Source: Ruegeria sp. Ofav3-42 (GTDB lineage: Bacteria; Pseudomonadota; Alphaproteobacteria; Rhodobacterales; Rhodobacteraceae). From it: a DNA stretch of 64,000 nucleotides. The stretch lies in the NCBI RefSeq assembly GCF_022347725.1, contig NZ_JAKRGB010000012.1, positions 1-64,000 on the forward strand. The letters run 5' to 3'. Positions 1-64,000 of the stretch are shown one piece after another. The notes beneath the pieces are model-generated. The model worked only from the letters and a program-made list of their open reading frames with translations. It was not told the origin of the DNA and made no database searches. Numbering within the stretch: the stretch's first letter is position 1; each line of letters begins with the position of its first letter. The position numbers and the translations under genes are program-made.

Positions 1-2
1 TG

Positions 3-155
3 CGCCGCCTCAAAACTCGGCAAACGGTTCCGGTCGGATTCGTTGTCCCCCTCGACCGTGAGGTCGAAGGGGCCGCTGAACTTTTAAAAGACGCGATCCG
101 GCACGAGGTTCTGGCCTACAGGAACGACCTGAATAAGATATTGGATGCCGATTGA
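3..155 (+). CDS. C-terminal end of an unidentified protein
   Basis: An open frame enters from the left edge and ends at a TGA at 153-155, giving about 50 residues with a charged, helical-looking tail that includes DREVEGAAELLKDAIRHEVL. Codon use looks coding. I do not recognise the family. It lies just outside the decayed Tn3-type transposon, so it may belong to the sequence flanking that element. Confidence 0.4.
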   Translation, partial: RRLKTRQTVPVGFVVPLDREVEGAAELLKDAIRHEVLAYRNDLNKILDAD

Positions 156-246
156 CGCTGGGCTTCAGATCTTTTCCAAAGAGGGGTCGACTCCGGCTGA
201 GTGCCGAATAGGGCGTTAAGGTCGGATTGAGGTTCTGGAAATGCGC

Positions 247-798
247 TCAGGCTCCGCTTTCGGCGAGATATCGATAAATAGTGGCCTTAGAGAGGCTGTA
301 TTCAGCCATGAGGTCCTTGATTAAGGTGCCCCGCGCGCGTTTTGCGCGCAGTTCTACGATCTGATCGTCAGTAAGCGCAGGGCGCTTTCCGAATTGAACA
401 CCGCGATCCTTAGCTTTCTTAATCCCGTCCATTTGACGCGCGGCGCGGATTTCGGTTTCGAACTGACCGATGGCTCCCAGCATGTTGAATAGCAGCCGCC
501 CGGTTGCGTCTGATGTGTCGATATTTTGATCAAGGACGACCAGATCAACGCCCTTGTCGCGCAGGGTCTTGGCGATCTGGCACATGTGCAGAGTTGAGCG
601 CGCCAATCGGTCTATGCGAGTCACGATCAGCTGGTCGCCGTCCCGAACGTATCCCAGGCACTATTTGAGTTGCGGACGGGTATTGGTGGTGCCGCTTCGC
701 TTTTCTTCAAACAGCTTGTCGCAGTCGCTCAGTTTCTCCCGCTGCACATCCAAAGATTGTCCAACTGAACTGACGCGGGCATATCCGACTTTAGCCAT
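247..798 (-). pseudogene. tnpR: Tn3-type serine recombinase (resolvase), amber-interrupted
   Basis: Read on the minus strand from the ATG at 796-798, this gives a standard 183-residue resolvase. The N-terminus MAKVGYARVSS carries the catalytic serine. An RIDRLARS segment follows, then a helical E region (GQFETEIRAARQ), and a C-terminal helix-turn-helix (IKDLMAEYSLSKATIYRYL). The frame is broken by an in-frame TAG at 661-663, right after RPQLK, where relatives have a sense codon. Length and frame are otherwise intact, so this is a recent point-mutation pseudogene. It diverges from the transposase fragment at 923, the usual Tn3-subgroup layout. Translation from the downstream ORF would lack the catalytic serine. 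Confidence 0.85.
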
Positions 799-801
799 GG
801 G

Positions 802-876
802 GTCTCATATAGATTAAGGACTTGTGAGACTGCCATATTGAGACATTGAAAAAACATGGCAAGCGGATGGTCTCAA
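802..876. other. Candidate res recombination region of the Tn3 remnant
   Basis: The space between divergent tnpR and tnpA holds four copies of the hexamer GTCTCA in alternating orientation: forward at about 802-807, reverse (TGAGAC) at 825-830 and 839-844, and forward again at about 870-875. The first pair forms a 29-bp inverted arrangement (802-830), the size of a resolvase-binding subsite. The position and the paired repeats fit a Tn3 res site that also contains both promoters. The assignment is inferred from layout, not from a known consensus. Confidence 0.45.
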
Positions 877-922
877 CATGTTCACTTTCAAAGACTCCAT
901 TTCATAAAGAAAGAGCAATCCG

Positions 923-1654
923 ATGGCACATCGAGCGGTATTAACTGCGCGCCAACGCGCGGCGCTATTTGATCTTCCAATGGATGAAATTGCACCACTT
1001 CGGCATTACACACTGGATGATGAAGATATTGAACATATCCGCACGCGGCGGCGACCAGAAAACCAGATCGGCTTTATCCTTCAACTTTGTGCCTTCCGGT
1101 ATCCAGGCCGATTGCTGAAGGCTGGCGAGGTGATCCCCGAGCCGTTGTCTCGTTTTGTGGCCGCGCAACTCGGACTGAAGCCGGATGATCTCCTGCCATA
1201 TGCCGCGCGGGAGAAGACTCGCCGCGAACATCTGGACGTTCTGCGCAAGATGTACGGGTACAAGATGTTCTCCGGCAAGCGTGCCAAGAAACTTCGGAAG
1301 TTGCTGGATCAGAATTCTGAATCGGCGCAATCCAGTGAGGGTCTGGTGCGCGGATTCGTGGAGGAATGCCGCAGGCGGCTAATCATCCTACCGGGTATCT
1401 CGGTCATAGAACGTCACTGTGCGGATGCGTTGGTCGCTGCGGAACGCAGGGTTGACGCTCGCATTGCGGGTCATCTTGATGCAATAATGCGCGCCCAGCT
1501 CGATAGCTTGCTGTCCGAAGAAGTAGATGGTCGGGTCAGCCGGTTCATCTGGTTGCGGCAGTTTGAGGTGGGTAAGAACTCTGCCGACGGCATTGCCAAC
1601 TTATTTGGTCTTGGCGGCAAGCCGACTGACGGGTGTTCTTCAGGCAATGCCTAA
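923..1654 (+). pseudogene. tnpA: Tn3-family transposase TnpA, N-terminal fragment
   Basis: This 243-residue product matches the N-terminal domain (DUF4158 type) of Tn3-family transposases, which are normally close to 1000 residues. Recognisable segments are LTARQRAALFDLP near the start, RRRPENQIGFILQLCAFRYPG around residues 42-62, and RFIWLRQFEVGKNSAD near 207-222. Similarity stops abruptly after NSAD. The last 20 or so residues are unrelated, and the DDE catalytic core is absent, so a deletion or rearrangement has removed the 3' three quarters. It lies divergent to the resolvase pseudogene and cannot transpose by itself. Confidence 0.85.
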
Positions 1655-1711
1655 AGAGAGGTTGCAGGAGGCTCTGAATCTGGAGATCTCCCACTATCCC
1701 GCTTTGACCCC

Positions 1712-1858
1712 TTAATCGTCGTCGTAGGCGCTTTCCCAGTCATCCGGCCGCTCCTCATGGCCGCGGTCGGACCAGTATGTGTCGTTGTTCGGGTTCATCT
1801 GATCCGAGTGGTTGTCGTTTTCGTCCTGGCTGTGATCGTTGCCTTTGTAGCGTCCCAT
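1712..1858 (-). CDS. Small acidic hydrophilic protein (48 aa)
   Basis: The start chosen is the ATG at 1856-1858, preceded by AAAGGA at good spacing; a longer frame upstream lacks a ribosome binding site. The product begins MGRYKGNDHSQDEND and is very rich in Asp, Asn, Glu and His, with no hydrophobic segment, and ends DDWESAYDDD. It resembles small asparagine-rich proteins I associate with alphaproteobacteria, but I cannot name a family or function. It sits just past the truncated transposase, convergent to it, and could be cargo or flanking sequence. Confidence 0.55.
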   Translation of the reverse strand: MGRYKGNDHSQDENDNHSDQMNPNNDTYWSDRGHEERPDDWESAYDDD

Positions 1859-1966
1859 GTGCTGTCCTTTCGTTGCTAGGGTGACCTCAAGATATGACTG
1901 GCAAACAGACCCTTGGAGTGGGGAATTGGGGACAACCTTGAACGGCTGACAGAAGTCAAAATCCAT

Positions 1967-2228
1967 TAGGGTTAGATTCCGGTAGGGGGCAGGATCGTAC
2001 CATAAGATAATCTGGTGACGGTGTACTCTTTGAAGCTACTGGGTTGTCCACCTCGTAAGCTCTTGATTTTGCTGATGCAGAAATTGTCCCAGAAAATCAT
2101 TTGTTAAACAGGCGCAGTCAAGGTCGGCAGAACACGGGCCTTGGTGATCGACTGGGTGATGGTGCAGCTGTGTGTGACATGGCGGTGCAGGGGACAAACG
2201 GGATTGTATTTGGTGAGCCTGAGCAACC
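1967..2228. other. No gene recognised
   Basis: This non-coding stretch lies between two small minus-strand genes. I see no convincing ORF, repeat or RNA in it. It probably contains the promoter of the 48-residue gene downstream on the minus strand. Confidence 0.4.
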
Positions 2229-2366
2229 CTATTTAGGCTGCTCTTTCTCTTCCTTCTTAGTGGTCTGATGAATAGCGAGGCGATGAGCGGTCATGGCTCG
2301 CAGAAGGTCTGTGACGGCTCGAATGTAAGGTGTCGCAACGACGAGAAGGATGAGGCCTGTATTCAT
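2229..2366 (-). CDS. Small membrane protein (45 aa), unknown
   Basis: The ATG at 2364-2366 follows a GGAG-type ribosome binding site at 8-nt spacing. The upstream extension of this frame is not supported. The product has a short hydrophobic N-terminal stretch (MNTGLILLVVATPYIRAVTD) and a lysine/glutamate-rich tail (TTKKEEKEQPK), typical of a small inner-membrane protein. Similar short proteins occur on plasmids and prophages, but I do not recognise this one. It lies alone between mobile-element debris and a toxin-antitoxin pair. Confidence 0.45.
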   Translation of the reverse strand: MNTGLILLVVATPYIRAVTDLLRAMTAHRLAIHQTTKKEEKEQPK

Positions 2367-2654
2367 TTTTGTGCTCCGTATTGTTTGTGTGGGCAGGAGA
2401 TGGACCCGACGTGCATTTGCTCCAAACAATCTGCGCAAAAAGTTTGATGCGCCTACCTGGTTGTTGAAATCACTGCCGACTGAATTTTGGCTATGTAGGT
2501 TGTTCTGTACTGCTGCGTGACCGTTTTGCTTGCCTGATCGACATTCGTCAGGCAGCGGGCCTGAGGCCGTGGCAAAAGAAAACCCCAGCCTTTTGTAGTA
2601 AATGATGCAAAGGAAACTACTTTGCGAAGCTGATTAGCTCATATGGCCTTTACA

Positions 2655-2684
2655 TTAGGGTCAAATGGACTTATATGGACCTAA
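2655..2684 (+). promoter_or_regulatory. Candidate operator of the toxin-antitoxin operon
   Basis: Just upstream of the antitoxin ribosome binding site is an imperfect inverted repeat, TTAGGGTC (2655-2662) facing GACCTAA (2678-2684). Within it is a tandem ATGGAC direct repeat 10 bp apart. Xre-type antitoxins usually repress their own operon from such dyads. The binding assignment is inferred. Confidence 0.4.
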
Positions 2685-2695
2685 GGAGTGATCAA

Positions 2696-3085
2696 ATGCA
2701 AATAGCAGAGAAGAAATATTCACCAGGTGAGATGACCGCTGCGGCCCTTAAGGGATATGCTCGCATCTCTGATCGATGGGGCCTAAGTCAGAAAGAGGCC
2801 GCGCAGCTTGCGGATATGTCCGAGAGCACCTGGAAACGGGCAAAGAAACCCGGATTCGCTGGTGAGCTGAGTAAGGACCAAATGCTTCGTTTGTCTGCGG
2901 TGATCGGAATTTACGAATCATTGGAGTTGTATTTCTCTACGCAACTTGCTGAGAAATGGATGACTCGCGCAAATACCGGCCCGTTGTTCGACGGTTTGCG
3001 CCCAATTGATACTGCGATTGAAGGCGGCTTACCCCAAATCCTGAATATCAGGACTTACTTGGATGCCCTGCGAGGTGGTGCGTGA
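2696..3085 (+). CDS. Xre/MbcA/ParS-family antitoxin
   Basis: The start chosen is the ATG at 2696, preceded by AAGGAG at 7-nt spacing, giving 129 residues; an in-frame ATG at 2675 has no such site. The product has an N-terminal Xre-like helix-turn-helix (WGLSQKEAAQLADMSESTWKRAKK) and a C-terminal toxin-binding domain with the antitoxin motif PLFDGLRPIDTAIEGG followed by a short helix (ILNIRTYLDALRGGA). Proteins of this type neutralise RES-domain toxins and repress their own promoter. The stop overlaps the toxin start by 4 bp (GTGA), so the two are translationally coupled. Confidence 0.85.
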   Translation: MQIAEKKYSPGEMTAAALKGYARISDRWGLSQKEAAQLADMSESTWKRAKKPGFAGELSKDQMLRLSAVIGIYESLELYFSTQLAEKWMTRANTGPLFDGLRPIDTAIEGGLPQILNIRTYLDALRGGA

Positions 3086-3777
3086 AAGAAACCAATCTAA
3101 CTGATCGCGGACTCATTCGTCTTCTTCCAGCAACTTATCACAAGCCGCCAGTTCTTCGTGGATTGATGGATAGTGACGATGAGGCTGATATTCTGGCTGA
3201 AATCGAAGGTCTTACAAGCGTGCGTCTGTCAGCTGAAGCTGGGAGAAACCCACACTTTGATCCGCGGGAACTCGCGTGGTATCGCCGCAAATCAGATCTA
3301 CGCGTTTATGGAAACACTCATGTAAACGCTGCCTTTACTTACACTCGAAAAGGTGGAAACCGCTTCAACACTGAAAACCGGGGGGCATGGTATTGTGCTT
3401 GGGATGTCCAAGTCTCAATCGCCGAAGTTGCTTTTCATCGCACACGAGAGCTTGAATTTGCCGGAACATTTGAAGATGAGGCACGATACGTGGAGATTCG
3501 AGCAGACTTCATTGGCCAGTTCGATGATATGAGGGATGAAGTTGACCACGAAGCACTTCATCCAGATCCGAATGTTGGGTACAAAGCCGGTCAAAGTCTC
3601 GCTGAGGATCTTCGCCGAGGAGGATCACGCGGTCTAATTTATCCTTCAGTTCGTGCGCCAGAAGGAAACTGCCTGGTTTGTTTTGACCCCAATGCAATTC
3701 AGAATGTGACGCCTGGGGCCAAGTGGGATCTGAAATGGCAGGGAACCCCAAGCTACACAATCGAAAACGTAGCCTAG
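3082..3777 (+). CDS. RES-domain toxin
   Basis: This 231-residue protein starts at a GTG overlapping the antitoxin stop. The RES fold is visible: an arginine-bearing segment (LRVYGNTHVNAAFTYTRKGG), the NRFNTENRGAWYCAWD strand with family Arg and Tyr residues, the following helix with a conserved Glu (SIAEVAFH), and the C-terminal serine motif (IYPSVRAPEGNCLVCFDP). Characterised RES toxins kill by breaking down NAD+, either as phosphorylases or hydrolases. Length suits the family, which often has an extra N-terminal segment. The gene is complete and followed by a strong terminator, so the pair appears functional. The chemistry is inferred from the family. Confidence 0.85.
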   Translation: MKETNLTDRGLIRLLPATYHKPPVLRGLMDSDDEADILAEIEGLTSVRLSAEAGRNPHFDPRELAWYRRKSDLRVYGNTHVNAAFTYTRKGGNRFNTENRGAWYCAWDVQVSIAEVAFHRTRELEFAGTFEDEARYVEIRADFIGQFDDMRDEVDHEALHPDPNVGYKAGQSLAEDLRRGGSRGLIYPSVRAPEGNCLVCFDPNAIQNVTPGAKWDLKWQGTPSYTIENVA

Positions 3778-3786
3778 TTTAGAGAA

Positions 3787-3812
3787 AACCCCCGCCCATG
3801 TTGGCGGGGGTT
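3787..3812 (+). terminator. Rho-independent terminator of the toxin-antitoxin operon
   Basis: A perfect 10-bp stem, AACCCCCGCC / GGCGGGGGTT, with a 6-nt loop starts 10 bp after the RES stop codon. The flanking As and Ts would let it work in both directions. Confidence 0.85.
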
Positions 3813-3837
3813 GTAAAATATTGTGATTTGAGCTCGA

Positions 3838-4646
3838 GGTATTGCCAAGTTGTTGCCGTGAGACTTTGAGGTATTTGCATAGGCAGGTTCAGGCGGTCAT
3901 TTCCGCAGTGTAATCGACCCAGAGGTTGAACGCGTCGGAACGGGCGTGGCGGTATGAGGCAGCAGTGAGTTGATAACGACGGGGGCGAAAGATCAGGTTG
4001 ATTTGGTCATGCGCGGAAAGAAATCTCTGAGCCTGTAAATGAGACTTAAACTTGCCGAATAGCTTCTCTCTTTTTCGGGTTGGTCGGTGCGAGACTTCGA
4101 TCGCGTTATTGAGGCCTTTGTGGGCTCGGTGGTCAGCGTCAGGTGCCAGTACATTGATTGGTTTGATATAGCTGCGCAGTTTGTCTGTAATGACGACTCT
4201 GGGTTCGCCGAATTTGGCAACCAGCCACCTGAAGAAGCGCTTTGCAGCTTTCGCGTTTCGGCGAGTCTGCACGAGAATGTCGAGCGTGTCGCCGTTTGCG
4301 GCGATCGCGCGCCACAACCAGTGCTTCTTGCCTCGGATCATGATCACAACCTCATCCATGTGCCACTTGTCATTCGGCCTTTGACGATCGCGCCTGACGC
4401 AATCTGCAAAGTGTCGACCAAAGCGATTGACCCACAGCCGAACTGCTTCCCGGCTGACGATCACGCCCCTCGCGGCCAACAGATCCTCGACGTCAGCAGT
4501 GCTCAACGCAAAGCGATGGTAAGCCCACACCGCGTAAGCAATGATCTCACGCGGAAAACGAAAGCCTTTAAGGCGTGGCATGATCGTTGGGATGTTCATT
4601 AGCGCCACATAGCTGGATCACTCAGCCTGAACAACTTGGCAATACC
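3838..4646 (-). mobile_element. IS6-family insertion sequence, complete
   Basis: An 809-bp element bounded by perfect 17-bp inverted repeats: GGTATTGCCAAGTTGTT at 3838-3854 and its exact complement at 4630-4646. It contains one intact transposase on the minus strand. The 8-bp flanks (GAGCTCGA and ATTCGATG) do not match, so no target duplication survives, as is common for IS6-type elements after cointegrate resolution or deletion. Its right end lies against the decayed IS6 relative at 4618-5250. Confidence 0.85.
3889..4599 (-). CDS. IS6-family transposase
   Basis: This intact DDE transposase has 236 residues from the ATG at 4597-4599 (a GTG three codons upstream is an alternative). Family landmarks are an N-terminal FRFPREIIAYAVWAYHRFALS segment, the first catalytic Asp in WHMDEVVIMIRGKKHWLWRA, the second in VVITDKLRSY, and the Glu in RPTRKREKLFGKFKS. 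It is the only gene of the element at 3838-4646 and has normal family length, so the IS is potentially active. Confidence 0.9.
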   Translation of the reverse strand: MNIPTIMPRLKGFRFPREIIAYAVWAYHRFALSTADVEDLLAARGVIVSREAVRLWVNRFGRHFADCVRRDRQRPNDKWHMDEVVIMIRGKKHWLWRAIAANGDTLDILVQTRRNAKAAKRFFRWLVAKFGEPRVVITDKLRSYIKPINVLAPDADHRAHKGLNNAIEVSHRPTRKREKLFGKFKSHLQAQRFLSAHDQINLIFRPRRYQLTAASYRHARSDAFNLWVDYTAEMTA

Positions 4647-5250
4647 ATTCGATGTCATCCAAAGTAGCAGAGGCAGATACGAAAGACTTAAAACCGCTCA
4701 TGTGCCGAACACGGCGCTTTAAGACCTGATGATTCCGTTCGATCATGTTGCTCAAGAACTTCGATTTGACTGTTTTTACTTTGACCGGGCAACCAAATCA
4801 CTTCAGGATCCGGTTCACCTTGCGAATGCCCGCCTTATTGGCACTGATCTAATCGACCACGAATTTGCCTGGGAATCCATTTGAAGACAGGGCTTTGGCA
4901 AAGAACCTGGTCGCCGCCGGACCGATCCTCTGCTCGGACAGCATGAAATCAAGGGTGCCGCCTGTCCTGCCATCCGCTCGACAGAGATACATCCACTTGC
5001 CGCGCACACCACGGTAGGATTTGTCCGTACGCCAGGAATTTTGCGTCCAACGCTCGTTCGATTGTGCCCAAACAACGACCACCGGCTAATATTTCGTAAC
5101 CCAACTGTTGAGAGTGACTTGGTCAACCCGTGCACCGTGTCCGTCCATGATTTTTTCCAGATCCCGGTACGATACTGTGTATCCCAGATTTAAATACAAT
5201 GCGTATAGAGTTGCCGCGCCGGAGAAATGGCACGCCTTCAATGAGCTCTT
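4618..5250 (-). pseudogene. Decayed IS6/IS240-like transposase
   Basis: On the minus strand, one frame reads through a degraded IS6-type transposase: YRDLEKIMDGHGARVDQVTL, then a segment like WRTDKSYRGVRGKWMYLCRA, and a C-terminus with MIERNHQVLKRRVRHMSGFK. Premature in-frame stops at 5086-5088, 4849-4851 and 4798-4800 disable it. The N-terminal end is vague because a further stop lies at 5263-5265. The frame runs through the inverted repeat of the neighbouring intact IS6 element before stopping at 4618, so that element seems to have landed at or in the end of this gene. Confidence 0.8.
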
Positions 5251-5527
5251 GCTAAAACCTGATCAAAAACTCTTCGATGGGAACAAACGTTAAAACTACA
5301 TGGCTGTCAATCTGGCGCCAAAGTTTGCGCCACATCCCGCAAAGGAGCGAAGCCAGCTGACGGCGGCTTTGGGCTCAGCTTACGTTCACCTGGCTGCCGC
5401 AATACCGCGACACGGCCCTACGCGACGGCTGCTCGGTGCGTGAAAAAATTGTTCCAAGGCTTGTTGAGTTCACGCTGAATGGAATGAAATCACCCGCTTG
5501 GCAGGGGCCAGGAATATGTGCGCGGGC

Positions 5528-6397
5528 TCATCCTTGTTTGCCTACGAAATCCAGACCGATATCTAGACAGGGTGCGCTATGGGTGATCCAGCCCATCGAA
5601 ATTAGATCGACCCCGGCTTCTGCCACCGCGCGTACGCTGTCCGGGGTGATCCCGCCCGAGGCTTCGGCAATGGCCTGCCCGTCGATCATACTTACTGCGT
5701 CGCTTAGGGTTGCCGGATCCATGTTGTCGAGCAGTACCGCATCGGCACCGATCTTCAAAACCTTAGCCAGTTGCTCCAGTGTGTCTACCTCGATCTCGAT
5801 TTTGACCATATGACCGACCGCCTGCTTCGCCCTGGTCAGGGCCGGGCCAACACCTCCCGCAATGGCGATGTGGTTGTCTTTGATCAGCACGGCGTCGCTC
5901 AGGGAATAGCGATGGTTCATACCGCCGCCTGCCCGCACGGCATATTTTTCGAGCGCGCGCAAACCGGGGGTCGTCTTGCGGGTGCAGGCGATAGCAGCGC
6001 GTGTGCCTTCGACGCGACGCACCAGATCGGCGGTCACACTGGCAATGCCAGATAGGTGCCCCATAAAGTTGAGTGCGGTGCGCTCGGCGATCAGCAGGCT
6101 GCGTGACGGGCCCTCGAAAGTTGCGATCACCGTGCCGGACACAACAGGATCGCCATCGTCGACGTGGCGGGTCACTCTAATAGCCGGGTCAACCAAAGTG
6201 CAGGCCAGTTCGGCGCAATCCAGCCCGGCAATGCGACCAGATTGACGCGCGCAGGCCACGACTTCCGAGGCATGACCCTTTGGAATAACCGCGGTCGAGG
6301 TGACGTCACCGGCGAGCCCCAGATCCTCATCAAGTGCGCGGCGGATTACCGGCTCCAGCATCGTCCGGGGCAACTGGGCAAGGGGCATGTCGGTCAT
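5528..6397 (-). CDS. nadC: Nicotinate-nucleotide pyrophosphorylase (carboxylating)
   Basis: A 289-residue quinolinate phosphoribosyltransferase, which converts quinolinate and PRPP to nicotinate mononucleotide, CO2 and pyrophosphate. The active-site segment CTRKTTPGLRALEKYAVRAGGG and the following HRYSLSDAVLIKDNHI are unmistakable; IEIEVDTLEQL and the ALLDNM-type phosphate-binding strand (ADAVLLDNMDP) follow. Length is normal. It is the last gene of the nad operon, with its ATG 3 bp after the nadB stop. Decayed IS sequence lies just downstream on the other side of a 270-bp gap in which I see no gene or strong terminator. Confidence 0.95.
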   Translation of the reverse strand: MTDMPLAQLPRTMLEPVIRRALDEDLGLAGDVTSTAVIPKGHASEVVACARQSGRIAGLDCAELACTLVDPAIRVTRHVDDGDPVVSGTVIATFEGPSRSLLIAERTALNFMGHLSGIASVTADLVRRVEGTRAAIACTRKTTPGLRALEKYAVRAGGGMNHRYSLSDAVLIKDNHIAIAGGVGPALTRAKQAVGHMVKIEIEVDTLEQLAKVLKIGADAVLLDNMDPATLSDAVSMIDGQAIAEASGGITPDSVRAVAEAGVDLISMGWITHSAPCLDIGLDFVGKQG

Positions 6398-6400
6398 GGT

Positions 6401-7939
6401 TCAGGCAGTCCTCAAAAGGGGGTCTTGGCGGGCCGATCCCGCATGGGCGAGAATTTCGGTCAGAGTCATCAGATATGATTGGGATTGGGATGAAGGGTCT
6501 GGAAAGTCGCTGCGGTAGTGTCCGCCGCGCGATTCACAGCGCAGATTGGCGAAGACCGCGATTGCAAGCGCCACGAGGGCCGGGTCTGAGCCGCGCCCGT
6601 AGGTTTCGACCAACGGCAACAGCTTTGAGATGGCACAGCGCAAGCCCATCTCGTTACGGACCACGCCCAGGTATTTTGAAACCACTGGCCGGACAGGCCC
6701 AAGATCATTATCGGGCAACAAATCAGACTTGGGAGCTGTCGGCAGGGTTCGCATCCCGCGCCCGGCTACGTCGCGCGCGGCGCGACGCCCCATCACCACA
6801 GTTTCCAGCAAAGAGTTGCTGGCAAGGCGATTTGCACCATGCAAGCCTGTTGCAGCGCATTCGCCAATGGCCCAAAGGCCGTGCAGGGTGCTTCGCCCAT
6901 CCTTGTCAGTGGCTATGCCGCCCATATGGTAATGCGCCACCGGACGGATCGGTATCGGGTCGCGTGCCGGGTCAACACCACTGATAGCACATAATGCATG
7001 AATGCCGGGGAAGTTTTGGGCAAAATCAGACCCAATCGTTGCGCGGGCATCAAGAAATGCTCGCCCGCCGCGTGAGATGATTTGATGCACGGCCCGCGCA
7101 ACTACGTCTCGCGGGGCCAGTTCCGCGCCTGGAACTTGCGCCATGAAGCGCCTGCCAGTCTGGTCGATCAGGATGGCCCCCTCACCCCGCACGGCTTCGC
7201 TGACCAAAGCCATAGGTGTTTGTGGGGTGTCCAGGGCGGTGGGGTGAAACTGCATGAATTCCATATCGCGCAAGGCTGCACCAGCGCGCGCCGCCATCAT
7301 AACACCCTGGCCAAAATTGCCTGAAGGGTTGGTGCTGGCGTCATATAAACCACCGCAGCCGCCAGTAGCGATGATGACCTGCGCGGTGCGCAGAACTTCG
7401 GCATAATCATTTTTTTGCAATTGAATGCCGGTGATATGCCCGTCAGTCGTCACCAATCGCTGGGCGTTGATGTCGGTCAGGCAGGTGATTGAGGGGCATT
7501 GAGGCACCGCGCGTGTCAGGGTCGACGTGATGGAGGAACCAGTGCGGTCGCCACCAACATGCAGAATGCGCCGGTGGGAATGCGCCGCCTCGCGCCCCAG
7601 GGAAAAAACTCCGTCTGCGGTTCTGTCGAAGCGAACGCCATAGCTCTCCAGTAAAGCGATCGCTTCTTGCGCTTCTGAGAGGATGCCCGAAGCGACGGTT
7701 TCATCGCACAGCCCGTCCCCGGCCCGCAGAGTATCGGCAAGATGTTGCGCCGGGCTGTCATCGGCTTCCAAGGCAGCGGCGATCCCGCCTTGCGCCCAGG
7801 CGCTGGAGCATTCCTGCCCCAACCCTGCGCGGGTGATCAGCACCACTGGTTGCGGCGCCATTTCCAGTGCCGCCACCAACCCGGCAATGCCGCTGCCGAC
7901 GATGACTGTTTGGCCATGAAGCCCTTCGAGACGGATCAT
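6401..7939 (-). CDS. nadB: L-aspartate oxidase
   Basis: A 512-residue FAD enzyme that oxidises L-aspartate to iminoaspartate, the first step of de novo NAD synthesis. It has an N-terminal Rossmann motif ([16 protein letters not shown], about residues 11-26), the [13 protein letters not shown] flavin/substrate segment, the [20 protein letters not shown] loop and the capping-domain region [15 protein letters not shown]. It ends with the flavin-contacting [15 protein letters not shown] segment and a C-terminal helical domain. Its start overlaps the nadA stop by 4 bp (ATGA), indicating translational coupling. Confidence 0.95.
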
Positions 7940-8907
7940 TTCACCGCCAGCATACGCTCTACCGAGCGACGTGCATCTTCGGCGATGGCGGGTTCGACGG
8001 TGACTTCATGGCAGCCAAATTCCAGCGCTTCGCGGATATTGCGCAGGCTGATGCGCTTCATATGCGGGCAAAGGTTGCAGGGACGCACGAACTCCACATC
8101 GGGGTGATTCAGAGCCACATTGTCACTCATGGAGCATTCAGTAAGCAGGCAAACCCGCGCCGGTTTTTTGTCACCGACGAAATCGGACATCACGGCAGTT
8201 GAGCCCGAAAAATCCGCCTCGGCCACCACGTCAGGCGGGCATTCCGGATGGGCGAGTACCGTGACGCCGGGCCATGCATCGCGCATGGCCCGCACGTCGT
8301 CAGCGGTGAACAACTCGTGCACTTCGCAATGCCCGTGCCACGCAATCAATTCGACATCGGTTTCTTTGGCGACATTCCTGGCGAGATATTCATCCGGAAT
8401 CATCAGCACGCGCGGAACCCCCAGGGACTCCACCACTTTCACCGCGTTGCCGGACGTGCAGCAGATATCCGACGCCGCCTTAACTGCTGCCGACGTGTTG
8501 ACATAAGTGATCACCGGTACGCCAGGATGGGCTTGGCGCAGCAATGCAATATCCTCGGGCGTGATGGAGTCGGCCAACGAGCATCCCGCTCCCGTATCGG
8601 GGATCAAAACAGTCTTCTCTGGGTTTAGCAGCTTGGCGGTCTCGGCCATGAAATGCACACCCGCCAGCACAATGATATCAGCATCAACCTCTACGGCTTC
8701 GCGCGCTAGGGCAAGGCTGTCGCCCATGATATCAGCCACGCCGTGGAAGATTTCCGGCGTCTGGTAGTTGTGGGCTAGGATGACCGCATTCTTCTCGCGC
8801 TTGAGTTCGAGAATGGCTTCCAGATCGCCTTCAAACAGCATCCATTCAGGTGCCGGGATGACCTGTTTAACCCGGTCATAGAGCTCCGGAAGGCGAAATT
8901 CTCTCAT
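7936..8907 (-). CDS. nadA: Quinolinate synthase (4Fe-4S)
   Basis: It condenses iminoaspartate with dihydroxyacetone phosphate to quinolinate. I chose the second in-frame ATG (8905-8907), giving 323 residues, because GGAG precedes it at 6 nt; the ATG at 8917-8919 has no such site and abuts an operator palindrome. Cluster cysteines are visible at C109 (TGAGCSLAD), C194 (HGHCEVHE) and in the C277/C280 pair ([11 protein letters not shown]). The substrate segments AHNYQTPEI and [13 protein letters not shown] are present. It is the first of three coupled genes nadA-nadB-nadC and lies 77 bp downstream of nadQ. Confidence 0.95.
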
Positions 8908-8922
8908 TGGCTTCTCCATTTA

Positions 8923-8968
8923 TACTCGATTCGAGTACATTGGAGCTATGGTTATTCTCGATTCGAGA
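8923..8968 (-). promoter_or_regulatory. Two-palindrome operator between nadQ and nadA
   Basis: Two nearly identical odd-length palindromes sharing the core CTCGATTCGAG lie between nadQ and nadA: TACTCGATTCGAGTA at 8923-8937 and TCTCGATTCGAGA at 8956-8968. Their centres are 32 bp apart, about three helical turns, so both face the same side of the helix. They lie immediately upstream of the nadA ribosome binding site. The obvious candidate ligand is the NadQ-like regulator encoded next door, which would repress nadABC when NAD is plentiful; that is inference. Confidence 0.7.
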
Positions 8969-8984
8969 TTATGTCAACCGAAGT

Positions 8985-9899
8985 TCAGGACCTGGAGAGA
9001 GGCAATCTTGCGCCCGACAGCATGCGGGCCTCAAGAATGGCGGGCCGATATCGGAACAGACGCGCCGGGCGGCCACCGGTACCGCTGGATATTTCACCGG
9101 TCTCTTCAACCAGTTCCTGCTGGTCGATTTGGCGGCGGAAATTGGGTTTGTGCAGGTGCAGGCCGGACAGCGCTTCGACCGTGCGCTGCAGCTGTAGCAG
9201 GGTGAAGCTTTCGGGCATGAGTTCGAACACCACCGGAGAATACTTGATCTTGGCCCGCAAGCGCGAAATGCCGGTGGCAAGGATGCGACGGTTGTCGCCC
9301 GCCATGGGACGGCCAAACTCCGGAGCGTCAACCAGCCCGGCTTCGTACATCAGCTCATAACGCTGCAAAACCAGCTCTTCATTCCAGGTCTTTCCATTCA
9401 GACCGAACAGATAGTCAACACGCTGGACCTTTAGCGGATCACTCCCCGCCCAAGCAGTGAGACGTTCGGTAATGCGTGGCAATTCCTCGGGCGGTCGGTC
9501 GCGATGATCCTCCCATGGAAAATACTGATACCAGCTCCGCCACGCGGGGCGTCCGGCTCCGGCGGCGTCTTGCTCCCGCACCAGCCCGAGGTAACTGATC
9601 GAGATACGCTGTGAGGGGGCGGCATCATCCGAACGCGGATCGCGATCCCTGTCCGCAAAGGTATATAGCTGTTCGAGATAACCCACAGGATGGCCGGTCT
9701 GGGCCTCAATCCAGGCGCGCAGGCTACTCTGAAGGCTGCGATGAGAGGATTCGAAAGGACCCGAGGGTAGCGCCTCGCCGCCGCGTAGGGTCATGACCCG
9801 CGGCTGGTTATCAGTAACGGCGGTCAGGATGGCAATCAGTTCGGCAGGGGCTAGTCCGCTTGGCAAGGAAATTCCTATGTGTTGAATGTCGTTGGACAT
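8985..9899 (-). CDS. nadQ: NadQ/NrtR-like regulator of NAD synthesis
   Basis: A protein of about 304 residues from the ATG at 9897-9899 (a TTG three codons earlier is possible). The N-terminal two thirds look like a Nudix-derived effector domain (a YLEQLYTFADRDRDP segment and ISISYLGLVRE, as in NrtR-type proteins) without a full catalytic Nudix box. The C-terminus (LLQLQRTVEALSGLHLHKPNFRRQI and GGRPARLFRY) matches the winged-helix DNA-binding end of this family. NadQ proteins are known in alphaproteobacteria as regulators linked to nadABC. Position directly upstream of nadA, with twin palindromes between, supports that role. Confidence 0.7.
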   Translation of the reverse strand: MSNDIQHIGISLPSGLAPAELIAILTAVTDNQPRVMTLRGGEALPSGPFESSHRSLQSSLRAWIEAQTGHPVGYLEQLYTFADRDRDPRSDDAAPSQRISISYLGLVREQDAAGAGRPAWRSWYQYFPWEDHRDRPPEELPRITERLTAWAGSDPLKVQRVDYLFGLNGKTWNEELVLQRYELMYEAGLVDAPEFGRPMAGDNRRILATGISRLRAKIKYSPVVFELMPESFTLLQLQRTVEALSGLHLHKPNFRRQIDQQELVEETGEISSGTGGRPARLFRYRPAILEARMLSGARLPLSRS

Positions 9900-9908
9900 T
9901 GGTCTCAA

Positions 9909-10337
9909 AGTTGCTTTCTAACCTGTATCTTAAGCCTTTGCTTGCGGAAAATGCCAAAGCGACTCAACCTACGCGGAACATGCGAGCCCAGCGTTACCGA
10001 CCAAAGTGCCGTAGTAGCTTCAGGAACCAATTTTGAATGTATCGACTTCGCAGACCCGTTTTGCAGACAAAGCCGCGTCGGTCGAAGTTAACGCTGACGC
10101 TGATTTCGCCCTTAAAACGGAACTTCGCAGGCCTGCTTTCTGGCTTCAGAAATGTGGAGGGTTCTGCGTATCATAACAAAGCAACTACCGGCGAAGGTTT
10201 AAAGCAAGCGGGTAGCCATGCCGCCGTCTACGGCTAACTGGTCACATAGCTTGCTCTACCCGACAACAAGAACAACGCAGATTGAGCAATCTCCTGTGTG
10301 TAAGGGGCGGTTACCTACGGGGCACCTCGCAGTTTGA
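9909..10337. other. No gene recognised
   Basis: Between the nadQ start and the IS481 remnant I find only short, non-coding-looking frames. The stretch should contain the nadQ promoter. It may also include the outer end of the IS481-type element, but I could not match a pair of terminal inverted repeats. Confidence 0.4.
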
Positions 10338-10625
10338 CTATAGCTTTTCCCTAGGTGCTTCGTAAGGCGTTTTGCCGTTGTGAGCGCCGTGTGGTCTGTG
10401 GAAGTTGTAGAAGCTTTCCCATTCATCGAGTTTGGCTTCGAGATCGACGTCGCCTTTGTAACTGAGAAGTTGATAGAATTCCTGTTGGTCTGATCGGTGT
10501 GATCGTTCGACTTTTCCGTTCAACTGTGGCGTTGCCCGGCGAATGTAGGCGTGTCGAATGCCCATGACCCAGCCCCCTAAACGGGCTGTTTGGATTTAGA
10601 ATCCGTTCCTGTTTCTTTCTCGTGA

Positions 10626-11480
10626 TTAGGTTGCGGTCAAGGCCTGCTGAGCGGAGCCTTTGCGTAGCTCAAGCGAGGCAGGCCGGGTGGCACGGTTGAG
10701 ATTGGCGTAGACGGCCGGTGCCAGTCCGCCAAGCGATGTGTGTGGTCTCTGGGTGTTGTAGTCGATCCTCCAAGTTTCAATGATCTTTCGGGCCTCTGCG
10801 AGATTGCCGAAGATATGTTCGTTCAGGCATTCATCACGCAGTCGGCCATTGAAGCTTTCCACGAATGCGTTCTGCATGGGTTTGCCTGGTGCGATGTAGT
10901 GCCAGCCAACGCCAGTGTTCTGGCACCATCGAAGTACGGCATGAGATGTCATTTCCGTTCCATTATCGCTGACAATCATGTCCGGCTGGCCACGCCTGCG
11001 GATCAGATCATCCAGTTCACGGGTCATCCGCGCACCTGACAACGAACGATCCACGACAGTTGCCAGTGCCTCTCGGGTGCAGTCATCCACGATGCACAAC
11101 ACGCGGAACCGCCGACCATCCTCAAAGGCGTCGGACACAAAGTCTAGCGACCACCGCTGGTTGGCCCGATCCGGCACAAGAATGGGCCTTCGCGTGCCCA
11201 GAGCTCGTTTGCGCGACCGTCGACGGCGTACAACCAATCCTTCCTCACGGTAGAGACGGAACAGCTTCTTGTGGTTCACTTCAAAGCCCTCTCTGGCCAA
11301 TAGGATGCCCAGACGGCGATACCCGAACCGGCGTCGTTCATTTGCCAGTTCGCGCAATCGTCTGCGCAAGGCATCATCGCCCCGATCTTGCTTTTGGTAC
11401 TGGAAGACAGATCGATGCAGGTCAGCCAGTTCACACGCCCGACGTTCAGACAGGCCGTGTCGATCCATTACGTCTGACAC
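10626..11480 (-). CDS. IS3-family transposase OrfB (DDE integrase core)
   Basis: A 284-residue OrfB with an N-terminal HTH_21-like segment ([19 protein letters not shown]), then the rve core: first Asp in [20 protein letters not shown], second in [12 protein letters not shown], Glu in [20 protein letters not shown]. It ends with the usual [15 protein letters not shown]. It is normally made as an OrfAB fusion: the -1 frame opens upstream at the AAAAAAC stretch (complement of 11510-11516) and continues [20 protein letters not shown] into this ORF. The ATG given is only the first in-frame methionine. Confidence 0.9.
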
Positions 11481-11503
11481 GGCCCGTCTTTTGACATCGG
11501 GCG

Positions 11504-11767
11504 TCAGTAGTTTTTTGTCGCGAGATCCTTCAATGCCGCATTGTCGAGCATCGCATCTGCCAGCATGCGCTTCAGGCGGTTGTTCTCATCCTCAAGTGCA
11601 CGCAGCTTTTTAGCATCCGACACGTTCATCCCGCCGAACCTGGCCTTGTATTTGTAGAACGTGGCATCGCTGATCCCGTACTTACGGCACAGCTCCTGTG
11701 CTTTAACTCCAGCCTCGTATTCCTTGATCATTCCAATGATCTGTTCGTCTGAAAATCTGCGTTTCAT
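11504..11767 (-). CDS. IS3-family transposase OrfA
   Basis: An 87-residue DNA-binding OrfA, starting [20 protein letters not shown], with a helix-turn-helix ([21 protein letters not shown]) and a leucine-zipper tail ([20 protein letters not shown]). The final codons read LATKNY and then stop. They overlap an A-AAA-AAC slippery heptamer, a standard -1 programmed frameshift signal that would fuse OrfA to OrfB to make the active transposase. Confidence 0.9.
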
Positions 11768-12660
11768 AGTCCATCCTTTGATTGGACGAATTACTAGCAC
11801 CTAAGTGGCCTGTTTTCAGGGGGCTGGGTCACCCAAGTCTTCGACATGCCAATGGAACTTCGCCTTGAATTCATGGCCGTTATCGGTCCTGATTTCGCGA
11901 ATGCGAAAGGGGAATTTTTCGATCACGTGATTGACGAAATCGATGGCATTGGCCTGCGTATGTTTCTCGTAGACTTTCGGGGCGCGTACACGGGTCGCGT
12001 CATCGATTGCAGTGAACTAGAAGCGCCGTACTTTTTCTCCCTTTTTGCCTTTGAAGGTCAAGAACTTGACGTCCATCTGGATATGATGTCCTGGGACCTG
12101 CTTTTGATATCGTTTCGTATGAACCTTGCGCATGCGGGTGCCGCGTGGAAGACGGTTCATACCATGGCGACGAAGAATCCGAGAAACAGTCGCATCAGAT
12201 ATCTTAGTCCCGTGATAGCGCTCAAGGTACCAGACAATTCGCATTGGCCCCAGATGATACTTGCAACGAAGATGCAGCACCTTCTCTTCACGCTCGAGCG
12301 GCGTTCTGTTGGCGTGCCACCGTGGGATCGGGGGCGCATTAACCAGCCCAGCCTCGCCGCGTTCCGCATAAGCCTGGCGCCATCGATAAAATGTCGATCT
12401 TGCTATTACAAAATACCGACATGTCTTCACAACACGACCGGTTTCTTCAGCGTGGCGGAGTATCCGTAATTTGCGCCGAACCTCGCGTTTGTCCTGATTC
12501 ATCGTCATCTCGTTCTTCCCAACGTTGGGAGGTAAAAGGAAATGTCCCGCAAGTAACGGCATATCTACAACCTGAACTGTGACGGTGTGGAGGTTCTCCC
12601 GACCAGACGGCATCGAAACGTGCGACAATGCACTGATGTCGTCTGCTGAAGAGAACCACC

Positions 12661-13102
12661 ATGTCAGAGATCAGTACCCTAGCCGTTGATCATGCTAAGA
12701 ACTTTTTCCGGATTGTGCGACCACCTATGAGGGTGACGTTGTCTTCAATCGGCGTTTTACCCGTGCGAAACTCGAATGGCGTCTAACCGGTCATTTTCGG
12801 TGTCGTGTGGCCATGGAAACATGCGCAACCAGCCAATTTGAGGCGATTGGCGCAGTCTTTTGACCATAAAATTCGCCTGATCCCTTCGATATACAAAAAA
12901 TTACCCATTTCACGGTCGGGCAAGAATGACGTCAACGACGTCCACGCCATTTCAACGGCGGGCGACAACCCGACATGAGGTTCGTCGAGCGAATAATTGA
13001 AGCGCAACACGCGCATGCTGTTTTGTTTCGAACCCATCAGACACTGACGCAGCGACGGGCCCAGTTTTTTCTTCTTGCGACCCCATCGGCGCGTCAGATT
13101 TT
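12661..13102 (+). pseudogene. Degenerate IS110-type transposase N-terminal half
   Basis: A start MSEISTLAVDHAKN, typical of IS110-family proteins, is followed by frameshifted, stop-riddled sequence. In another frame, MRFVERIIEAQHAHAVLFRT and the following LTQRRAQF correspond to the IS110 region around MRFV...EQQA..LFR.R..L..QR.Q. Frame changes and stops between these islands show advanced decay. No ends are recognised. Confidence 0.6.
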
Positions 13103-13355
13103 AAGTGACATATCTGCTTAACCACACCTTCAGTTCAACCACTCATTAGGCGTTCTGAATGCGACGACGCGGGCGGCAAAAAGGGCGTGCCGAGGAGCGT
13201 TTTGAACGCTCCAATGATCGTAAGTTTCAACAAAGCGCCGGGTGGGAAACAAATTGTGATTAGAAATTAAACAATTACGGACCAGTTTTGTGGTAGACTA
13301 GGATGAACTTAGCGCGCTGGGACGAAGGAGTACGAAACCTAGAGGAATTTTTGAG
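13103..13355. promoter_or_regulatory. Intergenic region upstream of prkA
   Basis: This stretch marks the boundary between mobile debris and the prkA operon. The last 100 bp are AT-rich (from about 13245) and probably hold the operon promoter, and AGAGGA stands about 10 nt before the prkA ATG. I see no clear operator or small gene. Confidence 0.4.
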
Positions 13356-15290
13356 ATGGAGATTTTCGAGCAGTTTGCAGAAGAGTATGGGCGGACCAAG
13401 CTCATCGAAATGACATTGCAGGACTATTTGCTGGAATGTCGCGAAGACCCGACGATGCGGGCTACCGCAGCCGAACGGATGGTCGCTGCGATTGGCGAGC
13501 CAGAGCTTATCGATACCAGTCAGGAAGCTCGGCTTAGTCGCATATTTCTTAATCGAACAATCAAGCGATACGAACCCTTCCAGGACATATATGGCGTCGA
13601 GGAAACCATCGAACGTATCGTTGGCTTTTTCCGCCATGCCAGCCAGGGTCTCGAGGAACGCAAGCAAATCCTCTACCTGCTGGGCCCGGTCGGCGGAGGC
13701 AAGTCAACGCTAGCCGAGATCCTCAAAAACCTTATGGAACGGCAGCCAATCTATGTGCTGCGGGCAGGTGACGAGATCAGCCCAATCTTTGAATCGCCGC
13801 TTGGCCTTTTTGACCGCGCGCGGATGGGGGATTTGCTGGAGAACAAGTACAACATCCCTAAACGGCTATTGAACGGATTGATTTCGCCTTGGGCCGTCAA
13901 GCGTTTACAAGAGTTCGACGGCGATATTTCCAGGTTTTCGGTTGTCAAACTCTATCCGTCGAAGCTGCGCCAGATTTGCGTTGCGAAGACTGAGCCAGGC
14001 GATGAAAACAACCAGGACATTTCTTCGCTTGTCGGGAAGCTCGACATTCGCAAGCTGGAGGAATTCAGCCAGAACGACCCGGACGCTTATTCCTATTCCG
14101 GCGCTCTGAACCGCACCACGCAGGGATTGATGGAATTCGTCGAGATGTTCAAGGCGCCGATCAAGGTGCTGCATCCCCTGCTGACCGCCACACAAGAGGG
14201 GTCTTATGCGGGCACAGAGAACATCGGTGCCTTCCCTTTCCAGGGTATTATCGTTGCGCATTCGAACGAAGCGGAATGGCAGCAGTTCAAAAACAACAAG
14301 AACAACGAGGCCTTCCTGGACCGGATCAGTCTGGTCAAGGTGCCCTATTGCCTGCGTGCCTCAGATGAAACCCGGATTTACGAAAAGTTGCTTGAGGAAA
14401 GCAGTCTGGGCGAGTCCCCATGTGCACCGGAAACGCTGTCCATCCTGAGCCAGTTCAGCGTTCTGACACGGTTGAAAGAACATGAAAACTCGCCGACATT
14501 CTCCAAGCTCCGCGTCTATGATGGTGAAACCCTGAAGGACACCGATCCCAAGGCGCGGTCAGTGCAGGAATACCGGGATGCGGCCGGGGTGGACGAAGGG
14601 ATGACGGGCACATCCACCCGCTTTGCGTTCAAGGTGCTGTCCGAGACTTTCAATCACGACACCGAAGAGGTCGGCGCCGATCCGGTTCATCTGCTCTATG
14701 TTCTTGAACAGGCAGTGAAACGCGAACAATTCCCCGACGAGGTTGAAAGCCGGTACCTGTCTTTCATGAAGGACGACCTGTCGCCGCGTTACGCGGAATT
14801 CATCGGCAACGAGATCCAGAAAGCCTATCTGGAATCCTATTCCGACTTTGGTCAGAACCTTTTCGACAGATACATCGCCTTTGCTGATGCCTGGATCGAA
14901 GATCAGGACTTCAAGGATCCGGATACCGGCCAGATTCTCAACCGCAGCGTTCTGGAACAGGAACTTGAAAAGATCGAAAAACCGGCCGGAATTTCCAACC
15001 CCAAGGATTTCCGGAACGAAGTGGTCAAATTCGTGCTGCGCGCACGGGCCAACAATCGCGGTCGTAACCCTGACTGGCGCAAATATGAAAAGCTGAGAAG
15101 GGTCATAGAAAAACGTATGTTCGGCCAAATACAGGACCTTCTGCCTGTAATCAGCTTCGGTGCCAAACGCGATAAAGAAACCGAAGCAAAGCACAATGAG
15201 TTTATTGATCGCATGATTGGCCGCGGTTACACGCGCCGGCAGGTCAGGCGCCTGGTCGAGTGGTACATGCGGGTCAATAAGGCAGGGTGA
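13356..15290 (+). CDS. prkA: PrkA-family serine protein kinase
   Basis: A 644-residue AAA+-like kinase of the PrkA/YeaG family. The Walker A motif is at about residues 110-118 (GPVGGGKST). The N-terminal PrkA AAA domain runs to about residue 400, with conserved segments such as LNRTTQGLMEFVEMFKAPIKVLHPLLTATQEGSY, and the C-terminal kinase-like domain follows (GTSTRFAFKVLSETF onward). YeaG in Escherichia coli is linked to nitrogen starvation and stationary-phase survival. It is the first gene of a conserved trio with YeaH and SpoVR-family genes, 15 bp upstream of the next. The length is normal and the start has an AGAGGA site. Confidence 0.95.
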   Translation: MEIFEQFAEEYGRTKLIEMTLQDYLLECREDPTMRATAAERMVAAIGEPELIDTSQEARLSRIFLNRTIKRYEPFQDIYGVEETIERIVGFFRHASQGLEERKQILYLLGPVGGGKSTLAEILKNLMERQPIYVLRAGDEISPIFESPLGLFDRARMGDLLENKYNIPKRLLNGLISPWAVKRLQEFDGDISRFSVVKLYPSKLRQICVAKTEPGDENNQDISSLVGKLDIRKLEEFSQNDPDAYSYSGALNRTTQGLMEFVEMFKAPIKVLHPLLTATQEGSYAGTENIGAFPFQGIIVAHSNEAEWQQFKNNKNNEAFLDRISLVKVPYCLRASDETRIYEKLLEESSLGESPCAPETLSILSQFSVLTRLKEHENSPTFSKLRVYDGETLKDTDPKARSVQEYRDAAGVDEGMTGTSTRFAFKVLSETFNHDTEEVGADPVHLLYVLEQAVKREQFPDEVESRYLSFMKDDLSPRYAEFIGNEIQKAYLESYSDFGQNLFDRYIAFADAWIEDQDFKDPDTGQILNRSVLEQELEKIEKPAGISNPKDFRNEVVKFVLRARANNRGRNPDWRKYEKLRRVIEKRMFGQIQDLLPVISFGAKRDKETEAKHNEFIDRMIGRGYTRRQVRRLVEWYMRVNKAG

Positions 15291-15305
15291 GGAGTCGATG
15301 CACAA

Positions 15306-16628
15306 ATGGCCCATTTCATCGACCGAAGGCTGAACCCCAAGGATAAGAACCTCGGGAACCGCAGGCGATTTCTGCGCCGGGTTCGCTCTGCCGTCAAAGA
15401 GGCGGTCGACGAAAGTGTCCGGAACCGGAAAATCGCCGATGTTGGGCAGCAGGAAAACATCTCGGTACCGTCAGAAGGGATCGGGGAACCACATTTTCAG
15501 CATGACATTAAAGGTGGGACCAGACATCAGGTTCTGACCGGCAACAAGAAGTTCAAGGCGGGCGACCGGCTCAAGAAACCGCCAGCGGGTCAGGCCGGGC
15601 AGGGGGGACGTGAAGGCGCACCCGACGGAGAGGGCGACGACGAGTTCATGTTTGTTCTGTCTCGAGACGAGTTTCTTTCCATATTCTTCGAAGACCTTGA
15701 ACTGCCCGACATGATCAAGCACAGCCTGAAAGAGGTTGCAATCTCCAAGCCGCATCGAATGGGCTATACTGCCGCCGGAACTCCGGCCAATCTCAGTGTT
15801 TCGCGAACGATGCGCAATGCTTTCGGCCGGCGGCTCGCAATGCGGCGCCCAACAAACGCTGCTATACAGGCTCTTACTGACCAGGTTGAAGAACTGGAGG
15901 CGCTGGAAAAGCCAGATGCGGCGCGAAAAGCGGAAACGCAGCTGCTTCGCGAAGAACTAGACAAGTTGCTAAGGCGACGCCAGATTGTTCCCTATATTGA
16001 CCCGTTGGATGTGCGTTACAAGTATTTCGAGATGCGCCCCGAGCCAGCCTCGAGTGCGGTGATGTTCTGCCTGATGGACGTCTCGGCTTCGATGGGCGAG
16101 CGCGAGAAGAGCCTTGCCAAGCAGTTCTTCGTCCTGCTGCATCTTTTCCTCAAGCAACGCTACGACAAGATCGAGCTTGTTTTCATCCGCCACACCCAGG
16201 TCGCGACCGAAGTCGATGAGGATACCTTTTTTCACTCCCGCCAAACCGGCGGCACGGTCGTGAGCAGTGCGCTCAACGAGATGAAAAAGATAATCGACGC
16301 CCGCTATCCGCCCTCATTGTGGAACATTTATGCCGCGCAAGCATCCGATGGTGAGAATTTCAGTGGTGATTCACAACTGTGCGCCGACCTGCTGAACAGT
16401 GAACTGATGAAATGTTGTCAGTATTTCGCCTACACGGAAATCGTCGACGAGACCGAAGCCAATCTGATGAACAGCGAAGATAACGGTATGGAATTATGGC
16501 GCTCGTATCGGCAGGTCGCAGAGACCTGGCCAAACTTCGCCATGAAACGGATCGCGCGCGCCAGTGACATCTACCCGGTTCTGCACGAGCTGTTTGCGCG
16601 CAAGACGAACGGAGTTTCCAATGGCTGA
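15306..16628 (+). CDS. yeaH: YeaH/YhbH family protein (DUF444)
   Basis: A 440-residue protein. The N-terminal third is charged and disordered (KPPAGQAGQGGREGAPDGEG region, about residues 91-110). The C-terminal half has a von Willebrand A-like fold with a MIDAS-type motif DVSASMG at about 258-264 and a later GGTVVSSAL segment that would complete the metal site. DUF444 proteins almost always accompany PrkA and SpoVR. YeaH and YeaG act in the same stress pathway; the molecular role is not known. Its last 8 bp overlap the SpoVR-family start. Confidence 0.95.
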   Translation: MAHFIDRRLNPKDKNLGNRRRFLRRVRSAVKEAVDESVRNRKIADVGQQENISVPSEGIGEPHFQHDIKGGTRHQVLTGNKKFKAGDRLKKPPAGQAGQGGREGAPDGEGDDEFMFVLSRDEFLSIFFEDLELPDMIKHSLKEVAISKPHRMGYTAAGTPANLSVSRTMRNAFGRRLAMRRPTNAAIQALTDQVEELEALEKPDAARKAETQLLREELDKLLRRRQIVPYIDPLDVRYKYFEMRPEPASSAVMFCLMDVSASMGEREKSLAKQFFVLLHLFLKQRYDKIELVFIRHTQVATEVDEDTFFHSRQTGGTVVSSALNEMKKIIDARYPPSLWNIYAAQASDGENFSGDSQLCADLLNSELMKCCQYFAYTEIVDETEANLMNSEDNGMELWRSYRQVAETWPNFAMKRIARASDIYPVLHELFARKTNGVSNG

Positions 16629-18105
16629 TGGGGCCGATGCAAAGCGACCGCTGTTTGAAGGTGCAGAGTGGGATTTCGATACCATCCACCGCAGCTATGA
16701 CGCGATCGAACGTGTGGCGATCGACGAACTCGAACTTGACGTATACCCGAACCAAATCGAAATCATCTCGTATCAACAAATGCTGGATGCGTATTCGTCG
16801 ACCGGGATGCCGCTCATGTACAGGCACTGGTCTTTCGGGAAGCGGTTCGTTCACGAAGAGAAAGCCTATAGCAAAGGCGCAAACGGTCTTGCCTATGAGA
16901 TCGTGATCAACTCCGACCCCTGTATCTCGTACTGCCTTGAAGACAACACGATGGCACTTCAAGTCCTTGTGATTGCCCACGCGGCCTTCGGGCACAATCA
17001 TTTCTTCAAGAACAACCACCTGTTTCGCCAGTGGAGCGATGCGCAGGGTATTCTCGACTACCTCGACTACGCGCGCGGTTTTATTGCCCAATGCGAAGAG
17101 CTGCACGGTGAACGTGAGGTTGAACATTTACTCGACGCGGCCCACGCGCTCATGCCGTCGAGCGTTTTCCGGCACAGGCGACCACCTCATTCATCGCTTG
17201 CGGATGAGAGAACCCGGCAGCGTGAGCGGCGCATCGAAGAAGAGCGGGCAGTACATTACCTGTGGGACGCCTTCGATAATCCTGCGCAGTCGTCGAAAAC
17301 CGATGAAGAGGCGCAGAAACGCAAGCGCGAAATGGGGTTGCCGGAAGAAAACCTGCTCTATTTTGTAGAACGTCACAGCCCGGTTCTGGAGTCCTGGCAA
17401 CGTGAAGTTCTGCGCATCGTCCGCAACATCGCACAGTATTTTTACCCGCAGCGCCAGACCAAAGTGATGAACGAAGGATGCGCCTGCTTCGTCCACTACT
17501 ATATCACCAATCAGTTGCACCGCGCCGGTTTGCTGACGGATGGAGCGATGCTCGAAATCTTGCACAGCCATACCAATGTTCTGACGCAGCCCGACTTTGA
17601 CGCCCCAAACGCGATGGGGATCAACCCTTATGCGCTGGGGTTCGCGATGATGCAGGATATCCGCCGCATCTGCACCGACCCGACCGAGGAGGACCGGGAG
17701 TGGTTTCCGGACATCGCGGGCAGTCGCGCGTGGCGCGAGGTTTTAAAGGACGCCTGGGCCAACTATCGCGATGAAAGCTTTGTTCAGCAATTCCTCAGCC
17801 CCAATGTCATGCGCCGGTTCCGCATGTTCTCGCTGACCGATGACGATGGAAAACCCTTTTATACAGTCGACGCGATTCATGACGAGCGCGGCTATCATCA
17901 GGTGCGCGACACTCTGGCGCGCGGCTTCGACACTGCGGAACACGACCCGGATATACAGATTGTCGACGTGGACTTAATGGGGGATCGCCACCTCAGGCTA
18001 CAACACTCAGTGCGCAACGGAGTGCCACTGGACCAAAAAGCCTGCGAAGCGACATTGGGCCATCTGCGGCAAATCTGGGGTTTCGATGCGGCGTTCGAAA
18101 ACTAG
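16621..18105 (+). CDS. spoVR: SpoVR/YcgB family protein
   Basis: A 494-residue SpoVR-family protein starting at the ATG at 16621, which has GGAG at 7 nt. The ATG overlaps the yeaH stop by 8 bp, so the two are translationally coupled. Family landmarks are EGAEWDFDTIHRSYDAIERVA at the start, WSFGKRFVHEEKAYSKG, the His-rich AHAAFGHNHFFKNNHLF segment, and KVMNEGCACFVHYYITNQL. The conserved His/Glu residues suggest a metal-dependent function, but none is established. It is the last gene of the prkA-yeaH-spoVR operon. Confidence 0.95.
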   Translation: MADGADAKRPLFEGAEWDFDTIHRSYDAIERVAIDELELDVYPNQIEIISYQQMLDAYSSTGMPLMYRHWSFGKRFVHEEKAYSKGANGLAYEIVINSDPCISYCLEDNTMALQVLVIAHAAFGHNHFFKNNHLFRQWSDAQGILDYLDYARGFIAQCEELHGEREVEHLLDAAHALMPSSVFRHRRPPHSSLADERTRQRERRIEEERAVHYLWDAFDNPAQSSKTDEEAQKRKREMGLPEENLLYFVERHSPVLESWQREVLRIVRNIAQYFYPQRQTKVMNEGCACFVHYYITNQLHRAGLLTDGAMLEILHSHTNVLTQPDFDAPNAMGINPYALGFAMMQDIRRICTDPTEEDREWFPDIAGSRAWREVLKDAWANYRDESFVQQFLSPNVMRRFRMFSLTDDDGKPFYTVDAIHDERGYHQVRDTLARGFDTAEHDPDIQIVDVDLMGDRHLRLQHSVRNGVPLDQKACEATLGHLRQIWGFDAAFEN

Positions 18106-18284
18106 CAAAGGTTTTGCTGCAAGCTCTGGGCTCAGATCGACAAAAGTGTGTGTGTCCGCGCCAATTGGCAGCACAACCTCTGTGGCTGCCGTGACACTCT
18201 CGCCGCCATTTGAACGTGCTAAATCACTGTTTCGCCGGCAAACTATGGTGGGGTCAGATCGGGTGTTGTAGACCCATTACTTAA

Positions 18285-21200
18285 ATGGGGAATATGACGG
18301 ATACACCATCGCGGACTTCTGCGGATCAGGCGCAACGACGCCAGGTTTCGGTTCTGTTTGCCGATATGGTCGGCTACACCGCAATTGTTGCCAGTTTGGA
18401 CGAAGAAAAAGCGCTTGAATTCGTGCGCAAGGTCTACGACACGCTGGTCCGCGCGGTCGAAGAAAACGACGGCACAGTCCGCGATTTTGCCGGCGACAGT
18501 ATAATGGCTTTGTTCGGTATCCCCGATGCGCTTGAGGACCCGGCCCTACGAGCCTGCCGGACCGCATTGGCGATACACGCAGCCTTCAATTCTGCTGCGG
18601 CTGACTTTGATAAGCGCTTTGGTGTGCGCCCGGAAATGCGTGTCGGTGTCAGCTCGGGCAATGTGCTGATGGCGGCGGTTCAGGGGGAAACCGGGCCGGC
18701 GACGGCGGTTGGCAGCACGGTGAACCTGGCGGCACGTCTTGAAAACCTTGCACCATCCGGGGGCAGCCTGCTTTGCGACACCACCCGCGATCTGGTCGAA
18801 TGGGTGTCTGATCTCAGCTTTTTTGGTGAGTACACGATCAAGGGTTTGTCCGCACCGCAAAAGATCTGGCAACTTAACGCCGTCTACGAAGGCGCAACGC
18901 GCTTTGATGCGTCAATCGCGCGAGGGTTGAGCGATTACGTCGGTCGGACGGGCGAACTGGATGCGATGGCCTCTGCCTTGCTGCGATCAAAATCCGAGCG
19001 ATTGGTCATTGATCTGGTGGCAGAACCGGGTTTGGGTAAATCGCGCCTTGTCTACGAATTTGTTCACCGGGTGGCGGCCGGCGAAGTCACCGTCCTGACG
19101 GGACACTGTTATGCCAACGGTCAACCTATACCGTTCCTGCCCTTTTTGGAAATCGTCAAAAAGTCCTTTCACATCAGCGACCGGCACAATCCTCTGCGGG
19201 TTCAGGCAAAACTGGAAGCGGGGTTGAAGAATTTCGGGCTGTTTTCCCAGCTAAACCTGGGTCTTCTGATGAACCTTCTGGGATTCAAACCGCCGGAAGA
19301 GTCTTTGGATGGCCTCGACGGCGTTCTGATCGGCTTGCGCGTTCGCGAATTGCTGACAGCCCTGCTCAAGAAGAAATGCGCGACAGATCGAGTCGTTCTG
19401 GTGATCGAAGATGCCCATTGGATCGACACCTCCTCGGAAGATCTGATGGCGATCGTGCTTGAAGACCCCGAAATTTCGAACCTGCTGATCGTTCAAACAC
19501 GGCGGCCGGAATACACACCAGAATGGCTTGGCAAAAGTGGCGTGACGACAGTTGCGCTGAATCCGCTGACGGTTGCAGACGTTGCGGATCTGGCCCAGAG
19601 CCGTCTGGGAGTGTCCGACCTGCCGGACGGTTTGGCGGAACAACTCACCGAACGCGCTGGGGGCAACCCGCTGTTCGGCGAAGAAATTCTGAGCTTTCTG
19701 CTGGATCAGGGTGCTTTGCGCGTCGATGGCGGAACCGTCTATTTCAACGCGGATATCAATGACAGCGGATTGCCCCTTACGATGCGCAGCCTGCTGACAG
19801 CCAGAATTGAGCGTCTCGCGGCAGGAGATCGCGAGGTCCTGCAGGCCGCCGCCGTTATCGGCCGCCGCTTTGATCCCGGCCTGCTATCCCAAGTTGTGGC
19901 GAATGCCGACGAAATTGGTACAACTCTGCAACGGTTGCAGGCGCAGGATGTGCTGTATCGCGAGGCGAACTCGGCCGACTATATCTTCAAACACGTTCTG
20001 CTGCGGGACTCGGTGTATCAGAGCCTTGTTCCGTCACGCCGGTCCGCGTTGCACTTGGCGATCGCCGACGCGCTTGTTGTGCGCAACGCAAACCGGTTGC
20101 AGGAGGCGGCTGAAGTGCTGGCCTTCCATTACAGGCAAACCAATCGCACCGATCAGGCGTTCCGTTTTATTTCGATGGCCGGGGACAAAAGCCTGGGTGT
20201 GTATTCGCTGGACGAAGCCAACCAGTTCTTTGTCGCGGCGCTGGAGCTGTATCAAAGCGATCCGGACTGTGCTTCGAGTGAACAGTTTGCGGCGTTCATG
20301 GCCAGCTTTGCGCTCTGCTCAAACATCTCGTTGCGGGTCAAGACGATCATCGAACTGGCTGGCACCGTACGGCCGATCCTGCAAAAGGCGGGGGACAGCC
20401 AGGACCATGCCCAGTTCCTGCACCATTACGTGTCGTGCCTGGTGTGTAATGGCAAGTACCGTGAAGCACACTGGGTGCAGCAGGAATTGACCGAAATGGC
20501 GCAGCGCCTGAGGGATCCTTCCTCCAGCGCCTATGCCATGGTTAATGAACTGTCGGTTTCGATCTATCATTCCCCGATCCCGAATGAGCGGTTTGAGACC
20601 AAAAAGCGCGAGATCGAGACGGTTCTGAAAAAAATCGACGATGCTTACATCCACAACTTTTTCCTGGCGACGGTTGGTTGGAATGAACTGACCCGTGGCC
20701 GTGTGGCCCGGGCGCACGCGACATCGGATCGTATGATTGCGCTGGGCAAATCCAAAAACGACCCGCGGGCGCTGGGATATGGGACCGCGATGAAAGCGTT
20801 GATCGCAATGGTCACGGATGACCATGAACTGGCGTTGACGATGGCGGAAAAGGCGCGGCAGGACTCACAGGTCGAGTTTGAACAGGCCATTGCCGAGGCG
20901 GCCCGCGTTGCCGCAATGATCCCGCTGGAAAAACCCGGGGCGATTGTAACCGTTCAAAAGCACATCAAGGACTGTGATGAAAAAGGGTGGACTTTGTTCA
21001 CTTTTGGACCTGCGACAATGCTGGGTGTAGCGTATGCCTTGAACGGTCAAATCGCCGCCGGGCTGCGGCAAGTTGAATGGGCCATCCAGAGACGAACGGA
21101 TGAGGGCACTCAGGTTTCGGCAGACTGGGCGCGGCTGTTCCTGTGCGAGATGTATCTGGCCATTCTGACCGGCGAGGGCGGCGGCTCGATCGGCGTTCTT

Positions 21201-21470
21201 ATCAGGAACTTCCGCTCTATCATCTGGGTTATGCTGTTTGGCAGAAAACGGTTGATTGCGATGATCGAACAGGTGCGCAGCAACCCGCAGTTCGACAAAA
21301 AAGGCCATTATATCGCGCGCTGTGACATGATCATGGGGCTGTTCTACAAGGCAAAGAAAAAGAAATCACAGGCCAGGGATTATCTGACCAAAGCGCGTGT
21401 TGTCGTCGAAACTGCCGGGCGATCCCCGATGCTGACGCGGATCGATGCCGCATTGGCGGAGCTTGCCTAA
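18285..21470 (+). CDS. Class III adenylate cyclase fused to an ATPase and helical repeats
   Basis: A 1061-residue signalling protein. Residues about 18-200 form a class III nucleotide cyclase catalytic domain with the metal aspartates D27 (LFADMVGYT) and D71 (FAGDSIMALFG) and the transition-state Asn/Arg pair N147/R151 (VNLAARLE). From about 215 comes an AAA/STAND-type ATPase with Walker A AEPGLGKSRL (246-255) and a Walker-B-like VLVIEDAHWID. The last 450 residues are helical, TPR-like. This cyclase-ATPase-repeat architecture is common in alphaproteobacteria. The ligand and output are unknown. The start is uncertain by three codons (a second ATG at 18294). It stands alone, 180 bp after spoVR. 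Confidence 0.85.
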   Translation: MGNMTDTPSRTSADQAQRRQVSVLFADMVGYTAIVASLDEEKALEFVRKVYDTLVRAVEENDGTVRDFAGDSIMALFGIPDALEDPALRACRTALAIHAAFNSAAADFDKRFGVRPEMRVGVSSGNVLMAAVQGETGPATAVGSTVNLAARLENLAPSGGSLLCDTTRDLVEWVSDLSFFGEYTIKGLSAPQKIWQLNAVYEGATRFDASIARGLSDYVGRTGELDAMASALLRSKSERLVIDLVAEPGLGKSRLVYEFVHRVAAGEVTVLTGHCYANGQPIPFLPFLEIVKKSFHISDRHNPLRVQAKLEAGLKNFGLFSQLNLGLLMNLLGFKPPEESLDGLDGVLIGLRVRELLTALLKKKCATDRVVLVIEDAHWIDTSSEDLMAIVLEDPEISNLLIVQTRRPEYTPEWLGKSGVTTVALNPLTVADVADLAQSRLGVSDLPDGLAEQLTERAGGNPLFGEEILSFLLDQGALRVDGGTVYFNADINDSGLPLTMRSLLTARIERLAAGDREVLQAAAVIGRRFDPGLLSQVVANADEIGTTLQRLQAQDVLYREANSADYIFKHVLLRDSVYQSLVPSRRSALHLAIADALVVRNANRLQEAAEVLAFHYRQTNRTDQAFRFISMAGDKSLGVYSLDEANQFFVAALELYQSDPDCASSEQFAAFMASFALCSNISLRVKTIIELAGTVRPILQKAGDSQDHAQFLHHYVSCLVCNGKYREAHWVQQELTEMAQRLRDPSSSAYAMVNELSVSIYHSPIPNERFETKKREIETVLKKIDDAYIHNFFLATVGWNELTRGRVARAHATSDRMIALGKSKNDPRALGYGTAMKALIAMVTDDHELALTMAEKARQDSQVEFEQAIAEAARVAAMIPLEKPGAIVTVQKHIKDCDEKGWTLFTFGPATMLGVAYALNGQIAAGLRQVEWAIQRRTDEGTQVSADWARLFLCEMYLAILTGEGGGSIGVLIRNFRSIIWVMLFGRKRLIAMIEQVRSNPQFDKKGHYIARCDMIMGLFYKAKKKKSQARDYLTKARVVVETAGRSPMLTRIDAALAELA

Positions 21471-21563
21471 TCCGTAAAGTCAGACAGGCTTCTGATCGCA
21501 GTCAGGTTAAACAGGAACGTATAAGCCCAGCCGCGGGTGTTGATCAGGCGCTAAGGCTTGCAT

Positions 21564-21598
21564 TTGGGCGCCAGAGCGTTCCCGGCCCTAGCGCCCAA
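21564..21598. terminator. Bidirectional hairpin between convergent genes
   Basis: TTGGGCGC (21564-21571) pairs with GCGCCCAA (21591-21598) around a 19-nt loop, located exactly between the stop codons of the cyclase gene and the convergent metallohydrolase gene. There is no long T-run, so termination efficiency is uncertain. Confidence 0.5.
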
Positions 21599-21605
21599 GT
21601 GACTG

Positions 21606-22598
21606 TTACTCTGTCAGTGCGTTGTGCCCGAAGTACAGGAACTCACGGTCCATTCCGGCGACATCACCGGCCTCAAGCGACAGGCTTGCGGAATCCAGCA
21701 TCTTGTAGCTTTTTTGGGACTTCACCCAGTCATCCGCGTTTTGCAGGGTGGTGAGCGTATAGCTGGTGGTCTCATTCAGGTAATGCGTGGGGATGATGAC
21801 CTTTGGTTTTAGCTTTTCCACGATGTCATTGCCCTGTTTATAGTCCAGAATATGCTGGGACCCGTCGACCGGTAAGGTCAGAACATCCACCTGTCCGATT
21901 GCGTCCCAAAACTCCTGCGGTGGATTGTGACGGTTGTCTCCCCAGATCAAAGTTCGGATGCCGCCGGTCTCGATCAGGTACACCACCATATCCATGTGGC
22001 TGACATTGTCCGGCGGGCAGGCCTGAACTCCGAATTCACCTAGGGCATTGGTCCAATCATACCAGCCGGGCGCGCGGCAAACGTGCTTGTCGGCAAAGCC
22101 AGTGATTTTGATGTCGGCAAACTCGAAGTTCCCGACCATCCGGTCCAGAACCATTGTCGATACCGGGCGATGAATCGCGTCGTGGTCAAAATGCGTATGC
22201 GTCGACATGCAGATATCTACCGGAGTTTCGGGGAATTCGTTCTTGAACCACAATCCCCACGCGCCCGATGGGTCGTCACGCCACGGGTCGAACAGGACAG
22301 TCGCGCCACCGGGGGACGTGATTTTGATCGCGCAATGTCCGAAATAGTCGATGCCGACCGCGCCTTCTACTGAACTTCCGGTGGTCTTTTGCAACTCGAT
22401 CACACCGTTGTTGTTGCCTGGTTGGGTCCAGTCGGTGGATTGTGCCTTGGCCGAGCTGCTGCCCAGCAACGTCGCCGCTCCGCTTACCCCTGCAGCCCCC
22501 GCTGCAGCAAAGAAGGATCGGCGGGAAAGACCCGGTGTTAGGTCATCCTTGTCCCCGCGCAAGAGTGTCGGTTTAAGGTTCAGATCGTCTTTTTCCAT
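21606..22598 (-). CDS. Tat-exported metallo-beta-lactamase-fold hydrolase
   Basis: A 330-residue product from the ATG at 22596-22598 (AGGGA upstream); an upstream extension of 40 residues is cysteine-rich and unlikely. The twin-arginine signal SRRSFFAAAGAAG lies at residues 25-37, with probable cleavage after AKA at about 52. The mature part is an UlaG-like MBL fold: FGHCAIKI and ATVLFDPW strands, then the metal motif H133-x-H-x-D-H138 (STHTHFDHDAIH), followed by LIWGDNRHNPP and KVIIPTHY. Family members hydrolyse lactones, phosphodiesters or N-acyl lipids; the substrate here is unknown. Export suggests a periplasmic target. It lies 122 bp downstream of a GAF-LuxR regulator on the same strand. 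Confidence 0.8.
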   Translation of the reverse strand: MEKDDLNLKPTLLRGDKDDLTPGLSRRSFFAAAGAAGVSGAATLLGSSSAKAQSTDWTQPGNNNGVIELQKTTGSSVEGAVGIDYFGHCAIKITSPGGATVLFDPWRDDPSGAWGLWFKNEFPETPVDICMSTHTHFDHDAIHRPVSTMVLDRMVGNFEFADIKITGFADKHVCRAPGWYDWTNALGEFGVQACPPDNVSHMDMVVYLIETGGIRTLIWGDNRHNPPQEFWDAIGQVDVLTLPVDGSQHILDYKQGNDIVEKLKPKVIIPTHYLNETTSYTLTTLQNADDWVKSQKSYKMLDSASLSLEAGDVAGMDREFLYFGHNALTE

Positions 22599-22720
22599 TT
22601 TCCAGTTCCCTGTTGTCCTGCAACCCGAAGTCCTTTTCGGGTTACAGGAAGCGTAACAAGTGCACATGCAGTCGAAGGCACCGAAAAACTGAGGGGAAAA
22701 CATTGGGGAGACCCCCATGT

Positions 22721-23674
22721 TTATTGGATCGATAGCAATAGACTTCTGAGGTTCCGACCGCTGCGTTTCAATCCTAGCTTGGCGCGAATGTTGTTGCGGT
22801 GGAACTCTATCGTACTGGGTTCACGACACAGCGTGCGCGCGATGTCCTTTGTCGTTTGTCCGCGCATAATCATCTGCGCAATTTCCTGTTCGGTCGGGGT
22901 CAGCGCTTCAAAAATGGTGGCCAACTGCCCGCGCATTTCCGAGGTGATGGATTTCAGACTTTCTTCTGCAAGTTCAAGATAGGCCTGTCCTGCAGGGTCT
23001 CCGTCGAGCCTGCCGCGCAGCTTGGCCAGATGAGGCAGAACCAGCCCCTTTATCTGGCGCAAAATCTTATCGTCATACTCTTCGCGCGACGTCTCCACGC
23101 TGCTGAGAAGAACGCGCAGTGCGGCATTTGCATCTTCAAGATCTGCTGTGCGGTTGGCGACACGTTGTTCCAATTGGTCCAGTGTGGCCTGCAACTCGGC
23201 TTCAAGGGCCGCGCGTCGGTCTATTTCGGTCAACAGCTCAAGATCCGCCTCGATAACCCTGGCAAACTCCTGCAAACCTTCGCGAAAAAGTAACGCGCGC
23301 CTGTTTCGGCGGGTGTCCAAAACACAGATCGTTCCAAAGACACTACCATCCGGCCACTTCAGTGGGTAGCCGATGTAGAAACGCATCCCATGTTCCATGT
23401 CGTCATTGTCGACCCACTCGGGATCGCAAGTGGCGTCTTCTACAGTTAGTTCGCCGTCATTGCGTAACACCCCGTAGCAATAGAGCTTTTCGTTCAGTGT
23501 AAATCGGCAGCCGGGCGTGTACGGATTACCGTCCGAGAAACTGGACACAAAAACAGAATGGTGGGGTTCGTGCGTCCGCATGACAAGACTGGCCGGCACG
23601 TTTGCGACACGTGCAATGAGATTCACGATCCGCTGCCATTTGGCGATGGTTTCTTGTGATATTGCAGGCTTCAA
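22721..23674 (-). CDS. GAF-domain LuxR-type transcriptional regulator
   Basis: A 317-residue protein with an N-terminal GAF-like sensor (residues about 1-140, including GYPLKWPDGSVFGTICVLD), a coiled-coil linker (AALEAELQATLDQLEQRVANRTADLEDANAAL, about 154-185) and a C-terminal LuxR helix-turn-helix (LTPTEQEIAQMIMRGQTTKDIARTL followed by STIEFHRNNIRAKLGL). The coiled coil resembles the input linker of signalling histidine kinases, but no kinase domain follows. The signal is unknown. The metallohydrolase gene directly downstream and codirectional is a plausible target. Confidence 0.8.
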   Translation of the reverse strand: MKPAISQETIAKWQRIVNLIARVANVPASLVMRTHEPHHSVFVSSFSDGNPYTPGCRFTLNEKLYCYGVLRNDGELTVEDATCDPEWVDNDDMEHGMRFYIGYPLKWPDGSVFGTICVLDTRRNRRALLFREGLQEFARVIEADLELLTEIDRRAALEAELQATLDQLEQRVANRTADLEDANAALRVLLSSVETSREEYDDKILRQIKGLVLPHLAKLRGRLDGDPAGQAYLELAEESLKSITSEMRGQLATIFEALTPTEQEIAQMIMRGQTTKDIARTLCREPSTIEFHRNNIRAKLGLKRSGRNLRSLLLSIQ

Positions 23675-23938
23675 GCGATGCTATCCCAGTATTCAACGCG
23701 AGACCCTTTCAAGCGTAGTCCGCGCGGGGGTGAACCCGCAAGGTCTCTGCTACATTAGCGGTATTGAATAAAACAGTCTGGCCTGTCGTCATGCTGACGG
23801 TTCGGTCAAATTGGACATAAAACAGATTAATCAATAGAATAACTATCGGCGTTCAATGCGAATTCTCGGCGGTTTGAGTTGCCGGCATGACGTTTTTTTC
23901 AAGTTTTTTCTTTCGAGGGCTGTTTTGAGGTAGTTGCT

Positions 23939-25186
23939 ATGAACCTGTCACGCTTGTCGCTTTTGCTTGTTGTGTTCATTGATGTGATGGGCTTTGGGTT
24001 AATTCTGCCGATTTTCAACACAATCTTGCTGGACCCGCAGCAAACCTTTCTTCCGCATGAGACCCCCGCGCACATCCGTCAGTTCGACTACACGGTGCTT
24101 ATTGCGGTTTTCTTCCTGTTTTACTTCTTTGGCGCGGCCTTCATTGCAAAGGTGTCGGACTACATCGGCCGCAAAAAGGGGATAATGGTCTGCCTGAGTG
24201 GCGCACTGATCGGCTATGCACTGACCGTTGCCGCGATCATGACGTCCAGCTATTGGCTGTTGTTATTGGGGCGCGCGATTTCCGGGTTTACGACCGCAAA
24301 CCAACCCATTGCGCAGGCCGCCTTGATCGACATCAGCCGTGACGATCAGGAAAAGTCAAAAAACCTTGGGATGATTGTTGCGGCGTCTGCGCTGGGCTTG
24401 CTTGGAGGACCATTGATATCAGGTCTGCTGAGTGACCAAAACTTGATGGGCTCATTTGCGTCACTGGAACTGCCATTCTACGTTGCCATTGGCCTTATCT
24501 TGTTCAACATGGCGTTGATCCTTCTGTTTTTCTCGGAGCCCGGATTCAAAAAGCAGGAAGTTGACTTTGGGCTTTTGGACGTCGTCATGAACTTGTGGAA
24601 AGTCTTTTCGCATCCGGTCGTTCTGCGGCTTTCCGTTGTTATGCTGTTCTCACTCATGTGCCTGAATGCGTTTTTCTTTTTTATCGACACCTATCTTCTG
24701 ACGAGATTCAAGTTCGATACTTTTCAAAACAGCATGGCCCTTGCCGTGTTCGGGGGATCCATGGCCTTTGGAAGTGCCTATCTGACCGCACCGCTGCACG
24801 AACGCTATAAAAAGTTCCCGATCCTGTATATTTCCATCGCCGCTATGGGTCTGGGAATACTGGCGTTCATGCTCAATCCGGTGGCCGATCTTTCCTATTT
24901 ATTGATCATCCCTATAACCATCGCCTTTGCGATCATGTACCCCACAATGCTGTCGTTGTTCTCGGGAAGCGTCGGACCATCCGAGCAAGGTTGGGTGATG
25001 GGTGTTACCGTGGCCATCTATGCTTTGGGCTCGGGAACCATCACGGCGCTGAGCGGTTCTCTCATGGCCATCAATCTGCGAATGCCGTTCCTGATCGCAA
25101 TCATCTGCTGCGTTCTGGCATTAGTCGCGATGGCAAAACTGTTCCGGTATCCGGGCGTCCAGGCACTTGATACCAAAGGCAAGTGA
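23939..25186 (+). CDS. MFS transporter
   Basis: A 415-residue protein with about 12 hydrophobic segments. It has the TetA-like first helix (LLLVVFIDVMGFGLILPIF), the MFS loop 2-3 motif in FIAKVSDYIGRKKGIMVCL, and the second-helix-bundle segment RAISGFTTANQPIAQAALIDIS. The TetA/drug-efflux branch is the closest match by eye, but the substrate is unknown. It is divergent from the LuxR-type regulator with a 264-bp intergenic region. A TGCAGC-GATA-GCTGCA hairpin at about 25191-25206 follows its stop. Confidence 0.8.
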   Translation: MNLSRLSLLLVVFIDVMGFGLILPIFNTILLDPQQTFLPHETPAHIRQFDYTVLIAVFFLFYFFGAAFIAKVSDYIGRKKGIMVCLSGALIGYALTVAAIMTSSYWLLLLGRAISGFTTANQPIAQAALIDISRDDQEKSKNLGMIVAASALGLLGGPLISGLLSDQNLMGSFASLELPFYVAIGLILFNMALILLFFSEPGFKKQEVDFGLLDVVMNLWKVFSHPVVLRLSVVMLFSLMCLNAFFFFIDTYLLTRFKFDTFQNSMALAVFGGSMAFGSAYLTAPLHERYKKFPILYISIAAMGLGILAFMLNPVADLSYLLIIPITIAFAIMYPTMLSLFSGSVGPSEQGWVMGVTVAIYALGSGTITALSGSLMAINLRMPFLIAIICCVLALVAMAKLFRYPGVQALDTKGK

Positions 25187-25624
25187 CCTCTGCAGCGATA
25201 GCTGCAAGATTGACATTCTGATCCTTGTTTTAATTGCCTGTGTCGGGATCGCGATCTCGCCCCTACTGGATCGCTTCCCTTGGGAAATGTGCCCTTGAAC
25301 GAGATCACTCTGAAACTTGTTAGAGGTATGAAGTGGACGCCTTGCTCGCGCATCCACGGCATGGGCTTGCAGGGGTATCACGAACCGTTCACAAGAACTC
25401 TGGGTCAGTACCGTTTTGCGTCACGCGGAACATTTCGTCGAAGAACTGATTTGTTGAAAATGTACCAAAATCGATTGCTTCGACTTGCTCATTCGATAGG
25501 TGCGGCCACAAAGCGCGGATGTCGTCTACACTGTCACCGACAACTCGAACTGCGTTCGGTGTATAGCGCGAATTGTCGCCGTGTTCTGCCTCCGATGATT
25601 TTAATGTCCCAAGTTGCTGTTTAA
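25187..25624. other. Intergenic, one doubtful small ORF
   Basis: The region between the MFS gene and the convergent ThDP enzyme gene holds a small stem (TGCAGC / GCTGCA) just after the MFS stop. On the minus strand, a frame of about 75 codons ending at 25389 has plausible protein-like composition near its end (ALWPHLSNEQVEAIDFGTF) but no clear start codon or ribosome binding site. I do not call it a gene. Confidence 0.35.
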
Positions 25625-27295
25625 TCAATCCTCTTTCGGAGTGGCGAACAGATCCTTGCGCAAGGTCATTAGTGCGCCGGGGTCGATTTTTCCTTGAATT
25701 ACAGTGGTCTTGTTGCTGGCGATAGCCTGTGTGAGGGCGGGTCCCAGCTCTCCGGGGCCGTTGACCCAAATCCCATTACCACCGCAACTTTCGGCAAACT
25801 GGTCAAAGCGGGGCGAAGTGATTTCCGCCCCCAACAACCGACCGCCGTAAAACTCTTGTTGATAGGCTTTCTCGGCCCCCCACGCCTCATTGTCGAGAAC
25901 GACGATCACAATTGGCAGATTGTGCGAGATGGCCGTTTGTATTTCGATCATAGTGTACCCGATTGCACCATCACCCATGATCGCTACGACCGGACGGTCA
26001 GGGGCGGCCGCCTTGGCCCCGATGGCGGCCGCAAGTCCAAACCCGACCAGACCAAAGTCCAGTGGCGTGATCAACGAAAGCGGTTGGTAGTGCGCCAGCC
26101 GATCTGCGGCCTGAAGACAGGTATTTCCGGTATCCAGCGTGACGACGGCGTTTTCAGGCAACGCGTCACGCAATTCAGCAAGGGCGCGTCTTGGGTGCAA
26201 CGGCAGCGTGGCGATTTTCGCCTCTCGCTCGCGTTCTTCCAGCAGGCTGTCCATATCGGCGCGAAATGTTTTGCGCCAGTTATCTGCGGCGGGCTTCCGG
26301 GTTTCACTGACCAAAGCCTGGGCCGTCAGGCGAGCATCACCTTGCGCGGCGATTTCTGCGGGAAAATAACGCCCAACGGCCGAACCTTCGATGTCGACAT
26401 GAGCTATGCGGGTTTCCTCACCAACGTAATCATTGGAATGGAACGTCGAATTGAAACCCAATCGCGCGCCCAGGACGACCATGACATCGGCTTCTTTGGT
26501 CAGCCGTGACGCAACCCGGTTTCCGCGCGGTCCGGCCTGACCGGCAAACCAAGGATGGCCGTGACGCATGACGTCTGCGTGCCCCGTGGATGCCACGACT
26601 GGCACTTCGAGTGTTTCGGCCAAGGCCGTCAGCGCGTCCCGTCCGGCGCCCCATTTGAATCCGCCACCGGCAAAGATTACCGGACGTTCGGCACCTTCCA
26701 GAAGGTCTGCTATTGCAGCGATATCGGCCGGCGCAGCCGGGCCGGGACGCGCTATGTTAACCGGAACAGGATCAATTGCCGGAATGCTGGAGGCGAAAAG
26801 GTCACGGGGCACATGCAGAACAACCGGTCCGCGCCGCCCGGAATTGGCCAGCCGGATCGCATCCTCCAACATGGGGGCCAGCCGCTCCGGATCCGTAACC
26901 ATAACAGAACGCTTGCAAATCGGGGCGAACAGCGCGACCTGGTCGACCTCCTGAAAGGTGTCTTTGGCCTGATCCGCGCGCGTGATCGCTCCGGCGATCA
27001 CAACCAGAGGGGAATAGGCCAGTTGAGCTTCGGCTACGCTTGTCACGAGATTCACAACGCCGGGCCCTGCCTGCGCCCCCAGAACGACGCCGGGCTTGCC
27101 GGTCATCCGTGCCCAGGCGTCCGCCATATGCCCTGCAGCGCGTTCATCCCGCGCCCCGACATAAGCGATGTCGCCGCCCTGATACATGGCGTCATAAAGT
27201 TCGAGCATCGAACCACCCAGCAGGCCGAACACAGTATCAATTCGGTTCGCTTTCAGGACGCGATAAACGGCTTCGCCGCCATTGATAGTGTTCAT
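25625..27295 (-). CDS. ThDP-dependent acetolactate-synthase-like enzyme
   Basis: A 556-residue enzyme with the three-domain ThDP fold. The catalytic glutamate is E51 (VGARDERAAGHMADAWARM), a central Rossmann domain runs about 190-350, and the Mg-ThDP motif GDG at 441-443 pairs with N469 (VVLDNEAWG). It is annotated by resemblance to the large subunit of acetohydroxyacid synthase, but there is no small subunit nearby and the gene closes a putative betaine-catabolism operon, 3 bp after a DMGDH-like gene. A 2-oxoacid decarboxylase, a carboligase or a sulfoacetaldehyde-acetyltransferase-like role (FQEVDQ resembles Xsc) are all possible. The specific reaction is unknown. Confidence 0.7.
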   Translation of the reverse strand: MNTINGGEAVYRVLKANRIDTVFGLLGGSMLELYDAMYQGGDIAYVGARDERAAGHMADAWARMTGKPGVVLGAQAGPGVVNLVTSVAEAQLAYSPLVVIAGAITRADQAKDTFQEVDQVALFAPICKRSVMVTDPERLAPMLEDAIRLANSGRRGPVVLHVPRDLFASSIPAIDPVPVNIARPGPAAPADIAAIADLLEGAERPVIFAGGGFKWGAGRDALTALAETLEVPVVASTGHADVMRHGHPWFAGQAGPRGNRVASRLTKEADVMVVLGARLGFNSTFHSNDYVGEETRIAHVDIEGSAVGRYFPAEIAAQGDARLTAQALVSETRKPAADNWRKTFRADMDSLLEEREREAKIATLPLHPRRALAELRDALPENAVVTLDTGNTCLQAADRLAHYQPLSLITPLDFGLVGFGLAAAIGAKAAAPDRPVVAIMGDGAIGYTMIEIQTAISHNLPIVIVVLDNEAWGAEKAYQQEFYGGRLLGAEITSPRFDQFAESCGGNGIWVNGPGELGPALTQAIASNKTTVIQGKIDPGALMTLRKDLFATPKED

Positions 27296-27298
27296 GTT

Positions 27299-29710
27299 TT
27301 ACTCCTCGGATCGGGGCCGCAGGTTCTGCGGATCAAAGATGGCGTCAGGGTGGATTGTAACGGGAATGGCCTGGTTCAGAATCTGCACCGACAGACCCTC
27401 ATGCGGTGTTCCTTTGCGCACGAACAACCAGCCCAACGATTTGCCGACGGTGTACCCGTAGCCGCCGGATGTGGTCAGACCAACGGGCGTGCCGTTCAGC
27501 AATACAGGCTCACCGCCATGCACATCGATATCCTGACTATGAAGCTCAGCATAAAGGAGCTCCCATTGTGGCGTGTGCGCCAAAAGCGCATCACGACCGA
27601 TGAAATCGCGCCCTTCGCTTCTTACAAAGCGTTCCAGACGCACATCGAACGGCCCGACATCCGTGGTTAGCTCTGCCGATGCGCGGTAGGCTTTTTCCAT
27701 CCGCATCCCATTGAACGCGTAGCTGCCCAAATCGACGAGCCCAAGCTCTGCGCCCGCTGCGTGGAGCGCATCATAAAGGGTGCCCATTCGGTCAAGCGGC
27801 GCGTGCAATTCCCAACCCAATTCACCTACAAATGACACTCGCAACGCATATACCGGGACATCGGCAACGGTGATTTCCTGTCCGGACAGCCAAGGGAAGG
27901 CTGCGTTGGACAGGTCTGTATCCGTGAGTTTCTTCAGGATCTTGCGAGAATTCGGGCCGGACAAAGCCAGCATTCCCCAATCGGCCGACCGATTGATCAT
28001 TTGCACGTCTTCTCCAGCGCGGATATACGATCTGATCCAGTCAAAATCGGCGTTGGCGCGGGCGATGGCGGAACCTGTAAAATAGCGATCATCGGCTATT
28101 CGCCATATGGTGATCTCGGTCTCGAACCGGCCTTTGGGCGTTAGCAAGTGGTTGAGGTTCATGCCGCCATCGCGTGACGGGATCCTGTTGGCGGACAGTC
28201 GATCCAGTAGTTTTCCTGCATCCTGGCCGGAAATTTCAAACTGCGCAAAGGCGCAAAGGTCGATCACACCTGCACCTTCGCGTGTGGCCCAGGCCTCGGC
28301 CATGGCATTCGCGTGCCAGGGTTGGTGACCCCAGCCAATCTGTTCGACCTCACCAACTTTGCCGAAGTAGCGCGGGCGTTCCCAGCCTGCGACCTCACCA
28401 AAGACCGCGCCTTTGTCTGCCAGCCGGTCATAAAGGGCGTGTCGACGGATGGGCCTCAGACTATGAAACTGCTTGCCGGGGCAGGGCGTATCATGACGGC
28501 GCATGAATTCGTCTTTTGTTCGTTCGACAATGAAATGGTCACTGGCAAAGTCGCCGTATCGACGGGGGTCCATCGAACGAGTGTTGATTTCAGCCTCGCC
28601 ATGTACCATCCAGTCGGCCAGTACTTTGCCCGCGCCGCCACCCCATGCCAGCCCGATAGACGATCCGCAGGATAGCCAGACATTGGGCACTCCGGACGGC
28701 CCGACCAACATCCCACCATCGGGTGTATGCGTGATTGCGCCGCGCACGACGCGCTTGATGCCTAACTCGGAAAGAACCGGCATCTTTTCCAACGCCACCA
28801 TCAGGAAGTCGCCGATCGAGTCATAATCCGCTTCGAACAGTTCATTCTCTGCAGCCCAAGGCGCGCCTTGGGGCATTTCCCAGACAGTCGGACAAACATG
28901 ACCCTCGTAGATTCCGATGAGCCCTGATTTTTGCTCCTGCCGGATATAACCACCGAAGGCATTGTCACGCATTACAGGCAACTCCGGCCGACCTTCGAAT
29001 TCCGGGACGGTGTCGGTGACCAGATAGTGATGCAGACACGAGACCGAAGGGATCTTCAGGCCAAACCATTGCCCAACCTGATTGGCATAGCTACCGGCGG
29101 CGATGACCACATGTTCGGCCAGAACATCACCCTTTTCCGTACGAAGAAGCCACATGTTGCCCTTTCGGCTGGCACCTGTGACCTGATTGCGCCGTTCGAT
29201 CTTTGCGCCGCGCGCGCGTGAGGCTGCGGCCAGCGCCATCGTCACGCCAGACGGGTCGATATGCCCGTCCTCAAATGTCTGAATGGCGGCCTTGACGTCG
29301 TCGACCTTGTAGAAAGGATTGCTTTTTGCAACCTCTTCCGGTCCGACCAATTCCATCGGCAGTTCAAGCAGCTTGCCGACGCCCATTATGGATTTCATCC
29401 AGTCGACTTCATCGTCGGTCGTGGCAATACGAAACCCGCCTACTTCGTGCCACCCGATACTTTGGCCGGTCTCTTTCTCGACGCGTTTGTAAGTTTCGAT
29501 CGAGGTTTTGTTGATCCATCCCGCGATGCGGCTGCCCACCGCATGCGCGATCTGCCCCGCTGCGTGCCAGGTCGATCCACTGGTCAGTTCCGCCTTTTCG
29601 AACAGGATCGTGTCGGTCCATCCGTTTTCCGCCAGTTGAAACTGCGCCGCGACACCCATGATGCCACCACCAATGATGGCGACCCGGGTGGTTCGAATAG
29701 TGTCAGTCAC
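27299..29710 (-). CDS. DMGDH/sarcosine-dehydrogenase-like FAD + GcvT protein (A1)
   Basis: An 803-residue two-part enzyme. Residues 1-400 form a DAO-type FAD domain with the dinucleotide motif IIGGGIMGVA and the STWHAAG motif, whose His49 corresponds to the residue that carries covalent flavin in dimethylglycine dehydrogenase. From about 420 on, a GcvT-like domain (RHALYDRLADKGAVFGEVAGWERP, FVGELGWELHAP, MRMEKAYRA) would accept the one-carbon unit on tetrahydrofolate. Such enzymes oxidatively demethylate N-methyl amino acids. It starts at a GTG overlapping the previous gene by 4 bp and has GGAGG upstream. The substrate is unknown. Confidence 0.85.
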   Translation of the reverse strand: MTDTIRTTRVAIIGGGIMGVAAQFQLAENGWTDTILFEKAELTSGSTWHAAGQIAHAVGSRIAGWINKTSIETYKRVEKETGQSIGWHEVGGFRIATTDDEVDWMKSIMGVGKLLELPMELVGPEEVAKSNPFYKVDDVKAAIQTFEDGHIDPSGVTMALAAASRARGAKIERRNQVTGASRKGNMWLLRTEKGDVLAEHVVIAAGSYANQVGQWFGLKIPSVSCLHHYLVTDTVPEFEGRPELPVMRDNAFGGYIRQEQKSGLIGIYEGHVCPTVWEMPQGAPWAAENELFEADYDSIGDFLMVALEKMPVLSELGIKRVVRGAITHTPDGGMLVGPSGVPNVWLSCGSSIGLAWGGGAGKVLADWMVHGEAEINTRSMDPRRYGDFASDHFIVERTKDEFMRRHDTPCPGKQFHSLRPIRRHALYDRLADKGAVFGEVAGWERPRYFGKVGEVEQIGWGHQPWHANAMAEAWATREGAGVIDLCAFAQFEISGQDAGKLLDRLSANRIPSRDGGMNLNHLLTPKGRFETEITIWRIADDRYFTGSAIARANADFDWIRSYIRAGEDVQMINRSADWGMLALSGPNSRKILKKLTDTDLSNAAFPWLSGQEITVADVPVYALRVSFVGELGWELHAPLDRMGTLYDALHAAGAELGLVDLGSYAFNGMRMEKAYRASAELTTDVGPFDVRLERFVRSEGRDFIGRDALLAHTPQWELLYAELHSQDIDVHGGEPVLLNGTPVGLTTSGGYGYTVGKSLGWLFVRKGTPHEGLSVQILNQAIPVTIHPDAIFDPQNLRPRSEE

Positions 29711-32106
29711 GCAAACGCCTCCTTCGCGGGTTTACGAGATGCTTTTGCCGGAAAGCGCGTGCAGGCGATTTCAACTTCAAAACCCTCGACCACAGTCTTT
29801 TCCGAGAGTTGGCCGAGCGGCGCGTCCACCATCGCCAATGCGACCGAACGTTCGAAACGGTAACTCCATGCTGCAGAGGTAATCTGTCCAACCACCCGAC
29901 CGTCGAAATAGATAGGTTCATCATGAATGGGGATTGCGTCGGCATCATCAAACAGCATCGAGACAATGCGCCGATTGGGCGATTTGTTTTGCAAGGCCGC
30001 CTCGCCAACAAAACCCGTGCTAAAGGCGCAGAATGCGTCAAGCCCTGCCTCAATCGGCGTAGTACCCGGAGTCAGCTCATGGCCAAACGCGCGAAAGCCG
30101 CTTTCGATACGCAGCGATCCGCTGGCGTAAAGCCCTGCGTGTGTTGCCCCGGCCTCGACCAGTGCTTCATGCGCGGCCATCGCCATCTCGGCGGGAATGT
30201 ATAACTCGTAGCCTTCCTCGCCGGTAAAGCTCAGCCGCCCGGCCCAGCCGCGGGCAAGGCCAATTTCTACCGGAGCGAAATGGAACCGTTTCAGATTGGG
30301 TAACGGCGTGTTCGAGGTGGCTTGCAAAACCCTGTGCGCCTGCGTCCCAGCCAGCCCGACAACGGCATATCCGCTGGTCACATCGGTGAATTCCACGCGG
30401 TAATCGCCTTTGGTTTCGCGCATTCGTTTCAGATCACGAACCACCTCACCCGCGCCCACGATCATCAGATAGGAGTCCGGCCCGTGACGTTGCACGGTCA
30501 CATCGCTTTCGATGCCGCCACGCGGGTTCAGGATCTGACTGTACGCAATACGTCCCGTGGGGATGTCCATCTGCGCCGCACACAGGTGGTTTAGAAAACT
30601 GCAGGCATCGGGCCCCTGCACCATGATCTTGCCGAATGCGCTTTGGTCAAGAATGGCGGCCCCGTTGCGGCAGGCGTCAACCTCAAGGCCGACCTGATCG
30701 CGCCAGGCCGGAATGCCGAATGTCAAGGGCAGGTGCGCCGCCTGACCGCCGAAATGCACCGCCCGTTCCCATCCGCCGCGCGCCTCGAACCGCGCGTTTG
30801 CAGCGACCAGTCCGACATGGATCGGCGAACGCCGTTGTCCGCGTGCCGTATCCATCGACCTGCCCGGAAAAGGGTTGTCGTAATGGCGGCCAAGTACTTC
30901 GGGGATGCGTTCTTCCAGTGCCTTTAGAACGTTCATTTCAGGGCTGAAACGGCGAATATCGGCTTCGTTCAACTCCATCGTTGGTTCGCCGGCGATGATC
31001 CATTCTGCCATAGCCTTGCCAGCACCCCCCGCCAGCGCAATCCCGGTCGAGTTCATCCCGCCCATCAGGAACAGGCCAGGCACCTCGGGGCTTTCGCCCA
31101 GCATGAATTGGCTATCCAGAGTAAAGCTCTCAGGTCCGTTCAACAGCATCCGCACCTCGGCCCGCTCCAGCGCCGGAATGCGGTGCAGGGCGTTTTCCAT
31201 CATCGGCATGAAATGGTCCCAGTCCTCATCCATCAAATCGAAACTGAAATCGGCGGGCAGCCGGTTAAGCGGCAGGCCCTTGGCGTTGGGTTCAAACGAG
31301 CCGACCAGTAACCCTTCGACATCATCGCGGGCGTAGAGATATGCGTCCTGATCGTTCAGGGTCGGCAAATGCGCGCCGGGGCCAAGCGCCTGAATCTCGG
31401 GCAATGGTTTGGTCAGGATGTAGAAATGCTCGCACGCGTATAGCGGCATATGTGCCCCTGCCATTGCGGCGACTTCGCGGGACCACAGACCACAGGCGAT
31501 GACGACCTCGTCTGCGTCGATGATGTGGTCCCCGACTTCGACCCCTGCGATGCGGCCTGCCTTCTTTCTCAGCCCGGTTACGGCCGTGTCTTCAAAGATT
31601 TGTACACCGCGTGCCTTTGCGCCCTTGCTGAGCGCCAGCGCCACATCCGATGGGTTCACACGCCCATCTGCGGGCGACCAGACGGCGCCGATTACGTCGT
31701 TTGTTCTTATAAGTGGCCATAACTCTTGCGCATGCGCGGCATCGACAACCTCGGCTTCAAGCCCAAATGCCCGGCCTAATGAAACCTGTCGCTTGATGTT
31801 GGTCAGCCGGTTCTCGTTTGTGGCCAGTGTCAGTGATCCGGTTTGGGTCCAGCCTGTCGCCTGCCCGGTCTCGCGCTCCAATTCGTCGTACAGGTCGATG
31901 GAGTAATTGATCAGCTTGGTCAGCGTTGCTGACGGGCGCAGGCGCCGAACAAGCCCGGCCGCATGCCAGGTTGTCCCGGATGTCAATTTCGAGCGCTCCA
32001 GCACCACAATGTCTTTGCGCCCTTCACGGGCCAGATGATAGGCAATCGAACAGCCGATAACGCCGCCGCCGATTACAATCGTGCGGGCCTGAGTGGGCAG
32101 AGTCAT
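29707..32106 (-). CDS. DMGDH-like FAD + GcvT protein (A2)
   Basis: A 799-residue paralogue of the adjacent gene with the same layout: FAD motif VIGGGVIGCSIAYHLA, flavin-linking motif TTWHAAG (H48), and a GcvT half with GWERAVHFGGQAAHLPLTFG, SFTGEEGYELYIP and ESGFRAFGHELTP. Overall divergence from A1 suggests a different substrate or a successive demethylation step rather than simple duplication. Its ATG overlaps the aminotransferase stop by 4 bp, and its stop overlaps A1, so the four genes MttB-aminotransferase-A2-A1 form one tightly coupled transcript. Confidence 0.85.
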   Translation of the reverse strand: MTLPTQARTIVIGGGVIGCSIAYHLAREGRKDIVVLERSKLTSGTTWHAAGLVRRLRPSATLTKLINYSIDLYDELERETGQATGWTQTGSLTLATNENRLTNIKRQVSLGRAFGLEAEVVDAAHAQELWPLIRTNDVIGAVWSPADGRVNPSDVALALSKGAKARGVQIFEDTAVTGLRKKAGRIAGVEVGDHIIDADEVVIACGLWSREVAAMAGAHMPLYACEHFYILTKPLPEIQALGPGAHLPTLNDQDAYLYARDDVEGLLVGSFEPNAKGLPLNRLPADFSFDLMDEDWDHFMPMMENALHRIPALERAEVRMLLNGPESFTLDSQFMLGESPEVPGLFLMGGMNSTGIALAGGAGKAMAEWIIAGEPTMELNEADIRRFSPEMNVLKALEERIPEVLGRHYDNPFPGRSMDTARGQRRSPIHVGLVAANARFEARGGWERAVHFGGQAAHLPLTFGIPAWRDQVGLEVDACRNGAAILDQSAFGKIMVQGPDACSFLNHLCAAQMDIPTGRIAYSQILNPRGGIESDVTVQRHGPDSYLMIVGAGEVVRDLKRMRETKGDYRVEFTDVTSGYAVVGLAGTQAHRVLQATSNTPLPNLKRFHFAPVEIGLARGWAGRLSFTGEEGYELYIPAEMAMAAHEALVEAGATHAGLYASGSLRIESGFRAFGHELTPGTTPIEAGLDAFCAFSTGFVGEAALQNKSPNRRIVSMLFDDADAIPIHDEPIYFDGRVVGQITSAAWSYRFERSVALAMVDAPLGQLSEKTVVEGFEVEIACTRFPAKASRKPAKEAFA

Positions 32107-33392
32107 GTGATTGTGCCTTCCAGGATCATGTCGGACAGGGTTTCGCGGAATGCCTCAAGCGCCTCGTCGATCAGTTCGGTGGTGTGGGCCGCGCTGGTAA
32201 GACCCGACGTGTAGGACATCACGTCAACGCCGCGTGCAAGCATCCCATCACGATATGCACGGACCTGCGCAACTGGCAGTCCACGAACCTGTGCGGGCGT
32301 CAAACCGTCAAGCGAGCTATTCCCGAAGTGCAGGTGAAAGATCGAGCTGTCGCCATACGCCATGCCCGTGACCCCGGCATCGGCCAGGGCTGCATTCATG
32401 CCAGCGCGCATTCGCTCGGCCATTGCGTCGGCACGCGCCTGCACCTCGCCTGTCGCCAATATTGGCATGGCAGCACATGCCGCCGCTGCAACAAGCGGTG
32501 AGGCATTGAATGTGCCCTTGTGGCTGACCGCCGGGGCAAACCCACCCTTTGAAGTAGCGTTGTTCATCAGTTCCATGATGTCGGCCCGTCCACAAACCGC
32601 ACCACCCGGCAGGCCGCCTGTAACAATCTTGGCCAGAGTCGTGAGGTCTGGCGTTATGCCATCGCGCGCCTGACGCCCGCCGGGGGACCAGCGGAAACCG
32701 GTGATGATCTCGTCAAAAATCAACACCACGCCTGCAGCGCGGGCTACATCGTGAAGGGCCCGCAGGGTTTCGGTCGCTAAAGGAACACAACCGTAGTTCG
32801 CGCCCGAAACCTCGATGATCACGGTTCCGATCTGATCGTCCTGCAGGGCACTTTCCATCGACTGTGGATCGGCGTCACAGATATCGATCAGGTCGTTGAC
32901 AGCCTCGGGAATTCCCAGACTGGGCGCGGTCTGGCTGCCGGGTTTGGCCCCCTTAAGCGCGTGGTCATGCCAACCATGAAAGTGGCCATCAACGCGCAGA
33001 ACGCGATCCTTGCCGGACCACGCGCGGCCCAAGCGGATGGCAAGCATCGTTGCTTCGGTACCCGACGAGGTAAAACGGGTTCGCTCGGCCGAAGGGTAAA
33101 GGTGGTTTATCCATTCCGCCCATAGGGTTTCGGCCTCATGACAGTCGGCACTGAAGATTGAATGCTGCGCCTGCTTCTGCACTGCTTCCACGATGGCCGG
33201 ATGGCAATGGCCCAGCATCTGGCTGGCGCTGCCCATTTTGAAGTCGATATAGCGTCGGCCTTCAACGTCCCACTTTTCGGCACCCTTGGCACGGTCGATG
33301 AAAATCGGATGGGGATCGCGAAACCGCAATTCGTGACTGACACCGCCGGGCAATGCCGACCGGGCGCGTTCTGACATAGCTTTGCTGGTCAT
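32103..33392 (-). CDS. Class III aminotransferase (glutamate-1-semialdehyde aminomutase-like)
   Basis: A 429-residue PLP enzyme of the class III fold. The PLP-binding Asp is D227 (FDEIITGFRW), the Schiff-base lysine K255 (LAKIVTGGLPGGAVCG), and the phosphate/ring contacts are SSGTEATMLAIRLGRAW and HFHGWHDH. The pattern is closest to GSA aminomutases, but context in a methylated-amine operon argues for catabolic transamination or isomerisation of a demethylated amino acid rather than tetrapyrrole synthesis. It overlaps the MttB-family gene upstream and the DMGDH-like gene downstream, each by 4 bp. Confidence 0.8.
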   Translation of the reverse strand: MTSKAMSERARSALPGGVSHELRFRDPHPIFIDRAKGAEKWDVEGRRYIDFKMGSASQMLGHCHPAIVEAVQKQAQHSIFSADCHEAETLWAEWINHLYPSAERTRFTSSGTEATMLAIRLGRAWSGKDRVLRVDGHFHGWHDHALKGAKPGSQTAPSLGIPEAVNDLIDICDADPQSMESALQDDQIGTVIIEVSGANYGCVPLATETLRALHDVARAAGVVLIFDEIITGFRWSPGGRQARDGITPDLTTLAKIVTGGLPGGAVCGRADIMELMNNATSKGGFAPAVSHKGTFNASPLVAAAACAAMPILATGEVQARADAMAERMRAGMNAALADAGVTGMAYGDSSIFHLHFGNSSLDGLTPAQVRGLPVAQVRAYRDGMLARGVDVMSYTSGLTSAAHTTELIDEALEAFRETLSDMILEGTIT

Positions 33393-34933
33393 TCACTCCT
33401 CCCAATTCGGGAACGGCTGAGACGGATGTCGAAAGCGCCCCGCAGCGCGATATCCGTCTCATCTGCGATATGGTTCGGATAATGGCTGGCCAACAATTCC
33501 CGCGTCCGGTCTCGGGCCACGTCGCCGACCGGGCGCGCGCCGTCTTCCTGCCATTCGACCGGTGTGCGCCTGTCGCCGACATGGGGGTAGAAATAGTCAG
33601 ACTTCATCCGATCAAACGTGTGGATTTCACCCAGATAGTGCCCCGGTCCGCGACACACGTTGGCAATGACATCCGCTGCGATGTTCTCGGGCGTGGCTTC
33701 GACCCCGCGAATTGTGCGCAGAATGTTCCCGATCAGGTCGTTGTCGCTGACGTAACCTTCGAGCGATACGCCCAGAAGGCTTGCATGAATACCTGCTGCC
33801 TGAGTTACGATATTCGATCCCGCATGCGCCGCCATCGCAATGGCAAGGGTCTTTTCCGCCCCATATTGCGTATCCAGCGTCTTGGCATCCGTGATCCCAG
33901 CGATTGAGGACGTGGGAAGGCCGAAATGCCGCCCCATCTGGGCCGCAGCCGCCATCAGGATCGCCTGTTCACCGCCTCCCCCGGACATTGACCCGGTGCG
34001 CAGATCAGCCACCAGCGGTTTGGGCGCGAAAATGGCTTTTGCTTCGGGGTCGACAAGCCGGGCAAAGACCAGCCCGGCCAGTGTTTCTGCCACAGCCTGC
34101 ACCAATGATCCGGCGATTGTGGCGGGGCTGGTGGCCCCGGCCTGACCGGCGCTGATCAGTTGCACGGGGAACCCCGCCTTGATGGCCGCTTCCAAGACCT
34201 CGCAAGCGTCTTCGGCGAACCGCATAGGTGGGACAACGTGGCAGACCATGACGGTCAGGAACGGGCGGGCGCGGAATGCGGCCTCTCCACCGGCAATAGT
34301 GTAGCAAAGCTCAGCTATCGCCTGAACGTTCTGGGGTTCGGTGATCGACATGGACACATGTTTGGATGTGCCGATCAGACTGGCATAGGCGGTGTTGATA
34401 TCCATCGTTGCGTTGTCTTCGATGTCACGCGCAACAACGGGACGGCTGAAATGGTGGATGTTCTCCATCGCATCCACCAACCGTGCGGCATCATAGAGAT
34501 CGGCCAAAGTCGAAGGGCGGTACAGTCCCGTATCTATGTCAAAAATGCCGGGGGCCGCCCCGCCGGTCGACATATGCACGCTTGCACCTGTGATGAGCAG
34601 GTCGTGTTCAGGGTTTTGACCGCACAAGAAGAAATCCCGCTGCGCCCCGGCTATTGCGCTTTGCACCAGGGTTCGTGGGAACAGCAGCCTGCCGTCGTCA
34701 GAAAGAGTGCCACCTGCTGCAGTGACGGCTCGAACCATCGAAGGGATGGCCTGGCTTAGCCCAAGCGTCTCCAGCAGTGACAAGGCGGTTTCTTCCACCA
34801 AAGTCACTTCGGACGGGCTCAGCGGTTTCAGGCATCCCCCAGCCACCCCCGGCCAGACCGGAGGATTGGTGTCGACGATCGTTTCCTGGGCCAGGCGATC
34901 TTTTCTACCGCGCCGTCGGTTCGATTTTGGCAT
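33389..34933 (-). CDS. Trimethylamine methyltransferase (MttB) family protein, non-pyrrolysine (module A)
   Basis: A 514-residue member of the MttB superfamily (TIM-barrel methyltransferases that pass a methyl group from quaternary or tertiary amines to a corrinoid protein). Family-like segments are STGGAAPGIFDIDTG, TSKHVSMSITEPQNVQAI, GQAGATSPATIAGSLVQAVAETLAG, GSMSGGGGEQAILMAAAAQMG and the C-terminal HYLGEIHTFDRMKSDYFYPH. The frame has no internal TAG, so this is a non-pyrrolysine (MtgB-like) member, some of which demethylate glycine betaine, proline betaine or carnitine. No corrinoid protein or reactivase gene is adjacent. It is the first gene of the module A operon, divergent from a LysR gene. 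The start lacks a strong ribosome binding site. Confidence 0.8.
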   Translation of the reverse strand: MPKSNRRRGRKDRLAQETIVDTNPPVWPGVAGGCLKPLSPSEVTLVEETALSLLETLGLSQAIPSMVRAVTAAGGTLSDDGRLLFPRTLVQSAIAGAQRDFFLCGQNPEHDLLITGASVHMSTGGAAPGIFDIDTGLYRPSTLADLYDAARLVDAMENIHHFSRPVVARDIEDNATMDINTAYASLIGTSKHVSMSITEPQNVQAIAELCYTIAGGEAAFRARPFLTVMVCHVVPPMRFAEDACEVLEAAIKAGFPVQLISAGQAGATSPATIAGSLVQAVAETLAGLVFARLVDPEAKAIFAPKPLVADLRTGSMSGGGGEQAILMAAAAQMGRHFGLPTSSIAGITDAKTLDTQYGAEKTLAIAMAAHAGSNIVTQAAGIHASLLGVSLEGYVSDNDLIGNILRTIRGVEATPENIAADVIANVCRGPGHYLGEIHTFDRMKSDYFYPHVGDRRTPVEWQEDGARPVGDVARDRTRELLASHYPNHIADETDIALRGAFDIRLSRSRIGRSE

Positions 34934-35010
34934 CTATTCATGAGCTCAGATTTTCTTTGCCCTAGAATGAACCCAATTTGCATTGCTTTACAAAAGCCAA
35001 TTTTTCATCA

Positions 35011-35033
35011 ATAGATGAGGAAAATTTATCTAT
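35011..35033 (+). promoter_or_regulatory. LysR-type operator, module A
   Basis: A perfect inverted repeat ATAGAT-N11-ATCTAT, the T-N11-A geometry preferred by LysR regulators, lies between the divergent MttB-family gene and the LysR gene, ending 9 bp before the LysR start. A second imperfect dyad overlaps it on the left (TTTTCATC at 35002-35009 facing GATGAGGAAAA). It probably serves both autoregulation and activation of the operon. Confidence 0.6.
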
Positions 35034-35042
35034 GAGGTTGAC

Positions 35043-35963
35043 TTGACCCCGTCCCTTCCAGCCTTGCGGGCATTCAACTCGGCAGCCCAATACCAGAGTT
35101 TTCGCGCCGCGGCTGAGGCGTTGTCGGTCACGCCAACGGCCGTCAGCCATCACATCCGCGGCTTGGAAGATCAGATGGCTGTCAAACTGTTCGAACGCGT
35201 GGGGCGCGATGTCGTTCTGACCGAAGATGGAAAACGTCTGGCCGAGGCGACGGCACAGGCCTTTGGAATATTGGACGACGCCGTGCGTACGTTGCGCCGA
35301 AGTACACGCAAAGCGGTGCGCCTTGCCGCTGGCCCGATTTTTACGGCGCGATGGCTCATGCCCAAGATCAGCGATTTCTGGGAAACCCATCCAGATACTG
35401 AACTTGAGGTGGTGCCATTTTACCAGCCCGGGTTGCTGGATCGCGAGAATGTCGACGTTGTGATCCGCTGGGAACGGATGGCCGAAATGCCCGAAAATGC
35501 CGTCAAATTGATCGAGCTCAGCCCGGTGGCGATTGCATCGGAACGGTTTACCGCAAGGTATGGGCGCGTCACATCGCCCGAGGACTTGTTGCAGGTTCCT
35601 TTGTTGCATCAGCGGAACCACTGGGGATGGCTGGACTGGTTTTCAGCGATGAATGTGCAAGTGGCAGGTCCTTTGCGCGGACCCGTGTTCGAGGATGCCA
35701 ATGCGTTGTTGCGTGGCGCTGCGGAGGGGCAGGGTGCGATTGTTGGCTGGCTTCCCCTGATTGATCAGGATCTGAAAGAAGGCCGGGTCGCACGTCTGTT
35801 CGACGAAGAGATTACCCCTACCCACGGCTATTACATAGAAGCTTGGAAGGGCAGCCAAAAGCGCCGGGAAGCGCGTTATGCAATTGAATGGCTGGCATCT
35901 CAAAACAGACCGACACAGTCCACAGAAAGGGAATCCGGTACAAAACGCGGTTCGCGCATGTAG
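35043..35963 (+). CDS. LysR-family regulator (GcvA-like), module A
   Basis: A 306-residue regulator with an N-terminal winged helix-turn-helix (LRAFNSAAQYQSFRAAAEALSVTPTAVSHHIRGLEDQM, about residues 8-45) and a periplasmic-binding-protein-like effector domain from about 90. The VSHHIRGLE and RAFNSAAQ patterns are typical of the GcvA subgroup, which often controls amino-acid and C1 metabolism. The start is a TTG with GAGG at 5 nt; no in-frame ATG fits better. It is divergent from the five-gene module A operon and is its likely activator. Confidence 0.85.
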   Translation: MTPSLPALRAFNSAAQYQSFRAAAEALSVTPTAVSHHIRGLEDQMAVKLFERVGRDVVLTEDGKRLAEATAQAFGILDDAVRTLRRSTRKAVRLAAGPIFTARWLMPKISDFWETHPDTELEVVPFYQPGLLDRENVDVVIRWERMAEMPENAVKLIELSPVAIASERFTARYGRVTSPEDLLQVPLLHQRNHWGWLDWFSAMNVQVAGPLRGPVFEDANALLRGAAEGQGAIVGWLPLIDQDLKEGRVARLFDEEITPTHGYYIEAWKGSQKRREARYAIEWLASQNRPTQSTERESGTKRGSRM

Positions 35964-36045
35964 AAGAAGGGCGGCATTTTCTGCGCAACCCGGCCAGTTG
36001 TTCTTCAACGGGGTCCTTTTGCTTAAAAAAAGTGTGCGTCCTTCG

Positions 36046-37359
36046 CTAGAGGCTGCCGAAAGCCCGATCCAAGCCGTCATGGACCTGATTGACATCGTCC
36101 ATCGAAAGACACATCGGTGGGACCAGACGCAGGCAGGATTGATATGCCCCGGATTTCGACAGTATGATCCCGCTTTCGCGCGTCGCCTCAAACACAGCGG
36201 CGGTGGTTGCTGGGTCAGGTTCCTTGGTCTTGCGATCCTTGACCATTTCGATGGCCAGCATCAGACCCCGCCCGCGAACGTCGCCGATGACTTGGTACTT
36301 GTCCTTCAGCGCGTGCAGACGTTCCAGCAGGGCAGCCCCCACGTCGCGGGCGTTTTCGCGCACATTGTCTTCTTTGATGACCTGCAGTACCGCACGGCCA
36401 GCCGCGCACGAGGTCGGGTTGGCCCCGTAGGTGTGGAACATGAACTTTTCCGACATTGGCGCGGCAATGTGTTTTCGGGCTACGACCGCGCCCAGCGGGA
36501 AACCGTTGCCGATACCCTTGGCCATGACCACAATATCCGGGATGACACCGTCGGCCTCAAAGCCCCACATATGGTCGCCGGTCCGACCAAAGCCCGCCTG
36601 AACCTCATCCGCAATCAGCAAGCCGCCTTTTGCGCGCACGCGTTCCGCCGCGCCGGTCATGTATCCTTTGGGCATTTCAACGACACCGCCATAGCCCTGA
36701 ACGCTTTCGATGAAGATACCCGCAACCTTTCCGGATGTTGCCGTGTGAATAGTGCGCTCGATCTCATCGAGATACGGTTGTGCGCCGGCGTTTTCACCAA
36801 AGATACCGCGATATTGATGCGGCTCGGGCACAAATGCTACGTTCCCGGGCATTCCGGGATGCCGCCAACCGGAAATGCCCGTGATCGACTGCGCTGCGGC
36901 AGTGGGTCCGTGATAGGCTGAGCGCAGCGCCAGCAGATCAAGGTTTCCGGTGTAGCTGCGTGCCATGGTCATGGCCAGATCCACGGCTTCGGAGCCAGAG
37001 TTGGTAAAATGCACAACCCATTCGATATCGCCAGTGGGGTTGGGCATGGTGGCGGCCAGTTCCTCGGCGAAATGCGCAGGGACGGGGTGATAGAACATGG
37101 TGGTGCAGTGGGTCAGTTCCTGCGCCTGTTCCATTGCGGCGGCAACCACCTTGGGGTGGCTGTGACCGACCGAGATGCACACGTTCATACCCAGAAGGTC
37201 GGTGTATTTGCGTCCCTCGACATCCCAGAGGTACTGCATCGACCCCTTCTTGAAGACCATGGGGTCCTTGAAGGGAATGAACTTGCGTTGTGAGGCGGCA
37301 TAATAGTTGTCGCGACGCGCAGCGGTTTCATTCAGGGTCCAGTCGGTTTGCATATTCAC
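36046..37359 (-). CDS. Class III aminotransferase (AGXT2-like), module B
   Basis: A 437-residue PLP-dependent aminotransferase. It has the PLP Asp at D251 (LIADEVQAGFGRTG), the Schiff-base Lys at K281 (MAKGIGNGFPLGAVV), a TNSGSEAVDLAMTMAR phosphate-binding helix and the YHGPTAAAQSITG loop. It resembles alanine-glyoxylate aminotransferase 2 and related omega-amino-acid transaminases. It starts at a GTG that overlaps the MttB-family stop by 4 bp with GGAG at 7 nt; an ATG two codons later is possible. It would take the amino group of a demethylated intermediate. The substrate is unknown. Confidence 0.8.
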   Translation of the reverse strand: MNMQTDWTLNETAARRDNYYAASQRKFIPFKDPMVFKKGSMQYLWDVEGRKYTDLLGMNVCISVGHSHPKVVAAAMEQAQELTHCTTMFYHPVPAHFAEELAATMPNPTGDIEWVVHFTNSGSEAVDLAMTMARSYTGNLDLLALRSAYHGPTAAAQSITGISGWRHPGMPGNVAFVPEPHQYRGIFGENAGAQPYLDEIERTIHTATSGKVAGIFIESVQGYGGVVEMPKGYMTGAAERVRAKGGLLIADEVQAGFGRTGDHMWGFEADGVIPDIVVMAKGIGNGFPLGAVVARKHIAAPMSEKFMFHTYGANPTSCAAGRAVLQVIKEDNVRENARDVGAALLERLHALKDKYQVIGDVRGRGLMLAIEMVKDRKTKEPDPATTAAVFEATRESGIILSKSGAYQSCLRLVPPMCLSMDDVNQVHDGLDRAFGSL

Positions 37360-38888
37360 GTGTCATCTCCTTCGATTTCCCGGCTGCGCCGGGCGACGAA
37401 ATCATCAAGTTCTTCACGGATTCCGGCATCCATAGCCGGGGCTTCGTATTCATCAATCAGTTTCCGTACCCGGGCACTGGCGCGTTCGTGCTGCCACAGG
37501 CCGCCTTCGGCATGCCATTGTTCATAGGTACCATTGTCGGACATCTCGCCCATCCAGAAGGCGGATTCGAAGTTGTCCTGGGTGTGCTGTGCGCCCAGGA
37601 AATGACCACCCGGCTCAACCTCAAAAAACGCGTCCATCGCCTGTGCCGCTTCTGAAAAATCGACGCCGCCGACAAAGCGCTGCATGGCCGAGCAGCGGTC
37701 AGCATCCATCACGATCTTTTCATATCCGGTGGTCAGCAACCCTTCGAGGCAACCGGTGGCGTGGATGATGAAGTTGACGCCAGCCATGGCTGCGCCCATT
37801 AGCTGTGCCTGGCTTTCATAGCCTGCCTGCGCATCCGGGACCTTTGACGCGGTCAATCCGCCGACGGAATGGAAGGGCAGCCCCAGCCGATCCGCCAGCG
37901 TTTTGGCGCACATCTGAAATTGGGTGCCTTCGGGCGTGCCGAAGGTGGGCGCGCCGGTCCTGAGGCTGATCGGTGAAAAGAACGTGCCGAATGCGGCCGG
38001 TACGCCCGGTCGAATAAGCTGGATCAGAGCGACCGAGGCCATCACTTCGGCCAGAACCTGTGACAGGGTTGCGGCGACCGAGACAGGTGACATTGCTCCA
38101 CCCAAAACAAAGGGTGATACCACAGTACACTGCCCGGCCTGCGCGTATTCCTTGAGAGCCCACAGCATGGTTTCGTCCATCACCAGCGGCGCGTTGGTGT
38201 TGACCACCGAATACAGAACGCAGTTTTTATCGACAAACTCGCGCCCCATTGCGATACGGCACATCTCGATCGTGTCGCGTGCACGCTCCGGTGCGGTGAC
38301 GGCACCCATAAGTGGCTTATCGTTCATTGTCAGATGCGTATGTGCCATGTGCAGGTGTCGAACCGGAACGGGGACATCCACAGGTTCAACGACAACACCT
38401 CCGGAATGATTGATCGCCCCTAGCTGATGATGCAGCTTGGTGATATTGCGGAAGTCCTCGATTGTGGCGTAGCGGCGCCCGTTTTCCATGTCATGCACGA
38501 AAGGGGGTCCGAAGCTGGGCGCGTAAACCTGCGCGTCACCACCAATCTGAACCGATCGCGCGGGATTGCGCGCATGCTGAGTAAACACCGACGGGGCCGT
38601 GCGGATCCTGTCGCGGCACCAGCCCGGATCAAAGCGCACCCGTTCGCCCTCGACCCGCGCACCATTCGCCTTGAAGAGTTCCAGCGTTTCCGGGTCGCCA
38701 CGAAATTCCATGCCGATCTCATCCAGAATGCGATCGGCGTTCCGTTCGATAATCGCAACCGCCTCATCATCGATCAGGCTGACCTTACCAATCTTTCGGA
38801 TTGTGAAGGGTGCGGCCAGCGCCCCTTTGGCGGCACGTGCGGCCATACGCTCTTGCCTGCCGGAGCGTCGGGTCGTGTTTCGCGCCAT
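37356..38888 (-). CDS. MttB-family methyltransferase, non-pyrrolysine (module B)
   Basis: A 510-residue product from the ATG at 38886-38888, which has GGAG at 8 nt; the frame extends 58 codons upstream without a ribosome binding site. Family segments are IIERNADRILDEIGMEFRGD near the N-terminus, YAPSFGPPFVHDMENGRR, VVSPFVLGGAMSPVSVAATLSQ, and GGHFLGAQHTQDNFESAFW at the C-terminus. No internal stop, so it is not a pyrrolysine enzyme. It is divergent in sequence from the module A homologue and from its own LysR neighbour lies 98 bp downstream. It forms a two-gene operon with the AGXT2-like aminotransferase. The methyl acceptor is presumably a corrinoid protein encoded elsewhere. Confidence 0.8.
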   Translation of the reverse strand: MARNTTRRSGRQERMAARAAKGALAAPFTIRKIGKVSLIDDEAVAIIERNADRILDEIGMEFRGDPETLELFKANGARVEGERVRFDPGWCRDRIRTAPSVFTQHARNPARSVQIGGDAQVYAPSFGPPFVHDMENGRRYATIEDFRNITKLHHQLGAINHSGGVVVEPVDVPVPVRHLHMAHTHLTMNDKPLMGAVTAPERARDTIEMCRIAMGREFVDKNCVLYSVVNTNAPLVMDETMLWALKEYAQAGQCTVVSPFVLGGAMSPVSVAATLSQVLAEVMASVALIQLIRPGVPAAFGTFFSPISLRTGAPTFGTPEGTQFQMCAKTLADRLGLPFHSVGGLTASKVPDAQAGYESQAQLMGAAMAGVNFIIHATGCLEGLLTTGYEKIVMDADRCSAMQRFVGGVDFSEAAQAMDAFFEVEPGGHFLGAQHTQDNFESAFWMGEMSDNGTYEQWHAEGGLWQHERASARVRKLIDEYEAPAMDAGIREELDDFVARRSREIEGDDT

Positions 38889-38963
38889 GTCGGACTCCGT
38901 GCCATTTGTTCTGGAGACACTCATGACAAGGAAAGGGCTGCGGGGATAGCAAAACCCAGCAGT

Positions 38964-38975
38964 ATTAGATGTAAT
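38964..38975. promoter_or_regulatory. Palindrome upstream of the module B MttB gene
   Basis: ATTA-GATG-TAAT lies in the 98-bp gap between the LysR stop and the MttB-family start. It shares the ATTAG...TAAT theme with the dyad upstream of the LysR gene at 39968-39982, so both may bind the same regulator. Confidence 0.4.
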
Positions 38976-38986
38976 AATGATGCGGA

Positions 38987-39952
38987 TTAGGGCGGGTAAA
39001 TAACGTGTTCCGATATCTCGGGCAGAAGCTTTTCGAAACTCTGCCGCATGGTTTCCCGACATTGCAGGGCGATGCGTTCCGGGATGTCGTCCAATTCACC
39101 CGCACGGTGAATCATGAGTATGGATCGTTTGAACCCTGCAATTGGAAGTGGTTCCACTCGCAGGTTCATACCCTCGGCCACAGCGTCGATCAGCAGGCTG
39201 GGCGTTAGTATGGCAAAACACTTACCCGTAATTACGCCGGCGACAACCATGGATGCCCGGTCGGCCTCCATCGAGCGCGGAAGGTCCAGGCGGCAACGCT
39301 GTAAATGCTGGTCTGTCCGCCTGCCGACCGGTGCGTCGGAACTGAACCGAACAAACGACAGGTCGCTTGCAACCGACATGATGTCATCGGCAGGGCCGCC
39401 GTAATTACCTGGAAGTACAAGAAAAAAAGGTTCCTCTAAGATCGGGATGCACTCAAAGTCGGTCAGATCGAACTGAGGGTCCGAAGTTATCGCGATATCG
39501 ATTGTGCGGGCATTGAATGCTTGCTGATGGTCAGTCGCAAGTCCTGCTGACAAGTTGAGCTCCGGAATGCCCAGATCGCCGCGAACCATGTCCAGCAACC
39601 CGGGGGTCAGGGTTGTTGCAATCGAGGCCAGAAGCGCGACGCGCAGAATAGGCAACGAGCTGGATTGGACATAGCGCAGCTCTGACCTGAGGTCTTCGAC
39701 CTCATTAAGAATGCGAAAGGCTCGTCGGCGGAGGATTTCACCGGAATGTGTAAGTTCCAACGGGCGGCGCGTTCTGTCGAACAGGGAAACGTTAAGAGCC
39801 CACTCCAGTTTTTTAATTTGCTGAGAAACAGCGGATTGCGTCATCCCCAATGCAGACGCGGCAGCCGTTACATGGCGGCTGTCGGACACCGCCATAAACA
39901 CCTCTAGTGCGCGCAACAAGCTGACGTCTGTCTCCGATTGCCGCTTCTTCAT
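38987..39952 (-). CDS. LysR-family regulator, module B
   Basis: A 321-residue product from the ATG at 39950-39952; the longer frame upstream runs into the divergent gene and is not credible. The N-terminus has a clear LysR helix-turn-helix (FMAVSDSRHVTAAASALGMTQSAVSQQIKKLE) followed by an effector-binding domain. It sits between the MttB/aminotransferase pair downstream and the two divergent DMGDH-like genes, an arrangement that would let one regulator control both arms of module B. Confidence 0.85.
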   Translation of the reverse strand: MKKRQSETDVSLLRALEVFMAVSDSRHVTAAASALGMTQSAVSQQIKKLEWALNVSLFDRTRRPLELTHSGEILRRRAFRILNEVEDLRSELRYVQSSSLPILRVALLASIATTLTPGLLDMVRGDLGIPELNLSAGLATDHQQAFNARTIDIAITSDPQFDLTDFECIPILEEPFFLVLPGNYGGPADDIMSVASDLSFVRFSSDAPVGRRTDQHLQRCRLDLPRSMEADRASMVVAGVITGKCFAILTPSLLIDAVAEGMNLRVEPLPIAGFKRSILMIHRAGELDDIPERIALQCRETMRQSFEKLLPEISEHVIYPP

Positions 39953-39967
39953 TTGGCAATAGCTTCC

Positions 39968-39982
39968 ATTAGTTTTTCTAAT
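39968..39982. promoter_or_regulatory. Dyad between divergent module B transcripts
   Basis: ATTAG-TTTTT-CTAAT, a 15-bp inverted repeat, lies in the AT-rich intergenic space between the LysR gene and the DMGDH-like gene at 40101. Position and form suggest a LysR binding site; a related ATTA/TAAT element occurs upstream of the MttB gene. Confidence 0.5.
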
Positions 39983-40100
39983 TTCTATTTTGGTTTCTTG
40001 ATCCGGGCGCTGACGGAAGTCAATCCTTGCGGGGATGTTCACGCCTGTGCAGTAGGGTCGAATACGCCGAAAAACAGGAAGTTGGGGAGTGAGGCAGCCC

Positions 40101-42488
40101 ATGCAGAAAGTTATCATCGTTGGTGGGGGTGCCATTGGCCTTGGGCTGGCCTGCCATCTGGCCGGTCGGGCGCAGGTCACGGTATTGGAGCGCAACCAAC
40201 TGACCAGTGGCACAAGCTGGCATGCGGCTGGGATTGTCGGGCCGCTGCGTGCAACACCAAACATGACCAAACTGGCTATGTATGCAGGTGAGTTGTTTCC
40301 CCGGCTCGAGGATGAATCGGGCCTGTCCACCGGCTACCGCCAGACCGGCGGCTATTGGCTGGCGCGTGATGAAGCGCGCATGGACGAGCTGCACCGCATT
40401 GCCTCTCTGGGCCGCCATTTTGGTTTGACGCCTTCTATTCTCGGACGGGAAGAGGTCGAAATACCGGGTTTGAACCTTGATGGCATCCTTGGCGCGCTGC
40501 GTGTCGAAGAAGATGCCAATGTGAATCCGGTGGACCTGTGCATGGCCTATGCCAAGGTCGCCCGAGCCAAAGGGGCCGAAATTCGAGAGAATGTGCAGGT
40601 TGCCGGGCTGTTGGTTGAAAACGGATCGATCAAGGGTGTGCGTCTGGCAGATGGGTCCGAAATGCTGGCCGACCAAGTGGCGCTGTGTGCCGGTGCGTGG
40701 TCGAAGAAACTGGCGGATGAGGCAGGTGTTGCGCTGCCCCTTCAGGCCGTTGAACATATGTATGTCGTGACCGAGCCTATGGCTGATCTGCCAAGCCCTT
40801 ACCCGGTGCTGCGCGATCTGGATCGCGGTGTTTACGTCAAAGGCGACGCTGGCAAGTTGGTCTTTGGTGGGTTCGAGCCGAATGCCAAGGTCTGGGATGC
40901 GTTTGGGCCAGAAGGCGACCGCCCATTTCTGGAATTGCCTGAAGACTGGGACCAATTCATGCCTTTTATGGAGGCGGCCTTGGCGCTGGTTCCCGGGTTG
41001 GAAACGGCGGGCATTCAGCACTTTATGAACGGTCCCGAGAGTTTTACCGCCGACACAAAACCCCTGATCGGCCAAACACCCAATGTGAACGGGCTGTATG
41101 TAGCAGCCGGGATGAACTCGGTCGGCGTGATGTCTTCGGCAGGTGTCGGCCGGGTGCTGGCCGATTGGATGGTCGATGGTGAGCCGCCGATGGACCTGTG
41201 GGAGGTCGATATCGCCCGTGTCGATCCGCTGACGGCGGGCAAAGACCACATTGAAACCCGGATGAAAGAGGCAGTTAGCGATGCCTTTGCTCTTCACTGG
41301 CCATTCAAACAGCCCAAGGCCGGGCGTGGCCTGCGTAAGTCGGCGTTGCATGATCGCTGGTCTTTGGCGGGTGCGCATTTCGGTCTGACCGCGGGGTGGG
41401 AGCGTGGACTTTGGTATGCGCAGGACGATAGTGAGCGCGATTTGCCCTATTCGGTCGGCGAGCAACCCTGGTATCCGATTGCGCAGCGCGAGGCCGCGCA
41501 GATGCAGGTGGGCGCGGCGTCGATCGATCTGTCACCCTTCGGCAAGTTCGACATACATGGCCCGGATGCGCTGGCGGTGATGCAATATCTGACAACCGCC
41601 AATCTGGATGTGCCCGTTGGTCGTGCGGTCTATACGCTGCTAACGAATGCCAAGGGTGGAATCGAGGCAGATGTGACCATTGCTCGGGTCGCGCAGGGCC
41701 GTTTTCGCATGACCTCAGCCGCCGCGAGCCGGCAAAAGGATTTGGCTTGGTTGCGTCGGCAAAGCGCTGGGCGCGACGTGATGATCACTGACGTAACCGA
41801 GGCCGAAGTGGTCATCGGTGTCATGGGTGGCGGTTCCCGAGATGTGCTCAGATCTTTGTCCGACGCGGATTGGGACGACTTCCCGTTTTCAACCTTTAAG
41901 ACCGTGACGATTGGGGGCAAGACGGCCACAGCCACGCGTGTCAGCTTTGTTGGCGAACTTGGTTGGGAACTGTCCATCGCAGCGGAACAAGGCGGCCCGG
42001 TCTTTGACGCTCTCTACGCCGCCGGGGCCAGACCACTGGGACATTTCGCCGTGGATGGTTGCCGGATCGAAAAAGGGTTCAAACATTGGGGGCACGACCT
42101 AGGCCCCGAGATTACACCGCTTGAGGCCGGGCTTGGCTTTGCCATTGACTGGAGCAAAGATTTTCTGGGCAAGGAAGTTCTGTCCGCCCAGAAAGAACAG
42201 GGCCTGACCCGCAGGCAAGTGATGTTCGACATCCCCTCGCATCCTTTGGTGTTGCATGACGAACCCATTTGGGAAAACGGCCGAGTTATCGGCATGACGA
42301 CCAGCGGCGCGCGCGGTGTGCGCACCGGACTGACGTTGGCGTTGGGCATGATCGAGGTTTCGTCAGGCGAGAAACTGTCGGCCACCTGCGAACGAAAGTT
42401 TGAAATAGAAGTCGCGGGAGTGCGTCATCAGGCCAATGTGCTGATGCGACCCCCGTTTGATCCCAAAGGCGAAAGGATGCGCGGATGA
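40101..42488 (+). CDS. DMGDH-like FAD + GcvT protein (B1)
   Basis: A product of about 795 residues starting at the ATG at 40101 (GAGG at 6 nt; a GTG four codons earlier is possible). The FAD motif IIVGGGAIGLGLA and the SWHAAG flavin-linking motif (H41) open the protein. The GcvT half includes GWERGLWYAQDDSERDLPYS, SFVGELGWELSIA and CRIEKGFKHWGHDLGP. It is predicted to remove N-methyl groups oxidatively, handing formaldehyde-level carbon to tetrahydrofolate. It overlaps the next paralogue by 4 bp. It diverges from the LysR-MttB-aminotransferase group, completing module B. Confidence 0.85.
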   Translation: MQKVIIVGGGAIGLGLACHLAGRAQVTVLERNQLTSGTSWHAAGIVGPLRATPNMTKLAMYAGELFPRLEDESGLSTGYRQTGGYWLARDEARMDELHRIASLGRHFGLTPSILGREEVEIPGLNLDGILGALRVEEDANVNPVDLCMAYAKVARAKGAEIRENVQVAGLLVENGSIKGVRLADGSEMLADQVALCAGAWSKKLADEAGVALPLQAVEHMYVVTEPMADLPSPYPVLRDLDRGVYVKGDAGKLVFGGFEPNAKVWDAFGPEGDRPFLELPEDWDQFMPFMEAALALVPGLETAGIQHFMNGPESFTADTKPLIGQTPNVNGLYVAAGMNSVGVMSSAGVGRVLADWMVDGEPPMDLWEVDIARVDPLTAGKDHIETRMKEAVSDAFALHWPFKQPKAGRGLRKSALHDRWSLAGAHFGLTAGWERGLWYAQDDSERDLPYSVGEQPWYPIAQREAAQMQVGAASIDLSPFGKFDIHGPDALAVMQYLTTANLDVPVGRAVYTLLTNAKGGIEADVTIARVAQGRFRMTSAAASRQKDLAWLRRQSAGRDVMITDVTEAEVVIGVMGGGSRDVLRSLSDADWDDFPFSTFKTVTIGGKTATATRVSFVGELGWELSIAAEQGGPVFDALYAAGARPLGHFAVDGCRIEKGFKHWGHDLGPEITPLEAGLGFAIDWSKDFLGKEVLSAQKEQGLTRRQVMFDIPSHPLVLHDEPIWENGRVIGMTTSGARGVRTGLTLALGMIEVSSGEKLSATCERKFEIEVAGVRHQANVLMRPPFDPKGERMRG

Positions 42489-44899
42489 GCACCACTAACG
42501 CTCAGGTCCTGATCATCGGGGGTGGCGCCATGGGCGTGTCCCTCATGTACCATCTGGTCAAAGCAGGCTGGACCGACGTGGTTCTGACCGAAAAGAACGA
42601 TCTGACCCACGGCTCGACATGGCACGCGGCGGGCCTTTGCACGCATTTCGCCCATAACCCGACTATTCAGGAACTGCGCGCCACATCCGTGCGGCTGTAT
42701 CGCGATATTCTGCCGGAAGAAACTGGTGATACATGTGGTTTTCACCGCTCTGGCGCGATGCGGATTACCTCGAACCCGGACCGGATGGACGAGTTCGCTC
42801 ATGTCGCGGGGCTTAGCCAGTTTACCGGGTACGATTTGCAACTGCTGACACCCGAGGACATCGAACGCTTGCACCCGCTTGCCCGGACCGAAGGGTTGCT
42901 CGGTGGTATTTATGAGCCAGATGACGGCCATGTGGACCCGTCTTTGGCCACCAATGCGATGGCCAAAGTGGCGCGTCAGAACGGTGCCACGATCCTGCGG
43001 TACAATCCGGTGACCTCAATCCGGCGCGAGGGTGACGACTGGATGGTCGAGACGGAAAAGACTACGATCCGTGCCCGGCATATCGTCAATGCCGCAGGCA
43101 CCTGGGGATGGGAAATAGGGCATATGATGGGGCTGAATATTCCGTCTGTGCCGGTGTTGCACCAATATCTGGTGACTGACACAGTTGCTGCAGTTTCCGA
43201 CCGCATCAAACAGGGTTTGCCCGAGCTGCCAATGATCCGCGATCCGGAAGAAAGCTGGTACGTGCGGCAGGAACGCGACGGTCTGATCCTTGGGCCCTAT
43301 GAGAAAGACGCACAACCCTGGTCGATCGACGGCTGCCCGCCCGAATTCGGAGCAGATTTGATGCCGCCCGATCTGGACCGGGTCGAGGACATCATAATGA
43401 TGGCGATGGAGCGTATCCCCGCGCTGGAAACCGGCGGTATCAAATCGGTCGTCAATGGCCCGATCACCTTTACCCCTGACGCCAATCCTCTGATCGGTCC
43501 GGCGCATGGGTTGCCGAATGCCTGGCTGCTGACCGGATCGTCGATGGGCGTGATGGAGGGCGGCGGTTCGGGCTGGTTCCTGGCCTATTGGATGACGCAC
43601 GGCGCGCCGCCGATGGATCCGCTGGCGGTAGACAGCCGCCGTTTCGGTAGCTGGGCCGACCGCGACTATCGTGTCGATAAAGCCATCGAGTGCTTTGGGT
43701 TGCAATTCGGCGTGCATTACCCGCACGAGGAACGCCCCGCCGCTCGAGGCAAGCGCCTGTCGCCTGTGCATGATTTGATGGTCGAACGCGGTGCGGTCAT
43801 GGGAGCGGCCTATGGTTGGGAGCGGCCCAACTGGTTCAGCGACAAGCAGGGCGACGAGGCGGTGCCAAGCTTCCGCCGTTCGAACTGGTTCTTACCGGTT
43901 ACGCGGGAATGCGAGGCCGTGACGAATTCGGTCGGCCTTGCCGACATGTCGGTGTTCTCAAAATTTGAAGTAAAGGGCGTGGATGCCCGCGCATTTGTGG
44001 ACTCCATCGGAACAAATCTGGCACCCAAGGTGGGCCGCATCGGTCTGACGCATGCCCTGACCCCCGCCGGGGGAACGCATTCCGAATTCACTGTCACGGT
44101 TCTGGCCGAAGACGAATTCTATCTAACCTCGGCTGCAGCCGCCGAAGAGATGGACGAGGATCTGTTGCGCGCTCGTGTGGATGGGTTCGACGTGTCCATC
44201 ACGCGTGTGACCGAGAACTACGGCGTGCTGGGCCTTATGGGGCCGAAATCTCGTGATGTCCTGTCCACGCTGACGGATGCTGATCTGGGGGCAGGGTTCC
44301 CTTGGCTCTCGGTTCGCGAGATTACGGTCGCAGGCATTCCCGTGCGCGCGTTGCGTGTGTCCTATGTAGGTGAACTGGGTTGGGAACTGCATGTCGCAGC
44401 CGACCAGATGCGTGCGCTGTTCCTGGCCATTGAAGAAGCCGGGCAGCCCCATGGCCTTGGTTTTTTCGGAGCCTATGCCATGAACGCCATGCGCCTTGAA
44501 AAGGGTTACCGGGCTTGGGGCGCGGACTTTACGACCGAGCGGACGCCAGCTGAGACCGGTGCCGGTTTCCTGATCAAGATGGACCACGACTTCATAGGAA
44601 AAGACGCCCTGGTCGCGCGCCTTAAAGACGATAATCAGTGGGAGATGGTCCTGCTTGAAATTGAAACCGGTGATGTCGATCCGTATTACGCGCATGGCGT
44701 AATCCAAGGGGACCGAATGGTCGGTATTGTCACCTCGGCTGCCTATGGTCACCGTACGGGAAAAACACTGGCGTTGGCCTATCTGCGCGACCGGAGCGCG
44801 AAGGAAGGGCTAGAGGTTCAAATTCTCGGTCAACAACGTGCTGCGAAGATTCTGTCAAAACCTCCGTTTGATCCAGAGAATGCCCGAATGAAAAACTAA
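42485..44899 (+). CDS. DMGDH-like FAD + GcvT protein (B2)
   Basis: An 804-residue paralogue with the FAD motif IIGGGAMGVSLMYHL, the flavin-linking STWHAAG (H47) and a GcvT-like second half (YGWERPNWFSDKQGDEAVPS, SYVGELGWELHVA, MRLEKGYRAWGADFTTE). The last segment (YRAWGxDFTxExTPxEAG type) is close to classic dimethylglycine and sarcosine dehydrogenases. It overlaps B1 by ATGA. The pair A1/A2 and the pair B1/B2 are four diverged copies of one architecture, which suggests sequential or substrate-specific demethylations. Confidence 0.85.
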   Translation: MSTTNAQVLIIGGGAMGVSLMYHLVKAGWTDVVLTEKNDLTHGSTWHAAGLCTHFAHNPTIQELRATSVRLYRDILPEETGDTCGFHRSGAMRITSNPDRMDEFAHVAGLSQFTGYDLQLLTPEDIERLHPLARTEGLLGGIYEPDDGHVDPSLATNAMAKVARQNGATILRYNPVTSIRREGDDWMVETEKTTIRARHIVNAAGTWGWEIGHMMGLNIPSVPVLHQYLVTDTVAAVSDRIKQGLPELPMIRDPEESWYVRQERDGLILGPYEKDAQPWSIDGCPPEFGADLMPPDLDRVEDIIMMAMERIPALETGGIKSVVNGPITFTPDANPLIGPAHGLPNAWLLTGSSMGVMEGGGSGWFLAYWMTHGAPPMDPLAVDSRRFGSWADRDYRVDKAIECFGLQFGVHYPHEERPAARGKRLSPVHDLMVERGAVMGAAYGWERPNWFSDKQGDEAVPSFRRSNWFLPVTRECEAVTNSVGLADMSVFSKFEVKGVDARAFVDSIGTNLAPKVGRIGLTHALTPAGGTHSEFTVTVLAEDEFYLTSAAAAEEMDEDLLRARVDGFDVSITRVTENYGVLGLMGPKSRDVLSTLTDADLGAGFPWLSVREITVAGIPVRALRVSYVGELGWELHVAADQMRALFLAIEEAGQPHGLGFFGAYAMNAMRLEKGYRAWGADFTTERTPAETGAGFLIKMDHDFIGKDALVARLKDDNQWEMVLLEIETGDVDPYYAHGVIQGDRMVGIVTSAAYGHRTGKTLALAYLRDRSAKEGLEVQILGQQRAAKILSKPPFDPENARMKN

Positions 44900-45360
44900 A
44901 ATCTGCATAGGGCTATTCTCGGCAATGCGGAGGAAAAAACCGATGGGGCCCGTTTGTCCACTGTCTTTTGAATGGCGGCCGACGATGCCAAAGCGTGGAA
45001 ATCGGCCAAAGCATGACCCAGATTTTGACTGAGTTGAGCACTAACAGCGAGTCTTCAGGCTCGCGGACCACTGATCGGGCCGGCATTTCCGGACGGGTGA
45101 TTTCTGGCGTGTGTTCAACCGACTTTGGATTTGTAGTTGCGAGGAGCGGGCGGAATTTCACCGGTTCCTTTGCAGTGTTCGACGTGAATCGAAAGAGCAG
45201 AAAACACAACATTACGTGATTTTCATTGGAAAAACATCGACATGACGGGCAACAAAGACGCCAATTTCTTATGTGTGCTTTCCGAAAAAGACGTTAACTA
45301 ACTGCTGGAAAATAATGCGCACTCTTGCCGAATCAAATTGTTTTGTGTTCTGTCGCCGCG
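44900..45360. other. Intergenic, no gene recognised
   Basis: Between the last DMGDH-like gene and the riboswitch two overlapping frames (about 44968-45219 plus, 44913-45212 minus) are open but match nothing I know, and neither has a convincing ribosome binding site. The right part is AT-rich from about 45200 and should contain the promoter for the cobalamin-controlled operon. Confidence 0.4.
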
Positions 45361-45540
45361 ATGGTTCCCGACCGCGTTTTGCGGGAAGGGATAAAAGGGA
45401 ATACGGTGCGGCCTTGTCAAAAGCCAAATCCGTGACTGCCCCCGCAACTGTAGGCGGTGAGCGACCCGAGATCGTCCACTGGGCAATTGCCTGGGAAGGA
45501 TCGGGACAGCTTTGACCCGCAAGTCAGGAGACCTGCCATC
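45361..45540 (+). ncRNA. Cobalamin (AdoCbl) riboswitch
   Basis: The conserved core is clear: AAAAGGGAATACGGTG (about 45403-45418), the B12 box CTGCCCCCGCAACTGTA at 45436-45452, CCACTGG around 45477-45483, CTGGGAAGG around 45491-45499, and the 3' GACCCGCAAGTCAGGAGACC at 45514-45533. The order and spacing match the Rfam-type cobalamin element. A small CTGGG/CCCAG hairpin follows at about 45551, close to the first ribosome binding site, where it could mediate translational repression. It heads two tiny ORFs and a metal ABC transporter operon, which B12 would switch off. Confidence 0.95.
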
Positions 45541-45653
45541 CGAATATTAATGAACCTGGGCGGGGTGTCCCAGAGGGAGATGTCAATGTTTCAAGCGGCC
45601 CACGCCGTCCATAACTTTGCACCCGCTTCGCCCCCGTCCGACCGGAGGAGGCG

Positions 45654-45770
45654 ATGTCTTTGTACTTGCAAAAATCTGATTTCCGACCTTGCAAATCCCA
45701 CAGGGTCAAAGCCGCCTTATCAAAACTTAGCGTTCACAAGTACGCCGTAACCGTCGGGGCCGCCCGATGA
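45654..45770 (+). CDS. Short basic ORF downstream of the riboswitch (38 aa)
   Basis: An ATG at 45654 is preceded by GGAGGAGG at ideal spacing. The 38-residue product starts MSLYLQKSDFRPCKSHRV, is basic and ends at a TGA overlapping the next start by 4 bp. An alternative ORF in another frame (about 45588-45750) also has a GAGGGAG-type site, so which is translated is open. It may be a regulatory leader peptide or an accessory subunit. I know no matching family. Confidence 0.4.
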   Translation: MSLYLQKSDFRPCKSHRVKAALSKLSVHKYAVTVGAAR

Positions 45771-45904
45771 CACGGCGCACGACGCACCACGACACCGGAT
45801 CTCACAGAGGCCGCTGTCTTTCAGAGCTCAGCGTCCTAGTGCTGGTCTCGGGGGCTTTGGCGCTGTCCGCTCTGTTGTGGTTCGCGATTTACACGGTGAT
45901 CTGA
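45767..45904 (+). CDS. Small single-span membrane protein (45 aa)
   Basis: The 45-residue product begins with a His- and Arg-rich cytoplasmic-looking stretch (MTRRTTHHDTGSHRGRC) followed by one hydrophobic span (about residues 22-45, LSVLVLVSGALALSALLWFA). Its ATG overlaps the preceding ORF (ATGA) and its TGA overlaps the ATPase start (TGATG), so it is locked into the transporter operon. The N-terminal histidines could bind metal. It may be a small accessory subunit of the transporter, comparable in concept to CbtB or CbiN, but shows no similarity I can point to. Confidence 0.55.
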   Translation: MTRRTTHHDTGSHRGRCLSELSVLVLVSGALALSALLWFAIYTVI

Positions 45905-46662
45905 TGTCTGCTGTTCTCCAACTCCGCGATCTGAGCCTTGGATACCGCGACCTGACATTGTTCCATCGGTTGTCCATGGATATCGAAGCCGGCACGACTC
46001 TGGCCGTTTTGGGTGCCAACGGTTCGGGTAAAAGCACATTTGTCAAAATGTTGCTTGGACTGATGGACCCGCTTTCGGGCAGTCTCACCTGGCCAAAAGG
46101 CCGCCCCCGTGAAATTGGCTATCTGGCGCAGATGACCGAGTTTGACCGCCGCTTCCCCATTCGCGTTCGGGATCTTGCGGCGATGGGGGCTTGGCGTGGG
46201 TTTGGCTTTCGAAACGGGCTGGACCATGCGGCGCGTGACAGAATGATAGCTGCTCTGGATGAGGCCGGAGTTCTCGACATCGCGGACCGCCCCTTGCACA
46301 TGCTGTCGGGCGGGCAATTGCAGCGCGCGCTGTTCGCAAGGGTCATCATGCAGGATGCGCCGCTGATTTTGTTGGATGAACCCTTTGCGGCCGTGGACCA
46401 AAGCACTGAGGCACATTTGTTGTCGATCATTCGTCGATGGCGCGATGAAGGCCGCGCGGTTGTATTGGTCGTTCACGATCTCTCTTCTGTACTGGACCAT
46501 TGCAGCCATGCCCTGCTTTTGGGCGGGCAAGAAGCAACGCATGGTTCGGTGAACGACGTGCTCACACCCGACCGGCTGGTTGCCCAAGGGTATTTGTCGG
46601 AAAGCCAAGCCTCCTGGATGTTCCGGGGCGGGCCAGCAAATGCGGAGCACACACATGTTTGA
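45904..46662 (+). CDS. Metal ABC transporter ATP-binding protein (candidate cobalt)
   Basis: A 252-residue ATPase of the ZnuC/MntB type. Walker A is GANGSGKST (37-45), the signature LSGGQLQ (134-140), Walker B LILLDEP (154-160) and the switch histidine is in VVLVVHDLSSVL. Subfamily A-1 systems import zinc, manganese or iron; here transcription starts behind a cobalamin riboswitch, which points to cobalt or, less likely, another B12-linked metal. It overlaps the upstream small ORF and, by 8 bp, the permease. Confidence 0.85.
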   Translation: MSAVLQLRDLSLGYRDLTLFHRLSMDIEAGTTLAVLGANGSGKSTFVKMLLGLMDPLSGSLTWPKGRPREIGYLAQMTEFDRRFPIRVRDLAAMGAWRGFGFRNGLDHAARDRMIAALDEAGVLDIADRPLHMLSGGQLQRALFARVIMQDAPLILLDEPFAAVDQSTEAHLLSIIRRWRDEGRAVVLVVHDLSSVLDHCSHALLLGGQEATHGSVNDVLTPDRLVAQGYLSESQASWMFRGGPANAEHTHV

Positions 46663-47557
46663 ACTCCTCAACGAAATGTGGAGCTTTGCTTTCATGCGGC
46701 GCGCCTTCGTGGCAACGACAGTGCTTTCCGCCTCGGTTGCTCCGGTAGGCGCGTTCCTCGTGCTGCGTCGCCTGTCCCTTGCAGGAGAGGCAATGGCCCA
46801 TGCGATCACGCCGGGCATCGTTATCGGGTTTGTGACCGCCGGCCTGTCGGTGATGTCGCTGCTGGTTGGAGGTCTGATTGCGGGTGTGGGCGTTGCCATT
46901 CTGACCGCTTTTCTGGCGCGCAGGACGATATTGCGCAGCGATGCGAGCCTTGCGTCGCTGTATCTGATTGCGTTGGCTGTCGGTATCTTCATCCTGTCGG
47001 CGGCGGGGTCCGCAGTTCCGCTCAAAAGCTTCCTGTTCGGCTCGATCCTCGGGATTGACGATGCCTCGATGATGCTTGTGGGCGGTGTTGCGACTGTGAC
47101 TCTGGTCGCCTTTGCCTTCCTGCTGCGGCCCCTGATCGTCAGCACCTGCGACCCGGTCTTTTTTGAAACCCAGACGCGACGGCCTTGGTTGATCGATCAG
47201 GGTTTCATGCTGCTTTTGGTTCTGAACCTGCTGGCGGCGTTCAAGACATTGGGGACGCTGATGGCCGTTGGCCTGATGATCCTTCCAGCGACGGCGGCGC
47301 GCTATTGGGCGAGTACCATTACGGCGCAGCTGGTGCTGGGATTCATCTTCGCACTGACCAGCTGCTGGATCGGGCTAACGCTATCCTACTTGTTCCCGGA
47401 AACGCCCTCCGGTCCTGCAATTGTGCTGGTCGCGGGTGGCTTCTTTCTGGTCTCGGCCATTTTTGGCCCCTTAGGCTTTGGCGGACGGCTGCGCAAACCG
47501 TCCGTTTCAAAAGACATCCCCGTTGCGCAAGTCCATCAAGAAGAGCGAGCAAAATGA
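46655..47557 (+). CDS. Metal ABC transporter permease (ZnuB/MntC family)
   Basis: A 300-residue membrane protein with eight or nine hydrophobic segments, starting MFELLNEMWSFAFMRRAF. The family segments RRLSLAGEAMAHAITPGIVIGF and MAVGLMILPATAARYW are diagnostic of the ABC-3 permease family. The start overlaps the ATPase stop and the stop overlaps the binding-protein start (ATGA), so all subunits are coupled. It forms the channel of the B12-regulated importer. Confidence 0.9.
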   Translation: MFELLNEMWSFAFMRRAFVATTVLSASVAPVGAFLVLRRLSLAGEAMAHAITPGIVIGFVTAGLSVMSLLVGGLIAGVGVAILTAFLARRTILRSDASLASLYLIALAVGIFILSAAGSAVPLKSFLFGSILGIDDASMMLVGGVATVTLVAFAFLLRPLIVSTCDPVFFETQTRRPWLIDQGFMLLLVLNLLAAFKTLGTLMAVGLMILPATAARYWASTITAQLVLGFIFALTSCWIGLTLSYLFPETPSGPAIVLVAGGFFLVSAIFGPLGFGGRLRKPSVSKDIPVAQVHQEERAK

Positions 47558-48453
47558 CTCTTGTGAAATCCCTCTATGCCGGCATCGCCTCGGCGTCCTT
47601 TGCTCTGGTCGCACTGCCGGCTGCAGCTGCTGAAGACGTCGTCCAGATCGTGGCAAGCTTCTCGATCCTCGGTGATATGGTCGGAGAAGTTGTCGGCGAT
47701 CTGGCAACCGTTACAACCATCGTTGGCCCTGACGCTGACGCGCATGTCTATCAGCCTTCGGTTGCCGACGCGAAGGCTGTGGCCAACGCCGACATCATCT
47801 TTGTCAATGGTTTGGGTTTTGAAACATGGTCCGACACCCTGATTTCGGAGTCCGGAACCGAAGCGTCTGTACACGTTGCCACCGACGGCATCACGCCGGT
47901 TAAAGTGGATGGCGAGACCGACCCCCACGCATGGAACTCTCTGTCAAACGGTGTGATTTACGTGACCAACGTCGCAGACGTGATGAAAGAAGCCATGCCC
48001 GAGCACGCAGACGAGATCGCTGCCAATGCCGCAGCCTATATCGCTGAGCTTGAGGCGCTGGATGCCGAAACCAAAGCCAAGCTGGCAGACCTGCCCGCGA
48101 ACCGCCGCACGGTTGTGACGGCTCATGACGCGTTCGGCTATCTTGCGGATGCTTATGGTCTGACCTTCTTAGCGCCGGTCGGAATCGACACAGAGGCAGA
48201 GCCTTCTGCCAAGGAGCTTGCCGTTCTGATCGATCAGTTGAAGGCCGATGGTGCCGCTGCTCTGTTCGTGGAAAACATCACTAGCCCCGCTTTGGTTCAG
48301 CAAATTTCGGACGAGACGGGTATCGTGATCGGCGGTCGCCTATTCTCTGACGCGCTGTCCGAGCGTGGCGGCCCGGCCACCAGCTATCTTGCAATGTTCC
48401 AGCACAACCTGGGCACGTTGCTTAACGCGCTGGCAAACGAGACCGCGAGCTAA
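47554..48453 (+). CDS. Metal ABC transporter substrate-binding protein (A-1 cluster)
   Basis: A 299-residue protein with a Sec signal peptide (cleavage near residue 26, PAAAAED). Cluster A-1 metal ligands can be placed at H64 (DADAHVYQPS), H125 (ETDPHAW) and H191 (TAHDAFGYL), with a C-terminal acidic ligand expected in the GRLFSDALSERGGP segment. The His/Asp-rich loop typical of zinc-specific ZnuA proteins is missing, which is compatible with another metal. Together with B12 control this supports cobalt, although the ligand set alone cannot settle the metal. Confidence 0.9.
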   Translation: MTLVKSLYAGIASASFALVALPAAAAEDVVQIVASFSILGDMVGEVVGDLATVTTIVGPDADAHVYQPSVADAKAVANADIIFVNGLGFETWSDTLISESGTEASVHVATDGITPVKVDGETDPHAWNSLSNGVIYVTNVADVMKEAMPEHADEIAANAAAYIAELEALDAETKAKLADLPANRRTVVTAHDAFGYLADAYGLTFLAPVGIDTEAEPSAKELAVLIDQLKADGAAALFVENITSPALVQQISDETGIVIGGRLFSDALSERGGPATSYLAMFQHNLGTLLNALANETAS

Positions 48454-48467
48454 ACAGGCATCATGTG

Positions 48468-48493
48468 CGAGGCGGTTTTGAATGACCGCCTCG
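48468..48493 (+). terminator. Hairpin after the metal transporter operon
   Basis: A 9-bp GC-rich stem CGAGGCGGT / ACCGCCTCG with an 8-nt loop starts 14 bp after the binding-protein stop. No T-tract follows, so it may act as a weak or Rho-assisted terminator or as an mRNA-stabilising structure. Confidence 0.55.
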
Positions 48494-48845
48494 TGCAAAC
48501 TGACCGAAGCCAGTTTCGTGGCCGGGTCAGTGAGTGCACCACTGCATTCTGCGATCATTGCGAACGGCAATTGTGTTATTCATCCACAAACTCCAGCCGA
48601 CGCAACGCCACCAAAATTCAGCTCTGAACCTGATTTGTATGTGGCAGAACTTCACTTTGCACGGGTGAAGTATCTCGACAAATTTTAGGTAGACGACCAG
48701 CCATTCGTGCGTTCCGCCTCTCAAGGGCGAAACCTGATGTGAATGAGATAAGCCGATTTCCGTAAATCACCGATGTCGCAATCAGTCGGTATTCCGGTTC
48801 CATTTCCAATACGGTTAAGCCAATGCCTGTGCGGACGAGGGTCGG
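48494..48845. other. Intergenic, no gene recognised
   Basis: About 350 bp without a credible ORF. It should contain the promoter of the DMT transporter gene; GAGG stands 5 nt before that ATG. Confidence 0.4.
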
Positions 48846-49763
48846 ATGACAACCGGTTTGAACGAGATTTCGACCAGAGGGGAACACCGCAGGCAAAGTG
48901 TGTTTTTCGTTTTTGCAGCTGGCGTCTTATGGTCGACAGTTGGACTTGGCATCCGCCTGATCGAAGATGCAGTCGTCTGGCAGATTTTACTTTATCGGTC
49001 GATCAGCCTCAGCTTATTCCTGTTTGTTGTGATCCGATTGCGCACCGGAGAGACGCCTTTCGCGCATCTCCGGCGTCTCGGCTTTCCTGCGGTAGTTGCA
49101 GGACTGTCGCTGGTTGCGGCCTATTCCGGTGGTATCTATGCGATCCAGGTCACTTCTGTTGCGAATGCGATGCTTTTGTTTGCTACCGCGCCATTCATGG
49201 CTGCGGTCTTGGGGTGGATTGTTCTGAAGGAACATGTGCGCGGCGCGACCTGGGTATCTATCGCCGTCGCCATCTGCGGAATTGCCATCATGGTAATGGA
49301 CAAGTTCGCAGGTGGAGCTCTGAAAGGCAGTCTGGCCGCGTTGGGATCGGCCTTTGGATTTGCAGTTTTCACCGTGGCGCTGCGCTGGGGAAAGTCCGGT
49401 GAAATGCTCCCTTCGGTATTCCTTTCGGGCGTATTCGCTATTTTCATCACTTTTGCTGTCTGCAAGTTTCTGCAGCTTCCTCTGCTTCTGTCCCCTCGCG
49501 ATGGTAGCATAGCGATGGCCATGGGCATCTTTCAGGTCGGGGCAGGCCTTATCTTGTACACTCTTGGGTCGCGTGGTCTGCCTGCTGCAGAACTCGTCTT
49601 GCTGTCCTTGGCTGAGGTCCTGCTTGGTCCGGTTTGGGTCTGGGTGTTTTTGGGCGAAACAGCGACCTTCCACACGTTGCTCGGCGGTAGTGTGCTGCTG
49701 ATCGCAATTGTCGGAAATGCGGTTTCTGGAATGGTGAGGGCCCCTCCACCTGTGTCGGGTTGA
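48846..49763 (+). CDS. EamA/DMT-family transporter
   Basis: A 305-residue membrane protein with about ten hydrophobic segments in two homologous EamA repeats: GVLWSTVGLGIRLIEDAVVWQILLYRS in the first and GSAFGFAVFTVALRWGK plus LLSLAEVLLGPVWVWVFLGE in the second, the last being the highly conserved end-of-repeat motif. DMT members export amino acids, nucleosides or other metabolites, and no substrate can be read from sequence. It is monocistronic. Confidence 0.85.
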   Translation: MTTGLNEISTRGEHRRQSVFFVFAAGVLWSTVGLGIRLIEDAVVWQILLYRSISLSLFLFVVIRLRTGETPFAHLRRLGFPAVVAGLSLVAAYSGGIYAIQVTSVANAMLLFATAPFMAAVLGWIVLKEHVRGATWVSIAVAICGIAIMVMDKFAGGALKGSLAALGSAFGFAVFTVALRWGKSGEMLPSVFLSGVFAIFITFAVCKFLQLPLLLSPRDGSIAMAMGIFQVGAGLILYTLGSRGLPAAELVLLSLAEVLLGPVWVWVFLGETATFHTLLGGSVLLIAIVGNAVSGMVRAPPPVSG

Positions 49764-49986
49764 CCAAAACAGACCCATGGGTTCGCCCTGTGTACCGAGT
49801 TGCGGACTTGGTCGTCAGCACATTGGAAGACGAGAAGAGCCCTAACACTCAAAGATCAAACGGGGCGCCATAAGTGGTGGAATGTAGTCACTTATTGGCG
49901 GTCAGCTTTTCAACCGCTACCATCGGCGGAACTCGGATGTTCCGAAAAGGCCGCAACCGAGCCTGAAAAGGATAGGAGGGTGAATA

Positions 49987-50511
49987 ATGACCGCGAAGCA
50001 TTTTTTCGGACGTGCCGCAGCAACGACCCTGGTGTTGGGGCAGATCGCGACGGCATCACTTGCCGAGACCTTCTCGTTGACCGGACAATACGAGGGACGG
50101 TACGCCTGCGACAGTACCACGGGGGGTGTTCCTGCAAGCTGGTCAGACCCGATGCGCGCCGGGATCGTGCAGGATGGCGACGACATATCCATTGACCTGC
50201 TCTACACCGACAAACAAGAGCTTGGGGCCGAATACTCGCTTTACTCTGGCTCAATCGCACTGTCGCCCGATGGCACTTTGATCAGCGGTTACTTTGAGGC
50301 CTGTGGCGGCACTTTCCCATCGAAAGAGCTGGCAAGGTTTTTTCCGGCATCAACCTCATCTGCGCCGTTCAGCTTGTCGGTCACGAGTGTCTGGGCTTCG
50401 GATCAGGTGCCGAACATTCCGGGACTGACGGTTCAGACCTGCATTTGGAGCCTTACGCGCGTGTCTACGGACACTCCCAAAATACGATCTTGTGATACGA
50501 ATTCTCAGTAG
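49987..50511 (+). CDS. Small secreted protein, unknown function
   Basis: A 174-residue product with an excellent AGGAGG site. An N-terminal signal peptide probably ends after ATASLA (about residue 26). The mature domain is beta-rich with four cysteines (RYACDSTTGG, FEACGGTFPS, TCIWSL, SCDTNSQ), likely two disulfides. The segment LTGQYEGRYACDSTTGGVPASWSD suggests a small lipocalin- or barrel-like fold. I do not recognise a family. It is monocistronic, between two transporter genes. Confidence 0.65.
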   Translation: MTAKHFFGRAAATTLVLGQIATASLAETFSLTGQYEGRYACDSTTGGVPASWSDPMRAGIVQDGDDISIDLLYTDKQELGAEYSLYSGSIALSPDGTLISGYFEACGGTFPSKELARFFPASTSSAPFSLSVTSVWASDQVPNIPGLTVQTCIWSLTRVSTDTPKIRSCDTNSQ

Positions 50512-50858
50512 ACGATCCCTAAATTGGCCAAGGCCGTCAAAATTCTTTGAAATTTTGCAAAATAGTTATTGCGGCGACCTCAGTTGACGTGGGGGAAGGC
50601 GGAAATTTTCTGAGATCGCAAAATATCTATATATTGATGCATATTAGCGTCAATTGGCCGGCTCGGTATATGTGCCAAAATTGGAATTGCTCAAGGGTGG
50701 AACGGCAGGGTTACGGCTGAACTCGGACCGATTGAGCGTGCCGGAACGGTTACAATCGTGCTCGCAAAGCCCATATAGCCGCCAATCTGTTAACTTTCAC
50801 TGTGCCTTGGGAGGTGTCCGATCCACCTGCAAGGCCCACAACAAACAGGATGGTCCCG
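50512..50858 (+). promoter_or_regulatory. AT-rich regulatory region upstream of sstT
   Basis: This 347-bp gene-free stretch contains a perfect 12-bp palindrome ATTTTGCAAAAT at 50552-50563. A related split copy (GAAATTTT at 50602-50609, GCAAAATA at 50618-50625) follows, then an AT-rich segment ATATCTATATATTGATGCATATTA-like at about 50621-50645. It is far more AT-rich than its surroundings and probably holds the sstT promoter and an operator. Confidence 0.45.
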
Positions 50859-52088
50859 ATGAGTTTCATTCTAAAAAGTAGCCTGGTTACACAAATCATT
50901 GTCGGGCTCATCGCTGGTGTTCTTCTCGCCGCTGTCTGGCCTCAGGCAGGCATGGCGATGGGTTTGCTTGGCGACTTCTTTGTCGATGCGCTGAAAGCGG
51001 TCGCACCGGTGCTGGTGCTGATCCTGGTCTGTGCCGCGATCACCAACCACAAAAAGGACAGCGAGGCCCGCATGGGTCCGGTGGTGCTTCTGTACATCCT
51101 CGGCACTTTCGCGGCAGCTTTGGTTGCGGTTTTGGCCAGCTTCATGTTTCCCGTCTCTTTGCAACTGACCGGAACACCTCAGATCATGGATGCCCCCGAC
51201 GGTCTTGCCGAGGTTGTAAAAAACATCCTGCTAAAAATCGTGGATAACCCGGCAAATGCCCTGGCCCAGGCCAACTACATCGGCATTCTCGCCTGGGCGG
51301 TGGGTCTTGGTCTGGTCTTTCGCCACGCAAGCGACACGACCAAGACGTTCATGCAGGATCTGGACAACGGGATCACCAAGATCGTTTCTGCCATAATTCG
51401 GGTCGCACCGATTGGTATTTTTGGCATCGTCGCTTCGACCATCGCGGAAACGGGGTTTGGCACGCTCGTCGGCTATGCCAACCTGCTGATGTTGTTGATC
51501 GGTTGCATGGCGTTCATGGCGCTTGTGGTCAATCCGCTGATCGTATTCCTGCGCATTCGCCAAAACCCTTATCCGCTGGTGTTCACCTGCCTCAGGGAAT
51601 CCGGCATCACTGCATTCTTCATGCGCAGTTCTGCCGCCAACATCCCGGTTAACATGGAGCTGTGCCGGCGGATGAATCTGGATGAAGAAACCTATTCGGT
51701 CACCATTCCGATTGGTGCCACAATCAACATGGGTGGCGCAGCCATCACCATCACCGTTATGACACTGGCGGCAGTTCACACAATGGGCATCGACGTCGAC
51801 TTCCTCTCGGCCCTGTTGCTAAGCGTCATCGCAGCAATTGCCGCGACCGGAGCTTCGGGCGTAGCGGGTGGATCGCTGCTGTTGATCCCGATGGCGGCCA
51901 GCCTGTTTGGAATCGACAACGCAACAGCCATGCAGGTTGTCAGTATCGGGTTCATCGTCGGCGTCCTGCAGGATTCTGCAGAAACCGGGCTGAACTCGTC
52001 GACAGACGTGCTGTTCACTGCGGCCGGGTCGTACAAGCAAGGTGATCCTTATCCGCAAAAACTGCCCCTGAATGAGGTCCCTGCGTAA
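50859..52088 (+). CDS. sstT: Serine/threonine:Na+ symporter SstT
   Basis: A 409-residue dicarboxylate/amino-acid:cation symporter family protein starting at the ATG at 50859 (AGGA at 8 nt). SstT landmarks are [24 protein letters not shown], the re-entrant loop [43 protein letters not shown], and the second loop [18 protein letters not shown] followed by [28 protein letters not shown]. SstT imports L-serine and L-threonine with sodium. It is followed by a strong terminator and stands alone. Confidence 0.92.
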
Positions 52089-52141
52089 GAAGTACTCACG
52101 CTCTCTTTAGGGATCGTCTTCTGAGATACCTGAAAACAGAC

Positions 52142-52164
52142 GATGCGCCGCTAAGCGGCGCATC
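52142..52164 (+). terminator. Hairpin terminator after sstT
   Basis: A perfect 10-bp stem GATGCGCCGC / GCGGCGCATC with a TAA loop, followed by TTGCCTT, 53 bp after the sstT stop. It also lies 160 bp after the convergent ridA-type gene and may serve both. Confidence 0.8.
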
Positions 52165-52326
52165 TTGCCTTGGGTGCAATACCCAAGTTCCGGCAAATGC
52201 GAAATTAGGCGGGTTCATTTGAAGTGAAACTGTCGGCGGATATCGAAAACGCGCATGATCCACGCAACCGGTTTGAAGCCCCAAACACCTGAAATCCTGA
52301 TGCCGCGTCAATCGTGCTGCAACCTA

Positions 52327-52671
52327 TTAGTCGCAGGCGGCGGTCACTATCATTTCGACCTTCAACACATCGCGGGCGAGCTTGGACTCTCCACACGCGC
52401 GGGCAGGCGCATGGCCTTCCGGTACCCAGGCATCCCATACGGCATTCATTTCGGCAAAGTCCGCCATGTCAGCGAGCCAGATTTCGCATTTCAGAATACG
52501 GGTTTTGTCGCTGCCGGCTTTGGCCAGCAGGACCTCGACCTTGGCCAGTATGTCGCGCGTTTGCTCGGTCACGGTTTCCGCGTCCGATGTCTGGCCGCAC
52601 AGATAGGCGACGCCGCTGTGTTTGACGATACGGCTCATGCGTTGGCCGTTTTCGATCCGGGTGATGGTCAT
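52327..52671 (-). CDS. RidA-family protein (enamine/imine deaminase)
   Basis: A 114-residue product from the ATG at 52669-52671. The YjgF/YER057c/UK114 fold is visible in RMSRIVKHSGVAYLCGQTSD, ILAKVEVLLAKAGSDKTRILKCEIWLADM and the terminal KLARDVLKVEMIVTAACD; the Arg-containing PARACGESKLARD and acidic end residues fit the active-site region. RidA proteins hydrolyse reactive 2-aminoacrylate and related imines. Here it ends a seven-gene operon encoding a PLP lyase that would release 2-aminoacrylate and a D-amino-acid oxidase-like enzyme that would release imines, so the role fits well. Confidence 0.85.
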   Translation of the reverse strand: MTITRIENGQRMSRIVKHSGVAYLCGQTSDAETVTEQTRDILAKVEVLLAKAGSDKTRILKCEIWLADMADFAEMNAVWDAWVPEGHAPARACGESKLARDVLKVEMIVTAACD

Positions 52672-52746
52672 GTCGTGTGTCTTCCTTGTTATGGAATCTG
52701 GTGGTGATTTCGCGTGGCGCAAAAGCGGAGAAAGGCAGATTTCTTG

Positions 52747-53760
52747 CTATGAGCTGGTCGTCAATTCGCTTTGATACCCGAATAATGCGGGCAGCCCGCC
52801 GGTGTGCAGCATAACGACTTTCTGACCCGGCTGGATTTTCCCCACATCAACCAAATGCAGCAAACCCGCGAAGGTTTTTGCGGAATAAACGGGGTCTAGG
52901 AAAACCCCCTCGGTCCGGGCCATCATCTCTAGTGCATTGCGGGTCGTGGCGCTCAACTTGCCGTAGCCCGGTGGCAGGGCCTCGTCTAGAACCTCGATCT
53001 TGGCCTGCAGAGCCGGCGCATCGATCTCAAGCAAATCCGCCAGTTTCTGAAGGACGGTCTGCATGCGGGCATGCTGCTTGGAACTGTCCCGACGAACGCA
53101 GACCCCGAACACCGGGGAATTCACCCCAGCCAGCGCAACTCCGGTCAACAACCCACCATGCGTTGCGCCGCTGCCTGATGGCACGACGACCGCATCGAAA
53201 TCGGGCATCTGCTGGCACAATTCCTGCCCTGCAACGACATAGCCCAAAGCGCCCAATGGTGGATGGTTCAAACCCAAGTGGATCACGTACGGTTTGCGTC
53301 CTTGGGCCTTCAGCTCTTCCGCGCGGGCGTGCAGCGCAGCGTCTGCGCCGGCTTCGTCTTCTCCCTTGGGATAGCTCATATGTTCGGCACCCAGAATTTT
53401 GGCCAACAGCACATTGCCCGAACTGTAGTAATCTGCACCCATATCGGGAACACGCTCTTCCAGCTGCAAAACGGATTGCATGCCCAACCGGGCGGCAGCC
53501 GCAGCTGCAGATCGGACATAGTTCGATTGAACGGCGCCCGTGATCAAAATGGTGTCCGCACCCTGTTGTAGTGCATCACCGAAGTAAAACTCAAGCTGGC
53601 GCGTTTTGTTTCCACCAAACCCCAGGCCGGTAAGATCATCGCGTTTGAGCCAGAGGTCGATGCCCAACTTGTTCGACATCCGGTCCAGTCTTTCCAGCGG
53701 TGTCGGACCGGACATGAGCCTGGCCCGAGGGAAATTAGCCAGAGTGTTTGTTCGTGCCAT
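52747..53760 (-). CDS. D-cysteine desulfhydrase/L-cysteate sulfo-lyase family PLP enzyme
   Basis: A 337-residue product from the second ATG (53758-53760; GGAGG at 7 nt). It is a fold-type II PLP enzyme of the ACC deaminase/DcyD group, with Schiff-base Lys K52 (GFGGNKTRQLEFYF), SNYVRSAAAAAARLG, the phosphate-binding VVPSGSGATHGGLLTG and C-terminal FLDPVYSAKTFAGLL. Members split D-cysteine to pyruvate, sulfide and ammonia, or L-cysteate to pyruvate, sulfite and ammonia (CuyA, described from Ruegeria pomeroyi). The TauE/SafE exporter gene just upstream in the operon favours the cysteate reaction, since CuyA is paired with such an exporter. Specificity is not proven by sequence. Confidence 0.75.
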   Translation of the reverse strand: MARTNTLANFPRARLMSGPTPLERLDRMSNKLGIDLWLKRDDLTGLGFGGNKTRQLEFYFGDALQQGADTILITGAVQSNYVRSAAAAAARLGMQSVLQLEERVPDMGADYYSSGNVLLAKILGAEHMSYPKGEDEAGADAALHARAEELKAQGRKPYVIHLGLNHPPLGALGYVVAGQELCQQMPDFDAVVVPSGSGATHGGLLTGVALAGVNSPVFGVCVRRDSSKQHARMQTVLQKLADLLEIDAPALQAKIEVLDEALPPGYGKLSATTRNALEMMARTEGVFLDPVYSAKTFAGLLHLVDVGKIQPGQKVVMLHTGGLPALFGYQSELTTSS

Positions 53761-53776
53761 CATCTGCCCTCCGAAA

Positions 53777-54505
53777 CTATGCCATCGTGTAGGCGCGTTG
53801 AAAGAGAACACAACAAGCAATCAGGGAAACGACCCGAATGGCGGCTGTGGTGAATGCCTGCGGCAGGTAAGCGCCGATAATGCGACCAAGCAAGCTGCCG
53901 ACCAGTGTTGTCGCAATAAAGGCCCAAATTTGCGGCCCGTACGGGATTGACTGAGCCCCAGAAAAACTGTGCAACAGAAAAGCGATGCCGTATGCCACCA
54001 GAGCAATGGGCTGGACCAACTTGGCGACATTCTTGCCCGAGCAGCCTTTCGCAATCAAACCGAACACCATCAAAGGGCCAGGGGTCGCCGCCCAAACGGT
54101 TGCAAGACCAGACAATCCTGATACAGCGGAAAATCCCGCAGTCCCAATCGCGTTGTGAAAAGGGATCAGGGTCGTAATCAGTCCGATCAGCAGCAGGCAA
54201 GCCGTCAGGGCCAGAACAAATGCCTCGCTCAACATGGGATAGACGACCAGACCGGCAAGCACTCCGATAAGGCAACCGAAGACTGCGGTGTAAATTGTCT
54301 TGCGTTCGGTCCGAAGAATGTGCCGGTCGGTGGCAGCGGCTGAAACAACGGTGTTCAACAGAAGCAGAACAGGAACAGCCGTCGACGTACCAAGCAAAAC
54401 CATCATTGGCGGCCCGGCAATGATGCTGAACCCAATGCCGACTCCGACCTGCAGTATGGCGCCAAGGCAGATGGCGAGCATCAAAATGGATAGTTCGACG
54501 GACAC
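53777..54505 (-). CDS. TauE/SafE-family membrane exporter (CuyZ-like)
   Basis: A 242-residue protein, starting at a GTG with AGGGG upstream, with about seven or eight hydrophobic segments and the family repeat pattern VGVGIGFSIIAGPPMMVLLGTSTAVPVLLLLNTVVSA and ATVWAATPGPLMVFGLIAKG. TauE/SafE proteins are linked to export of sulfite or other organosulfur products. It lies 16 bp upstream of the PLP lyase gene. That pairing matches cuyZ-cuyA, in which the exporter removes sulfite released from cysteate. Substrate is inferred. Confidence 0.75.
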   Translation of the reverse strand: MSVELSILMLAICLGAILQVGVGIGFSIIAGPPMMVLLGTSTAVPVLLLLNTVVSAAATDRHILRTERKTIYTAVFGCLIGVLAGLVVYPMLSEAFVLALTACLLLIGLITTLIPFHNAIGTAGFSAVSGLSGLATVWAATPGPLMVFGLIAKGCSGKNVAKLVQPIALVAYGIAFLLHSFSGAQSIPYGPQIWAFIATTLVGSLLGRIIGAYLPQAFTTAAIRVVSLIACCVLFQRAYTMA

Positions 54506-54627
54506 TTCAACCCCTCATGGCGGCGACCACCTGTTGCAATGGTGGAAGTATCCAGAGTTTCGAGCCAGGTCCATGCCCATATCGCCGGTGCACGACCTAG
54601 CCCAATAATCCGAGATGCCCGCCTGCG

Positions 54628-55371
54628 TCATGGCGACCAAGGCATGATCCCTGAATACGAACTTCGGGTTGCAACGGAATGGGCCATATGTGCTAGCGTT
54701 GTCAGGTCGAACACCGGAAGATGCAGCTCTTCCTGAAGTCGTGCCGCGTATGGGGGCAGATCCGTGCATTCCAAAACCAGTGACCGTATTTCGGGCGCTT
54801 GGCGTTTGAGACGCCGGGCTGCCTCCAGAACTTCGGCCTCGATCAGATCGGTGTCCATGCGAGTCCGCGAGTTGCCCAAGATTACTTCGGCGAATTCGCT
54901 GGTGTGTTCTAACCCTTGTACCGCGACCGGGATATCTGCTGCTCCGACGCCTTCGAAATGCCGCGGGGTCAGGGCCGATGCGTCCGCGGTCAACACACCC
55001 ACCGGAGCGTTGGCTCCGGTCATGTGGTAGGCCAACGGCACCTGGATCAGACTGGATGCGAAGACAGGTACGGAAACGGCGGCGGCCAGTTCCTTTTGAA
55101 ACAAGGCCAGAAAACCGCAACTGCCGGTAATGGCCCGTACGCCTTCAGCCTCAAGACGCTGAGCGCCTTTGATAAAAGGCTCCAGGAGTTCCGGCGTGGG
55201 ATTGTTCAGAAGGGTCGGAACTGTGACGCCGTTGATCATCTCATAAAGCACCGGAAACGGTAGGCTGGACGGGTTCTTGATGTGACCGGGTGGCTTCGGA
55301 AAGTAGCTTTCAAGACACAAAACCCCAATCGATGCCCCGCAAATGTTTTGGCCGCCATCGTAAATTGGCAT
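54628..55371 (-). CDS. Asp/Glu racemase-superfamily protein
   Basis: A 247-residue protein with the two catalytic cysteines of the superfamily, one in AITGSCGFLALFQKE and one in LVLECTDLPPYAARL, and the strand-loop ICGASIGVLCLESYFPKPPG near the N-terminus. Enzymes of this group racemise amino acids or act as hydantoin/maleate isomerases. In this operon it could interconvert D and L forms of the transported amino acid. A 122-bp gap separates it from the exporter gene downstream. Exact substrate unknown. Confidence 0.7.
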   Translation of the reverse strand: MPIYDGGQNICGASIGVLCLESYFPKPPGHIKNPSSLPFPVLYEMINGVTVPTLLNNPTPELLEPFIKGAQRLEAEGVRAITGSCGFLALFQKELAAAVSVPVFASSLIQVPLAYHMTGANAPVGVLTADASALTPRHFEGVGAADIPVAVQGLEHTSEFAEVILGNSRTRMDTDLIEAEVLEAARRLKRQAPEIRSLVLECTDLPPYAARLQEELHLPVFDLTTLAHMAHSVATRSSYSGIMPWSP

Positions 55372-55395
55372 GGTGTTCAGTCCTTTCGATTTGGG

Positions 55396-56634
55396 TTAAA
55401 ACCGGGCCAGCAAAAATGGGTCAAGGTTGACGTTCGGGCTGCGCCCGGACACGAGGTCGGCAATGAGCTCGCCGGTTTTCGGGGCCATCATCAAGCCATA
55501 GTGAGAGTGCCCGAACGCAGCGTAGAGTCCGTCCTTGCCATCTATTGAGCCGATCGCGGGAAGGCTGTCGGGAAAGGAAGGGCGCCGTCCCATCCAGAAC
55601 CGCGCCTGGTCTGTATCAAGGTCCGGTATCATGGATTTTGCCTGATCGGTCAGGACCTTTTCCTTGTGTGGATCAATGGAGGCGTCGATATCGGCAAACT
55701 CCGCCGTGCCGGCGACCCGCAGACCGCCTTGCATTGAACTTGCGACAACCTTTGCGTCCACATCCATGACGGAGTTGTTCAATTCCGCCGAGGGGGTCGG
55801 GAATTCAACGTGATAACCCCGCTCGGCGACAAGCGGCACGGGCAGGCCCAGCGGCTTCAGCAAGTCGGCAGACCAAACACCAGCCGCCAGTACGACGCGC
55901 TGGGCGTGCAGTGTTTCCTGCGGGGTAGTAAGCGTCCAGCCACCATCCTCGGCGCGGATCAGCTTGGTGACCTCGGTTCGTATGATCTCAGCACCTTGCA
56001 TACGTGCTTTGTCTGCCAGAACCGCTCCCATCCGCCCCGGAGAGGTCGCGCGCGCCTGACCTTTGATCACGATTGCTGCCTTGAACGCACCCGTCAGCGC
56101 AGGTTCAAGGCGTCGAAGTTCTTCGCCGTCAATACGCTCAAGATCGCCGCCCTTTTCCTGGCGGATCAGGTAATCAAGCCCATTCAGATTGGCTTGTTCT
56201 GGGTGGCGGAAAGCATGCACATAATAGCTGTCGGTGATCAGGTCTTCGTGCCCGGTGCCCTGCAGATGTCGGCGGTACAGATCAATGGACGGACGACACA
56301 AAATCTCCATCGCGTCCGAGACCTCGCGAACGGTCTTTTCACCGGAGTTGCCTAAGAAGCGCATCCCCCAAGGGATCATCTTTGGCCAGAAGGCAAGCCG
56401 AACTGACAGCGCGCTTTTTGGGTCCAGCAACATCTGGGGCAGTCTTTTCCAAATACCCGGAACCGCCTGCGGAATAACCGACCATGGCGACACCACGCCT
56501 GCATTGCCAAACGAGGTTTCCTGCCCCGGTTCGCCCCGGTCGATGAGCCGAACCGGGACGCCGCGTTCCTGCAGCGACAGGGCGCAGCAAACGCCGACGA
56601 TCCCTGCGCCGATGATGGTGACTTGTTCGGTCAT
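55396..56634 (-). CDS. D-amino acid dehydrogenase-like FAD oxidoreductase
   Basis: A 412-residue DAO-family enzyme of DadA type with the FAD motif IIGAGIVGVCCALSLQERG, the DRGEPGQETSFGNAG segment characteristic of DadA-like proteins, PGRMGAVLADKARMQGAEI and the C-terminal GHSHYGLMMAPKTGELIADLVSG. Such enzymes oxidise D-amino acids (or hydroxyproline and other imino acids) to imines with electron transfer to quinone or cytochrome. It lies 4 bp from the TRAP permease gene, so substrate uptake and oxidation are probably coordinated. It differs in architecture from the four DMGDH-like proteins, having no GcvT domain. Confidence 0.8.
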   Translation of the reverse strand: MTEQVTIIGAGIVGVCCALSLQERGVPVRLIDRGEPGQETSFGNAGVVSPWSVIPQAVPGIWKRLPQMLLDPKSALSVRLAFWPKMIPWGMRFLGNSGEKTVREVSDAMEILCRPSIDLYRRHLQGTGHEDLITDSYYVHAFRHPEQANLNGLDYLIRQEKGGDLERIDGEELRRLEPALTGAFKAAIVIKGQARATSPGRMGAVLADKARMQGAEIIRTEVTKLIRAEDGGWTLTTPQETLHAQRVVLAAGVWSADLLKPLGLPVPLVAERGYHVEFPTPSAELNNSVMDVDAKVVASSMQGGLRVAGTAEFADIDASIDPHKEKVLTDQAKSMIPDLDTDQARFWMGRRPSFPDSLPAIGSIDGKDGLYAAFGHSHYGLMMAPKTGELIADLVSGRSPNVNLDPFLLARF

Positions 56635-56638
56635 CGTG

Positions 56639-58852
56639 TCACGCCGGAGAATGGCTGCGATTGCGCCCGATCAACTGGGTGACGATGACCGGCGAGGCCA
56701 CGGCCAGCGCGATCAGATCCGCAGTCAGGCTTGGCGCGACGAAAATGACCCCGGCGATTGCCATCAGAACGCGCGATGCAATGTTCATTGGTTGCAGCCA
56801 ATAGCCCACCACAGCAGCCGACAGTGCGATCACCCCTGCAATGCAGCTTGCCGCAGTGTAGGTGAACTCCCATAGATTGAACCCGGTTGAAGACACGAAA
56901 AGTAGGACCGGAGCATAGACAAACGCCATCGGCGCAATCACCTTGCCCAAGCCAAGCGTAAAGGCGGACAGCCCGGTTCGGAATGGGTTCGAGTTGGCGA
57001 TTGCCGCCGCCGCATAGGCGGATGTACAGACCGGGGGCGTGATCTCGGACACGACTCCGTAATAGAGAACGAACAGGTGGCTTGCGATCGGCGGAACACC
57101 CAGCTGTGCCAGCGCGGGCTGGGCGACGGAAACCAGCATAATGTACAGCGCAGTCGTTGGGATGCCCGCGCCCATCAAGATGCAGACAACAGCAATGAAG
57201 ACCAGCGAGATGAACAGCTGCAGGTCTTCCATCGCAAACAGCTGGAAGCCGCCGAACGAGATCAGGTTGTAGAGGTCGGATGCCAGATTACCCGCACCTT
57301 GCGTGACCATAAAGCCGATGCGGAAGCCGATGCCGGTCGTGTTGATCACGCCCACTACGATGCCAACCGCAGCGGCCGCAGCACCCACGGCCAGCGAGTA
57401 TTTCACGCCCAGCTCGACCGCCTGCAGCATCTCAGGTACTTCGATCCGTTTTTGTGGGTTAAGCGTCGCGATCACGGACAGAGCACACAGGATCGCCGTC
57501 ATCGTAAGGTCAAACCCGCCGTCTGAAAATTTCCATAGCACAAAGGCCAGGAACGCCGCCGCGTAGATCAGTGTCGGAGGTTGTTTCAGGCGCGACATGC
57601 CGGCGATCACCGCCAGCGAGATACCGCAGAAGGCAGACATAAAGGGCGTGTAGCCAGTGAACAGCACGACCAGGAGGCCAATCAGGGGCACGATATTGGC
57701 CCAGCCTTCGGCCCAGACGGCCTTGAGCTGCGGCAGCTGCTCTTTGGCCAGGCCTTTCAGGTTCAGCTTGCGGGCCATCAGGTGCACCACGGCAAAGACG
57801 CCGACATAGTGCAGGATGGCCGGGAAGATCGCGGCAATCACGATGGTGGTGTAGGGAACCTCGAGGAACTCGGCCATGATGAAGGCAGCGGCCCCCATGA
57901 TCGGCGGCGTGATTTGTCCACCCGCCGAAGACGCGGCCTCGACGCCGCCTGCAAAATGGCCGGGGTATCCAAGGCGCTTCATGTTGGGAATTGTCAGCGC
58001 GCCGGTCGAAACGGTGTTGGCCACCGAAGATCCCGAAATCGTGCCGAAGAAGGCCGAGGATACCACCGACACTTTTGCCGGACCGCCGGTATAGCGACCC
58101 GCCAAAATCGTAGCGTTATCAATGAAAAGCTGCCCCAATCCCGTGCGCTGCGCGATCACGCCGAACAACACGAAATGGAACACGATGGTGGAAACAACCC
58201 AAAGAGTGACGCCGTAAATGCCCTCCTGCGGGAAATACATCGACGATACGAAGGTTTTGAAGTTCACGCCGGGATGCCGCAGCAGTCCGGGGAAGTACGG
58301 CCCCAGCAGCGCGTATGAGATAAAGACACAGATGATCAGCGGCAGCACCCAGCCCAACGTACGGCGCGCGATATCCAGCACTAGCAGGATGATGATCACG
58401 CCCAAAATCACGTCGTACAAGTTGGGGTTACCCATGCGGAACGTCTGTTCCTCGATCCCCAGCAACGGAATGCCGCGCCAGGCGACGCCCACATACAGCG
58501 CCGCGACGATCCCCAGCGCCATGAAGACCAGATCGTAAAGAGGGATGTTGCCGATGCGGAATCGGCTGACCTTGAGTGCATAGAGGCTTTTGGCCCCGAT
58601 AATCGGGATTGTCGCGTAGACCAGAATGAACAGCAGGGCCAGATAGATGCCCATGTGCCAGTGATCGGCCGGCAGACCAAAGCCGGCCGTGAAGAATTCA
58701 TAGAATGCAAAGATCAGGGCAACGACACGCAGAACTTTACCGGTTGTCGGCGTAACGTGCCGGACGGCGGCTCCTTCGTCGAATTGTTCTTCGATGGCTG
58801 CCAGTTCTTCGGCTGTCAGCTCGTGGTCATCAAGTTTCTGTGTCTCGGACAT
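56639..58852 (-). CDS. Fused TRAP transporter permease (DctQM type, TAXI system)
   Basis: A 737-residue product from the ATG at 58850-58852 (GGGGGG upstream). The N-terminal ~60 residues are acidic and soluble, then about four spans of the small subunit fused to a large ~12-span permease. Landmarks are PGVNFKTFVSSMYFPQEGIYG, the VSVVSSAFFGTISGSSVANTVSTGALTIPNMKRLGYP family signature, and GAGIPTTALYIMLVSVAQPAL. Fused QM permeases work with TAXI-type binding proteins and use a cation gradient. It sits between the TAXI gene and the FAD oxidase gene of one operon. Confidence 0.92.
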   Translation of the reverse strand: MSETQKLDDHELTAEELAAIEEQFDEGAAVRHVTPTTGKVLRVVALIFAFYEFFTAGFGLPADHWHMGIYLALLFILVYATIPIIGAKSLYALKVSRFRIGNIPLYDLVFMALGIVAALYVGVAWRGIPLLGIEEQTFRMGNPNLYDVILGVIIILLVLDIARRTLGWVLPLIICVFISYALLGPYFPGLLRHPGVNFKTFVSSMYFPQEGIYGVTLWVVSTIVFHFVLFGVIAQRTGLGQLFIDNATILAGRYTGGPAKVSVVSSAFFGTISGSSVANTVSTGALTIPNMKRLGYPGHFAGGVEAASSAGGQITPPIMGAAAFIMAEFLEVPYTTIVIAAIFPAILHYVGVFAVVHLMARKLNLKGLAKEQLPQLKAVWAEGWANIVPLIGLLVVLFTGYTPFMSAFCGISLAVIAGMSRLKQPPTLIYAAAFLAFVLWKFSDGGFDLTMTAILCALSVIATLNPQKRIEVPEMLQAVELGVKYSLAVGAAAAAVGIVVGVINTTGIGFRIGFMVTQGAGNLASDLYNLISFGGFQLFAMEDLQLFISLVFIAVVCILMGAGIPTTALYIMLVSVAQPALAQLGVPPIASHLFVLYYGVVSEITPPVCTSAYAAAAIANSNPFRTGLSAFTLGLGKVIAPMAFVYAPVLLFVSSTGFNLWEFTYTAASCIAGVIALSAAVVGYWLQPMNIASRVLMAIAGVIFVAPSLTADLIALAVASPVIVTQLIGRNRSHSPA

Positions 58853-58933
58853 GATGGCCCCCCTGATTACGCGTATTTCGAGAACCCGGTGCCCCATAGG
58901 GGACACCGGACGTTTAAGTTTCTTGATGCTGAA

Positions 58934-59941
58934 TTACTGAAGAAGCCCGGCTTCTTTGTAGAACTTCTCAGCACCCGGATGCAGCGGAACACCCAGCGCC
59001 TCGACACCGTCCAGCGCCGTTTCGGCTGTGATCTGCCTGCCCTTGGCATGGCCGTTGTCCAGCAGCTTGCGGGTGTTGTCGTTCCACAAGGCTTTGGTCA
59101 GCTCATAGACCAGATCGTCCGACAGATCCGAGGACACAACCAGCATTGCGCTGACAGCAGGAGTCTTGGTCTCGGCATCGATACCTTCATAGACACCGCC
59201 CGGAATGGCCGAGGGGATATAGGCCGGGATGATCTCGTTGATCTTCGCCAGATCCTCGTCCGAGAAGGAATGCAGGTTCATGCCCTTAGTCGAGGACAGC
59301 TGAACCATCGCGGCAACCGGCCAGCCTGCAGCATAGAAGTAAGCGTCCAACTGACCGTCGGCCAGACGCTCGGCGCTCTGGCTGTTGTTCAGTTCGGCTT
59401 CGTCCATGTTGTCACGGTTGACGCCCCAGGCATCCAGCATCTGCAGAACGGCAACCTGCGTGCCCGAACCGGCCTGAGCAATGCCGACGCGCTTGCCTTC
59501 CAGATCACTCAGGTCGTTGATGGTCTGACCAGCGGGCAGAACCAGATGCAGGTCTTCGGGGAACAGATTGGCCACGATGCGCAGCTTGGGGTGGGGTTTG
59601 CCATCGAACTTGCCCTCACCCAGATACATCGAGCGGGTGACGTCTGCCGCGGCCAGACCGGCCTCCAACTCGCCATTTTGCACGGCAGCGTTGTTGAACA
59701 CCGACGCAGTAGTGGACTGCGCAATCGCGATCAGACCCGGAACGCCGCACTGTCCGCCCTCTTCACATGGACGCGACCCCGGAGGGGCGGAGATACCGTT
59801 TGCGATAGTGCCGCCAATGGGGAAATAGGTTCCGCCAGCACCGCCGGTGCCGATGCGGAAAAACGTCGGGTCCTGGGCCAGCGCAGGCGCGGCCAGCGCG
59901 CCTGCCAAAGCCAATCCGGTCAAGCATTTCATAAATTTCAT
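58934..59941 (-). CDS. TAXI-family TRAP substrate-binding protein
   Basis: A 335-residue product from the ATG at 59939-59941 (GGGAG upstream). A signal peptide is cut after APALA (about residue 22). The TAXI family is marked by RIGTGGAGGTYFPIGGTIANGIS, CGVPGLIAIAQSTTASVFNNAAVQNGELEAGL, KRVGIAQAGSGTQVAVLQML and SAERLADGQLDAYFYAAGWP. It captures a ligand in the periplasm for the fused permease encoded 81 bp downstream. Sequence does not give the ligand; the operon suggests an acidic or sulfonated amino acid. Confidence 0.92.
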   Translation of the reverse strand: MKFMKCLTGLALAGALAAPALAQDPTFFRIGTGGAGGTYFPIGGTIANGISAPPGSRPCEEGGQCGVPGLIAIAQSTTASVFNNAAVQNGELEAGLAAADVTRSMYLGEGKFDGKPHPKLRIVANLFPEDLHLVLPAGQTINDLSDLEGKRVGIAQAGSGTQVAVLQMLDAWGVNRDNMDEAELNNSQSAERLADGQLDAYFYAAGWPVAAMVQLSSTKGMNLHSFSDEDLAKINEIIPAYIPSAIPGGVYEGIDAETKTPAVSAMLVVSSDLSDDLVYELTKALWNDNTRKLLDNGHAKGRQITAETALDGVEALGVPLHPGAEKFYKEAGLLQ

Positions 59942-60020
59942 TCTCATCTCCCTTTTTAGATCGTCGGATTCGGTTTTCCCAAACTTCGATCCCGCAAGCG
60001 TAGAGGCAAATTTCATAAAT

Positions 60021-60053
60021 ACAAATTTGTTATATTTCACTAAACTAAAGTTT
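60021..60053. promoter_or_regulatory. Palindromes between the TAXI gene and a divergent LysR gene
   Basis: ACAAATTTGT (60021-60030) is a perfect 10-bp palindrome and AAACT-AA-AGTTT (60042-60053) a second dyad, in the AT-rich gap between the divergent genes. Both are in position to bind the adjacent LysR regulator and control the TRAP operon. Confidence 0.5.
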
Positions 60054-60069
60054 GGTTTATGTGCGGGGG

Positions 60070-61038
60070 ATGAATCTCACACAGCTCACCGTGTTTCGCG
60101 AGGTGATGGAAACCGGATCCATCTCTCAAACTGCGAAAAAACTGAACCGTACGCAGCCGGCGATCAGCCTGGCGCTGAAGAACCTTGAAAAGTCCTTGGG
60201 TCTGACGTTGTTCGAACGCAAGGGCCGTCGTCTGGTTCCGGTGCCGGAAGCGCACTACCTTCTTGCGGAAACAACAGGTATCCTGGACCGTCTTTCAACG
60301 ATTTCGGGCACGATGGAAGGTTTGATCAAAGGTCGATCCGGCAGTTTGAATATCGCCACCATGCCCGGTCCATCAGCTTTCTTGTTCCCCCGGTTCATCA
60401 GCCAGTCAGTGGGCGAGAACCCCGATATCCGAATTACGCTCTCTACACGCAGTTCGCCCCAGATCATGGAGCTTGCAGGGACACAGAATATCGATTTTGG
60501 CTTTGCAGATTTTGAACACTCGGTCGGAAGGGAGCGACAATATTCGACCGAGATCATTCGGGCGGACTGTTTTTGCGCAGTTGATCGCGCGCATCCTCTC
60601 GCATCTCGAGAGAGCATAACGATTTCAGATCTGGACGGGATTCCAATGGGGGGATTGCACGCCACTCATCCATTCCAGCGCAAGGTCCGATTAGAGTTTC
60701 AGGAAGAGTCTGCAAACTACAACCCGACCGTGACCTGCCAGTATTTTCTGCCGCTGGTACCCTTTGTAAGTTCAGGTCAGTGCTGCACGATTGTTGATCC
60801 ATTGACGGTCGCGACCGAACGGGAACTCAATCTGTCTCAAGGGCAGGTTACCTTCGTGCCTTTCCAAAGCCCGCTCAGATACGAATATGCGATCCTGCAG
60901 CCCGACCACCGTCCGCCGTCTCAACTGGCTCTGAAGATCAAAGCAGGTTGGAAATCCGAAGTCTTGCAGATGCTAAAGGAAGTGAAGGCCAACCCACACG
61001 CAGTGCAGATTGATGAGGCGGACGACAAGCAGAGTTGA
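60070..61038 (+). CDS. LysR-family regulator of the TRAP operon
   Basis: A 322-residue product from the ATG at 60070 (a GTG at 60061 is an alternative; spacing to the GGGGG tract is poor for both). The N-terminal helix-turn-helix is LTVFREVMETGSISQTAKKLNRTQPAISLALKNLEKSLG and the effector domain follows with ATMPGPSAFLFPRFISQ. It is divergent from the TAXI-TRAP-oxidase-lyase operon, with palindromes between them, and is its probable regulator. It ends 75 bp before a convergent second LysR gene. Confidence 0.85.
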   Translation: MNLTQLTVFREVMETGSISQTAKKLNRTQPAISLALKNLEKSLGLTLFERKGRRLVPVPEAHYLLAETTGILDRLSTISGTMEGLIKGRSGSLNIATMPGPSAFLFPRFISQSVGENPDIRITLSTRSSPQIMELAGTQNIDFGFADFEHSVGRERQYSTEIIRADCFCAVDRAHPLASRESITISDLDGIPMGGLHATHPFQRKVRLEFQEESANYNPTVTCQYFLPLVPFVSSGQCCTIVDPLTVATERELNLSQGQVTFVPFQSPLRYEYAILQPDHRPPSQLALKIKAGWKSEVLQMLKEVKANPHAVQIDEADDKQS

Positions 61039-61113
61039 AGATTTTGATACTGTGATCCGAACAAAGGCTGCAATGGGGCGGTCGCGGCCTGTGTATGAAG
61101 GTTGAAATGCGTG

Positions 61114-62037
61114 TCAGGTCTGTTCATCGATTTGAGTGAGGTTGCTAAGAAGTGCCTGAACCAATGCAGCTTTGCGGCGGTTTTCGTGAGGGGGCGCGGC
61201 GTGTTTGGGTAAAATAGCGACAAAAGCATAAGGCAGGGGCAAGCCGGGCCATTCCGACTGAGGATAGGGCTCCGACCCGGATTGCGCAGAGATCACCATC
61301 TTGGGAACCAGAGCGACACCAGCACCCTGAGACGCAAGCGCAAAAGCGACAGCCGCACCGCCGACCCGCAAGCCTTTGCGAACATCCGGTGTTCTTGCAG
61401 TCCCCGCAGCCCGAAACCACGCTGACCAGGTCGGATACGAGGCATATTGCTCGCCCCAATCCGTGTGGATCAGCAGATTATCGGGTGCCTTGGTCAGATC
61501 TTCTTTGACAAGGTTCTGTTTTTGGAACTGCTCGGTGAAGTAGGGAAAAACGGAGTCGGTGAAGAGAGGCACTGATATGTGCTGCGGGTATAGGTGGCCT
61601 TCAGAAGTCACCCTGATATCGGTCTGAGTGCGCAAAAGATCCACCGGATCACTTTCGATGCGCAATTCCAGTCCAATGTCCGGATGGATTGATCGAAACC
61701 TCGATACCGCCGGCGCGACCCATTTTTCTGCCAAAGACTGGATTGTGCTGATTACGATTCGGGATCGCGCTTCGTTTTCAAGTAACTGGTCGGTGGCGAC
61801 TGAAATACTCATTAAAGCATCAGAAATTGTCGGGTAGTAGTACCGCCCGGCATCGGTCAAATGTAGGCTGTTATTAGTGCGGCGAAACAGCGTTTTTCCC
61901 AAAAAATCCTCGGCCTTTTTAACTTGCATGCTGACTGCAGCGGGCGAAACGCCCAGTTCGGACGCGGCTGCGGTGAAGCCGCCCAGGCGAACGCTGGCTT
62001 CGAATGCCTTAAGTGAATTCAGCGGTGGAAGTCGCAT
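61114..62037 (-). CDS. LysR-family regulator (GcvA-like)
   Basis: A 307-residue product from the ATG at 62035-62037, which has AAGGA at 9 nt; an in-frame ATG seven codons upstream has no such site. The winged helix-turn-helix reads LPPLNSLKAFEASVRLGGFTAAASELGVSPAAVSMQVKKAED, with the GcvA-type RLGGFTAAA and VSMQVK patterns. It is divergent from the ornithine cyclodeaminase-like gene at 62147 and is its likely regulator. Confidence 0.85.
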   Translation of the reverse strand: MRLPPLNSLKAFEASVRLGGFTAAASELGVSPAAVSMQVKKAEDFLGKTLFRRTNNSLHLTDAGRYYYPTISDALMSISVATDQLLENEARSRIVISTIQSLAEKWVAPAVSRFRSIHPDIGLELRIESDPVDLLRTQTDIRVTSEGHLYPQHISVPLFTDSVFPYFTEQFQKQNLVKEDLTKAPDNLLIHTDWGEQYASYPTWSAWFRAAGTARTPDVRKGLRVGGAAVAFALASQGAGVALVPKMVISAQSGSEPYPQSEWPGLPLPYAFVAILPKHAAPPHENRRKAALVQALLSNLTQIDEQT

Positions 62038-62065
62038 TGCAGGGCATCCTTGCTGCATCAGATTT

Positions 62066-62077
62066 TCTTGGTCAAGA
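62066..62077. promoter_or_regulatory. Dyad upstream of the cyclodeaminase-like gene
   Basis: TCTTG-GT-CAAGA lies in the 109-bp space between the divergent LysR and cyclodeaminase-like genes and is a plausible LysR binding site. Confidence 0.45.
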
Positions 62078-62146
62078 TTCACATTTTTCGATCTGGAACG
62101 CCAGCACGCCTCCCCTAAGGATTGGAGAAAAGCAAAGGAAGCGTTC

Positions 62147-63154
62147 ATGCCAAAGATCGAGATTGAATACCTGGGCCAGCCCGAAATCGATCAGGTGGCG
62201 CTTGGCAATGACGATATTCTGGATGCGATCGAGCAGGGGCTGATTGCTGCGGGCCAGGGTAAAACGGTTATTGAACCGCGTATGCACCTGACACCGGATC
62301 CTGCATTCAACGGTCATTTCAACGTGCTGCGCGGGTATGTTGAGCCGCTGGGTTATGCAGGGGTGAAAATCGTGGGCGATTATGTCGATAACTACAAGAG
62401 TGGTCTGCCGTCGGAGCTGGCGCTGCTGAATCTCTTCTGCCCCAGAACTGGTGCCCCGCGTGCTGTGATTGATGCGGCGGGAATTACCGATATGCGGACC
62501 GGTGCACTCACTGCGCTTGGCGCCAAATGGCTGGGGCCGCGAAATCCGCGAATTTTGGGGCATGTGGGCGCGCGCGGCACGTCCTACTGGAATGTCAGAC
62601 TGTTGGATCACCTGTTCGATTTCGAAGAAATCCGGGTGCATTCGCGGCGTCCCGAAAGCCGGGATGCGTTTGGTGAAAGACTGAGCCGTGATCTGGGCAA
62701 AAAGGTGATCGTTACCGATGACTGGGAAAGTTGCCTGAAAGACGCGGACATCCTGGTCGAGGCAACGCGCCTGAAACGGCCAACGCCGATTTTTGACCGA
62801 TCCTGGGTCAAGAAGGGCGCGTTTGTCGTGCCCTATGGCACCATGAGTGCCCTACCGCTGAATTTCACCGAAGGGTTCGATAAATTTGTCATGGATGATC
62901 TGGGGCAGATGCGAGCGGGCCATCTTGGTGCTCTGCGGCCGCATATAGATGCGGGCCTGGTCAGTGAAGACACGTTTTATGCGGAAATCGGCGAAATAGC
63001 GGCCGGATTGAAGCCGGGCCGCGAGGCGGATGACGAAACCATCCTGTTCTGGCACCGCGGAATGTCGACCGGAGATATCGCGTTGGGTGCGCGGATTTTG
63101 GAGCGGGCCCGCGAGCTTGGTATCGCCCAAAACCTGCTGTACCGGAACGTCTGA
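62147..63154 (+). CDS. Ornithine cyclodeaminase/mu-crystallin family protein
   Basis: A 335-residue product from the ATG at 62147 (AAAGGA upstream). The family appears in KTVIEPRMHLTPDPAFNGHFNVLRGYV, AGVKIVGDYVDNYKSGLPSELALLNLF, AVIDAAGITDMRTGALTALGAKWL and the NAD-binding region followed by KDADILVEATRLKRPTPIFDRSWVKKGAFV. The usual glycine-rich GxGxQAR-type nucleotide loop is replaced by ILGHVGARGTSYWNVRLL, a notable change. Relatives are ornithine cyclodeaminases, alanine dehydrogenases and imine reductases. Its stop is 1 bp before the lyase-like ATG, so the two form an operon. Confidence 0.8.
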   Translation: MPKIEIEYLGQPEIDQVALGNDDILDAIEQGLIAAGQGKTVIEPRMHLTPDPAFNGHFNVLRGYVEPLGYAGVKIVGDYVDNYKSGLPSELALLNLFCPRTGAPRAVIDAAGITDMRTGALTALGAKWLGPRNPRILGHVGARGTSYWNVRLLDHLFDFEEIRVHSRRPESRDAFGERLSRDLGKKVIVTDDWESCLKDADILVEATRLKRPTPIFDRSWVKKGAFVVPYGTMSALPLNFTEGFDKFVMDDLGQMRAGHLGALRPHIDAGLVSEDTFYAEIGEIAAGLKPGREADDETILFWHRGMSTGDIALGARILERARELGIAQNLLYRNV

Positions 63155-63155
63155 T

Positions 63156-64000
63156 ATGGAGACGCTCCGGCTTGACGGCAAATCGCTGACAGTTGCAGCG
63201 CTCAGTAGGGCCGCCAAGCAATCTCGGCAGATTGGGCTCGATCCTGCCGGGCTGGTGGCCATGGATCGATCACATGCGCTGGTTACACGGGCAATTCAGG
63301 ATCAAATCCCGGTTTATGGCGTTACCACAGGTTTGGGTGCCCGGGCGACCGAGGTGCTGTCCGCAGAAGACTTGTCTGAGTTTTCAGTGCATACCCTGCG
63401 CGGACGCGCGCAAGCGATTGGTCCAGAGACCGCGCCAGAAGTGGTGCGGGCAGGGCTGGTCGTACGTTTGAACTCTATGCTCAAAGGGCACAGCGCCGCC
63501 CGACCCGAGGTGGCGCAGCACATAGCGTCCTGCCTGAACGCTGGCCTGACACCTGTCGTCGGCGATATCGGCTCGATCGGCGCGGCGGATCTTGTTTTGA
63601 ATGCAACCGTCGGTCTGGCGTTGATCGGCGAAGGTCAAATGCGCGACGCGAGAGGGGCGATTGGGCCAAGCGACGAGGTCATGCGCGCCCATGGGATCGC
63701 ACCGCTTTCGCTTGCGCCGCGTGACGGGCTAGCACTGATCAATCACGCTGGTGCCGTCAGCGGGGCAGCCGCGCTTGCAGTGACTGAAGCAGTCTGCGCA
63801 TTCGAGGCGGCGCAATCTGCCGTGGCGCTGTCGATGGAAGGGTTTCGTGCGAACACCGGACCGTTGGAGTCGAGGGTGTTGCAGATCAAGCCCTATCCCG
63901 GTCAATTGAAGGCAGCCGAAGGACTGCGCAAGCGTTTGGCCGGAGGGCTGCTGTTTGATCCGGGGCAGGCCCGGCGCCTGCAGGACCCGCTGTCGTTCCG
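63156..64000 (+). CDS. Aromatic amino acid lyase-like protein lacking the MIO triad (partial)
   Basis: The first 281 residues of a HAL/PAL/TAL superfamily member; the window end cuts it off. Family features are VYGVTTGLGAR with the conserved Tyr at Y54, VVRLNSMLKGHSAARPEV, and LAPRDGLALINHAGAVSG. At the position of the Ala-Ser-Gly triad that cyclises to the MIO prosthetic group (family GSxGASGDLAPL), this protein reads GDIGSIGAADLVLNA, with A143-A144-D145 and one residue fewer. It may therefore not form MIO and may not be an ammonia-lyase in the usual sense. It is cotranscribed with the cyclodeaminase-like gene. Confidence 0.75.
   Translation, partial: METLRLDGKSLTVAALSRAAKQSRQIGLDPAGLVAMDRSHALVTRAIQDQIPVYGVTTGLGARATEVLSAEDLSEFSVHTLRGRAQAIGPETAPEVVRAGLVVRLNSMLKGHSAARPEVAQHIASCLNAGLTPVVGDIGSIGAADLVLNATVGLALIGEGQMRDARGAIGPSDEVMRAHGIAPLSLAPRDGLALINHAGAVSGAAALAVTEAVCAFEAAQSAVALSMEGFRANTGPLESRVLQIKPYPGQLKAAEGLRKRLAGGLLFDPGQARRLQDPLSF

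Follow-up and report, generated by a model that had tools for sequence, protein, structure and literature searches.

A cobalamin riboswitch precedes a four-gene AztABC-type operon that probably imports cobalt in Ruegeria

Results

The riboswitch and the operon

The window, meaning the whole stretch of 64,000 nucleotides analysed here, carries on its plus strand a complete cobalamin (B12) riboswitch aptamer (45345..45554), which matches Rfam RF00174 over the entire model (1-189/189) with 122.9 bits (E 2.4e-30) against a gathering score of 31.5 bits. It is the sole Rfam match at the gathering threshold within the 64-kb window, and it bears out the first-pass annotation, which had placed a complete B12 riboswitch ahead of the operon. 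The annotation had also described a three-gene cluster A-I metal ABC operon; its ATPase, permease and binding protein stand, and a fourth gene had been overlooked. This gene (45767..45904, plus strand) encodes an unannotated single-helix membrane protein of 45 aa, and its stop codon overlaps the ATPase start codon by its final base. There follow on the same strand an AztA-like ABC transporter ATPase (45904..46662; Pfam ABC_tran, 92.7 bits), an AztB-like permease of the ABC-3 family (46655..47557; Pfam ABC-3, 156 bits) and an AztC-like periplasmic metal-binding protein of cluster A-I, ZnuA family (47554..48453; Pfam ZnuA, 274.4 bits), the overlaps being 1, 8 and 4 bases in order. The start of the binding protein resembles, by eye, a signal peptide, and its best solved relative is 5kzj (E 5e-73), which we take to be AztC of Paracoccus denitrificans. 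Among 72,556 plasmid records, no relative of the binding protein was found at 60% identity or more.

A small open reading frame ending in a membrane helix precedes the ATPase in 52/52 orthologous loci that have the ATPase, the window excluded (49 by pattern; L061, L071 and L086 by eye), and a pattern search finds such a protein in 20 of 35 outgroup loci as well. The small gene is truly coding: across 105 pairs drawn from 15 sequences, the differences are 0.27, 0.19 and 0.55 at the first, second and third codon position, and single-base codon changes comprise 1067 synonymous and 230 non-synonymous ones. Neither Pfam nor NCBIfam yields a match to the protein at E values up to 1. It probably associates stably with the permease as an accessory component.

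The leader RNA

Directly abutting the aptamer end is a hairpin, CTGGG-CGGGGTGT-CCCAG (45556..45573, plus strand), followed by a Shine-Dalgarno-like GAGGGAG. The hairpin probably represents the regulatory stem P13. Of 52 leaders, with one duplicate counted, 49 carry its core motif and three (L047, L075 and L076) do not; a Shine-Dalgarno-like motif follows it in 42 of the 49. The arms covary, with 238 of 245 cells paired against a mean of 211.5 and a maximum of 223 in 2000 shuffles, a test in which the two inner pairs are largely fixed by the motif search itself and the variation sits in pairs 1-3. A terminator-type expression platform was also considered, but the P13 hairpin was preferred. A hairpin-plus-T search reveals no conserved terminator. 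A simple scan turns up 8 terminator-like sites where 4.9 would be expected, and the plus strand between the aptamer and the small gene has none of them. The leader folds no better than its shuffles (z -0.64). Right after the Shine-Dalgarno-like site begins a possible leader reading frame of 54 aa (45586..45750, plus strand), whose ATGTTY start holds this position in 23 of the 52 leaders.

Conservation of the unit and its neighbours

The annotation had proposed a comparison with Rhodobacteraceae operons that carry this riboswitch. We find that the unit is kept: counting the window, the B12 box lies ahead of the operon at 51 of the 53 distinct orthologous loci, and all 39 outgroup loci lack it; on sequence evidence, this is the conserved riboswitch control expected of a B12-regulated cobalt importer. 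When put to Rfam, 17 of 19 core loci and 0 of 10 outgroup loci gave a confirmed riboswitch. Of 88 relatives the best 80 were kept; binding-protein translations outside 240-480 aa were dropped, L093, L101 and L137, which lie at contig ends, were excluded from the riboswitch counts, and L094, on the same contig as L045, was left out of the locus counts and retained in the 56-row alignment and the 52 leaders. No gene downstream of the operon is conserved across the loci.

Homologues of COG0523, WD40, hisI, Fur and folE2 are lacking in the flanks of the 50 riboswitch-bearing loci. In contrast, COG0523 and WD40 genes stand beside both riboswitch-less orthologs, L096 and L048; the L096 locus lies inside a zinc island, and its binding protein is 72-74% identical. 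Given that the riboswitch-less orthologs adjoin zinc-regulon genes, the module may change its metal with its regulator.

Upstream of the operon the annotation had seen an MttB-containing cluster, and it had suggested a functional link between cobalt supply and demethylation. Two FAD/folate demethylase-like genes (40089-44899, plus strand) do directly precede the riboswitch and operon, but the MttB gene (37356 to about 38888; Pfam 668 bits) lies 6 kb away on the minus strand. The proposed tie found no support, the arrangement not being conserved across the 95 core and outgroup loci retrieved: an MttB homologue occurs in the flanks of L066 only (40% identity) and the first demethylase gene has only a 27% partial match, in L076. 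A crude motif search of the window revealed no B12-binding protein.

Metal ligands of the binding protein

The three histidine ligands noted in the annotation are retained, H64 and H191 in 56/56 rows and H125 in 55/56 (one row being a duplicate), together with D266 in 55/56; only L096 has Glu in place of D266. Alignment also confirms that the His-rich loop is missing, the loop having 18 residues and no extra His in 56/56 rows. The annotation had taken this absence as a sign against zinc. It is uninformative on the metal, because zinc-type relatives from Pseudomonas and Pectobacterium lack the loop too; in FolE2-linked Pseudomonas relatives it has 22 residues with 1-2 His. Likewise the ligand set H,H,H,D, as read from the alignment, would be compatible with zinc, with cobalt and with some Mn/Fe proteins. 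Two positions differ clade-wide: residue 190 of the binding protein, beside a ligand, is Ala in 56/56 core rows and Ser in 30 of 38 outgroup rows, and position 125 of the permease is Ser instead of His. Both changes also occur in L096 or L048 and are therefore no proof of specificity. A search for specificity residues through the two riboswitch-less rows was set aside, there being no position where both deviate from the remaining rows.

Distribution of cobalt importers

Among 54 congener genomes, assigned to Ruegeria by inference, the ABC operon is present in 14, CbtA in 22 and CbiM in 21 (12 strong, 9 with weak matches only). CbtA or any CbiM occurs in 3 of 14 congeners with the operon versus 38 of 40 without it (p=2.6e-7), and CbtA or strong CbiM in 1 of 14 versus 32 of 40 (p=2.1e-6), species being treated as independent in both tests. 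Thus the two sets nearly exclude one another; three operon-bearing congeners also carry CbtA or a weak CbiM, and two congeners carry none of the three. The cobalt importers looked for were confined to CbtA, CbiM and NicO; NicO was rejected as too mixed, with matches in both groups, many of them weak. All 7 strong CbiM loci and all 5 CbtA loci examined (4 genomes, one of them a non-congener) have a riboswitch no more than 1 kb upstream in the same orientation, as have 7 of 8 weak solitary CbiM loci. CobN (PF02514) was found in 53 of 55 genomes with the operon versus 19 of 25 without it, among 80 genomes; within the CobN-bearing genomes, CbtA or CbiM is present in 11 of 53 with the operon versus 15 of 19 without (p=1.1e-5, species again treated as independent). 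L090, a riboswitch-bearing MAG, has no CobN match. Co-occurrence with B12 synthesis and replacement of other cobalt importers, both expected of a B12-regulated cobalt importer, are therefore seen here.

The source genome of the window follows this pattern, with CobN present and neither CbtA nor CbiM found. It also encodes a separate ZnuA (by Pfam) with a long His-rich loop, adjoining Fur-, ZnuC- and ZnuB-like genes (by eye), a separate sit/tro-type system with two permeases (by eye), a DUF1007-like and NicO pair without riboswitch, and a HupE-like protein named by eye. The DUF1007-like and NicO pair and the HupE-like protein might be alternative cobalt carriers, which counts against the explanation that we favour.

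Discussion

With high probability, the operon encodes an ABC transporter of the AztABC type, from the zinc family, that serves as a B12-repressed importer of cobalt. The annotation's proposal of cobalt transport under B12 control gains support, at the level of sequence comparison, from the conservation of the riboswitch, the near-exclusion with CbtA and CbiM and the lack of zinc-regulon partners; cobalt import for B12 synthesis is the most likely function because the ABC system replaces the usual cobalt importers in related species. When coenzyme B12 is plentiful it would bind the leader RNA, the hairpin at the aptamer end would close over the ribosome-binding site and expression would fall; when B12 is short the operon would be expressed. 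The binding protein would then catch periplasmic Co2+ via His64, His125, His191 and Asp266 and hand it to the permease, the ATPase would drive import, and the imported cobalt would supply CobN and de novo B12 synthesis.

Alternatively, the operon could still import zinc, needed at low B12 for enzymes that replace B12 enzymes, MetE foremost. The nearest characterised relatives are zinc AztABC systems, the H,H,H,D ligands are those of zinc AztC, and the close ortholog L096 sits in a zinc island. However, none of the 54 congeners has a MetE match above the cut-off, the 9 weak hits being short and scoring 19-26 bits, which speaks against a zinc supply to MetE; a ZnuABC-like locus with an adjacent Fur-like gene is present separately in the genome; and zinc partners appear only at the riboswitch-less exceptions, near none of the 50 riboswitch-bearing loci. 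We know of no zinc explanation for the near-exclusion with CbtA and CbiM, and we consider this reading quite unlikely. Import of manganese for the class Ib ribonucleotide reductase (NrdIEF), which takes over from the B12-dependent class II enzyme under B12 shortage, is suggested by a riboswitch-controlled nrdI-nrdE-nrdF divergent from the operon in L061 and L074. These are the only two of 95 loci searched with nrd matches, none of the six riboswitches of the source genome precedes nrd-looking genes (by eye), and congener G372 has a riboswitch-nrdIEF unit without the ABC operon. PsaA-type manganese proteins, moreover, have Glu at the third ligand place (H,H,E,D), which in the present family is His in 56/56 rows. 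Even though 3His/1Asp proteins without the loop in group III of cluster A-I mostly handle Mn or Fe (PMC7731109), manganese as the cargo is highly improbable.

A broad Co/Zn/Mn importer that serves cobalt under B12 shortage, with no dedicated specificity, overlaps the preferred explanation, as cobalt would still be a cargo. Its ligands are those of its zinc relatives, the closely similar L096 protein serves zinc by context, and P. aeruginosa ZnuA is stabilised best by Zn and next best by Co, according to PMC4542158. The clade-wide changes at position 190 and permease 125 would speak against such breadth, but as both also occur in L096 or L048 they are no proof of specificity; we regard the broad importer as rather unlikely.

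Compared with known systems, the cobalt importer proposed here is closest to AztABCD of Paracoccus denitrificans, a zinc system. They share the gene order ATPase-permease-binding protein; the top matches in NCBIfam are AztA, AztB and AztC, and the top match in the PDB is 5kzj; a small helix protein before the ATPase also occurs in outgroup loci. The present binding protein has the H,H,H,D ligand type of AztC, in which two further ligands complete the set beside a histidine pair. That pair, His138 and His204, is named among the AztC ligands in PMC7463823. Yet the present proteins score below the AztA, AztB and AztC equivalog cut-offs (191/220, 206/280 and 277/350 bits); for AztC, three other core members score 285, 253 and 291, and of the outgroup L050 passes (350.4) and L056 (342), L108 (281) and L112 (263) fall below. 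Unlike AztC, the present protein is without a His-bearing flexible loop, and the operon is under a B12 riboswitch, with no Fur-family, COG0523 or WD40 homologue near the 50 riboswitch-bearing loci and no conserved downstream gene. The B12-riboswitch cobalt importers CbtAB and CbiMNQO occupy the same riboswitch slot with complementary distribution in congeners; however, they are unrelated proteins and have no cluster A-I binding protein. ZnuABC/Zur belongs to the same superfamily and is separately present in the source genome, but ZnuABC has the long His-rich loop and an adjoining Fur-like gene. SitABCD/PsaABC, manganese systems of the same superfamily, also lack the flexible loop; they differ in the third ligand, His here and not Glu, although group III includes 3His/1Asp too, and the present operon has one permease whereas the sit/tro-type system of the source genome has two.

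PMC7731109 describes cluster A-I importers as systems for zinc, manganese or iron, and 76% of the Roseobacter genomes surveyed in PMC4771312 had a cobalt system of the cbiMQ, cbtAB or corA type. If the cobalt branch is true, a group of transporters in alphaproteobacteria would be misnamed, being labelled zinc or manganese systems from sequence alone, and a gap in the Roseobacter cobalt-importer inventory would be filled; it is possible that published surveys have listed this B12-riboswitch ABC before. We tentatively extend this to a single Azt-type ABC module with a small membrane subunit, an idea that falls somewhat short of even odds: it would import zinc when it stands in a Zur island and be dedicated to cobalt when a B12 riboswitch controls it, and within the riboswitch clade it would have gone back to a zinc setting twice independently, in L096 and in L048. 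The small protein would be a novel subunit common to Azt-type importers. At more than 70% identity, the riboswitch-bearing and zinc-island versions form a natural pair for finding the determinants of cobalt versus zinc.

A cobalamin riboswitch heads a four-gene metal ABC operon

Four overlapping genes form an operon behind a full-length cobalamin riboswitch (122.9 bits) at 45345-45554. The first, at 45767-45904, encodes a single-helix protein of 45 aa; a gene for an ATPase (45904-46662), one for a permease of the ABC-3 family (46655-47557) and one for a periplasmic binding protein of the ZnuA family (47554-48453) follow. The first-pass annotation, which had placed a complete B12 riboswitch before a cluster A-I metal ABC operon, is thereby borne out. 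The AztABC zinc transporter of Paracoccus provides the closest models for the three large proteins (AztA, AztB and AztC score highest), although each falls below its curated cut-off; some AztC-like proteins of the outgroup, the more distant Azt-type relatives, likewise fall below that of AztC. The best solved relatives are 5kzj, which we take to be AztC, and 8svc.

The small ORF stands directly before the ATPase gene in 52/52 orthologous loci with an ATPase (49 by pattern; L061, L071 and L086 by eye), and in 36 of the 49 found by pattern its stop codon overlaps the ATPase start codon by a single base. That the ORF is truly protein-coding is shown, across 15 sequences, by its codon-position differences and by an excess of synonymous changes (1067:230). 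The product combines a hydrophilic, variable head with a CLTE(L/M)S-like motif and a single helix; neither Pfam nor NCBIfam has a model that matches the window's copy. With this loose pattern, a similar helix protein is also seen before the ATPase in 20/35 outgroup loci; many Azt-type relatives carry one 5' of the ATPase (loci L054-L057 and L136, and Pectobacterium and Brenneria loci).

Directly 3' of the aptamer, 49 of 52 leaders carry a short hairpin, in which 238 of 245 cells are paired (shuffles: mean 211.5, maximum 223), a statistic whose inner two pairs are largely fixed by the search motif and which leaves the relatedness of leaders uncontrolled. A ribosome-binding-like motif follows the hairpin in 42/49, and the leaders share no conserved terminator. 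We infer that B12 represses translation of the operon.

The listings and passages of the literature searched (including PMC545781, PMC3766115, PMC8123684, PMC4771312, PMC2667541, PMC7463823, PMC5387054, PMC7731109, PMC4542158 and PMC2770081) describe no B12-controlled cluster A-I importer. An earlier listing of this ABC is possible, because the predicted cobalt transporters CbtC-CbtG and CbtX appear in the literature found by name only, and the 12 cobalt-transport orthologs counted overall in a riboswitch survey with 15 Rhodobacterales genomes are not listed in its available passages.

The riboswitch and the importer are conserved as a unit

Relatives were the best 80 of 88 found when each species was represented by a single genome; a scan of 295 family genomes gave four further at 71-76% identity, one on the same contig as another locus. 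Orthologs, defined at at least 66% identity, occur in Ruegeria, Shimia, Tritonibacter, Roseibium/Labrenzia, Amylibacter, Filomicrobium, Cohaesibacter and others. A B12 box stands upstream of the ATPase, at similar distance, in 51/53 distinct orthologous (core) loci with upstream sequence, the window counted, and, with at most one mismatch allowed, in 0/39 outgroup loci. Rfam confirmed the riboswitch in 17 of 19 core loci tested and found none in 10 outgroup loci (43-57% identity). A tree built from 93 binding proteins by a quick method, with SH-aLRT as its sole support measure and with long-branch warnings, has a branch of 100% support that sets the 55 core rows apart from the rest; L048 and L096, the two orthologs that lack the riboswitch, are nested among them at separate places. 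No flanking gene cluster recurs in more than eight loci, antisense artefacts and the ABC itself aside; the MttB neighbourhood is not common to the orthologous loci, and the proposed tie to a demethylation cluster is not supported. A search of 72,556 plasmids returned no relative at 60% identity or above.

Carriers of this ABC mostly lack CbtA and CbiM cobalt importers

Within the window's genus, taken as Ruegeria from its nearest relatives, 14 of 54 genomes have this ABC, 22 have CbtA and 21 have CbiM (12 with strong scores), markers of two families of cobalt importer. CbtA or any CbiM occurs in 3/14 carriers (one CbtA, two weak CbiM) versus 38/40 non-carriers (p=2.6e-7); only G372 and G395 lack the ABC, CbtA and CbiM alike. 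Among 80 genomes, CobN, the marker of B12 synthesis, is found in 53/55 carriers versus 19/25 non-carriers, the two carriers without it being L096 and the riboswitch-bearing MAG contig L090; when the comparison is confined to genomes with CobN, CbtA or CbiM occurs in 11/53 carriers versus 15/19 non-carriers (p=1.1e-5). These tests treat species as independent and cover three families of alternative importer. All seven CbiM matches of carriers are weak (47-64 bits), and the window genome has CobN and neither CbtA nor CbiM. This distribution points to cobalt as the probable cargo of the ABC. NicO was uninformative as a marker; the window genome's copy adjoins a DUF1007-like gene and has no riboswitch.

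A B12 riboswitch lies within 1 kb upstream of strong CbiM in 7/7 loci and of CbtA in 5/5 (two from the same genome, one outside the genus). It also accompanies a solitary weak CbiM-like protein in 7/8 loci, the eighth, in an ABC carrier, having none in the fetched stretch. Several congeners (L159-L165) encode such a membrane protein (~225 aa, 45-56 bits to CbiM) behind the riboswitch, and no CbiN, Q or O was seen by eye beside it in five contexts viewed.

Cobalt, zinc or manganese

The three histidine ligands claimed for the binding protein are retained: of 56 aligned rows (one duplicate), 56 have His64, 55 have His125, 56 have His191 and 55 have Asp266. Such a His,His,His,Asp set can hold cobalt or zinc; cobalt was second only to zinc in stabilising P. 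aeruginosa ZnuA (PMC4542158). The loop preceding His125 is indeed short, with exactly 18 residues in 56/56 members, against 19 to 89 residues and 1 to 20 His in five outgroup members with a Fur-family homologue. As a sign of cobalt it fails, since the loops of FolE2-linked Pseudomonas members are short as well, at 22 residues with 1-2 His, and loop loss therefore does not separate cobalt from zinc. A permease His of 34/35 outgroup rows is Ser throughout the clade, L048 and L096 included, and therefore does not map onto the regulator.

Genomic context speaks against zinc or manganese as the cargo. The window genome has a separate ZnuA (by Pfam) whose His-rich loop is very long and whose neighbours resemble Fur, ZnuC and ZnuB; it also has a distinct sit/tro-type system with two permeases (these by eye). 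In none of the 54 congeners does MetE, the zinc enzyme most to be expected when B12 is scarce, score above cut-off. No homologue of the zinc-regulon markers COG0523, WD40, HisI, Fur-family and FolE2 (PMC2770081) lies in the flanks fetched for 50 loci with a riboswitch (the window not among them); of 35 outgroup loci, 13, 3, 8, 5 and 9, respectively, have them. COG0523 and WD40 adjoin both riboswitch-less orthologs. L096 is itself part of a zinc island (HisI, Fur, two COG0523, WD40, and CysRS- and ThrRS-like neighbours by eye), its fourth ligand is Glu, not Asp, and its MAG shows no CobN; in the genome of L048, CobN is accompanied by a weak CbiM.

That the cargo is manganese is best argued from L061 and L074, where an nrdIEF operon under a riboswitch runs divergently from the ABC; however, none of the window genome's six riboswitches precedes nrd-looking genes, and riboswitch-nrdIEF is present in G372 too, a genome without the ABC. 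This class Ib ribonucleotide reductase operon stands behind a B12 riboswitch or box in L061, L074 and L180 (named by eye; mutual tblastn matches).

Other cobalamin riboswitch sites

In the window genome a further cobalamin riboswitch (L008:9919-10122, minus strand; G000:C52:101918-102121) precedes Rieske oxygenase and ferredoxin reductase genes; upstream is a LysR-type gene and, past it on the opposite strand, a gene resembling MttB (both by eye). In G372 (L184) a riboswitch again precedes a similar oxygenase-reductase pair (by eye). The pair may represent a demethylation route that needs no B12 and is induced under corrinoid shortage. Downstream of a B12 riboswitch, the window genome (L009:6246-6647, minus strand) and two congeners (L183, L185) encode a Cys-containing protein of 134-145 aa; the two scanned had no Pfam match. 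In three Roseibium/Labrenzia-type loci (L084, L087 and L107, near 9170) a second B12 box, found by pattern only, lies upstream of a gene for a 973-aa MrpA-like antiporter (by eye), and in G372 a weak riboswitch fragment (L187:5249, minus strand; 42.6 bits) lies upstream of cytochrome bd oxidase-like subunit genes (by eye).
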